NCBI GenBank assembly: GCA_005887945.1
Contig: VBOL01000047.1
Location: forward strand, 1-43,204
Length of the DNA: 43,204 bases
Source: Nitrospirota bacterium
GTDB taxonomy: Bacteria > Nitrospirota > Nitrospiria > Nitrospirales > Nitrospiraceae
Direction: 5' to 3'
Below are positions 1 through 43,204 of this stretch, one piece after another (within the stretch, counting starts at the first letter, position 1; every line of letters begins with the position of its first letter). The translations under genes and the position numbers were made by a program. The notes beneath the pieces were generated by a model. The model ran no database searches. It worked only from the letters and a program-made list of their open reading frames with translations, and was not told the DNA's origin.

Positions 1-696
1 AGCCACCGGATTACCCGCCTCGTAGTCAATCTCGACTTCGAGCGGCTTGTTCGGCGCCTGTTCCGGCGGCACCGTCATTTGGAAAATTTCATCCGGCGGG
101 GCCTTCCAAGGATCTTCAAGAATACCGCCCTCGTAACTCACGTGAAACAAGTTCAGATCCATGCTGTACGGCTTCGCCTTCGTCGCCGTCACGGGAATGC
201 CGTGCCGATCGGCATACTCGATCAATTCGCGCCGCGACCGCATTGTCCATTCACGCCAAGGGGCGATGATCGTAAGATTCGGCGCCAGCGCCGTGTAGGT
301 CAACTCGAACCGCACTTGGTCGTTTCCCTTTCCGGTGGCGCCATGCGACACCGCCTCGGCGCCTTCCTTGAGCGCGATCTCAGCCTGACGCCGCGCAATG
401 AGGGGCCGCGCGATCGAGGTCCCGAGCAGATAACAGCCTTCGTATATGGCGTTGCCGCGTAGCATCGGAAAAACATAGTCCTTCACGAAGGTCTCGCGCA
501 GGTCCTCGACGTAGACCCTTTTCACCCCAAGCTTCTGCGCCTTGACCTTGATCGCTTGCAGATCTTCGCCTTGTCCCAGATCGGCGCAGAACGCGATGAC
601 CTCACAGCCGTAGGTTTCTTGTAACCACTTCAAGATCACTGAGGTATCGAGACCGCCTGAATAGGCCAACACCACTTTCTTAATGACACGACTCAT
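1..696 (-). CDS. argG: Argininosuccinate synthase, N-terminal part (3' end runs off window start)
   Basis: Reverse strand from 696 reads [33 protein letters not shown], the PP-loop SGGLDTS signature of ArgG; start overlaps the argF stop (ATGA). Confidence 0.95.
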
Positions 697-1582
697 CGTC
701 TCGTTCGGCTCCTCTTGCCTAATAGGTTCGTTAAGATGGCCTTCTGCATATGCAACCGATTCTCCGCCTGGTCGATGATGACCGACTGCGAACCATCCAG
801 AACCTCGGCACTGATTTCTTCACCCCGGTGAGCGGGCAAACAGTGCATGACGATCGCATCAGGCTTGGCGCGATGCAACAGGCGGCTGTTCACTTGATAA
901 GGAGCCAAGACTTTTAATCGTCGCGCATGCTCCCGCTCGCGTCCCATACTGATCCAGACGTCGGTGTAGATAATGTCCGCTTCCTTCGCCGCGACATGAG
1001 GATCGTGCCCGATCTCGATCACTGCACCGGTTTTTGCGGCCTCCACTCTAGCCCTATCCACAACATGCTGCTCCGGCTGATATCCCACCGGACACCCGAG
1101 GGTAATAATCATCCCCATCTTCGCCGCCGCCTCGATCAGTGAATTCGCTACATTGTTGCCGTCGCCGATATAGGCAATCTTGACCCCCTTCAACCGGCCC
1201 TTCTTTTCTCGAATAGTCAGGAGGTCTGAGAGGGCCTGACAAGGATGGCTCAGGTCGGTCAGCCCATTGATCACCGGCATCGTCGCTTCCCTCGCCCATT
1301 CCTCATGTCGGCCATGGGTAGAACCAGAGCATGGCCACCCAACTGGTTCATGCCCGCCTCGAACGACACCCTCGTCCTCGTCGATGGCTTCTGGAACAGG
1401 AGCCCCAACGTCTTCCCAGGAAGCAGTGGATGAGGAACCCCGCGGCCTTGCTTGTCTTTCAACAAGGCCGCCGACCCCAGCGGCGTCTCCACGTCCGCCT
1501 TGCTGATGGCTGCAACATCCAGAAAATCTTTTTTGCCGGCCCGCATTCCTGTCGTTCGTGTGGCCATTCCTGTTGTGTCCAT
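693..1582 (-). pseudogene. argF: Ornithine carbamoyltransferase, disrupted by an internal out-of-frame deletion
   Basis: N-part (ORF 1271..1711) has KTLGLLFQKPSTRTRVSFEAGMNQLGGHALVLPMADM; C-part (ORF 693..1280) has MPVINGLTDLSHPCQALSDLLT...[12 protein letters not shown]. The two are in different frames and the DTARVLSRYVD segment between them is absent. Confidence 0.88.
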
Positions 1583-1598
1583 TCGGCCTGAGTACGCC

Positions 1599-2795
1599 TT
1601 AGGCCGCCTGATTGCTAAAAATCTGAGCGAGCGTATCGAGCAATCGATCGATTTCCAGCTGGGTGATGATGAGGGGCGGCACGAACCGCAGCACATGCTC
1701 TCCGGTCCCATTGATTAGAATGCCTCGGGCCAAACACTCGCTCACGACGGCTTTCCCGTCCATATCGAGATCAATCCCCTGCAAGAGCCCGAGACCACGC
1801 ACCTCTCGCACCACCCGGTGGCGTTCTTTACAGTCGGATAACCCCTTCGCAAAATACTCTCCCATCCGGCGCGCATGATCGAGTACTTGGCCTTCCAGTA
1901 GGGCACGACAGACGGCCAAGCCTGCCGCACAGGCGAGCGGATTGCCGCCGAATGTCGAGGCATGACTGCCGGGCGAGAAGGCCTTCGCAACGGAGTCCGT
2001 CGCGAGGCAGGCTCCGATGGGCACGCCGCCCCCCAACGCTTTCGCCAAGGTCATGATATCCGGCTGCACCCCTAACTGCTCGTAAGCAAATAGCGTCCCG
2101 GTCCGTCCCGTTCCAGTCTGCACTTCGTCGAAAATCAACAGCACGTCTTTTTGGGAGCACAGATCTCTCACCTGCTTCAAATACTCGCGGTCCGCGACAT
2201 AGATACCCCCCTCACCCTGAATCGGTTCGAGCATAATCGCCGCGGTCTTGTCGGTCACGGCCCATTTCAGTTCTTCCAGATTGTTGAAGGCGACATAGCT
2301 GAAACCCGGTAGCAGCGGTTCGTAACCCTTCTGAACCTTTTCCTGGCCCGTCGCCGTCAACGTCGCAATCGTCCGGCCGTGGAACGAGTTCTTCATCGTG
2401 ACGACCTCGAACCGCCCGGCCCCATACTTGTCATGGGAATAACGGCGGGCCAGCTTGATCGCTGCTTCATTCGCCTCTGCCCCGCTGTTGCAAAAGAACA
2501 CCTTGTCGGCAAACGAGTGATCGACCAGCATGTGCGCCAGCTTCACTTGTGGCTCCGTGTAATAGAGGTTCGAGGTATGAATCAGCTGCGCGGCTTGGCG
2601 CTGGATCGCCAGAACCAGATCCGGGTGACCATGCCCGAGGATGTTCACTGCAATCCCGCCGACGAAATCGATATACTCGCGCCCCTCAAAGTCATACACC
2701 TTCGTCCCACGCCCGCGCACGATCGAGAGAGGTTGACGCGTATAAGTCTGCATCAAATAACGTGCGGTGTCCTGCTTCAGTTCTTCCGTCGGCAT
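1599..2795 (-). CDS. argD: Acetylornithine aminotransferase
   Basis: Class III PLP aminotransferase motifs (FCNSGAEANEAAIKLAR, LIFDEVQTGTGRTG, TLAKALGGGVPIGA); adjacent to argF/argG. Start at MPTEELKQ preferred over upstream start. Confidence 0.95.
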   Translation of the reverse strand: MPTEELKQDTARYLMQTYTRQPLSIVRGRGTKVYDFEGREYIDFVGGIAVNILGHGHPDLVLAIQRQAAQLIHTSNLYYTEPQVKLAHMLVDHSFADKVFFCNSGAEANEAAIKLARRYSHDKYGAGRFEVVTMKNSFHGRTIATLTATGQEKVQKGYEPLLPGFSYVAFNNLEELKWAVTDKTAAIMLEPIQGEGGIYVADREYLKQVRDLCSQKDVLLIFDEVQTGTGRTGTLFAYEQLGVQPDIMTLAKALGGGVPIGACLATDSVAKAFSPGSHASTFGGNPLACAAGLAVCRALLEGQVLDHARRMGEYFAKGLSDCKERHRVVREVRGLGLLQGIDLDMDGKAVVSECLARGILINGTGEHVLRFVPPLIITQLEIDRLLDTLAQIFSNQAA

Positions 2796-2939
2796 AACAG
2801 ACGTATCCCTTTGTAAAGTAAGGGAAGGTAGCATAGGCCTGTCGAAGGAATCAACTTGAAAGGTGCGACAGAAAATGTGAAACAGAGCCGCGTCGCTTCT
2901 TTACCCATGTAGCGCCACCATTGTGATACTCTCTGCCGG

Positions 2940-3572
2940 ATGAAATCCTGTGCGCAGTGCCAGCAGCAGAATCAAGAAGACGCTAAGTTTTGCTACCAGT
3001 GCGGAAACACGCTTACCGTCGAGCCGGAACCACCCATCGCCACCCCCGTGACCCACACCGATGAACATCTCTGGCGCCAGTTCATCGGTCCCCACGCGGA
3101 TCGCTACCTGAAACATTTTAAAAAGTTTGGATTGGGGGAACAGCCGAAGTTCGCCCTGACGTGGAATTGGCCGGCCTTTCTCTTTATTTCCTTCGTCTGG
3201 TTTCTCTACCGAAAAATGTACGTGTACGCGCTGGTCTACGCCCTCGGTCCCATGATTTCGACCTACTTGACCGGCGACCTTACCGTGGGTCTCGTCTGGA
3301 GCATCATGGCCGGAGCCACAGCGAATTATGTGTACTACTGGCACTGCCGCGAGCAGATTGGCGGGATCAAGAAGGGTTCGTCGACCGATCCGGTGAAGCA
3401 GGACGAGGCATTAAAGGAAGCTGGAGGCGTCCAGCCCTACGTGATCTGGGTCGGCATCGCCTTCTACGTGCTGTTCATTATGACCATGATCAAAATGCTT
3501 CAGGACGGGCCAACAGACGGCGAACGGTCGCCGGAGAAACCGGCGAAACCGACTGCAGCGAGCAGCGTGTAA
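2940..3572 (+). CDS. Zinc-ribbon plus DUF2628-like membrane protein
   Basis: N-terminal MKSCAQCQQQNQEDAKFCYQCGNTL zinc ribbon (CxxC..CxxC) followed by several hydrophobic helices. Confidence 0.8.
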   Translation: MKSCAQCQQQNQEDAKFCYQCGNTLTVEPEPPIATPVTHTDEHLWRQFIGPHADRYLKHFKKFGLGEQPKFALTWNWPAFLFISFVWFLYRKMYVYALVYALGPMISTYLTGDLTVGLVWSIMAGATANYVYYWHCREQIGGIKKGSSTDPVKQDEALKEAGGVQPYVIWVGIAFYVLFIMTMIKMLQDGPTDGERSPEKPAKPTAASSV

Positions 3573-3697
3573 ACCAGAAACTATCTAGCTCGCTGCCAGT
3601 TGATCCATCCCTCAAACCATCCGAAATCCTGTGCATAGACCGCATCGACCGAATCGGTTGCTTCATGCTTCTAGTCCAGCTAGGTATAGGTCCGCGG

Positions 3698-4204
3698 TCA
3701 ATTCTTTTGCCACCAGAATTTCAGCTCGCCGGGAGGATAGGACTGGCCGCTCTGATGGAAGAGACCGGCCGCCGAACAAATGGGCGCGACGAATGACCAA
3801 TAGCGATCCTTGCCGAGGCCCAGGCTGGGAAGGTGTTCAACAGCAGGAACACGACCCAGAGTTCGGCGCTGTGTTTCTTGTTATGTTTGAAGGGTTGAGT
3901 CTGCCAGAGCGGAACCGGATCGAATTGTGTGATGACCGAGGTATAGTCCGGGCCGCCGTAGCTCCCCGCCACTTCGGCAATGCCTTCCAGCATCTTTCCC
4001 AGTTCAACTTCCACGACCAGTGAAGAAGCCGGCCCCCCACCTATCTATGGCCGACTTGGCAAAAGGATTCGACGTGGTCAGTAATTTGATGAGGGACTTG
4101 AGTTCACGGAGCCGAAGCACCGCAGCCTTGAGTATCTGCTCTGACTCCAGCCAAATGTCGGGGTCGTTCTTCGTGAACCTCTCGCGGCCTGGCTGTGGCA
4201 GCAC
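3698..4204 (-). pseudogene. Hypothetical protein with two apparent frameshifts
   Basis: Three minus-strand frames join into one product: ...LLTTSNPFAKSAIDRWG / PASSLVVEVELGKMLEGIAEVAGSYGGPDYTSVITQ...ELWVVFLLLNTFP / SLGLGKDRYWSFVAPICSAAGLFHQSGQSYPPGELKFWWQKN*. Shifts fall at a G6 run and a C3 run. Confidence 0.55.
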
Positions 4205-4241
4205 GCTCGGCTACGTGCCGACGTTTGCCGATCCCGCTCCA

Positions 4242-4435
4242 TTAACCCGCATGTTCAAGACGGTTCGTGGCGAAATCGCTGGGCCGCGTCGCGAGACCGG
4301 CGCGCGGAGCCGTGAGGATCCGATACGTACTCGTGCATTACGTTAAGGGTCCGAGGGGCGAGCCCGCCGGCCGAAGGCTCGTCGTAGAGCGGGCCGACGA
4401 TTGCAGCAGAAGCGCTCATGAATAATGCGGGTTAA
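4242..4435. mobile_element. Candidate MITE / non-autonomous element remnant (about 194 bp)
   Basis: Exact 11-bp terminal inverted repeats TTAACCCGCAT (4242-4252) and ATGCGGGTTAA (4425-4435), with imperfect similarity continuing inward (GTTCAAGA vs TATTCATGA). No ORF inside. Confidence 0.45.
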
Positions 4436-4623
4436 ACCTCAAATGCAGGCCATCTCATATCGGGAGGCGGCGAGGTGGTGATACCGACGGTGTATCCTGT
4501 GTGGAGAGGATTGGGTGGAATGGTACTTCCGGTGTCTGTCGCAACCAACCGCTTGACTTGGGCACCTGTTCCAGTATGCTTTGGCCTGTGAACATATCCC
4601 TTCAGGCTCGAGAGGAACGCACA

Positions 4624-5229
4624 ATGGCTCGATTAGTCCTGCTTCGTCATGGCGAGTCACAATGGAACTTGGAGAATCGTTTTACGGGATGGGTCGATGT
4701 GCCCCTGTCTCCGCGAGGGATACAGGAGGCCAAGAACGCGGGGGATAAACTCCGGGGTTTTACGTTCGATCGTGCGTTTACCTCTGTGCTCGTGCGCGCG
4801 AAGGAAACCCTCCGGCTGGCGCTCGACGGGATCGGTCAGCCGAACATCCCCATTGAGAAGGACAAGGCCCTCAATGAACGGATGTACGGCGAACTACAAG
4901 GGTTGAACAAGGCGGAAACGGCCAAGAAGTACGGCGAGGCACAGGTCAAGATCTGGCGGCGGAGTTACGACGTACGTCCGCCGGGGGGGGAAAGTCTGAA
5001 AGACACTGCAGAGCGTGTGTTGCCTTATTATGAACGCACCATCAAGCCCTCTCTCTTGAAAGGGGAAACGATCCTCGTCGCGGCGCACGGAAACAGCTTA
5101 CGGGCCCTGATCATGGAGTTGGAACAGCTCTCCCGAGAGCAAGTGCTGGAATTGAATATTCCGACGGGTGCGCCGTTACTCTATGAGTTGGACAAGACGG
5201 GGAAGGTCGTCAATCACCGCTACCTCTGA
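4624..5229 (+). CDS. gpmA: 2,3-bisphosphoglycerate-dependent phosphoglycerate mutase
   Basis: [36 protein letters not shown] motif and C-terminal [15 protein letters not shown]. Confidence 0.95.
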
Positions 5230-5252
5230 CGGTCGCAGCGGGGGTCAGGAGA

Positions 5253-5747
5253 TTATCCGACATCTTCCAGTAACTGCCCGTAGGTGTCGACTGGTACGAA
5301 ATCGATCAGCAGGGTCAATAGATTACGCCGCTCTGCTTCTGTGACCAATTGGTTCTCCTCCATCAGCGCAGCGGCTTCCGCACTCACCGCAAGCGGACTC
5401 ACCCCTTCTTCAACCAAGCGACTATACCGACGACGACGTTCCTGCCATTGGTTGAGGTAGGCGGTCCAGGCGGCTGAACCGACAGTAATGGTCGTTCCCC
5501 ATCCTGTTTCCATCGCATCCAAGATGAGTTCCGAGAGCGCGGACTGATACTTCTGAGGGATGTGCGCCTCGATGGCTGCGAAGATCCAAAACAGGTTCAG
5601 CGAGACCACTTCTTGCGTGATCGCCTGAGCCTGCTCTACCGTCGCCTTGATCCCATATTCTTCCAGCTGCTGAACAGACACGCTGGTCGGCATCGCTGCG
5701 ACCAGGGCAACCGCTGCTTGCATCGGCGTCATCGAGTTGGCTGACAT
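5253..5747 (-). CDS. Hypothetical protein
   Basis: 165-codon ORF from MSANSMTPMQAAVALVAAMP; convergent to gpmA, divergent from the next gene. Confidence 0.65.
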   Translation of the reverse strand: MSANSMTPMQAAVALVAAMPTSVSVQQLEEYGIKATVEQAQAITQEVVSLNLFWIFAAIEAHIPQKYQSALSELILDAMETGWGTTITVGSAAWTAYLNQWQERRRRYSRLVEEGVSPLAVSAEAAALMEENQLVTEAERRNLLTLLIDFVPVDTYGQLLEDVG

Positions 5748-5854
5748 GCCTGACTCACTCCCTTCCGCGTCCACGGTGGCTGAGAATATCCTACTGCTGC
5801 CAATGTGCTCAAGCGACTTGTCCCAGTCTGCCCCCTGTGCTAGAGTCCGCCGGC

Positions 5855-6424
5855 ATGATTCGACAGATCGCCACCACATTTTCACGATGGACCTGTGCCG
5901 CCGGTCTGTTGGCTATCTTGGCCGCAGGCACCGTCGTGGGTGCACCTCACGCTCGCGCGGACGAAAACCGCTGGGGATTCGGGAGCGGCCTGGGATTCAC
6001 ATCCGGAACGGTCAATGGTACGGTGTTCAACCTGGCATTCAGTGGTGACTACTACATCGATCGAAACTTCTCTGTCGGTCCGATGATGCAGATCAGTCCG
6101 ATGGGCGACCTCTTCCAGATCTCCTTTGCCGGGGTAGCACGCTATTACTTCCGCCTCAATAATGGCATCAACCTGGTGCCCTTCATGGGAATCGGATTGA
6201 TCCACGCAGACCTAGACCGCGGGACCGGCCCTGGGCGCATCGACCGCAACGACACGAGCTGGTACATCCCTATTGGTGTCTCACTAGAGTACCAGGCTGC
6301 CCACAATCTCGCCTTGACTTCGACGTTGATCGTCAATCTCCACGACATCAATCTTTCTCCGTCGCTATCGGAGAATGATACAATAAGCGTTGCCATGCTG
6401 TTCGGGTTCCGCTTCGGTCCCTAG
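5855..6424 (+). CDS. Outer-membrane beta-barrel-like protein
   Basis: Signal peptide (MIRQIATTFSRWTCAAGLLAILAAGTVVGAPHARA), alternating aromatic strands, terminal VAMLFGFRFGP. Confidence 0.75.
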   Translation: MIRQIATTFSRWTCAAGLLAILAAGTVVGAPHARADENRWGFGSGLGFTSGTVNGTVFNLAFSGDYYIDRNFSVGPMMQISPMGDLFQISFAGVARYYFRLNNGINLVPFMGIGLIHADLDRGTGPGRIDRNDTSWYIPIGVSLEYQAAHNLALTSTLIVNLHDINLSPSLSENDTISVAMLFGFRFGP

Positions 6425-6591
6425 TAGGACCATGGGGAAACCCCCCTCGCTTCATTCACGCCCTCCACCTCCTGCCACAAAGTTTGCGGCGGCCCACGTC
6501 AAATAGACGCAGGCACTTTGGCGAAGCCCCGCGAGGGTGCGGCACTCTGACATGCGAATGAAGTATACGAGGATGTGGCGTGAGGTGGCAG

Positions 6592-7614
6592 CTACGCCGC
6601 TTTGGCCGGCCGCCAGCGAAGCCCGATGTGCAACAGTTCTTGCAACAGCGCGGGATAGGTATAGCCGGCGTGCTCGGCCGAATCCGCAAAATCTTCGTCG
6701 TGGGCAATCTGGGGATTCGGATTGGCTTCCAGGACGTACACGTGCCCCGCCGCGTCCAGGCGCACGTCGATGCGGGCATAGCCGCTCAGACTCAGGGCGC
6801 GATAGACCCGTTTCGCGAGATGTTGAATCTCCGCGGCTTTCCCGTCCGGCAGATTGCGGGCTGCGCCGGAGCGAATCCCATACTTGGCTTGATACGTGCG
6901 ACTCCATTTCACGCGTTCGGTCGCAATCCGCCGGGCGTCCTCCGGCAGCTGGTCCATGAGCAACTCCCACACCGGCAGGACCTGGACCTGCCCATTGCCC
7001 AGCACCCCCACATACAGTTCGCGCCCTTCGATGTACTGCTCGATGAGGGCGCCGGTCCCCACGCTCGCGTGGATGAAGGCGACGCGCTCCTTGAGTTTGT
7101 CGTCATCCTGGACAATGGAGGCCTGCGAGATCCCGAGCGAGGCCTCTTCGGTCACCGATTTGACAATGAGCGGAAAGGGCAGCCACTGGGGCCGCTTGAC
7201 CGTCCGCCCCTGCGGCACCACCATGAAATCCGGGAACGGGATGCGATGGAAGGAGAACAGCTTCTTGGCGAGGACCTTGTCACGCGCCAACATCAACCCC
7301 CGCGGGTTACAGCCGGTATAGGGTACGTGCAGCAGTTCCAGATACGACACGACGTTCTGGTCGTAGACCGCCACCCCGTCGAACTCTTCGAGCAGATTGA
7401 AGGCAATGTGCGGCTTCCCGTCTTCGATGGCCGAACGAATCACCCCGAGATCGCTCTTGACCCCCAGCGGCGTGACGGCATGCCCGAGCGTGCGGAGCGT
7501 GGAGACCACATCGTATTCCGTCTTCCACTCGGCGCTGGTCACGTCCTGCCCGGTGCGGGGCTCCGGCGGCACCAGATCTTCGTGCATCAGGACCAGGATG
7601 CGGAGCCGTTTCAT
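6592..7614 (-). CDS. ATP-grasp ligase, D-Ala-D-Ala ligase-like
   Basis: MKRLRILVLMHEDLVPP...; ATP-grasp signatures FPLIVKSVTEEASLGISQAS and YARIDVRLDAAGHVYVLEANPNPQI. Confidence 0.88.
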   Translation of the reverse strand: MKRLRILVLMHEDLVPPEPRTGQDVTSAEWKTEYDVVSTLRTLGHAVTPLGVKSDLGVIRSAIEDGKPHIAFNLLEEFDGVAVYDQNVVSYLELLHVPYTGCNPRGLMLARDKVLAKKLFSFHRIPFPDFMVVPQGRTVKRPQWLPFPLIVKSVTEEASLGISQASIVQDDDKLKERVAFIHASVGTGALIEQYIEGRELYVGVLGNGQVQVLPVWELLMDQLPEDARRIATERVKWSRTYQAKYGIRSGAARNLPDGKAAEIQHLAKRVYRALSLSGYARIDVRLDAAGHVYVLEANPNPQIAHDEDFADSAEHAGYTYPALLQELLHIGLRWRPAKAA

Positions 7615-8810
7615 AGCGCCACCTGATGCCGCCCGCTGCGCAAGTAGGTCATCGTGTGGACGGTCAGCAAAATCGTGAAATCTAACTTCGCCTGCTCCTC
7701 CGCGAGGGGCAGGCGCAAGTGGAGCTGCCGGCAGCGCTGAATCATGTCCTCGAGCACCTGATCGATCGTATATTGGTATTCGCCGGTCCAGGCCGCGACT
7801 TTGCGGCGCACCTCTTTGCGGAAGCGGTTCAAGAAGGTGGCGGCGCTCAGGTGCGCGGCATGGGCCGGAGCGTCAGAAAACAAGCGCTTCAAGTCCGGAT
7901 CGTAAAAAGACGGGCGTTCAATCCCATAGTGTGCGCGCTTGCGGGCATAGTGTTCGCGCAGGGTCTTCTGCAGGTCGGGCAACGGATCGATCTCCTCCCG
8001 CGTGACCACCTTGGGCGGCACCGCCGCCAGCCCCTGCATCAGCCCCTCGACATACTGCAGCTTCTTGAGCACCGGCCAGCCCTTATAGCGGTCGGCCCAG
8101 GTCGAATCGGGCGTGAGCCAGACCGCGAAGGTCTCCGCAAAGTCTTCATCCGGATGGCTTTGGGCATACCACACATCGAGATGCCGCACGAAGCTCCGAC
8201 TATAGGGCCGGGGGCGGTAATATTTGGGGTAGGGCTCGGAGGAGCGCCCAAAGACTTGTTGCCGCCGGCGGAGCCGCCGGAGACGATAGGCATTTTCCAG
8301 AGCGTGGCCGGCCTCATGCCGCAAGATGCGCATACACCAGTCCGGGGTCCCGCCCTCGACCTCGAGCATCTGGTCCAGTTCCAGTTTCGCGAGGCGGGGA
8401 TGGGCCAGATAAAACGGCACGGCAATCCCCGGCACCCCATCCGGCGTAAACCATTCGTTGGACAACCACACGTGGGGACGGAAGAGGAGCTGGCGGGCGG
8501 CAAGTTCGGCGTAGAGTTGCTGAATCTGGGCGGACAGGAAGGCCCCCTCGAGGGTGACGCCGAGTTGGCTCATGGGGAGGGTCAGCAGCTGCTCGTTGGA
8601 CCACGAGACCCAGTCCGGCTCGGGAGCCTGGTGGTCAGACGCGGTCACTTCATGTTCCGTGATCGTTGCATTGACGCCCTGTTCCACGCAGTCAACCTGC
8701 AAGAGGTGCTGTAGAAAATATAGCACGTCCCTCAACATTGCCCCGATTAAGAAGCCTTTCCGTTGACTGTCGCCCATAAAAGTGGAGAAAAAATGTCCGA
8801 TCAAGTCCAA
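7611..8810 (-). CDS. Putative zinc-dependent metallopeptidase (HExxH)
   Basis: MRILRHEAGHALENAYRLRRL with downstream DEDFAETFAVWL; stop overlaps the start of the ATP-grasp gene. Start uncertain (8810 or a downstream ATG). Confidence 0.8.
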   Translation of the reverse strand: MDLIGHFFSTFMGDSQRKGFLIGAMLRDVLYFLQHLLQVDCVEQGVNATITEHEVTASDHQAPEPDWVSWSNEQLLTLPMSQLGVTLEGAFLSAQIQQLYAELAARQLLFRPHVWLSNEWFTPDGVPGIAVPFYLAHPRLAKLELDQMLEVEGGTPDWCMRILRHEAGHALENAYRLRRLRRRQQVFGRSSEPYPKYYRPRPYSRSFVRHLDVWYAQSHPDEDFAETFAVWLTPDSTWADRYKGWPVLKKLQYVEGLMQGLAAVPPKVVTREEIDPLPDLQKTLREHYARKRAHYGIERPSFYDPDLKRLFSDAPAHAAHLSAATFLNRFRKEVRRKVAAWTGEYQYTIDQVLEDMIQRCRQLHLRLPLAEEQAKLDFTILLTVHTMTYLRSGRHQVAL

Positions 8811-8849
8811 GAATGAACCAGCAGAGGCAATAGGTGTCGCAAAGCTGGG

Positions 8850-9344
8850 CTAACGGAGGCGAGGAAGAAGGGCTGGCGCCGTGGCCCAGATGACATCGAT
8901 CACAGACCAGACGTAGGCGCGGGCCCGCTCCGGGTCGGTCTGCCAGTCCGGCATCACTTCGTGCAGATCAAAAATCGGCCGATCGTGGCCAAGACAGACC
9001 TGATTAAACAGGGGAACGTCACGTCCAAATTGCTCCCGAACGAAGACTTGGTGGTTTCGCCCCATTGCAATGACAAGGTCGGCAGCCTCGACCAGTTCCT
9101 TGGTGAGTTGTCGTTGGACGTGTGTGGTGGGATTAGCTCCCTTCTCGCGCAATCGGGACTGGACCCAGTCATGCACCGACTGAGGCTTGGCGTCGATCCC
9201 GGCCGAGCTAACGACGCAGGATCTGCCGGCGCCGAGTCTGGCCTTGAGCGCATACTCGGCAGTCACGCTCCGAAAAATGTTCCCCGTGCACACGAACAGG
9301 ACTGACTGAAGCTTCCCGCTCGATCGGTTCTCATCCCTCCCCAT
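8850..9344 (-). CDS. Low-molecular-weight protein tyrosine phosphatase family
   Basis: LFVCTGNIFRSVTAEYAL (CX5R P-loop) and LVIAMGRNHQVF. Confidence 0.85.
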   Translation of the reverse strand: MGRDENRSSGKLQSVLFVCTGNIFRSVTAEYALKARLGAGRSCVVSSAGIDAKPQSVHDWVQSRLREKGANPTTHVQRQLTKELVEAADLVIAMGRNHQVFVREQFGRDVPLFNQVCLGHDRPIFDLHEVMPDWQTDPERARAYVWSVIDVIWATAPALLPRLR

Positions 9345-9400
9345 GATCCCCCCGGTTGAAGATCGACAGCCGCGTTGCTGACCACGTAGAATGCCACCCT

Positions 9401-10272
9401 ATGTCACATTCGGCAAGCCCATCACGTCTATCCATAAAACTGGATGAAGCCACGGAACAGCTTCAAACCAAGCTGCTTCGCCTTGCTGGGGAAACCATTG
9501 GCGAGAATGGTCTCATCAAAGATGGCGACAAGATCATGGTCTGCCTATCAGGCGGGAAAGACAGTCATGCCCTACTAGACTTATTGCTGGTCTGGCAACG
9601 GCGTGCTCCGATTCACTTCGACCTTGTTGCGGTGAACTTGGATCAAAAGCAGCCCGGGTTACCTGATCATGTACTTCCCGACTATCTCTCACATATCGGA
9701 GTGCCATTCCCTATCGAGGAACGGGACACCTACTCAATCGTCAAGCGACTTATCCCTGAAGGGCAGACCACCTGTTCGCTCTGCTCCCGACTCCGTCGTG
9801 GCATCCTATATCGCGTCGCCACAGAATTGGGCGCGACCAAAATCGCATTGGGTCACCACCGCGATGACATTGTTGAAACCCTGTTTCTGAACTTGTTCTA
9901 TACCGCTAAGCTCAAGACGATGCCGCCGAAATTACGCCCAAAAGACGGCCGGCATTTGATCATTCGCCCGCTGGCCGCCGTGCGGGAGAACGATCTCGCT
10001 CGGTATGCGGAACTGCGCGCGTTTCCCATTACTCCCTGCGATCTCTGTGGCTCACAAGAGGATCTCAAGTGGAAAGAGGTGAAGAAGTTCTTGCGCAAAT
10101 CGGAACAACGGTCGCCTGGCTGTACAGACAGTATGTTCGCCGCCCGTCAAACGTGGCGCCGCCGCTTCTCCTGGATCGACAGCTGTTCGACTTCGTGGGT
10201 CTGCGCGCATCCGATCAGGGGGAGGAGCAGGAAGACGCTTGGTTGGATCAAGACCCTGCCCCACTCTCATGA
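9401..10272 (+). pseudogene. ttcA: TtcA-like PP-loop tRNA thiolation protein with C-terminal frameshift
   Basis: [15 protein letters not shown]-loop; [39 protein letters not shown]. The expected C-terminus ([19 protein letters not shown]) is in the frame of ORF 10069..10272, not the main frame. Confidence 0.8.
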
Positions 10273-10453
10273 GCCTTACAACTCTACCGAATAGAATGAA
10301 ATCAGCGGCATCTAGCGAGCATCCGGATATCGGCCCAATAATCGTGCAACCCCTGGCGAGTTCGCCATTGCGTTGAGCTCCGTAATTCGCTATACAAGAC
10401 CTCCTACTTTGGCCGACAGGTTGTGGTCCGTGACACACTATCCTGATTTCAAG

Positions 10454-11083
10454 ATGGTCGCTGAGCAACTGGTCCAAACAGCCCGGTGGGCGTCTCGTAT
10501 GGGCTGGGCTCCTGCTACAAGCACGAACTATAGTGTACGGTTACCGGACGACGCCGCCCCCGCATATTGCGCGATTACGAGTTCAGGAGTGGACAAAGGC
10601 ACGATTGAGGTCGAGCACATCCTTGCAGTCGACCAACATGGCAGGCCTATTGATGCAGACAGACTGAAACCTTCAGCCGAAACCCCCCTCCATCTGCTGC
10701 TCTATCGCACGATGGGAGCCGGAGCCGTGCTTCACACGCACTCACTCCCAGCAGCGTTGCTCTCGCAGCTGGCTCGCGATGAAGGACGCATACTGCTCTC
10801 TGGGTGGGAACTGCTGAAAGGGTTGAGCGGCATCGATACCCACGAAGTAGAAATCTCCTTGCCGGTCTTTCCGAACTCACAGAATATGCAGGCATTGTCG
10901 ACGCGCGTGGAACGGTCCCTTTCGAGGGAGCGGTCCTGTTATGGATTTTTGCTGGCAGGACACGGCCTCTATGCGTGGGGCAAGGATATCCCCGAGGCCA
11001 AACGACATCTCGAGGTCTTCGAATATCTTCTCCAATGCCAACGAGAGGTGACACTGCATGGCCACCCTGCGAATACCAGATAA
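10454..11083 (+). CDS. mtnB: Methylthioribulose-1-phosphate dehydratase (class II aldolase fold)
   Basis: MGWAPATSTNYSVRLPD, HTHSLPA, GHGLYAWG; followed by mtnD and mtnC. Confidence 0.9.
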   Translation: MVAEQLVQTARWASRMGWAPATSTNYSVRLPDDAAPAYCAITSSGVDKGTIEVEHILAVDQHGRPIDADRLKPSAETPLHLLLYRTMGAGAVLHTHSLPAALLSQLARDEGRILLSGWELLKGLSGIDTHEVEISLPVFPNSQNMQALSTRVERSLSRERSCYGFLLAGHGLYAWGKDIPEAKRHLEVFEYLLQCQREVTLHGHPANTR

Positions 11084-11585
11084 GAATGTGACCCTACGCG
11101 ATCCATCGGCCGTGCGGCAATTCCTCGATGTGCGAGGCATCGTCCATGAACGATGGTCTGCGGACAGAGACCTACCTTCCGGAGCCACGAACGAACACGT
11201 CCTCGCCGCTTACGACTACCTGCTCAAGCCCCTCATGGAAAAGAGCGGCTACCAGACGGCGGATGTGATCCGTGTCGATGGACACACGCCGAATCTGGAA
11301 GGGATTCGTGAAAAATTCATCCGGGAGCACACTCACCGCGAGGATGAAGTGCGTGTCTTTGTTGAAGGCCAAGGCCTTTTTTGGTTTCACAAGGAAGGGC
11401 GCGAGGATGAAGTCTTCGCTCTGCTGTGCGAGCAAGGCGATCTCATTTCTGTCCCGGCCAACACAAAGCACTGGTTCGACTTGGGCGCCTCCCCAAAGGT
11501 GCGCGCGATTCGTATCTTCACCGACCAAACCGGCTGGGTCCCTCACTATACGAATTCCGGAATCGATCAACGGTATCGCTGGTAA
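11058..11585 (+). CDS. mtnD: Acireductone dioxygenase
   Basis: EHTHREDEVRVFVEGQGLFWFH and NTKHWFDLGASPKVRAIRIF cupin motifs. Confidence 0.93.
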   Translation: MATLRIPDKNVTLRDPSAVRQFLDVRGIVHERWSADRDLPSGATNEHVLAAYDYLLKPLMEKSGYQTADVIRVDGHTPNLEGIREKFIREHTHREDEVRVFVEGQGLFWFHKEGREDEVFALLCEQGDLISVPANTKHWFDLGASPKVRAIRIFTDQTGWVPHYTNSGIDQRYRW

Positions 11586-11592
11586 CCGCCGC

Positions 11593-12282
11593 ATGGTTCG
11601 ATATGTCCTCATGGACATCGAAGGCACTGTCATTTCAGTGGCCTTTGTCCGCGAGATCCTCTTCCCGTTCGCAAAACACCGTCTCGCATCCTTCCTCCAT
11701 GAGCGTCGACACGACCCTGATGTGCTCCGATGGACCGCAATATGTCAGGATGCCGCTGAGCACGAATCAGGTACTCGCCCTGCGTACGAGGAGTTGTCCG
11801 TTATGCTCACTGGCTGGATCGATCAGGACCGAAAACTGGCCGGCCTTAAGGCGTTGCAAGGAATGATCTGGGATGAAGGCTATCGACAGCGGACGTTTGT
11901 GCCGGAACTGTATGGCGATGTCCTGCCGGCATTAACACAATGGCGGGTGCATGGCATCCGCCTGGGAATTTACTCGTCTGGTTCAGAACAGGCACAGCGG
12001 CTCCTCTTCGCGCACACCAACGCCGGAGATATGACGTCCTTGTTTGAGCACTTTTTCGATACCAGCGTTGGCGAGAAGCAGACAGCCTCCAGCTACCGCA
12101 AGATCAGTGAGCAGATCGGTCTGCCGCCCCAGCACATTCTCTTTCTGTCGGACGCGGAATGCGAACTCGATGCTGCAGCGTTGGTAGGATTCAGGACCGC
12201 TCACATCGTGCGGCCTGGAACCGTTGCGAGCACCCTCCATCCCACACATCCCGATCTCGCGCACCTTCTCCTCGAAGGATAG
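11593..12282 (+). CDS. mtnC: Enolase-phosphatase E1
   Basis: MVRYVLMDIEGTVISVAFVREILFPFAKHRL (DxEGT HAD motif), YSSGSEQAQRLLF, FLSDAECELDAA. Confidence 0.93.
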   Translation: MVRYVLMDIEGTVISVAFVREILFPFAKHRLASFLHERRHDPDVLRWTAICQDAAEHESGTRPAYEELSVMLTGWIDQDRKLAGLKALQGMIWDEGYRQRTFVPELYGDVLPALTQWRVHGIRLGIYSSGSEQAQRLLFAHTNAGDMTSLFEHFFDTSVGEKQTASSYRKISEQIGLPPQHILFLSDAECELDAAALVGFRTAHIVRPGTVASTLHPTHPDLAHLLLEG

Positions 12283-12332
12283 ACCTGCTACTGACGAATT
12301 GTTCGGGATGCATCGAAAAACACTGGGCGAGG

Positions 12333-12896
12333 TTACGTCTTCAACTTCAACGCAAATTGCTTGCGAAACTTGACCACTTTCGGCCCAACTACGTCTGTAC
12401 AGTAGCCCTGGAAGGGATTCCGCACAAAATACTCCTGGTGATAGGGCTCGGCTTCGTACCAGGTTCCGGCTGGTTCGACTTGCGTCACAATAGGCATGGG
12501 ATACAGCCCCTCTTTGGTGATTGCCGCGATGACATCGTCCGCAATCTGCTTTTGTTCCGGAGTATGAAAGAAAATGGCCGAGCGGTATTGTGTGCCGACA
12601 TCGTTCCCCTGCCGATTGAGGGTCGTAGGATCGTGGATAACAAAAAACACTTCGAGCAACTCTCGATAGCTGACGACGGCGGGATCGAACGTGATACGGA
12701 CCGCTTCTGCGTGACCAGTCGTGCCGCTACATACAGCTTCATACGTCGGATGATCTACCTGACCGCCAATGTAGCCGGACTCGACTGCGGCTACACCCTT
12801 CATTTGGTCATAGACCGCTTCGAGGCACCAAAAGCAACCGCCGCCTACGGTTGCAATGCTGAATCCAGTCTGCGCTGGAGATACGGTTTGTCTCAT
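12333..12896 (-). CDS. msrA: Peptide methionine sulfoxide reductase A
   Basis: GGGCFWCLEAVYDQMKGV; GTTGHAEAVRITFDP; YHQEYFVRNP. Confidence 0.96.
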   Translation of the reverse strand: MRQTVSPAQTGFSIATVGGGCFWCLEAVYDQMKGVAAVESGYIGGQVDHPTYEAVCSGTTGHAEAVRITFDPAVVSYRELLEVFFVIHDPTTLNRQGNDVGTQYRSAIFFHTPEQKQIADDVIAAITKEGLYPMPIVTQVEPAGTWYEAEPYHQEYFVRNPFQGYCTDVVGPKVVKFRKQFALKLKT

Positions 12897-13100
12897 ACGA
12901 GTGCAGATATCTGATTACTTGGACAGAGAATGAGTCATGATAGGCTCCATTCTCTTCCGGATAGTCCTCTGCCTTATACCATGGAGCGGCACGAGGCTGC
13001 CAATAGGGTTCTTGAACGAGCGCGGGCTCACTACAACTAAGATTTAGGCGGGTATCCAAACCGTCTGGCGATAAAGGAAGAAATGGAGGAATGAGAACGG

Positions 13101-13420
13101 CTACGCCTGAAGTTCTTCGTTGAGACTGGCAATGACCTGCTTGAGTTTCGCCTCTTCATCAGGCTGGATCTTCATGAACTGGATCCCAAATGTATTGGCC
13201 TTGACCCAGCGCACTTGGGCTTCGTCTATCCGCAAGGGCCAGTCAAGCCCTGGAACATAGATGCGGCACTCAAATGAAACCCCTACGACAACCGGGAAAT
13301 CCGTTTCGATCATACAGCCGCCGGTAGAGAGATCCAGCGTCCGACCGGAGGCTCCTTTTCGATCATGCGAGGCTGAGAATGCCTCTTACTTGAGTCCCAC
13401 AGATTCTTCACAAAACTCAT
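13101..13420 (-). pseudogene. PilZ-domain protein with probable N-terminal frameshift
   Basis: Frame 1 starts MSFVKNLWDSSKRHSQPR and stops early; frame 2 continues HDRKGASGRTLDLSTGGCMIETDFPVVVGVSFECRIYVPG...VRWVKANTFGIQFMKI, a PilZ pattern (DLSxGGCxI). Confidence 0.65.
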
Positions 13421-13445
13421 GCCTACTCCTCCCTCATCAAACAAT

Positions 13446-13480
13446 GAGCCCCAGGCCCTATTAAGAGGCACCGGGGCTCC
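13446..13480 (-). terminator. Candidate intrinsic terminator between pilZ and pal
   Basis: GAGCCCC...GGGGCTC inverted repeat; T-rich tract on the minus strand is weak, and the element lies between two minus-strand genes. Confidence 0.4.
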
Positions 13481-13501
13481 TCAAAGCTGCGAATCGTTAG
13501 A

Positions 13502-14116
13502 TTACTTCTTCATTTTCAACAATACGTGCCCGCGGCGGTTCTGTTGATAGCAGGATTCATTAGAATCCGTACAGAAAGGACGCGCCTTGCCATACGACAC
13601 GATCGCCACCTGCTTGGGGGCTACACCCGACTCAACCAGATAGCTGCGCGCAGCCTTGGCTCGCTTATCCCCCAACACGATGTTGTAGTCGGCCGTCCCC
13701 CGTTCGTCACAGTGACCCTCGATTTTCATCACTGCTCCAGGATGGTCCTTCAGCCACTGTGCGTCGCCGTTCAATGCCTCCATTCCGGCATCTGAAAGGT
13801 TCCACTGATCATATCCAAAAAATACGTCCAGCAAGCCGGCTTCGATGGCCGCTTTTTCTTCTTTGGTTATTTCCGCACGCTGACGGGCACTCATCCCAGA
13901 GGGTGAAAGGGAGACGATATCGCCACCCTTCCCCAGACGCTCTTCTGAGGGATTCTGAGAGAAACCACTGAGCCCTCTCTCTTGACCACCCTTTTGTGCA
14001 GACCCTGCTCCAGTCTCTCCATCGGACTGCAGCCATTTCATGCTACAACCCTGACCAACCAACAGGGCGAGCCCCATCGCTGCCACGATACCTGTTTTCA
14101 TTGGACTTCCGATCAT
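13502..14116 (-). CDS. pal: Peptidoglycan-associated lipoprotein (OmpA family)
   Basis: Lipobox ALLVGQGCS; VFFGYDQWNLSDAG; MKIEGHCDERGTADYNIVLGDKRAKAARSYLVESGV. Confidence 0.93.
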   Translation of the reverse strand: MIGSPMKTGIVAAMGLALLVGQGCSMKWLQSDGETGAGSAQKGGQERGLSGFSQNPSEERLGKGGDIVSLSPSGMSARQRAEITKEEKAAIEAGLLDVFFGYDQWNLSDAGMEALNGDAQWLKDHPGAVMKIEGHCDERGTADYNIVLGDKRAKAARSYLVESGVAPKQVAIVSYGKARPFCTDSNESCYQQNRRGHVLLKMKK

Positions 14117-14327
14117 GATTTTTCTCCCATTTTGAAATAACAATTCGCCTGTGTACATGAAATATAGCACTTGAATGAAAAGTTGAGGCTCTCCTGCAGC
14201 TCGTAGCCATTTCGCTTGAATTGTCAGGCTGTTGTAGACGGCTCTTAACTTGAGGACGGAGCGGTAGGTACGGGAGCAGGCACCCCTCTGTGATCAATCG
14301 CGAAAGAGGGACCAGAGAGGAAACAGT

Positions 14328-14474
14328 TTAGAATTGGGCTGGTTTGCGATCAGCCCATCGAGCTGGACGCATCACGGTGCTTAACGCGGCCACAGCACAA
14401 ATAAAAGCCAACATGGCCAAACCCACCATCAAAAGAAAACCAGCCCGGACGTCATGGAGGACTACATGATTCAT
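14328..14474 (-). CDS. 48-aa single-TM microprotein
   Basis: MNHVVLHDVRAGFLLMVGLAMLAFICAVAALSTVMRPARWADRKPAQF*, with AGAGGAGGGG Shine-Dalgarno-like sequence upstream. Below the ORF-track cutoff. Confidence 0.55.
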   Translation of the reverse strand: MNHVVLHDVRAGFLLMVGLAMLAFICAVAALSTVMRPARWADRKPAQF

Positions 14475-14504
14475 GATAAGCCCCTCCTCTTGGTGACTGT
14501 GCTC

Positions 14505-14672
14505 TTATCCACTCAGCCATCCGCAAGAACAGACCCAGGGTGCCGTGGGATCCTGCTTTGTCAACCAACGGCCACAGCAGGGGCAGTGCCTTGTCCAGGC
14601 CTGCCGCTGCCCGCGACCTGCGGGCTTCCCGCTAGAAAGTCTCACACGATCTTGCCTATAGCATAGCACCAT
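14505..14672 (-). CDS. 55-aa zinc-ribbon-like microprotein
   Basis: MVLCYRQDRVRLSSGKPAGRGQRQAWTRHCPCCGRWLTKQDPTAPWVCSCGWLSG*; paired CPCCG / CSCGW metal-knuckle-like motifs. Confidence 0.5.
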   Translation of the reverse strand: MVLCYRQDRVRLSSGKPAGRGQRQAWTRHCPCCGRWLTKQDPTAPWVCSCGWLSG

Positions 14673-14839
14673 TCAGCCACCCCGTGGACCCTACTTCTTG
14701 TTGTAAGAATATTGCTGGAGACACGAGGAATCTATGCAGCTTTGGTGGGGGGATGCCCCTCTCAAAAGGGCCAGGCAGATCAGTTATAAGCTACTGATAC
14801 TTCAATGATTCCATCCTTAGGCTTCAGCGGATGGAGTGG

Positions 14840-14912
14840 TACGCCCGGAGGGACTTGAACCCCCAACCCTCGGATCCGAAGTCCGATGCTCTATCCATTG
14901 AGCTACGGGCGC
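14840..14912 (-). tRNA. tRNA-Arg (anticodon TCG)
   Basis: Minus strand GCGCCCGTAGCTCAATGGATAGAGCATCGGACTTCGGATCCGAGGGTTGGGGGTTCAAGTCCCTCCGGGCGTA folds as a cloverleaf; anticodon loop CTTCGGA. Confidence 0.95.
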
Positions 14913-15008
14913 ATTCGGCTACTTCAAACACTTCTAATGAGACCATGTCAAGAACGGGACAACGGCACAGACTCATCCTGACATGACAGGGGCAATGATC
15001 GAGCACCC

Positions 15009-15509
15009 TCACACCAGCGTGAGCATCGTCTCTACCAGTTGATTGATCGATCGATTATCGGTCTCGATGACGTGATCAGCGGCAGCTTGATATTTAGGCA
15101 TCCGCTCCTGCAATACGTCCTGAATTTCATCGACGAACGACTTGGTCCCCGTCAACGAGGGGCGCTGATTGTCACTGCCGATTCGTTTCACGATCGTCTC
15201 GACAGAGGCCGTCAGCCAAAATGCGGTGCCATTCTTCTTCAATGCTTCGATATTCTGTGGGCGAAGTATGGCCCCACCGCCGGTATCAATTACGAGGTGG
15301 TCACGACTGGAGAGTTCCTGACAGATATCAGACTCCAAATCGCGAAAGTAGTCCCATCCCTGTTGGGCGACGATCTCCGGAATCGCACGTTGCGCACGTT
15401 TGACAATCTCCGCATCGGTTGACACGAGTTCTCGTCCCAATCTCGCCGCAAGCAGCCTGCCCACGGCGCTTTTGCCGGTCCCCCGATAGCCAATCAGCAC
15501 GATATTCAC
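15009..15509 (-). CDS. aroK: Shikimate kinase
   Basis: MNIVLIGYRGTGKSAVGRLLAARLGRELVSTDAEI; VIDTGGGAILRPQN. Confidence 0.95.
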   Translation of the reverse strand: MNIVLIGYRGTGKSAVGRLLAARLGRELVSTDAEIVKRAQRAIPEIVAQQGWDYFRDLESDICQELSSRDHLVIDTGGGAILRPQNIEALKKNGTAFWLTASVETIVKRIGSDNQRPSLTGTKSFVDEIQDVLQERMPKYQAAADHVIETDNRSINQLVETMLTLV

Positions 15510-16360
15510 GAGAAGTGGGACTCCAAGACGGCGCGCATGACGTCAGTTGGAGCGGCCTGATTGGTCCAGAGTTCGAATTGCGCCGCGGCTTGATGCAGGA
15601 ACATCTCGAGCCCGGGAATCGTGCGACAGCCTGCCGCCTTGGCATCCTTCAGCAACCGGGTATCTCGAGGGTTGTAGACGATATCCATGACCGTCAGTCC
15701 TGCATGGAGCAGCGTCGCTGGCACAGAGGTCTCGTTCACTTTAGGTGACATGCCCATTGGTGTGCAATGGATCAGCACATGAGAATCCGGGAGAACCTTT
15801 CGCAACGTACCCTCATCAAGAGGCGATTCCTGCACGATCATCCCTGTCTTCGATTGGAGATCTCGGGCCAAGGCTGTGCGTTCCTGGTCATCGATTCCTA
15901 GTATGGTCAAGCGATCGATCCCAGCCTCTGTCCCGAGCGCGAAGGCAATTGCGCGAGCAGCGCCTCCGGACCCCAACATGATTATTTGACGCCCTTTCAA
16001 GGCAACCGCGCCCTCACAAAGCGCGCGCAAGGCGCCGGTCGCATCGGTGTTATAACCTGTGAGGGTCCCGCCCGCAGCCACAATGGTATTGATCGCGCCG
16101 ATATGACGTGCGGTCGGCTCGACAGAGTCAAGAAACGGAATGGCCGCCACCTTGTGGGGGATGGTCACGCTGGCGCCGCGAAAGTTTCCCAGGGCGCGAA
16201 GACCCTTGATCGAATCGCCAATCGCTTCCACGCGGAACGCCAGATATACGAAGTTAAGCCCGAGTTTCTGAAACGCGGCATTGTGAATCGCGGGGGAGAG
16301 CGAATGCTCGACTGGATTGCCGATTACGCCGCAGAACTGAGTATGAGCGTTGATTTCCAT
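15506..16360 (-). CDS. aroE: Shikimate dehydrogenase
   Basis: FCGVIGNPVEHSLSPAIHNAAF; SVTIPHKVAAIPFLD; NTDATGALRAL; LGSGGAARAIAFAL. Confidence 0.95.
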   Translation of the reverse strand: MEINAHTQFCGVIGNPVEHSLSPAIHNAAFQKLGLNFVYLAFRVEAIGDSIKGLRALGNFRGASVTIPHKVAAIPFLDSVEPTARHIGAINTIVAAGGTLTGYNTDATGALRALCEGAVALKGRQIIMLGSGGAARAIAFALGTEAGIDRLTILGIDDQERTALARDLQSKTGMIVQESPLDEGTLRKVLPDSHVLIHCTPMGMSPKVNETSVPATLLHAGLTVMDIVYNPRDTRLLKDAKAAGCRTIPGLEMFLHQAAAQFELWTNQAAPTDVMRAVLESHFS

Positions 16361-16457
16361 AGGTTCGAGAAGTCGCGACTGCTGTATGATCTTGGGGCCC
16401 ACTGATATGCACCCATCGCCGCGGCGGTAGCATTCACCATTCGCATGGGACACCTTC

Positions 16458-17213
16458 TCACGAGATGGTCATCCCTCCATCGATAGGAAAGGTCCCGCCT
16501 GTGACCCAGTCTGCCTCGTCGGAGGCCAGATAGAGGACCATAGTGGCCACCTCTTCTGGTTTCCCGGCTCGACGGATAGGATAGTGCGACAGAATGGGGT
16601 CCAGTTGTTCGGGGTGGCTCATCAGCGGAGCGGCCATTGGCGTATCGATGAGTCCAGGATTCACCACGTTGCAGCGAATGCCTTCCTTGGCGTAGTCGAC
16701 CGCGAGTGCACTGGTCACGGCATCGAGCGCCCCCTTGGAGGCAGCATAGGCTGGCAATGTGGGAAGTCCGACTAGGCTCGCGATTGAGGAGATATTGACG
16801 ATCGCTCCCTTCCCCTGCTTCAACATCTGCGGCAGAACGGCTCGCGTCATGCGGAACACCCCGGTCAGGTTGACGTCGAGGACGTGCGCCCAGGTCGCAT
16901 CATCGATCTCATGCAGGCGTTTCCCAAAGTCCCCTACTCCGGCATTGTTGACGAGGATATCGAGCCGCCCGAACTGCTGTACAGTCCGGCGCACCGTCTC
17001 CTGGACATGGGGTTCATCGATGACCGATCCGGCAACGGCGAAGACCTTACCATGCTCCCTTACAATGTCGCTCACAACCCGGTCCAGCTCCCCTTGACGT
17101 CTCCCCGTGATCACGACCAATGCCCCTTCGCGCGCAAAGGTCTTCGCGATCGCTTCACCGATACCCGCGTTGCCTCCCGTGACGATCGCGACCTTTCCGC
17201 GCAACCGATTCAT
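16458..17213 (-). CDS. Short-chain dehydrogenase/reductase (FabG-like)
   Basis: VTGGNAGIGEAIAKTFAREGA (TGxxxGxG), NNAGVGD, YAASKGALDA, C-terminal WVTGGTFPIDGGMTIS. Confidence 0.92.
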   Translation of the reverse strand: MNRLRGKVAIVTGGNAGIGEAIAKTFAREGALVVITGRRQGELDRVVSDIVREHGKVFAVAGSVIDEPHVQETVRRTVQQFGRLDILVNNAGVGDFGKRLHEIDDATWAHVLDVNLTGVFRMTRAVLPQMLKQGKGAIVNISSIASLVGLPTLPAYAASKGALDAVTSALAVDYAKEGIRCNVVNPGLIDTPMAAPLMSHPEQLDPILSHYPIRRAGKPEEVATMVLYLASDEADWVTGGTFPIDGGMTIS

Positions 17214-18079
17214 CGCGCATGATCCTCTCGTTCTTCGTAAACATCAGCGGCCTTACCCATAGACTCAACAGCGTGAGCTGCGAGCCACAAACCAGATTCG
17301 ATTTTCCTGGCCACCGTAATGAAGCCCGAATGGGCGACCATTCGATGATCCGGCCGTACGCTGCGTCCCTGAATCGACCAGGTCCTCAACAGCGTTTCAA
17401 ATGTTTCGACCATGCCAAAGACCGTCGCTCGCTCAAGAGCCTCAGCCGTCTGCACCACTTGAGGGACGGTAGGAACAAAGCTCAAATACATACCGCCAGA
17501 ACGAAGAACCTGTGCGGCATGCGGCACCACCTGCCAGGGCTCAGGAAGATCGAGGACTAGACGATCGAATGGCAGACCATCGTCGAGAAGAGTGATCCCC
17601 TCGTATGCGTTCCGACGAAGCGGAATGAGATTCGGCACCGCGCCCATGTACCGTTCAATGTTCGTCATCGCCGCTCGCGCGAAATCCTCACGGGCTTCGT
17701 AGGTCACCACCAAGCCACGCGGGCCCACGGCACGCAAGAGGGCCATCGTCAAAGCCCCGGAGCCTGTCCCCGCTTCGAACACGCGCGCGCCAGGGTAGAC
17801 ATCGGCCCACATGGGAATGAGCGCAAGATCCTTCGGATACAACACCTGCGCACCACGCGGCATCTTCAGCACATAATCACCGAACGTAGGCCTGAGCGCC
17901 AACATCGTCTTGTTGCCGGAGAGCGTGACTAGAGAACCATCAGTCTTTCCGATGAGGTCGTCGTGGGCAATTTTGTGACCACTCAGTTGGTAAAGATCTC
18001 CCGCCTTCAGGGTCAGGGCATACTGCCGCCCTTTCTTGTCGACCAGATGAATACGCTCGCCTGATTGAAAATGTGACAT
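17210..18079 (-). CDS. trmI: tRNA (adenine-58-N1)-methyltransferase, TrmI/GCD14 family
   Basis: [69 protein letters not shown]. Confidence 0.9.
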
Positions 18080-18134
18080 CTGAACCCCATTCTAGAAGTG
18101 CTGTGCCGTGTTTTCAACAAGACAACCGACCACG

Positions 18135-18545
18135 ATGACGGATTTCTTGATCTTTCCCATTTGTCTTCTTGGGGTGCTGATTGCTCTCTACTTCTCAATG
18201 CAGATCTCCAAAGGATCATCGATCAACAGACGGAACCGTGGGGTGTCAAAGTCGCCGCTGTGGAAGTCAAGAATGTAGACCTGCCACAGGAGATGCAGCG
18301 GGCCATCGCGTGTCAAGCGGAAGCGAAGAGGAACGTCGCGCGAAGGTCATTCACGCTTAAGGCGAATTCGAAGCCTCCCAACGCTTCGCCGATGCGGCCG
18401 ACGTGATTGGTCGGAATCCCGTCGCATTGCAACTGCGCTATCTCCAGACGCTCGTCGAAATCGCGCGGATAAGAATTCCACCACGATTTTCCCCATTCCC
18501 ATCGATACGATCGCCCCCTTTCTGAAAGGGCTGACCCAGAAGTAG
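18135..18545 (+). pseudogene. Slipin/stomatin-like (SPFH/Band 7) gene remnant
   Basis: TM N-terminus [25 protein letters not shown] directly followed in another frame by [35 protein letters not shown], then [43 protein letters not shown] (in-frame TAA), then [21 protein letters not shown] in a further frame. Confidence 0.85.
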
Positions 18546-18862
18546 ATGCGGCAATTAAGCCCGTTGCCCGATAGCCCCCTACACACCTGCAGCAAGGTAG
18601 CCTCACCCCCTCTCAGAACCCCTCATTAGATCATTCTAATAGTGCTGTCTTTTCCTCGTGGTTGCGATCCGCCGTTCTCATAAACGATCCAGCACAGGAT
18701 TTGCTGCGTAGAGAGATACTAGAACAGCCCAGCAGCATAGAACCCAGAGTGAATCGTTTGGCGGATCGCTGTCTCTCATAAAGTAGGACGGAAGAACGGG
18801 AGCCTACTGAGGTTTCGACCATGCGGAGCAAGACATCAGATAGCCAAAGGAGGGGCGACGAC

Positions 18863-20119
18863 ATGAAAGAGAACCTATTCCCAACTCCCGAGGCGGAAGA
18901 GTTTGTCACGATTGCAAAGGACGTTGATGCAGACGATCCCGAGGCGAGCGACCTCTTGGATGTGATCGGCCGAGATACATCCGAGGAGGAACAACCTGAG
19001 GAGCCGACGAAGGCGGTGACTCGTATGGCCGTGAGCGGTGGCCCATTCATGTTGGAGTCTCTCTACTTTCGCTCCTTCGGCGAACGCGCCCTGTTGACCA
19101 GAGAAGAAGAAGTCGAGATGGCGAAGAAGATCGATTACGGAACGAGCACCATTCGGAAGGCCTTACGCCATGCCCTACGAGTCTTCCCCCGGCTCAAGCG
19201 ATCGGACTCTGTGCTCGAGGCGCAACGCACACTCCAGCTGGTCAGAGGTTTGAGCGGACTCTCAGCCACCGCGATAGATAAGGCCGAGCAGAGTCTCTCC
19301 GGGATGATCAAGGAAGGAACGGGGAAGCAGAAGCTTCCCGTTGCCATCGCCAAGCAGCTAAAGGAAGAGTTGGCTACCCTCCGCTCCGCTCGGATCGTGC
19401 TCGAACGGGCAAAGGACGAATTGGTGCGCTGCAACCTGCGGCTCGTCGTGGATATCGCAAAACATTACACGGGCCGTGGCCTGACGTTGTTGGATCTCGT
19501 GCAAGAAGGAAATATTGGGTTGATGAAAGGGGCCGAGCGCTATCAATACCGCAAAGGGTTCAAGTTCAGCACCTATGCAACCTGGTGGATCCGTCAAGGC
19601 ATCACGCGCGCGCTGGCGGATCAATCGCGGATCATTCGCATTCCGGTTCACCAGACTGAAGCCTCGCACCGCATCCTCCGCGTGACCAGACGGCTCGGGC
19701 AACAGCTGGGCCGTCCGGCCCGACTCGAAGAAGTGGCGCAGGCACTACGGATGAGACCGGAGCGACTCCATGAAACCGTGCAGGCCTTCCAAGAGCCGGT
19801 CGCTCTGGAGAAGCCGGTTGGTGATGGGAGCACGGAGTTCGGGGAATTGCTCCCCGACCTGCAAGCCGTCCCACCCGATGCCCATGTACACCGGACGGAA
19901 ATGTCGCACCAGCTGGAACGCATTCTCGGCACACTCACGCCCCGAGAGCAAACCGTCATCCGGCTTCGCTTCGGTATCGGCCACGATCAGGCCTGCACGC
20001 TGGAGCAGGTGGGACAGAGCCTCTCGGTGACGAGGGAGCGGATTCGCCAGATCGAAGCAAAAGCACTCAAGAAACTGAAGACCCCCGAGATTAAGGAAAT
20101 GTTTGCCGCCATCCAGTAA
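18863..20119 (+). CDS. RNA polymerase sigma-70 family factor (RpoD/RpoS-like)
   Basis: Region 2: NLRLVVDIAKHYTGRGLTLLDLVQEGNIGLMKGAERYQYRKGFKFSTYATWWIRQGITRALADQSRIIRIPVH; region 4: LTPREQTVIRLRFGIG...SLSVTRERIRQIEAKALKKL. Preceded by AAAGGAGGGG. Confidence 0.95.
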   Translation: MKENLFPTPEAEEFVTIAKDVDADDPEASDLLDVIGRDTSEEEQPEEPTKAVTRMAVSGGPFMLESLYFRSFGERALLTREEEVEMAKKIDYGTSTIRKALRHALRVFPRLKRSDSVLEAQRTLQLVRGLSGLSATAIDKAEQSLSGMIKEGTGKQKLPVAIAKQLKEELATLRSARIVLERAKDELVRCNLRLVVDIAKHYTGRGLTLLDLVQEGNIGLMKGAERYQYRKGFKFSTYATWWIRQGITRALADQSRIIRIPVHQTEASHRILRVTRRLGQQLGRPARLEEVAQALRMRPERLHETVQAFQEPVALEKPVGDGSTEFGELLPDLQAVPPDAHVHRTEMSHQLERILGTLTPREQTVIRLRFGIGHDQACTLEQVGQSLSVTRERIRQIEAKALKKLKTPEIKEMFAAIQ

Positions 20120-20137
20120 GCCACAGACTCATGAAGC

Positions 20138-20172
20138 AGAAAGGGGCGAGGACGATCCTCGCCCCTTTTCTG
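20138..20172 (+). terminator. Rho-independent terminator after the sigma factor
   Basis: GGGGCGAGGA CGA TCCTCGCCCC TTTTCTG; perfect 10-bp GC-rich stem plus T-run. Confidence 0.9.
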
Positions 20173-20237
20173 TTCTACGACTTTCACCCTGAGAGCACTT
20201 GTGCGACAATGAGGCCGACTCGAGTAGACGAGGCCCC

Positions 20238-21314
20238 ATGATGAAGGTGCGCACAATACAGAGGAGTTCCCTCTGCTTTCGCTTCTTCACAATTCCTTTC
20301 CTTCTCCTTCTTGTCATCGCCTTGGCGCTTGACGGGCTGATCGCCTACGCTGAACAACCGATTGGATCGGTCCCCTCCCGCGAAAAATCCCTGTCGGTTC
20401 CAGCGGTCGTGGCAAAAGTATGTCCCTCGGTCGTCACCATTCTTACGCGCGGCGTACCGACAACTCTCACGCAAGCCCAATCGGGGTCGGGGTTCGGCGT
20501 CATTATCGACGAGAGCGGATATATCCTGATGAACAATCACCTGGTAGCGGGAATCAAGAGCCTCGTGGTGGGGCTCTCAACTGGTCGACTCACCCCGGGC
20601 CGTGTCGTCGCCGGTGACTTCCTGCTCGACCTGGCCCTCGTCAAGATCAGGGTGACGGACTTGGTTCCCGCCACGCTAAGCCCTTCTCCGATGCTTGACA
20701 TTGGAGAGTCGGTCGTCGCAATCGGCAATCCCCTCGCGCTCATGGGAGGCTCGACCGTCACGGTGGGTGTCGTCAGCGCGGTAGATCGCTCGGTGCTTAC
20801 CCCGGATGGCGAAACACTCTCTGGCCTGATCCAAACCGATGCCGCCCTCAACCCGGGCAATAGCGGAGGTCCCCTCGTCGATCTGTCGGGTCATGTGATC
20901 GGCATCAACGTGGCCATCGCCCCATCTGCTCAAGCCATTAGCTACGCGATTTCGATGGAAGCCATAGACCCCCATATTCAATCGATGATCGTCCGCGGGT
21001 CGGTCCTCCGTCCCGAACTCGGATTCACGCCTATCACCATCACCGCGAGCATCATGGCCAGTTTCGGGCTGGAGAGTGACCACCGTGTCCTAGCTCTCAA
21101 TGTCGAGCCGGGAGGTCTGTCCGCCGTCGGAGGCTTCCAGAATTGCGACATCATTAGCACCGTCTGGCAACATCAGATTTACAATGTGGGAGACTTTTGG
21201 CACTCCCTCCGACCTTCCGGAGACCAGCCAACCCTGCAACTGACCATTCAGAGAAAGAACGCCCAGTCCACGATCTCGCTTCAGAATCCATCGCTGCCGA
21301 AGGCTGTCCCATGA
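20238..21314 (+). CDS. Trypsin-like serine protease, HtrA/Deg family
   Basis: Signal/TM segment; GFGVIIDESGYILMNNHLV (His), DLALVKI (Asp), QTDAALNPGNSGGPLVDLSGHVIGIN (Ser); C-terminal PDZ-like region. Confidence 0.88.
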   Translation: MMKVRTIQRSSLCFRFFTIPFLLLLVIALALDGLIAYAEQPIGSVPSREKSLSVPAVVAKVCPSVVTILTRGVPTTLTQAQSGSGFGVIIDESGYILMNNHLVAGIKSLVVGLSTGRLTPGRVVAGDFLLDLALVKIRVTDLVPATLSPSPMLDIGESVVAIGNPLALMGGSTVTVGVVSAVDRSVLTPDGETLSGLIQTDAALNPGNSGGPLVDLSGHVIGINVAIAPSAQAISYAISMEAIDPHIQSMIVRGSVLRPELGFTPITITASIMASFGLESDHRVLALNVEPGGLSAVGGFQNCDIISTVWQHQIYNVGDFWHSLRPSGDQPTLQLTIQRKNAQSTISLQNPSLPKAVP

Positions 21315-23395
21315 GTCTCGCCGATGGATCACACTCAGGTCACGATTCCCCAGTACAGGGGAGTGAGACTCTGTCTCTCAAGACGCCTACCCCACACGCA
21401 GGTACGCTCGTCCGGTTTTCGCTACCGATCCCCTATGTCGATGCATGGACACTTCAGAAACAACTACAGGGAGAACGGATTGCAGAGAGACAAGGGGATG
21501 TATTGCTGCTCCTTGAGCACTCGCCAGTCTATACTCTAGGCCGTACCACCCAACCAGCACATTGGGGCTGCGGGGGAGAGGTTCTCCGTCGGACAGGCGC
21601 CAGCCTCCAGTCCGTAGATCGTGGCGGTTCGATTACCTACCATGGTCCTGGACAGGTCGTGGGCTATCCCATCCTCAAGCTGTCACATTATTGCTCAGGA
21701 CCGAAACAGTATGTACGGAAGTTGGAGGAGGTCTTGATCCATACACTCTTGCGATGGGGGATTGAAGGCTATCGCCTGGAGAAGAAACCTGGCGTCTGGG
21801 TGCGCTGGAATCATGCTGATGCGAAGATTGCCGCGATCGGAGTCCGGATCGATCATGGGGTCACGATTCACGGATTTGCGCTCAATGTCGATCTGGACCT
21901 ATCCCCTTTTTCCCATATCGTGCCCTGCGGCCTGGCACAGTGCCACATCACATGCATGGCAGAGGTCCGGCAGTCCACCGTGTCGTCTTCAGTCGTCGCA
22001 CAACAGGTGGCACAGGAATTCGCGCGAACATTCAGCATTCAATGGATGAGTCTCCCGCCCGACAGCATGAGGCAGGAGCCCCATGATCACCACCTCGCAT
22101 CGACATCCCTGCTGCAAACCCGACCAAAGGAACACCCAATGCACGAACTCAACACACCGACTTTCCGACTGGCGGTAGCGCAGTTTGATCAAGCGGCCGA
22201 GGCCATGGAGCTTGATTACAATTTACGCGAGCGGCTGAAACTTCCACAGCGCTCGTTGATTGTCAGCGTGCCAGTTCGGATGGATGACGGCCGGGTCGAG
22301 GTCTATACCGGCTATCGTGTGCAGCACGATTCTTCCCGCGGCCCCACAAAGGGCGGCATTCGCTATCATCCGGATGTGAATCTTGGAGAGGTTGCTGCAC
22401 TCGCAATGTGGATGACCTGGAAATGCGCGTTAGCCGACCTGCCCTATGGCGGAGCCAAGGGTGGCATAGCGATCGCCCCAAAACAGTTGTCACGACCAGA
22501 ATTACAACGATTGACCAGGCGTTATGCAGCGGAAATCTTCCCGTTGATCGGGCCAGAGAAGGACGTGCCAGCCCCAGACGTCGGCACAGACGCCCAGGTG
22601 ATGGCATGGATCATGGACACGTACAGTCAGCAAGTGGGGTATTCGGTGCCAGGCGTCGTCACGGGCAAGCCCTTATCGATTGGAGGAAGCCTCGGACGTG
22701 AGGAAGCTACCGGCCGCGGAGTGGTCTATGTCACCATGGAAGCACTTCGCCACCTTAAGCTCGACATTCGGAACACAACCGTCGCCATACAGGGGTTCGG
22801 CAACGTCGGGTCCCATACCGCTCGCATCATGCAGGAGTGTGGCGCACGCGTTATCGCAGTGAGCGACGTGCAGGGAGGCATCCACAATTCGAGCGGTTTG
22901 GACATTCCTGAGCTCTTCACACGCTACAAGACCAGGGGCCAATCCTTCCGTGACACCAAGCTGGGAGACTGGCTCTCCAACGACGAATTGCTGCAACTCG
23001 ACTGCACTGTGCTGGTCCCTGCCGCGCTCTCCGAGCAGATCACCAAACGCAATGCCGCAAAACTGCGCTGCCGGATTCTCGCCGAAGGGGCGAATGGTCC
23101 CACGACGCTGGAGGCCGATCGCATGCTGCAGGACCAGGGGGTCTTTATCATTCCAGACATCCTGGCCAACTCCGGTGGCGTAATCGTGTCCTACTTCGAG
23201 TGGGTGCAGGATGTGCAGCGCTATTTTTGGAAGGCCACTGACATTCAAGAGCGCCTGCAAGATATTCTGAGCTCCGCCTTCCATCGAACATTACAGTTTT
23301 CTGTTTCCAAAAACACGTCCATGCGTATGGCCGCCCTGATGAGCGGGATCGATAAAGTCGCCCAAGCTCATCTCCATCGTGGACTCTACCCCTGA
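21311..23395 (+). CDS. LipB-like octanoyltransferase fused in frame to Glu/Leu/Phe/Val dehydrogenase (second start possible at 22141)
   Basis: LipB half: VDRGGSITYHGPGQVVGYPILKL and K-IAAIGVRIDHGVTIHGFALNVDLD. Dehydrogenase half from 22141: GGIRYHPDVNLGEVAALAMWMTWKCALADLPYGGAKGG, VAIQGFGNVGSHTA, EGANGPTT. No stop between them in the 732-aa ORF. Confidence 0.88.
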   Translation: MSLADGSHSGHDSPVQGSETLSLKTPTPHAGTLVRFSLPIPYVDAWTLQKQLQGERIAERQGDVLLLLEHSPVYTLGRTTQPAHWGCGGEVLRRTGASLQSVDRGGSITYHGPGQVVGYPILKLSHYCSGPKQYVRKLEEVLIHTLLRWGIEGYRLEKKPGVWVRWNHADAKIAAIGVRIDHGVTIHGFALNVDLDLSPFSHIVPCGLAQCHITCMAEVRQSTVSSSVVAQQVAQEFARTFSIQWMSLPPDSMRQEPHDHHLASTSLLQTRPKEHPMHELNTPTFRLAVAQFDQAAEAMELDYNLRERLKLPQRSLIVSVPVRMDDGRVEVYTGYRVQHDSSRGPTKGGIRYHPDVNLGEVAALAMWMTWKCALADLPYGGAKGGIAIAPKQLSRPELQRLTRRYAAEIFPLIGPEKDVPAPDVGTDAQVMAWIMDTYSQQVGYSVPGVVTGKPLSIGGSLGREEATGRGVVYVTMEALRHLKLDIRNTTVAIQGFGNVGSHTARIMQECGARVIAVSDVQGGIHNSSGLDIPELFTRYKTRGQSFRDTKLGDWLSNDELLQLDCTVLVPAALSEQITKRNAAKLRCRILAEGANGPTTLEADRMLQDQGVFIIPDILANSGGVIVSYFEWVQDVQRYFWKATDIQERLQDILSSAFHRTLQFSVSKNTSMRMAALMSGIDKVAQAHLHRGLYP

Positions 23396-23459
23396 ACTCC
23401 ACACATGATGAGGGTGGAGGTCGCTTACAGTCGGGGTCTCTCGTTCGAAGGACTATGCG

Positions 23460-23834
23460 TTGGCTGCGTTCGCCGGAATTAGGCTGGCCGACGACAGGGC
23501 CCTTATACTGGCTCCCCTTTACATCATCAAGCATGTCCGCGAGTTGCTGCAGCAGTCCTCTGCGATATTGCGGTGGGAGCTTTTCTCGATCATCGGAGGT
23601 GTCTTCTTGCTCTTCAGCTTGCAGGAACTGCCCTGCCAATGATTCTGGATGGTGAAGGCGGGAGAGACGAGCGCCAAAGGAGCCTTCCTGTCGATCGAAA
23701 CGCGCTCATGGCGTGGACCAGCAAACGATTGGTGCGTCGGCCGGCAGGGCATCAACTACCGATTCCGTGGGCTTGGTCTCTGTACGCTTGCGGTCCTGTT
23801 ACTCTATGCGCTAGGGTGGATCGGTCGAAGCTGA
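23460..23834 (+). pseudogene. Possible membrane protein interrupted by an in-frame TGA
   Basis: Same frame either side of the TGA at 23640-23642: ...LFSIIGGVFLLFSLQELPCQ * FWMVKAGETSAKGAFLSIETRSW...GLCTLAVLLLYALGWIGRS. Could instead be two small genes. Confidence 0.3.
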
Positions 23835-23862
23835 GTCACGCGGAATCGTAGAGGACTTCAGG

Positions 23863-24156
23863 ATGGATCGAAATGCCGTGCTGTCCCTGTGGGAAGCCCA
23901 CAAGGAGGAGCGCTGGCCTCAAGTGGGAAGCCAGCATGAGGGGCCGCTGATGACACTGGATACCGTGATCAGCGGATGCGTGGTGTATTTCCTCGATAGT
24001 CCTGAGGGGCTTGATGCCCAGCGGCTCGGGATCGTAGAAGATTGTGTCACCGACCTGGATAACCTGACCGACGAGCTTGAAGAAGGCTGTCGGCCCTACT
24101 TTCAACGGCTCCGGCAGCTCGGAGCCCTCCTAATCACCACCCATCACACCAGCTAG
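23863..24156 (+). CDS. Hypothetical protein (97 aa)
   Basis: MDRNAVLSLWEAHKEERWPQVGSQHEGPLMTLDTVISGCVVYFLDS...; acidic, compact ORF. Confidence 0.6.
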   Translation: MDRNAVLSLWEAHKEERWPQVGSQHEGPLMTLDTVISGCVVYFLDSPEGLDAQRLGIVEDCVTDLDNLTDELEEGCRPYFQRLRQLGALLITTHHTS

Positions 24157-24215
24157 CCTCCTCCGTATAGAAGCGAGTGGGGACGGATCGGTCCGCCTCA
24201 ATCGCTTCATGGTCT

Positions 24216-24676
24216 TTACAGAGTTTCGACAATATTCTTCTTCATCGGTTCAAGAAAACCCAGGAGTTCTCCCTTTTCCTGCGCCAGCACTTTGAACAAA
24301 TCCAGCGCTTTTACCAGGTCCTCCACTAATACTCCAAACTCCCCATTAGGAATCTTCATCCCGGCATGGGTCGTCTTCATATCGCGCCCGCTGTAGGTGC
24401 AGGGCCCTCCTGTTGCCATACAGACGTGATTGACAAGGTGACCTTGAGTTTCCGAATATCAGTTCTCGCACACCGGCCATCGATCCTGGTATCGGCGGCC
24501 ACATTGGCCAACAACTGATCAACAACTGCGGGAATCGAGAACTTTCCACCAAACCGGTCGCACAGAGACTTCCCTGCCGGCATCGGCTCAGTTCCCGCAC
24601 AGCCAACTGAGACCACCATGACACTGAATCCTGCCACCCATCCCCACGCCACAGATTGCTTCGTCATATGACCCAT
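24216..24676 (-). pseudogene. Truncated hemoglobin (group 1-like) lipoprotein with a single frameshift
   Basis: Frame 1: lipobox VVSVGCAG then SLCDRFGGKFSIPAVVDQLLANVAADTRIDGRCARTDIRKLKV; frame 2: LVNHVCMATGGPCTYSGRDMKTTHAGMKIPNGEFGVLVEDLVKALD. Both halves fit one trHb. Confidence 0.75.
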
Positions 24677-24699
24677 CCCTCTTTAGCGAACGACCCGTC

Positions 24700-25068
24700 G
24701 CTGATGTACATGTGATAGCCCTGTCCCAATCTCGCTTGCAAATGCAGGATCTCGGTGAACCCCCGCTCGTATTCATGCCGGTAGAATATTGCCCTCGGAA
24801 TATAGTGGAGGCGGAATGCGCAAAGGCGCAGATCAAGACCCAAGTTGTGCTCGAGATGACCTCCCACGAGCGCATCCTCCATGCGGTGGCGGAAGGAGCG
24901 GGACTCACGATTCTACCTGAATTGTATGTCCGATTAAGACTCGCCAGATCAGGGTTGCGGATTATCGGCTTGTGCGATCCTGTTCCGCGCCATTCGGTGG
25001 GGTGGGCCTACCGGAGTAATCGATACCACAATATTGCCGCGAGGGAATTGACCCCAATCGCGCATTAA
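24700..25068 (+). pseudogene. LysR-family regulator remnant, C-terminal substrate-binding domain only
   Basis: VVLEMTSHERILHAVAEGAGLTILPELYVRLRLARSGLRIIGLCDPVPRHSVGWAYRSNRYHNIAARELT; no helix-turn-helix portion upstream. 5' limit approximate. Confidence 0.6.
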
Positions 25069-25190
25069 GCCGTTCCTTGCAAGTTCCCCGGCCGTTCGAT
25101 AAAATGCGCGTACACTGCATTGGTCCCACCAATTTCGCCAATAAATTTCACGCACCTACATCTCTCGGACCCATGGGGAAGGAAGAGTCG

Positions 25191-25724
25191 ATGAAGTATT
25201 TACTCCGAGTCTTCACATTAACCTGCATGGTGACGTCCGGAGTCGGCGCATGGGTGTCCCCTGGGCATGGCGAACCCTACGAATTGAGCAAGAACGACGT
25301 GATGGACCCCAAGGCCCTGAAGAGCGCCGAGATTTCACTGTTTGGAGTCAAATTGGGAGACTCCGAAGCTAAAGCCTTGGACTCTCTGGTGAATGAAAAG
25401 ATTCCTGGAGTGAAAGTGGAACAGGAAGCCTTGTTTATCTTCTTGCTCGATCAACGCAAACCGACCGGTCCTATGGCTGGCGTGCGCATCCAGGACGGCA
25501 AGGTCGACCTGATCTTTATCAATAATCGATTCTCCTATAAGACTCGCGGCATCTTTCGCAACGTGTTGAACAGCGAAAGCCCTGATGACGTGCGAAAACT
25601 ATTGGGACAGGAAGAGTACGGGGACGAAAACGTGATGGGCGCCATACTCGCATACGATAAACAGGGGTTTGTCATCAACTATCTCGGGAAAGATGTTAAT
25701 GTAGAGTTTTCCCCGCTTCGGTAG
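25191..25724 (+). CDS. Hypothetical secreted/periplasmic protein
   Basis: MKYLLRVFTLTCMVTSGVGAWVSPGHGEP signal peptide followed by a soluble domain. Confidence 0.7.
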   Translation: MKYLLRVFTLTCMVTSGVGAWVSPGHGEPYELSKNDVMDPKALKSAEISLFGVKLGDSEAKALDSLVNEKIPGVKVEQEALFIFLLDQRKPTGPMAGVRIQDGKVDLIFINNRFSYKTRGIFRNVLNSESPDDVRKLLGQEEYGDENVMGAILAYDKQGFVINYLGKDVNVEFSPLR

Positions 25725-25860
25725 CGATGCGGGCAGGATGTTCGGCCCCAACACGTGCCTGCCGACCTAGAACACTTACCATCCTTCTTCCCGATCGCCA
25801 GCTTGAATTCATTCCCGCCCCGTTCCTTCCCCCCGGTTCCCACACTCCGTCACAAAGCCT

Positions 25861-25948
25861 GTAGGCCTTCGCTATAACGGCGGGAGGACTCGAACGGGCA
25901 GAGTGCGAGTAACCCTCCGGTTGAGACGGTCTTTTCGCCTCTGCCTAC
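25861..25948. other. Intergenic structured element, possible ncRNA or tRNA-like remnant
   Basis: GGCAGAG (25897-25903) / CTCTGCC (25939-25945) and GTAGGC (25861-25866) / GCCTAC (25943-25948) inverted repeats; minus strand contains GTTCGAGTCC resembling a T-arm. Confidence 0.25.
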
Positions 25949-25981
25949 GTGCGTGTCGATTTGATCAAAAAGGGAAATTAT

Positions 25982-26926
25982 TCAGTGCGGAGCTTCGACT
26001 GCCTGTAGTCCATAGGTAATGAGGTTCGTCGCGGTGTTCCAGCGACGCTTGGAGTTGAGGATCACGAGGAGAAGCTCACTCCCGTTCTGAGAGACTTTGG
26101 CGATGAGGCACCGCCCGGCTTTGGAGGTAAATCCAGTCTTGATCCCTTCGACGCCGGGAATACGCCCCAACAATCTATTCGTGTTATACAAGACGTATAC
26201 ATGCTGACCGTTGACAGGTGTTATGATCGCGCGTTCCTCACGGACCAACTGCCGGAAGATCGGCTGATCGAGGGCAATGACACTCAACGCGGCGAGGTCT
26301 TCGGCCGTCGAGTAATGGTCCGGGTTATCGAACCCGCAGCCATTACTGAAATGCGTATCAGCCAAGCCGAGGGCCTCAGCCTTGGCATTCATGAGAGTCA
26401 CGAACTGTGCTTCGTCGCCACCCACATGCTCCACCGCTGCAAGACAGGCATCGTTCGCGGACATGATCAACATGGCCTTCAGCAGATCTTCCAGCCTAAA
26501 GACCTGCCCTGCCTTCATGCGTAAGTGCATCTTGTGAGCCCGTGCGGCATTGGGACTAATCGTTACGAGATCATCCAACTGACCCTTTTCCAGAATAACC
26601 AAGGCCGACATGATTTTCGTGAGGCTGGCGGGGGACATTTGCTTCCCGGCATCGTATTCATACGACACACGCCCACTAGTGAGTTCCTTGAGAAGGATGC
26701 CATGGGCTGGAGAGACTCGCCACGGAGGAAACTGGTGCGGAGCAATCGCGGTTCGGACATGCACGGGTTGAGCCGCTACGCTCTTCGCAAGGGCGATGGA
26801 TGGAGTGACGGTCTCGGCACTGATCAACAGGAGACCGATGAACACGCCAGCAGCGTGAGCGAGAAATGGGGACCGATGGGATCTCGCGCAGTCTCTTGTC
26901 ATCATGAACGGGGCACTCCTGGTCAT
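25982..26926 (-). CDS. D-alanyl-D-alanine carboxypeptidase (peptidase S11)
   Basis: SPASLTKIMSALVILEKG (SxxK), MSANDACLAAVEHVGG (SxN), EGIKTGFTSKAGRCLIA (KTG). Confidence 0.92.
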   Translation of the reverse strand: MTRSAPFMMTRDCARSHRSPFLAHAAGVFIGLLLISAETVTPSIALAKSVAAQPVHVRTAIAPHQFPPWRVSPAHGILLKELTSGRVSYEYDAGKQMSPASLTKIMSALVILEKGQLDDLVTISPNAARAHKMHLRMKAGQVFRLEDLLKAMLIMSANDACLAAVEHVGGDEAQFVTLMNAKAEALGLADTHFSNGCGFDNPDHYSTAEDLAALSVIALDQPIFRQLVREERAIITPVNGQHVYVLYNTNRLLGRIPGVEGIKTGFTSKAGRCLIAKVSQNGSELLLVILNSKRRWNTATNLITYGLQAVEAPH

Positions 26927-27111
26927 AGCGTAAATGATTCCCGCACCTTCCCTCCGCGAAACCCGCTGTCGATCACTTTATGAAAAAAGCGGAGCAGGTC
27001 GGCAAGGTCAATCCAAAACCCGCAGTTCAAACAGCGGGCGTAGAGTCGCCGATTCACCAGCGTATAGTGACGCTCGACCATCATGAAGCCCTTACATCTC
27101 AAACAGTGCAT
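26923..27111 (-). CDS. Small zinc-ribbon-like protein
   Basis: MHCLRCKGFMMVERHYTLVNRRLYARCLNCGFWIDL; CxxC...CxxC; overlaps the start of the carboxypeptidase gene. Confidence 0.65.
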   Translation of the reverse strand: MHCLRCKGFMMVERHYTLVNRRLYARCLNCGFWIDLADLLRFFHKVIDSGFRGGKVRESFTL

Positions 27112-27138
27112 CGACGCGCCTGTCTTCAGTTTCTGTGT

Positions 27139-27486
27139 CTATCGGAGTCGATTCATCACCAGTGCCAAGCAACCTGCCAACAATCCTCCGCCGAAAATCG
27201 TGGTGCCAAACGAAAGGTACGCGCTGGCCCCACTGCCGGGAGGGGCTCCGTCGAGCAGGTCTCGCACCCCCCCCTGTACCATCAGTACAGAGAGGGTGAG
27301 CAGCGCGCCAATAGCAAACCACCATCTAAAGGATCTCACTGGTGTCCCCGAAACAGAGCGCCAAGAGGCATGGAGGCGGCGCCATCGGCCACTGTAGACG
27401 AGGGTCGGCAGACTGTCAAGAAGACTGCTTTTTGATTCACTCCACCTCTCGACAGATGTCGTACGCGCCTCACGGGGGGGGCGCAA
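27139..27486 (-). CDS. Hypothetical membrane protein
   Basis: Two hydrophobic segments (WWFAIGALLTLSVLMVQGG; YLSFGTTIFGGGLLAGCLALVMNRLR). Confidence 0.5.
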   Translation of the reverse strand: MRPPREARTTSVERWSESKSSLLDSLPTLVYSGRWRRLHASWRSVSGTPVRSFRWWFAIGALLTLSVLMVQGGVRDLLDGAPPGSGASAYLSFGTTIFGGGLLAGCLALVMNRLR

Positions 27487-28840
27487 CGGGAACAGACGCC
27501 GCTTTCAACCCTCGATGGAGAAAGATGGAAACGCTTCCATTGCCGTTGTCCGCCGTTACGAGTCCAGGCTCTTCATCTTCCTTCGTTGTGACGCGAAACG
27601 TCGCAAGGGCGAAGGGGCCTGATTTTGTCCGATAGTTTCTCGGCGGATACTCGAATGTCCCATCGTCCCTGCCGAAGAGAATGGAGAGATCACTCGATTG
27701 AAGATTGACGATGGCCACGTCGGTGCGATGGTCGCCGTTGAAGTCGCGAGCGAGCCCGAAATTCGGTCCTACGTCGGCACCGGAATCGCGCCCTGGCTCG
27801 AAAGTCCCATTACCTTTTCCGAGAAAGATTGTGAAGCTATCCTGTACGCCGTTGATCACAAGTAGGTCGCGTATCCGGTCACGATTGAAGTCGGCGAAAC
27901 TCACTCCTAGCGGGCGCTTCCCAGTCCGATAGTCGGTGGGAGGGCGAAACGTGCCGTCACCATTCCCTATCCAGATGGAGACCGCATTCGACATCGGCCC
28001 CCCGTTTGTCACGGCCAAATCGATCTTCCCATCGCCACTCAAGTCGGCCAACGCCACCGACGTTGGCGTATCGCCATATTCGTACTGTGCCCCATGGGTG
28101 AATTCACCGGTGCCGGTTCCCAGGAAGACTTTGATCTTGTCGTTTCGCAATGCGACCACGAGGTCGGGCACCTGATCGCCGTTCAGATCGTCGCTTGCGA
28201 TGGCAATGGGAGTCCGATGCACGGGATAGCGCGGCCCTTCTTCAAATTTTCCGTCGGCTCGGCCGAAGAGTACGGCCACTTCGTCGCCCCCGGAACAGGC
28301 CAAGACCACATCGGGATAAGGATCGCGATTGAACATCCCGAGAGCGAGCGAGCGAGGCTCTTTACAGACATTCAGTTGGACTTGATCGCGAAAGGTGCCG
28401 TCACCGTTGCCTAAGAGAATCGAAAGGGTATTGCTGCCGATATTGGTTGTCACCAGATCGGTAAAACCGTCCTGATTGACGTCAGCGGGAGTGACGGTCG
28501 TCGGGTTCTTGCCTACTTTGTAACTGGCAAAGTAGTAGAAAAGATCCGGTGGGGCATAGGGGTCTTGCTTGGTACAGCCGCTTGCCATAAATAGGAAGAG
28601 ACTTGTCGCCACGACCACAAGGTTCCAGGCTCTACACCTGTTGTGGACGTCAACGCTTCCGATTACGCACCACTCCTCCTCGAGCGAGGAACCGGCGACG
28701 TGGTGATTCGTCCGTATGAGCACGCGCCCCTCAACCAGGCCTTCCCGCCGAAACGAGTGTGGCCAGTATACAGACCACCGCTTTCTCTTGGCAATCAATC
28801 CAGCTACGCAACGCTCCCTGCCAAAACGCGGTTTCCCCAA
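27470..28840 (-). CDS. FG-GAP/VCBS repeat protein, putative lipoprotein (start uncertain)
   Basis: Lipobox-like LFLFMASGC then about six DxNxDxxxDLV...ILLGNGDGTF-type repeats. Confidence 0.85.
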   Translation of the reverse strand: MGKPRFGRERCVAGLIAKRKRWSVYWPHSFRREGLVEGRVLIRTNHHVAGSSLEEEWCVIGSVDVHNRCRAWNLVVVATSLFLFMASGCTKQDPYAPPDLFYYFASYKVGKNPTTVTPADVNQDGFTDLVTTNIGSNTLSILLGNGDGTFRDQVQLNVCKEPRSLALGMFNRDPYPDVVLACSGGDEVAVLFGRADGKFEEGPRYPVHRTPIAIASDDLNGDQVPDLVVALRNDKIKVFLGTGTGEFTHGAQYEYGDTPTSVALADLSGDGKIDLAVTNGGPMSNAVSIWIGNGDGTFRPPTDYRTGKRPLGVSFADFNRDRIRDLLVINGVQDSFTIFLGKGNGTFEPGRDSGADVGPNFGLARDFNGDHRTDVAIVNLQSSDLSILFGRDDGTFEYPPRNYRTKSGPFALATFRVTTKEDEEPGLVTADNGNGSVSIFLHRGLKAASVPVAPPP

Positions 28841-28917
28841 TACTGGCTTGCTCAGCGACGCCTTTGAAAACGGCGCAGGGTTTGGGGTACAATGCCTCCC
28901 ATAGTAAGGAGGAATTC

Positions 28918-29238
28918 ATGAGCAAGATGATGAAGATTGAGTTGTCGATGTACGGAATCGCCGAAGTACTGCATTGGTGTCACGATCGCAATAAGGGGCG
29001 CGTCCCCGGGGTGGACACGGCAGGCTTCGAGAAGATGAAGGTGCTCTTGGCTGAGAAGCCGCAGTCAGGTGATTATTTTACCCTCGATCAGTTTTGGAAG
29101 AAGAAGGCCATCTTGGACCTGACCGAAGATGAGATGGCGACGATCGATCGCTGTCTCTACGATATCCCAAATTTCGATAGTGAGCCTCTCCCACAAATCC
29201 GACACAAATTTTGGCCGCAACAGACGGCTGCCCATTGA
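28918..29238 (+). CDS. Hypothetical protein (106 aa)
   Basis: MSKMMKIELSMYGIAEVLHWCHDRNKGRVPGVD...; AAGGAGGAATTC ribosome-binding site immediately upstream. Confidence 0.75.
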   Translation: MSKMMKIELSMYGIAEVLHWCHDRNKGRVPGVDTAGFEKMKVLLAEKPQSGDYFTLDQFWKKKAILDLTEDEMATIDRCLYDIPNFDSEPLPQIRHKFWPQQTAAH

Positions 29239-29550
29239 AAGACCAGGAGCCGTCCTCAAACGGCCTCTACCTCATAACGATTCGCCCAACCCGATCGGCC
29301 GAGATACGGCGAGAGCGACATAACGTATCCGCTGTGTTCATATGAGCTCGTGGAAATAAAGACCAGTGGGAGGAGCAGCCCTGGCAGGTTGCCGAACAAT
29401 CCACTCTCAACCGCTGAAATCTGAGCCGACATTCTGCATACTGATTAATCGAGGCCTGATTAGGCATCGAGAAGCGGCAAGCCTGCTCATAGGCTATGTT
29501 GGGGATTTCAGCGACAGGAATACAACCCCGACAACCTTTGCGGTGTCCTG

Positions 29551-30552
29551 CTAGAGCGGCCCTTCTCCCTTAAGATACCTGCGAAAGCGGCCCATCAAGT
29601 CGGCACCGAGTGTCCCACCTTCCGGTTTCTTCACGTCCGGATCGGCAAAATGCCCACGAATTTCCCGGAGGCGTTTTTTCGCCTGCTCATTCCCCTGCAG
29701 CCGCTTTGTCTTCTCCAGCGCCGTATCGAACGCTTCAAATGTCAGCTCGTTGTACCCGAAAGAGCGAATCCGTTTGACGGCTTTCATCATGGCCTGATTC
29801 CGGAAAGTCGTCAGGTGTTCAGAATCGATCTCTTTGAGCCCAAGCTTCCGCGACCTGCGCTCGGCGGCCTTACGGATTCCGCTACGCACGAAATCCGGAG
29901 ACGTCTGCAGCCGCTTCCACGCCTCATCGGTCCAAGCGACTCGCTCCTGGGGTGCGTCCCACAATTGAAGCAGCATCGACTCGTCGATCCGCGTCACGCC
30001 TTTCTCTCTCGCCAAGTCTTCGGTGTCCCGCCTCAACATGTCGGTGACGAATTCGACGGCGATCGGCGGCGAGTGTTTCAATTTCTCGTGAAGTTTGGCC
30101 AACGCCCCCTCGCTCCACTCCAACGGAGGAACCGAGGCCTCACGGAGGTCGCCCAGTGCTTCCACCTTTTCGAAGAGTTCGACATTCACCTCTAGATGGC
30201 CCCGTTCCCTGGCGATCTCTTCGGCAATTTGCCTGGTCATGCCGCGCATGAATTCCGGAACAGTATTCAGCCGTTCCTTGGCGGCAGCAGTCCAGGGGAG
30301 ATGGCCTTGCTCCATTTGTTCCGCCGCGTCCGCCATGCTGGATTCGCCGCCCATACGGCCCATCATTTGGTTCTTGAACTGATCGAGAATCTCCTCCGTA
30401 ATCTCCGCATAGCCAAGCTCTCGGGCCTTTTTTTCAGCCAGACGACGAACCATTCCGCGCAAGAATAGCGGTGCCCGCTCTAGACGCTTGGAGGCCTCGT
30501 CCGTCCAACGGACATCTATCCCGACCGCATCGTGGGAGTCTGATACGTTCAT
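29551..30552 (-). CDS. Protein with tandem PCP_red-like (protochlorophyllide reductase 57 kDa-type) domains
   Basis: Repeated pattern: VRWTDEASKRLERAPLFLRGMVRRLAEKKARELGYAEITEE; LPWTAAAKERLNTVPEFMRGMTRQIAEEIARERGHLEV; LEWSEGALAKLHEKLKHSPPIAVEFVTDMLRRDTEDLAREKGVTRI; VAWTDEAWKRLQTSPDFVRSGIRKAAERRSRKLGLKEI. Confidence 0.82.
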   Translation of the reverse strand: MNVSDSHDAVGIDVRWTDEASKRLERAPLFLRGMVRRLAEKKARELGYAEITEEILDQFKNQMMGRMGGESSMADAAEQMEQGHLPWTAAAKERLNTVPEFMRGMTRQIAEEIARERGHLEVNVELFEKVEALGDLREASVPPLEWSEGALAKLHEKLKHSPPIAVEFVTDMLRRDTEDLAREKGVTRIDESMLLQLWDAPQERVAWTDEAWKRLQTSPDFVRSGIRKAAERRSRKLGLKEIDSEHLTTFRNQAMMKAVKRIRSFGYNELTFEAFDTALEKTKRLQGNEQAKKRLREIRGHFADPDVKKPEGGTLGADLMGRFRRYLKGEGPL

Positions 30553-30565
30553 GATACGCGTCCTG

Positions 30566-30847
30566 TTATGACTGGTTCAGGAGTTCCTTCAATTCCTTGC
30601 CGGCTTTGAAAAACGGGACCTTCTTGGCAGGGACCGCCACGGTCGCGCCGGTCTTGGGGTTCCGCCCTTCTTTCATCCGACGCGCCCGCAGCCGAAAACT
30701 GCCGAACCCTCGAATCTCAGTCTTATCGCCGTTCTTCAATGAATCACGCACACAGTCGAAAATCGTATTGACGACGACTTCCGCCTGCCGCTTCGTCAAG
30801 GTCGTGATTTGTTCAGATACGCGCTCGATGATTTGGGCCTTCGTCAT
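30566..30847 (-). CDS. HU/IHF family DNA-binding protein
   Basis: MTKAQIIERVSEQITTLTKRQAEVVVNTIFDCVRDSLKNGDKTEIRGFGSFRLRARRMKEGRNPKTGATVAVPAKKVPFFKAGKELKELL. Confidence 0.96.
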   Translation of the reverse strand: MTKAQIIERVSEQITTLTKRQAEVVVNTIFDCVRDSLKNGDKTEIRGFGSFRLRARRMKEGRNPKTGATVAVPAKKVPFFKAGKELKELLNQS

Positions 30848-30900
30848 ATTGGACTCCCCTTTCGTGGTGATGAATCGAACTGCGCGTTGATCCGACCGCG

Positions 30901-31797
30901 CTAGAACGCCATAAGATACTTGAGACTAACCCCGGAGTAAAAGTCCAACTTGGGGAAGAGTACCGACAATCGCGATTCGATCAACTCTCTGATCGAAAAT
31001 CGCCGGCGCGGCTCAATGACTTTCGGCTGACCCTCGATGCCGGCCACATCCGCCGCAAGCTGGATTGCAGCTTCGAGATCACCGAGTTCGTCCACAAGCT
31101 TTGAAGCTTTGGCCTGACGGCCCGTAAAGATTCGACCGTCCGCCATGGCCTGCACAGCCACCAAGTCGAGTCCACGCCCCTCCGCCACCGCCTCAATAAA
31201 CTGTTTATGGACATCGTCCATGACGGATTGGAGCAACTCGTGTTCTTCATCACTCATCTTCCGGAGCGGCGATCCCACATCCTTGAATCGTCCACTTTTG
31301 ATCACGACACCTTCGACCCCAATCTTCTTGAGCAGCCCTTCGACATTAGCCATCTCCATGATGACCCCGATGCTCCCCGTCAACGTCCCTGAATTGGCCA
31401 TGATTCGATCGGCCGCAACCGCAATATAGTATCCTCCTGATGCTGCCACCGTGCCCATTGAGGCAATCACCGCCTTGTTACTCTTGTTACGAACCCGCTG
31501 GACCGCATCATGTATTTCTTGCGACGGCACAACCCCGCCGCCGGGGCTGTCGATTCGCAATACGATCGCTTTAATGGAGGGGTTGTCGGCAAAACGCTTC
31601 AACTCGCCGATTGTGGATTGCGCATCCAGAATGACGCCTTCGATACGAATCAATCCAACCCGGTCCTCCATCGAAATGTCGAGATCGGGAAAGAACAGGT
31701 TCATCAGAAAGAGCAGGCCCAGCCCGATGACGAGCGCCCAGAGCACTCTGCGCAATATCCTTCGCTTGGCCGGTCTTTCTGCTGTTTCGTCACTCAT
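30901..31797 (-). CDS. sppA: Signal peptide peptidase SppA
   Basis: AIVLRIDSPGGGVVPSQEIHDAV; VIASMGTVAASGGYYIAVAADRIMANSGTLTGSIGVI (catalytic Ser). Confidence 0.93.
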   Translation of the reverse strand: MSDETAERPAKRRILRRVLWALVIGLGLLFLMNLFFPDLDISMEDRVGLIRIEGVILDAQSTIGELKRFADNPSIKAIVLRIDSPGGGVVPSQEIHDAVQRVRNKSNKAVIASMGTVAASGGYYIAVAADRIMANSGTLTGSIGVIMEMANVEGLLKKIGVEGVVIKSGRFKDVGSPLRKMSDEEHELLQSVMDDVHKQFIEAVAEGRGLDLVAVQAMADGRIFTGRQAKASKLVDELGDLEAAIQLAADVAGIEGQPKVIEPRRRFSIRELIESRLSVLFPKLDFYSGVSLKYLMAF

Positions 31798-31867
31798 GGA
31801 TGTGCTCGCTCACAACGCCGGGGCACGAACGAGCCCCCGGCTTACACTGAGGCCCGGTGCATCGGAC

Positions 31868-33536
31868 CTACATATCATCCTCGGCGGGGCCTCGCTTCCG
31901 GTTCTGCTTCGCCGCACGACCCAAGCTTTGGTCCAACGATCCTTGCGTGGCATGATATTCATCGACCTTTCGGCGATCGGAATCCATTTGATGATCGCGC
32001 AGGCTGAGCGCGATCTTCCGTTCATCACGATCGACCTTGATGATCTTGGCCGTCACTTCGTCCTGCAGCTTGAATTTCTCTTCGAGCTTGGCCTGCGGGT
32101 CGAGACCAGCCTCACTGATGTGAATCAACCCTTCGACTCCCCCGTCCAATTCGACGAAGATGCCGAAGTCGGCGACCTTACTGACCTTCCCAACCGCCAC
32201 ATCCCCGACAGCATACCGGTTCGGAATCTCGTCGTCCCATGGATCGTTCCTGAGCTGCTTATACCCAAGCGACAGCCGCTCCTTTTCCTTGTCGATCCGC
32301 AAGACCACGGCCTCCACCTTCTGCCCCTTCTTGAAGAGTTCAGAGGGATGCTTGATATGTTTCGTCCAAGACATGTCGGAAATGTGGATCAATCCATCGA
32401 TGCCCTCTTCGAGTCCGACAAACGCGCCAAAGTCAGTGAGACTCTTCACCTTCCCTTCAATGCGCGTGCCGATGGCGTACGTCCCTTCCACCATGTCCCA
32501 GGGGTTCGGCGCAGTCTGCTTCATGCCCAGCGAAATCTTCCTGCTGGCTGGATCCACGTTCAGCACCGCCGCTTCAACCTGATCCCCGATGGACACAACG
32601 CGTGACGGATGGCGCACCTCGTGTGTCCATGACATCACAGAGACATGCACCAGTCCCTCGACGCCGGGCTCGAGCTCGATGAACGCCCCGTAGTCGGTCA
32701 GACTCACGACACGACCTCGGACGCGGGTCCCGATCGCGTACTTACTGGCCACGCCGGTCCAGGGATCGGCGCTCTTCTGTTTCAAGCCGAGTGAAATGCG
32801 CCCGGTCTCTCGATCGTACTTGAGGACCGACACGGCCCCAGGACATGTCCGTGATGTGGAGAAGCCCGTCGATGCCACCGAGATCGATGAACGCCCCGTA
32901 ATCCGTGATGTTCTTCACCACGCCGTGAATCAGTTGCCCTTCCTTCAACGTGGAGAGGGTCGTCTTCCGTTTCGAATCCCTTGTCTCTTCCAAGAGCACG
33001 CGCCTGGACACGACAACGTTGCCGCGTCGATGATTGATCTTGATGATCTTGAGCGGGAACGTGCGCCCGACTAACCCATCAAGATCCCGCACTGGATGAA
33101 GGTCGATCTGCGAGCCCGGCAGAAACGCCTTCACACCAATATCCACCATCATCCCGCCTTTGATCCGCGCCACGATCTTGCCGTCGATGCTTTTACCGTC
33201 ATTGAAGAGCTTTTCCAGCTCCTCCCAAATCTTCATCTTGTCGGCTTTTTCTTTGGAGAGAACCAGATTGCCGTCGGCGTCTTCACACTCCTCGATATAG
33301 ACTTGAAGCCGATCGCCCACCTTGATGTTCTGAAGCTCCTCGGTGGAGAACTGATCGTTCGGGATCATGCCTTCGGACTTGTAGCCGATGTCCACGACCA
33401 CCTTGTCTTTGGTCACAGCGACAACGCGGCCCTCCGTAATGGTGCCCTCTTCGAGGTTTTTGAATGTCTCCTCGTACAGGGCCGCTAAGGCCGCTCGGTC
33501 TAATTGCTGGTCACTTGATGGCGAAACCGTACTCAT
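31868..33536 (-). pseudogene. rpsA: 30S ribosomal protein S1, apparently disrupted by an out-of-frame internal deletion near 32830
   Basis: ORF 32742..33536 covers the N-terminal S1 repeats up to GGIDGLLHITDMSWGRVG; the continuation VSVLKYDRETGRISLGLKQKSADPWTGV...LRDHQMDSDRRKVDEYHA is in ORF 31868..32878. Confidence 0.88.
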
Positions 33537-33592
33537 GGTGTGAATCCTACTCTTCCGACAAGAGTCGGGTGCTGATGGTTATACACCGACAT

Positions 33593-34249
33593 TCACTCAG
33601 CCTTGCGAATACCGGCACTGGACTGCTGGGTCGGAGACTCCACGGCACCTAAGGAGGCGATGCGATCGATCACGGTACGACTCACCTCCTGATAAAACTG
33701 CTTGGCCTCTCCGTCCTCCCCACTCCGGGGACACGTGAGGGAATCCCCATAGAGAACGGACACGGGACGGAAGCGCGGCCACATGGTTCCAGACGGCAGC
33801 ACGTCGTACGTGCCCTTGAGATAGGCCGGAACCACAGGACATCCGGTTTGCGCCACAATCACACCAATCCCGGGTTTGGGGGATTGTAACCGGCCATCCA
33901 AGCTGCGACTGCCCTCCGGAAAGATCACCACGACCTTTCCTTCCTTGATCAGAGTGACTGCCTTACCAAATGCGTCACGGTCCAACCTACCGGTCCGCAG
34001 GGGGATCCATCCCAACCATTGACAGATCGCCTTAAGGCCTGGAACCGGAAAGAGATCGTTACGCCCCAAGAACCAAGCCCGCCGCCGCATCCCACAACCC
34101 AGGAGGGGAATATCCAGGTAACTGGCATGGTTCGCCGCAACGATGAACCCACCGGTCCGGGGAACTGCGCCAACGACTCGATAGTGAAAACAGAGCCGGC
34201 CGATGGTCCGGACAAGAATCCACAGGATCCCATAGAGAACCGAACTCAC
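33593..34249 (-). CDS. plsC: 1-acyl-sn-glycerol-3-phosphate acyltransferase
   Basis: FIVAANHASYLDIPLLG (NHxxxxD) and VVIFPEGSRSLDGRLQSPKPGIGVIVAQTGCPVVPAYLKGTYD. Confidence 0.92.
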   Translation of the reverse strand: MSSVLYGILWILVRTIGRLCFHYRVVGAVPRTGGFIVAANHASYLDIPLLGCGMRRRAWFLGRNDLFPVPGLKAICQWLGWIPLRTGRLDRDAFGKAVTLIKEGKVVVIFPEGSRSLDGRLQSPKPGIGVIVAQTGCPVVPAYLKGTYDVLPSGTMWPRFRPVSVLYGDSLTCPRSGEDGEAKQFYQEVSRTVIDRIASLGAVESPTQQSSAGIRKAE

Positions 34250-34968
34250 AACCTGGCCGCAATCACAACCATCATCTGACCCACCACCTCCGAGACGGAC
34301 ATCGTCGAGGTGTCAATGAACCGGGCATCCTCAGCGGGAACCAGGGGGGCGATCAAACGGGAACGATCTCGTGTATCACGTCCCGCGAGGTCGGCTGTCG
34401 TCTCTTCAAGTGCCCTGGAATGTCCCGCCGCAACGAGTTCACGATGTCGGCGTTGCGCTCTGACAGTTGGATCCGCTTCGAGAAAAAATTTCACGTCTGC
34501 CGAAGGGAACACGTTCGTCCCCATATCCCTCCCTTCAGCCACCACCGCTCCACCTTGTCCCATTTGTCGTTGGATGGGCAACAACCAGGCCCGAACCACG
34601 GGAATTGCCGAGACCACTGATGCCGCGGCCGACACCGCAGGTGTTCGGAGATCGTCGCTCACGTCTTTGCCATTGACCAACACCGTCGCGGCCCCGTGAT
34701 GGAACTGCATCTTGAGGGAGAGGGTGGGCAAAAGAGCGGCGACCGCCTCGGCATCCGCCGGATCCCGGCCAGATTCAATTACGGCCCAGGCCATCGCACG
34801 ATAGAGGGCTCCCGTGTCAAGATACAGATAGCCCAATCGCGAGGCCAACAACCGGGCCACTGTACTCTTGCCGACACCAGCTGGACCATCGATCGTAACA
34901 ACCAGCCGACTCGCTTGCTTTTCCTCCGGAACACATCCCACGTCGCCGCTCCGTATTATAGCCGTCAC
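34246..34968 (-). CDS. cmk: Cytidylate kinase
   Basis: VVTIDGPAGVGKSTVARLLASRLGYLYLDTGALYRAMAWAV; AEGRDMGTNVFPSADVKFFLEA. Confidence 0.96.
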   Translation of the reverse strand: MTAIIRSGDVGCVPEEKQASRLVVTIDGPAGVGKSTVARLLASRLGYLYLDTGALYRAMAWAVIESGRDPADAEAVAALLPTLSLKMQFHHGAATVLVNGKDVSDDLRTPAVSAAASVVSAIPVVRAWLLPIQRQMGQGGAVVAEGRDMGTNVFPSADVKFFLEADPTVRAQRRHRELVAAGHSRALEETTADLAGRDTRDRSRLIAPLVPAEDARFIDTSTMSVSEVVGQMMVVIAARL

Positions 34969-36281
34969 CGGCGTTCAGTCAATAATTCCAATAGTGTGTG
35001 ATGAAACGCTGGAAATGATGTCTCGATGCAAGCCGCCTCGTCAATCAGGGTTGGCGCCGAAGCGGTCAAGCCTGCAATGGCCAATGACATCGCCACCCGG
35101 TGATCTCCATGGCTGCGGCCACGTGCAGCCTGCAATCGACCGTTATCTTCTGTTGTGCCAAGTCCTCGCACAACCATCCCGTCGTGTTTTTCTGTGATCT
35201 GCGCCCCCATCGCGCGCAGCTCTGCCGACACCGTCGCAATTCGATCGCTCTCTTTGACCCGCAATTCTCCGGAGATGATGGTCTCACCCTGTGAGACTGC
35301 AGCCGCGACACACAGGATGGGGAATTCATCGATCGTCTGTGGGATCAACTCCGGCCCGATCGCTACCCCACGCAGCCGTGCCGACTTCACCCGGATGTCC
35401 GCAACCGGCTCTCCTGCCTCCTCACGCCGATTGAGCAATTGAACATCCGCGCCCATTCTCGTCATCACGTCCAACAAACCTGTTCTTGTAGGATTGATCC
35501 CCACCTGTTGAATCGTCACATCCGAGCCAGGAACAACCGTCGCGCCCACGATGAAGATCGCGGCGGCAGAGAAGTCACCCGGCACGACCAATCGTGGCGC
35601 CGCATTCCACCCAACCGACGGTCGTCCGTCGATCAGCAAGGTGGGCCCTTCTCGTCGAAGCGCAATACCCAGAAACTGGAACAACCGTTCTGTATGGTCC
35701 CGTGAAAGACGCGGCTCTGTGATGCGAGTCGTCCCTTCGGCAAACAAGGCTGCGAGCAACACTGCCGACTTGATCTGCGCGCTCGCCACCGGCGAGGCGT
35801 AGGTGATCGCGCGGAGACGACTACCCATCACGGCTAAGGGCGCAAGTTCACCGCCCTTGCGTCCAGCGATGGTGGCCCCCATTTCCCGCAACGGCTTGAC
35901 GATCCGCCCCATTGGACGGCGACGAATCGATTCGTCGCCGGTCAGTACCGTAAAAAAGTCCTGTCCCGCCAGCAGGCCGGTCAGGAGACGAATGCCCGTT
36001 CCTGAATTTCCGCAATCGATCGGCCCGCTCGGCTCGGTCAGCCCCCAGAGTCCCTTGCCATACACACGTAGTTCCTCGACCGATTCATCGATGCGCACGC
36101 CGAGATTCTGGAACGCGCGCATCGTATTGAGACAATCTTCGCCTCGACAATAGCGCGCAACCGTGCTGACCCCGTTCGCCAAGGCTGTCAGGATGATGGC
36201 GCGATGAGTGATCGACTTATCGCCCGGGACGGAAATCGTTCCCCGTAAAGGTCGGCCTGGTATGATAGTTAAAGACGCCAT
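34965..36281 (-). CDS. aroA: 3-phosphoshikimate 1-carboxyvinyltransferase (EPSP synthase)
   Basis: PGRPLRGTISVPGDKSITHRAIILTALANG; DCGNSGTGIRLLTGLLAG; SHGDHRVAMSLAIAGL. Confidence 0.96.
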   Translation of the reverse strand: MASLTIIPGRPLRGTISVPGDKSITHRAIILTALANGVSTVARYCRGEDCLNTMRAFQNLGVRIDESVEELRVYGKGLWGLTEPSGPIDCGNSGTGIRLLTGLLAGQDFFTVLTGDESIRRRPMGRIVKPLREMGATIAGRKGGELAPLAVMGSRLRAITYASPVASAQIKSAVLLAALFAEGTTRITEPRLSRDHTERLFQFLGIALRREGPTLLIDGRPSVGWNAAPRLVVPGDFSAAAIFIVGATVVPGSDVTIQQVGINPTRTGLLDVMTRMGADVQLLNRREEAGEPVADIRVKSARLRGVAIGPELIPQTIDEFPILCVAAAVSQGETIISGELRVKESDRIATVSAELRAMGAQITEKHDGMVVRGLGTTEDNGRLQAARGRSHGDHRVAMSLAIAGLTASAPTLIDEAACIETSFPAFHHTLLELLTERR

Positions 36282-36288
36282 ATGTGTG

Positions 36289-37182
36289 CTATGCGGACAC
36301 CGCGAGTCGCGTAGAGAGTTTCTCTCGTTCCTGCCTTGCTCGTTCGAGTGCCTTCTCGATGCCTGCGGCATCGCCCACTCGAATGAGCTGCTTCAACTGG
36401 CTCAGCGAGCGCTCATAGGCCTCAATGAACGTGACCACATTGTCGCGGTTCCAGAGGAAAATATCGCGCCACGTTTCAGGGGAACTAGCGGCAATCCTGG
36501 TCGTATCCCGCAACCCGCCACCCGAGTGGCTTACCAGATCGAGGGAAGGAATTTGTTGATCGCGAATCTCAGCCAGGGCATTGATCAATGCAAAGGCCGC
36601 CACATGAGGCAAATGGCTCACCGCCCCAAGAATCTTGTCATGCAGATGGGCATCCATCGTGAGAACCACCGAGCCGGTTTCCTGCCACATCGTTCGAACC
36701 TGCTCAAGCGCCTGCGGATCCGTCGTTTTCGTCGGAGTGATGATGCAGCGCGCCCCCATAAAGAGCTGATCCGATCCGGCAGCCACGCCCGTCTTTTCCT
36801 TGCCGGCAATGGGATGGGCTCCGACAAAATGGACACCGGCCGGCATGGCTCGTTCAGCCTGTTCCACCAGCAGAGCCTTCACGCTTCCGACATCGGTCAC
36901 AATCGCGCCTTTTTTCAAGTAGGACGCCCACTCCGTCAGATGCCGGTCATACGTGCCGACCGGCGTGGCCAACACGACCAGGTCGGCATCCCTCACTCCG
37001 TCTTTGGGGTCGACGACGTAGCAGTCGATCGCGCCCAGCTCGACTGCAGTTTTCAAGTTTTCGACACGCCTCCCAACCCCGATGACCCTTGCCGCCAACC
37101 CCTTTCGGCGAAGAATCATGCCGAGCGATCCGCCGATCAGCCCGACTCCGATAATCGTGACCTGGGTGAAAAGCAGCGCCAT
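36289..37182 (-). CDS. tyrA: Prephenate dehydrogenase
   Basis: VTIIGVGLIGGSLGMILRRKGLAARVIGVGR; VHFVGAHPIAGKEKTG; DLVSHSGGGLRDTTRIAASSPETW. Confidence 0.94.
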   Translation of the reverse strand: MALLFTQVTIIGVGLIGGSLGMILRRKGLAARVIGVGRRVENLKTAVELGAIDCYVVDPKDGVRDADLVVLATPVGTYDRHLTEWASYLKKGAIVTDVGSVKALLVEQAERAMPAGVHFVGAHPIAGKEKTGVAAGSDQLFMGARCIITPTKTTDPQALEQVRTMWQETGSVVLTMDAHLHDKILGAVSHLPHVAAFALINALAEIRDQQIPSLDLVSHSGGGLRDTTRIAASSPETWRDIFLWNRDNVVTFIEAYERSLSQLKQLIRVGDAAGIEKALERARQEREKLSTRLAVSA

Positions 37183-37242
37183 TCTTCAAACTGGACAGAG
37201 GCCGAGCCTCAATCCTGAGTCCTTCAAACACGGTCCCTCTGA

Positions 37243-38256
37243 TTACAGCTCCCGACCGACCGCCACCGCGATCTTTCGCATGTCCTGCATCAGTTCCTTG
37301 AACTTGCTCGGCTTAATGGATTCTTCACCGTCACACAATGCACATTCCGGGTTCGAATGGACTTCGATCAGAATGCCATCCGCCCCCGCAGCCACTGCAG
37401 CTTTCGACATCGGCGCCACCAGATTCCACTTGCCGGTGGCATGGCTGGGGTCGACAATGACGGGCAAATGTGAGAGCTCCTTCAGGGTCGGAACCGCAGC
37501 GAGATCGAGCGTATTGCGATATTGTGTCTCGAAGGTCCTGATCCCCCTCTCGCACAACATGACGTTCTGATTCCCGCGGGACATGATGTATTCTGCCGAC
37601 AGGAGGAATTCCTTGATCGTAGCCGAAAGTCCTCGCTTCAACAGCACCGGCTTGTCGTACGCCCCAACCTCCTTGAGGAGTTCAAAATTCTGCATGTTGC
37701 GGGCGCCAATCTGGATGATGTCGGCTTTTTCGAGAAACAATTCGATGTCGCGGGTATCTAGAATCTCGCTGACTACCGGCAACCCGGTTTGTTTCTTTGC
37801 CTCTACCAGGTAGTCTAATCCTTCACGCCCTAACCCCTGAAAGGAATAGGGCGAGGTGCGTGGCTTGTAGGCGCCTCCGCGCAAAATACTCGCTCCGGCC
37901 GCCTTGACCTCGTGGGCCATGCCGACTGTTATTTCGAGCCGCTCCACCGCGCAGGGTCCCGCCATGATGACCAGCTTGTTGCCGCCGATCTTCACGCCGC
38001 TCACATCGATAACCGTGCCTTCACGCTTAAACTCCCGGCTGACAAGCTTCCAGGGTGCGAGAATCGGCAACACACTTTCGACGCCTGGCAAGGCCGTGAG
38101 CGGTTGGTTATGCAGGATCCGATCGTCGCCGATGACTCCAATAATCGTCCGTTCCTGACCGGTCGAGAGTTGCGACTTTAGCCCCAGTTCGCGAAGCCGA
38201 TCGATAGTGTGGTCGACTTCCCGTTCGCTTGCCTCTGGTTTTAATACAATGATCAT
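37243..38256 (-). CDS. aroF: 3-deoxy-7-phosphoheptulonate synthase (DAHP synthase)
   Basis: IMAGPCAVE; ILRGGAYKPRTSPYSFQGLGREGLDYL; VIVDPSHATGKWNLV; N-terminal regulatory-type domain MIIVLKPEASEREVDHTIDRL. Confidence 0.94.
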   Translation of the reverse strand: MIIVLKPEASEREVDHTIDRLRELGLKSQLSTGQERTIIGVIGDDRILHNQPLTALPGVESVLPILAPWKLVSREFKREGTVIDVSGVKIGGNKLVIMAGPCAVERLEITVGMAHEVKAAGASILRGGAYKPRTSPYSFQGLGREGLDYLVEAKKQTGLPVVSEILDTRDIELFLEKADIIQIGARNMQNFELLKEVGAYDKPVLLKRGLSATIKEFLLSAEYIMSRGNQNVMLCERGIRTFETQYRNTLDLAAVPTLKELSHLPVIVDPSHATGKWNLVAPMSKAAVAAGADGILIEVHSNPECALCDGEESIKPSKFKELMQDMRKIAVAVGREL

Positions 38257-38274
38257 GTTGCCCTCACCATGCAC

Positions 38275-39357
38275 TCAATGCGGATGGATCACCCGCTTGA
38301 GCGTAGCCAAGAATTCCCTGTTTTCTTCTTCCAGGCCAATAGTCACTCGAACCATACGCCCCTCGATGTGACGAACGATGATGCCCTCCCTCAGCATTGC
38401 CTCAAACACCGCGCGACCGTCTCGTCCGACATCGACATAGAAAAAATTCGCTTCGCTCGGGATCGGCGCAAACCCGAGCGCGGTCAATCCCTTGACCATC
38501 TGCTCCATCCCGGCTGCATTCACCGCCCGGCTCCGCGCCACATGTTCGTCGTCGCCGAGGGCGGCGAGCGCGGCGCGCTGCGCCAGACTGTTGGCGTTGA
38601 AGGGAGGGCGGACTCGATTCAAGAAATTAGTGATCTCCGCTGTCGCCACACCGTATCCAATTCGCAATCCAGCGAGGCCATAGATTTTAGAAAACGTCCG
38701 CAGCACAATCACGTTCCGCCCCTGCTTTACATAGGTCAGGGAATCCGGAAACTGCTGGCTCCTGACGTACTCGTAATAGGCTTCGTCGAACACCACGACA
38801 ACATGCGCCGGCACGCGCGAGAGCAGAAGTTCGACCTCATCGGCTGACACCATCGTTCCGGTTGGATTATTGGGGTTACAGAGAAACAGGAGTCGTGTCC
38901 GATCGGTAATGGCATCCGCCATCGCCTGAAGATCGTGCCGCCACTGCTTCAACGGGACGATGATAGGCTTGCCGTGGGCTGCCGTAACCTCAATTTTGTA
39001 TATGACGAAGGTCTGATCGGCCATGACCGCTTCATCGCCTGAGGCCAAAAACGTACGGGCGAGCAGGCCCAAGATTTCATCCGATCCATTCCCGAGAATG
39101 ACCTGATCCTGGGTCACCTTCCAGCGATCCGCCAGGGCTTCGCGCAAGCGAAACGCGCCTCCATCAGGATAGCGATGCAGGGTCGCGGTTCCCTCGCTCA
39201 ACGCGGCGAGCGCCTTCGGGGAGGAGCCTAACGGATTCTCGTTGGACGCCAGTTTAATGGCGCGTGCAAGACCCAGTTCCCGTTGGAGTTCCTCAATCGG
39301 CTTCCCAGGAACATATGGACTCAGCGAGGCGATATCTGGATGGACCTTCAGTGGCAT
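38275..39357 (-). CDS. hisC: Histidinol-phosphate aminotransferase
   Basis: LASNENPLGSSPKALAAL; GNGSDEILGLLARTFL; CNPNNPTGTMVSADEVELLL; RTFSKIYGLAGLRIGYGV. Confidence 0.95.
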   Translation of the reverse strand: MPLKVHPDIASLSPYVPGKPIEELQRELGLARAIKLASNENPLGSSPKALAALSEGTATLHRYPDGGAFRLREALADRWKVTQDQVILGNGSDEILGLLARTFLASGDEAVMADQTFVIYKIEVTAAHGKPIIVPLKQWRHDLQAMADAITDRTRLLFLCNPNNPTGTMVSADEVELLLSRVPAHVVVVFDEAYYEYVRSQQFPDSLTYVKQGRNVIVLRTFSKIYGLAGLRIGYGVATAEITNFLNRVRPPFNANSLAQRAALAALGDDEHVARSRAVNAAGMEQMVKGLTALGFAPIPSEANFFYVDVGRDGRAVFEAMLREGIIVRHIEGRMVRVTIGLEEENREFLATLKRVIHPH

Positions 39358-39361
39358 GGCA

Positions 39362-40438
39362 TTAACTGTGGGCCGGATAGGACCCGAGGACTTTCATGAA
39401 AAGGCAGCGGCCAGTGATTTCTTCGACGGCTTTCTTGACACGCTCTTCCTCAATATGTCCTTCGATATCGACGAAGAAAATGTACTCCCAGGCTTTTCGC
39501 CTGGAAGGACGCGATTCAATCTTGGTCATGCTCAGGCCATGAGAGGCAAAAGGCCGGAGCAGATCGTACAGGGCACCGACTTTATCTTTCACCGAGAGCA
39601 TTAATGAGGTTTTATCTTTTCCCGTACGCTCGGGCGGCTTCTGAGACAATATGAGAAAGCGGGTCATGTTGTTTATATTATCTTCGATGCGGGCCTTGAT
39701 GACCTTCAAGCCGTACAGCTGGGCCGCCAACTCCGATGCAATGGCGGCGACAAAGGGATTCTCCATGCACAGTTCCGCGGCACGTGCCGTGCTCGCCACC
39801 TCCGACAAGGGCACATTGGGTAAGTTGGTTTCCAGCCAATTTCGGCATTGGGCAATCGCATGGGGATGAGAGTGGATGTTTTTCACCTCTTCCATCACGC
39901 CAGACTTCGACATCAAATGATGGGACACCTCCTGGAGGATTTCGCCATAGATCAGGAGGTTGGAATCAATGAACATATCGAGCGTGTGGTTGACCACACC
40001 TTCTGTCGTGTTCTCGATCGGGACCACGCCAAAATTGGCTCGCCCCCGCTCGACTTCACTGAACACGTCCTTGATGCTATTGACCGGAATATATTGGGGG
40101 GACGACCCGAATTTCTGCATGCAGGCCATGTGCGTAAACGTGGCTCTGGGACCGAGATAGGCCACTTTCTGAGGGCCCTCGAGTGAGAGGGAGGCGGACA
40201 TGATTTCTCGATAGACTGGACGAATCGCCTCGGTTGGAAATGGTCCGGTGTTCTGCTGTATGAGGCGCTTGATTATCGCCGCCTCCCGCGCCGGGGTATG
40301 GAGATTGGCATCCGCATCCTGCTGTTTCTTGAGCTTGCCGATCTCGACGACGCTTTTGGACCGATCATTCAGCAGGCGCAAAATCTCGTCATCGATGCGA
40401 TCGATCTCTTTCCGGTACTCGGAAAAGTCTCCGGACAT
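39362..40438 (-). CDS. pheA: Chorismate mutase / prephenate dehydratase
   Basis: CM domain YRKEIDRIDDEILRLLNDRSKSVVEIGKLK; PDT domain VAYLGPRATFTHMACMQKFG, VVPIENTTEGVVNHTLDMF; ACT ESRPSRRKAWEYIFFVDIEGH. Confidence 0.96.
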   Translation of the reverse strand: MSGDFSEYRKEIDRIDDEILRLLNDRSKSVVEIGKLKKQQDADANLHTPAREAAIIKRLIQQNTGPFPTEAIRPVYREIMSASLSLEGPQKVAYLGPRATFTHMACMQKFGSSPQYIPVNSIKDVFSEVERGRANFGVVPIENTTEGVVNHTLDMFIDSNLLIYGEILQEVSHHLMSKSGVMEEVKNIHSHPHAIAQCRNWLETNLPNVPLSEVASTARAAELCMENPFVAAIASELAAQLYGLKVIKARIEDNINNMTRFLILSQKPPERTGKDKTSLMLSVKDKVGALYDLLRPFASHGLSMTKIESRPSRRKAWEYIFFVDIEGHIEEERVKKAVEEITGRCLFMKVLGSYPAHS

Positions 40439-40629
40439 AACTAACCCCCTATTTCCATCCCAGTGAGGCGGGCACCCGTCCGTCGGCTGAAATGGCACAA
40501 GCTAAGTGTGAAATGATACAGGAACCATTCCTGGCAATGCAAGGAGACCCTCGACGTTTCACGAGCTTGCGTGACGATCCCCGTCCCTTCAAATCTGCTA
40601 TGAGAAGGACTTGTCTGGGGCCAGACGCA

Positions 40630-41637
40630 TTAAGAGAAGAGGAGAGAGGTCGGCCTTTTGAAATGATCGAAGGCCAGCTTCGTGGCTTGGCGGCCACGGC
40701 CGGTTCGTTCGAGGAAGCCGGCCTGAATCAGATAGGGCTCATGGACATCTTCGAGGGTGCCCTTGTCTTCCTGGACCGCGGCCGCCAGGGATTCCACCCC
40801 GACCGGTCCTCCAGCAAACTTGTCGATGATGGTCAGAAGAATCTGACGATCCATCTCATCAAACCCCGCCGTATCGACACCCAGCCACGCGAGCGCGTCC
40901 TGGGCTACAGTCTGGGTAACTCGTCCCTCCGCCTTGACCTGGGCATAGTCGCGCACCCGTTTGATAAGCCGGTTGACGATGCGAGGGGTTCCGCGAGCAC
41001 GACCGGCAATTTCTTGCGCTCCCTCGGAATCGATCGGGATCCCGAGCACCCCCGCCGAGCGTGTCACGATGGTCTGCAGTTCCGCTGGAGAGTAGAACTC
41101 CAGGCGGTGGACGAGGCCAAATCGGTCCCGGAGTGGGGAGGTCAGGGCGCCGGCCCTGGTCGTGGCCCCGACTAGCGTAAACCGAGGGAGATCCAATTTC
41201 ACCGTTCTGGCTGCAGGCCCCTGGCCGATCACGAGATCGAGCTGATAATCCTCCATCGCTGGATAGAGCGCCTCTTCGACAGAAGCAGGGAGTCGGTGAA
41301 TCTCGTCGATGAACAGGACATCGTGTTCTTGGAGGTTCGTCAGGATGGCGGCCAAATCGCCCGCATGAGCCAAAACGAGACCGGATGTCGAGCGGAGCGC
41401 AGCCCCCATCTCACGAGCAATGATGTGGGCAATGGTGGTCTTCCCCAATCCAGGGGGGCCATAAAAGATCGTGTGATCAAGCGCTTCGTTCCGCTGCTTC
41501 GCCGCCTCGATACAAATACGCAGGGATTCTTTCATCCGCTCATGGCCGACGTACTCCTCCAAGGTCTGCGGGCGCAGCACCGTTTCGATACTTCGCTCTT
41601 CGTCCGTGATCTGCGTGCTGACAACTCGCTCGGCCAT
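40630..41637 (-). CDS. ruvB: Holliday junction branch migration helicase RuvB
   Basis: [74 protein letters not shown]. Confidence 0.97.
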
Positions 41638-41664
41638 CGTGAGGGGACCTCTCTCGCTGTGGAC

Positions 41665-42153
41665 TTATTTCTTCTCCGGCGTTGGGCGGTACTTCGGTGG
41701 AGGCGGCAAGGCACCTTGCCCGGGCGTTGCTGTACTACCGCAGTCCGGCGGGCAGGTCTTACCGCCTTGGGTCGGATCCGGAAGGTTCAGCTCCATCTTC
41801 TCCAGCTGACATTGCGTGAGCCGCCCCCCATCCTGACTTCCGCAGCGAGCCGGCACAGACGAGTTGCCGATTTCACGATAGCCCTCAGGACAGGATCCGC
41901 AGACGGACAGCAGATTCGCCCCCAGTGGGACACACTGAACGAGTGTGAGATCGCCGTCCTTGCAAATCTCTTTGGACTCGGTCACGCCCGTGGTCGCATA
42001 GCCTTCAGGACACGTACCGCAGGTCTTGCGAATGCTTTTGGGTTCGCTCGACTCTTCGGCTTGCACGGGCATGGCCCCCAGCCCCAATAGGAGCACCACA
42101 AGTCCGAGGGACAATTGAGTCTGGACTATTCGTTGAATCAATCTGGTCATCAT
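41665..42153 (-). CDS. Cysteine-rich secreted protein
   Basis: Signal peptide, then repeated CGTCPEGYATTG / CGSCPEGYREIG motifs; 10 Cys; proline-rich C-terminus. Confidence 0.72.
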   Translation of the reverse strand: MMTRLIQRIVQTQLSLGLVVLLLGLGAMPVQAEESSEPKSIRKTCGTCPEGYATTGVTESKEICKDGDLTLVQCVPLGANLLSVCGSCPEGYREIGNSSVPARCGSQDGGRLTQCQLEKMELNLPDPTQGGKTCPPDCGSTATPGQGALPPPPKYRPTPEKK

Positions 42154-42155
42154 CC

Positions 42156-42764
42156 TTACCCCCTTGCAAGTTCCTTCAGGGATTCACGAATCATGTCTTT
42201 GAGCACGATGGTCTTAGCAGTGGATTTCTTCACCTGTTTCAGCGCCACCTTGGCATCTTGTGGACGATAGCCCAAATTCACGAGCGCCGACAGCGCGTCG
42301 TCGAAGGTTGCATCTTCCCCCTGCCTGGGTGACTCACTTGCAGACGCGAGGCCAGGATGGAGTTTTTCGACTTTATCCTTGAGCTCCAACACGAGACGGC
42401 TGGCCGACTTGTTACCGATCCCTGGAACCGTCATCAGCTTCTCGACATCTCCCGACTGAATCGCTGAGACCAGATTGGACACCGGAAGAGCCGACAATAC
42501 ACTGAGAGCCAGTTTGGGTCCAACGCCGGATACGCTGGTCAGCAGCACAAATGCATCTTTTTCCTGCGACGTTAGAAAACCGAAGAGCTGAATCGCGTCT
42601 TCGCGGACATGGGTGTGAACGCTCAGCGAGGTACTTTCACTGAGATTGGGCAACCCGTAGTAGGTACTGAGAGGAATAAAAACTTCGTATCCGACCCCGT
42701 GCACGTCAAGGACCAGATAGGTCGGCGCCTTGAAGGCCAATCGGCCTGTCAGTGAGGCGATCAT
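42156..42764 (-). CDS. ruvA: Holliday junction branch migration complex subunit RuvA
   Basis: MIASLTGRLAFKAPTYLVLDVHGVGYEVFIPLSTYYGLP; LFGFLTSQEKDAFVLLTSVSGVGPKLALSVLSALP. Confidence 0.96.
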   Translation of the reverse strand: MIASLTGRLAFKAPTYLVLDVHGVGYEVFIPLSTYYGLPNLSESTSLSVHTHVREDAIQLFGFLTSQEKDAFVLLTSVSGVGPKLALSVLSALPVSNLVSAIQSGDVEKLMTVPGIGNKSASRLVLELKDKVEKLHPGLASASESPRQGEDATFDDALSALVNLGYRPQDAKVALKQVKKSTAKTIVLKDMIRESLKELARG

Positions 42765-42821
42765 GCGGTCTCATGCCGTCACCGGACGAAGCAAGGTCAG
42801 CCAGCGCTGCTGCTGCAGACC

Positions 42822-43204
42822 TCATCCCGCGGCGGCCACTTTCTCCATCACCTCGTCGGAAATATCAAAGTTCGCATGAACCTTCTGCACATCGTCATGC
42901 TCGTCCAAGACTTCCATCAACTTGAGCATTTGTTCGGCTGCCTTTTCCTCTAGCCTGATCGTGTTCTGCGGAACAGATGTGACTTCCGCTAGCACGGTGT
43001 CGATCTTCGCATCGGCGAGGGCTTTCTTCACTGCTTCAAAGTGATGCGTATCCGTGATGACCTCAAAACTTTTCTCGCCCACCTTCACGTCCTCCGCTCC
43101 TGCATCGAGCGCAAGGGACAGCAACGTATCTTCAACGACCGTGTTCTTCGCAATCGTGAGCAGTCCCTTCTTGTGAAACTGCCAGGAGACGGCGCCGGCT
43201 TCCG
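42822..43204 (-). CDS. yebC: YebC/PmpR family protein, C-terminal part (5' end beyond window)
   Basis: Minus strand: PAGAVSWQFHKKGLLTIAKNTVVEDTLLSLALDAGAEDVKVGEKSFEVITD...HDDVQKVHANFDISDEVMEKVAAAG. Confidence 0.93.
   Translation of the reverse strand, partial: EAGAVSWQFHKKGLLTIAKNTVVEDTLLSLALDAGAEDVKVGEKSFEVITDTHHFEAVKKALADAKIDTVLAEVTSVPQNTIRLEEKAAEQMLKLMEVLDEHDDVQKVHANFDISDEVMEKVAAAG

Follow-up and report, generated by a model that had tools for sequence, protein, structure and literature searches.

A co-inherited pair of a Ddl-like ATP-grasp ligase and a Peptidase_Mx zinc peptidase in Nitrospirota and other bacterial phyla

Introduction

To our knowledge, only a few cases are understood in which a bacterial ligase and a peptidase together write and erase an amide modification, most clearly that of RimK/RimB. 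In RimK/RimB as well as RloC/RloA (Pseudomonas), an ATP-grasp peptide ligase is encoded together with a peptidase which removes the ligase's addition, and RloA peptidases are required for growth in hypo-osmotic stress (PMC12239564). Furthermore, branches 7 and 8 of the graspetide-type ATP-grasps travel with peptidases in the absence of a precursor, and sequential action of the two enzymes has been proposed for them, in a text on these branches which mentions neither Nitrospira nor Acidobacteria (PMC8939145). Hence, the initial annotation of the locus described here was right in regarding amidoligase-peptidase pairing as a known theme.

The locus lies on a 43,204-nt contig of a Nitrospirota bacterium (VBOL01000047.1), analysed in full and called the window in the following. 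Like RimK/RimB, it encodes an ATP-grasp ligase together with a peptidase, and no candidate precursor gene is constant among its ORFs of at least 70 aa across related loci. RimB, however, is a retropepsin-like aspartic enzyme and RimK a member of a different ATP-grasp family, whereas the window pair combines a Peptidase_Mx protein with a Ddl-like ligase. Accordingly, a Pfam search with both proteins returned only Dala_Dala_lig_C, ATP-grasp_3, ATP-grasp_4 and Peptidase_Mx, and no RimK or RimB family. The ATP-grasps of branches 7 and 8 also form a family different from that in the window. While the general theme is established, a description of this particular pair was not found in our literature search, in which no paper joined 'zinc-binding metallopeptidase' with 'ATP-grasp'; an earlier passing mention is possible.

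Organization of the locus

When the sequence is read directly, the ATG of the ATP-grasp gene (7614-7612) and the TGA of the peptidase gene (7613-7611) share the four nucleotides ATGA on the minus strand (Table 1), as originally proposed for these two open reading frames. The listed coordinates and strand of both open reading frames and the 4-nt overlap stand; the peptidase gene needed correction at the 5' end. Its listed reading frame (7611-8810, minus strand) starts from TTG 8810, which is almost certainly wrong, as the first ~54 codons are non-coding in relatives. Because the match to relatives begins only at about residue 53-55 and many of them carry in-frame stops upstream of this point, the start is placed at about 8648, probably at GTG 8648 or otherwise at GTG 8687, 13 codons upstream. 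In all 30 nearest loci of the same family (L004-L033), the ATP-grasp gene starts exactly at the peptidase stop, and the -4 overlap is also found in 8 downstream-arranged loci outside Nitrospirota.

Table 1 Features of the peptidase/ATP-grasp locus (positions in the window)
Feature	Position	Strand	Basis or remark
ATP-grasp amide ligase with Ddl fold (second gene)	6592..7614	-	340 aa; PF07478
D308, acidic residue at the E. coli DdlB Leu282 position	6691..6693	-	profile alignment to 1iow/1iov
ATGA stop/start overlap (translational coupling)	7611..7614	-	sequence; recurs in relatives
Peptidase_Mx zinc peptidase, first gene of the pair	7611..8648	-	345 aa from GTG 8648 (probable start); PF15887
DEDFAET motif	8130..8150	-	E168, D169, F170, A171, E172 in 80/80
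HEAGH zinc-binding/catalytic motif	8304..8318	-	H111, H115 in 80/80; E112 in 79/80
TGCTATATTTTCTACAG block, -10-like	8709..8725	-	conserved where the reading frame is not; 30 upstream regions aligned; putative function
Conserved 29-nt block TTCATTCTTGGACTYGATCGGACATTTTT	8789..8817	-	upstream of the peptidase; one copy per genome, at this locus only

Both upstream blocks are kept in relatives whose reading frame is broken there. The 29-nt block has no match in Rfam and, given its single copy per genome, a structured RNA or regulon was dropped as a lead to function. A further minus-strand gene (8850-9344), about 200 bp upstream, encodes an LMWPc low-molecular-weight phosphatase-like protein, and the upstream alignment places it likewise in most close relatives.

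The zinc peptidase

The first gene of the pair encodes a member of Peptidase_Mx (PF15887), which it matches with about 29.5-29.8 bits (gathering cut-off 27), with the HExxH motif and the downstream glutamate both present. The same model matches 80/80 aligned homologues; PF15890 is also touched by 11 of them and PF07737 (lethal-factor-like) by two. Within the nearly invariant motifs (Table 1), comparison with the gluzincin motif found in lethal-factor-like and Peptidase_Mx folds points to E168 as the likely third zinc ligand. An AF2 model of high confidence (pLDDT 92.8) finds the Peptidase_Mx-type protein 4l7a from Bacteroides caccae as best solved match, followed by zincin domains of the lethal-factor type, all matches being weak (E of 0.14 for 4l7a and above for the others). 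With 4l7a, the window peptidase shares the Pfam family and the catalytic HExxH ... E core, but its helical C-terminal half of ~150 residues has no counterpart among solved structures. The likeness to lethal-factor-type domains is one of fold only. Since no obvious signal peptide can be read from either protein of the pair, both are probably cytosolic.

Three phage-like IMG/VR contigs (L086:6001-6543, L087:5977-6600 and L088:6001-6498) carry peptidase relatives beside which no ATP-grasp was detected; the copy on L087 has a shorter length of 207 aa and retains HEVGH and EDFAET. In addition, the assembly of the window contains a contig-edge fragment (G000:C357:3-164) with 96% identity to part of the window peptidase, representing either a second copy or a strain mixture.

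The ATP-grasp ligase

With 99.5 bits against PF07478 (cut-off 24), the second protein is a clear ATP-grasp, so that the initial reading of the locus as a Ddl-like ATP-grasp beside an HExxH peptidase with a downstream glutamate holds for both partners. Its AF2 model (pLDDT 93.6) was compared with solved structures using Foldseek, and the 50 best matches were all Ddl-type ligases (E of 4e-25; TM-score to a Ddl structure 0.75 by query and 0.83 by target). Fold as well as ATP- and Mg-binding residues of the Ddl enzymes DdlA/DdlB, which provide the closest solved structures, are thus retained: K113, R281, D283, E296 and N298 are invariant in the alignment, and K152 is present in 62/62 members of the peptidase-linked clade. 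Taken together with the motifs of the peptidase, both active sites are intact, with essentially invariant catalytic residues.

In contrast, the residues for the second substrate differ from those of Ddl. We take the positions of Ser281, Leu282 and Tyr216 in DdlB to be those which determine D-Ala-D-Ala specificity and second-substrate binding. Among the 62 peptidase-linked ATP-grasps, the Leu282 position is acidic in 61 (Glu in 47, Asp in 14, as in the window), and 61 have Trp or Phe at the Tyr216 position; residues at the Ser281 position vary (A/E/D/S/Q/G). By alignment, the D-Ala-D-Ala specificity residues are hence absent from the window enzyme, and these changes suggest a different amine as acceptor, which may be cationic/basic or carboxylate-free. 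Model scores fall far under the Ddl cut-offs as well (TIGR01205, 113.7 bits vs 245.65; NF002378, 129.7 bits vs 243). The VanA model gives 50.5 vs a cut-off of 775, and the other Van models listed are also below theirs; on scores and residues, a Van-type system was rejected.

Whether the window enzyme is the sole housekeeping Ddl, as the initial annotation had allowed for, is answered by its own genome: a search with the ATP-grasp retrieved a second Ddl-type gene of 30% identity between murB and an FtsQ-like gene (L002; assigned from sequence and gene order). The window ATP-grasp is therefore not the sole Ddl, and the housekeeping identity was discarded. The proposal of a cell-wall peptide as substrate is likewise weakened by the lost specificity residues and the absence of cell-wall neighbours. 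A known anti-phage defence system was also dismissed, since neither protein matched any PADLOC family at E 0.1.

In the ATP-grasp tree, enzymes encoded downstream of the peptidase in the same direction form one clade (support 100/99) and those in convergent arrangement another (100/100), grouping apart from the former. This one peptidase family is therefore linked to ATP-grasps of two subfamilies. The convergent subfamily is found at L147, L148, L150, L151, L154, L158, L164, L168 and L169; here, His or Gln takes the place of the ATP-site lysine corresponding to K152, and Gly or Ser that of D308.

Ddl and the KamA-linked ATP-grasps fall outside both clades. The latter, known for instance from the Thioflavicoccus plasmid pTHIMO01, are the nearest non-Ddl sequence relatives found; they lie on separate branches and beside radical SAM aminomutase and diamino-acid genes, without an Mx peptidase. 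Within the phylum of the window, KamA-like radical SAM genes adjoin two Ddl-like ATP-grasps at L067, L069, L070 and L071, the last three clusters also containing a GNAT-like domain or gene. These clusters are different ones and probably make peptides.

Distribution and co-inheritance

According to the initial annotation, the proposal depended on the two genes co-occurring in other genomes, and they do so far outside the genome of the window. Peptidase_Mx is present in 40/148 Nitrospirota genomes, and the same 40 contain an ATP-grasp match at E <=2e-87. Even copy numbers match, as the same four genomes carry two copies of each gene. In the family of the window, the peptidase is found in 127/147 genomes.

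Outside the phylum, an IMG/VR scan found the complete pair on one contig, close to its end (L085). The alignment headed by the peptidase of this contig comprises at least 519 relatives in the genome collection, of which the best 80 were kept. These span Acidobacteriota, Rokubacteria, Myxococcota, Gemmatimonadota, Eisenbacteria, Planctomycetota, Kiritimatiellota, Lentisphaerota, Omnitrophota, Aminicenantes and Chloroflexota. Among myxobacteria, a Corallococcus record (L136) contains the pair. As three of the 80 loci end too near a contig edge, 77 offer enough flank, and an adjacent ATP-grasp is present at 71 of these 77 loci (from the best 80 of at least 519): directly downstream in the same direction at 61, including L125, whose reading frame runs on and which was therefore counted from tblastn positions, and convergent at 10. 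The remaining six have none nearby. For these lone peptidases as well as for L161 and L163, which end early, a related ATP-grasp is encoded elsewhere in the genome (8 loci, E 1e-67 to 1e-115).

Among 119 Acidobacteriota genomes, the peptidase is found in 27 and a close ATP-grasp in 23, 21 being common to both; a close ATP-grasp thus occurs in 21/27 peptidase-bearing genomes vs 2/92 others, where "close" means E <=1e-110, a line set after viewing the scores which splits the linked clade from paralogues. The Fisher p values for co-occurrence are ~4e-37 for the Nitrospirota and 6e-16 for the Acidobacteriota; they are indicative only, both because of this later choice of line and because the genomes are related and independent events are overstated. 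In the acidobacterial genome G290, both genes lie on separate contigs and in G276 ~4 kb apart, both being kept in either case. Plasmid-borne homologues of the peptidase were not found; phage homologues were absent from the annotated phage collection, while some occur on IMG/VR contigs.

Considering the overlap in 30/30 family loci and the co-occurrence statistics, the pairing goes far beyond chance, and the pair is inherited together in at least 10 bacterial phyla. Pairwise distances of peptidase and ATP-grasp correlate with a mirror-tree r of 0.91, also without Nitrospirota, which fits joint inheritance; any two genes passed on vertically would be expected to show such a correlation, and it is no proof of interaction.

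Gene neighbourhood

When all ORFs of 70 aa or more from 96 loci were clustered, no third cluster was represented at more than 9 of the loci, and close co-directional neighbours are mostly unrelated between loci. The pair is hence a two-gene unit without a constant third gene. A biosynthetic cluster was rejected on these grounds, and ORFs of this size give no support for a peptide precursor encoded at the locus.

In the family of the window, a paralogous pair (L072, L074, L075, L079 and L081) is preceded by an MscS-type channel gene 11-66 bp upstream and surrounded by homologues of glgX, treZ and glgB, as read from sequence. These MscS-linked copies group together as a single clade in both trees (support 0.83 for the peptidase and 0.995 for the ATP-grasp), which hints at a role in osmotic stress for this paralogous lineage only.

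Possible function of the pair

Because it is co-inherited in at least 10 phyla without any other constant neighbour, the pair very probably constitutes an uncharacterised two-enzyme system. Our main reading, to which we assign a probability of roughly 45%, is a cytosolic ligase/peptidase pair acting on one shared substrate with a logic like that of RimK/RimB, built from unrelated families. The ATP-grasp would activate a carboxylate with ATP and then couple it to an amine, and the co-translated Peptidase_Mx would cut the same class of bond, either removing the ligase's addition or trimming the acceptor prior to ligation. Since the pair has no precursor, transporter or further enzyme as a constant companion, its substrate would have to be an ordinary cell constituent such as a protein tail or a small peptide or amino-acid metabolite. 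Opposing writing and erasing as in RimK/RimB would be the likeliest form; shared substrate, opposing direction and stress-related use are what we infer for it. The original suggestion of a make/trim pair is compatible with this, co-inheritance fitting sequential as well as opposing action.

In a sequential scheme, the peptidase would first cleave a protein or peptide of the cell, after which the ATP-grasp would ligate to or modify the released end, giving one product without reversal. In favour of this, the ligase gene follows the peptidase gene and is coupled to it, and the same order of events has been proposed for graspetide-type branches 7 and 8 (PMC8939145). Yet no partner substrate gene is conserved, and the convergent arrangement in one clade means that gene order is not essential, which leaves this scheme rather doubtful.

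That the pair makes and turns over a soluble, peptide-like osmolyte, following the logic of the NAGGN osmoprotectant system, appears unlikely. This reading draws on the succession of MscS, peptidase and ATP-grasp with glgX, treZ and glgB homologues in one clade of Nitrospiraceae loci, and the osmotic hint for the pair comes from this MscS link in one paralogous clade of one family; most loci, the window included, lack osmotic neighbours. The NAGGN system has GNAT and asparagine-synthase partners, neither of which is found at the pair.

An alternative cell wall of the VanA/VanX kind, in which the ligase makes a dipeptide other than D-Ala-D-Ala and a dipeptidase destroys the normal one, would account for a Ddl fold adjoining a zinc peptidase. 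It is very improbable, with the ATP-grasp far under every Ddl and Van cut-off shown, the Ser281 and Leu282 positions of DdlB unconserved (the latter acidic), a peptidase of Peptidase_Mx rather than VanX type and no cell-wall genes nearby. That the genes merely share a transcript and have unrelated functions, for which the frequency of overlapping genes in operons speaks, is hardly credible in view of co-inheritance in at least 10 phyla, persistence after rearrangement and unlinked partners that are still present.

Significance

If the shared-substrate reading with writing and erasing is true, the pair would be a second write/erase amide pair, structurally unrelated to RimK/RimB and spread over relatives of nitrifiers, Acidobacteriota, Myxococcota and many uncultured phyla. 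Tentatively, and against the odds as we see them, it may even represent an unrecognised, widespread reversible modification of proteins or metabolites in environmental bacteria of at least 10 phyla, in which a ligase derived from Ddl would tag a housekeeping substrate through an amide bond and a zinc peptidase, unrelated in fold, would erase the tag. As the unit comprises just two genes, co-expression makes the question of the substrate directly testable.
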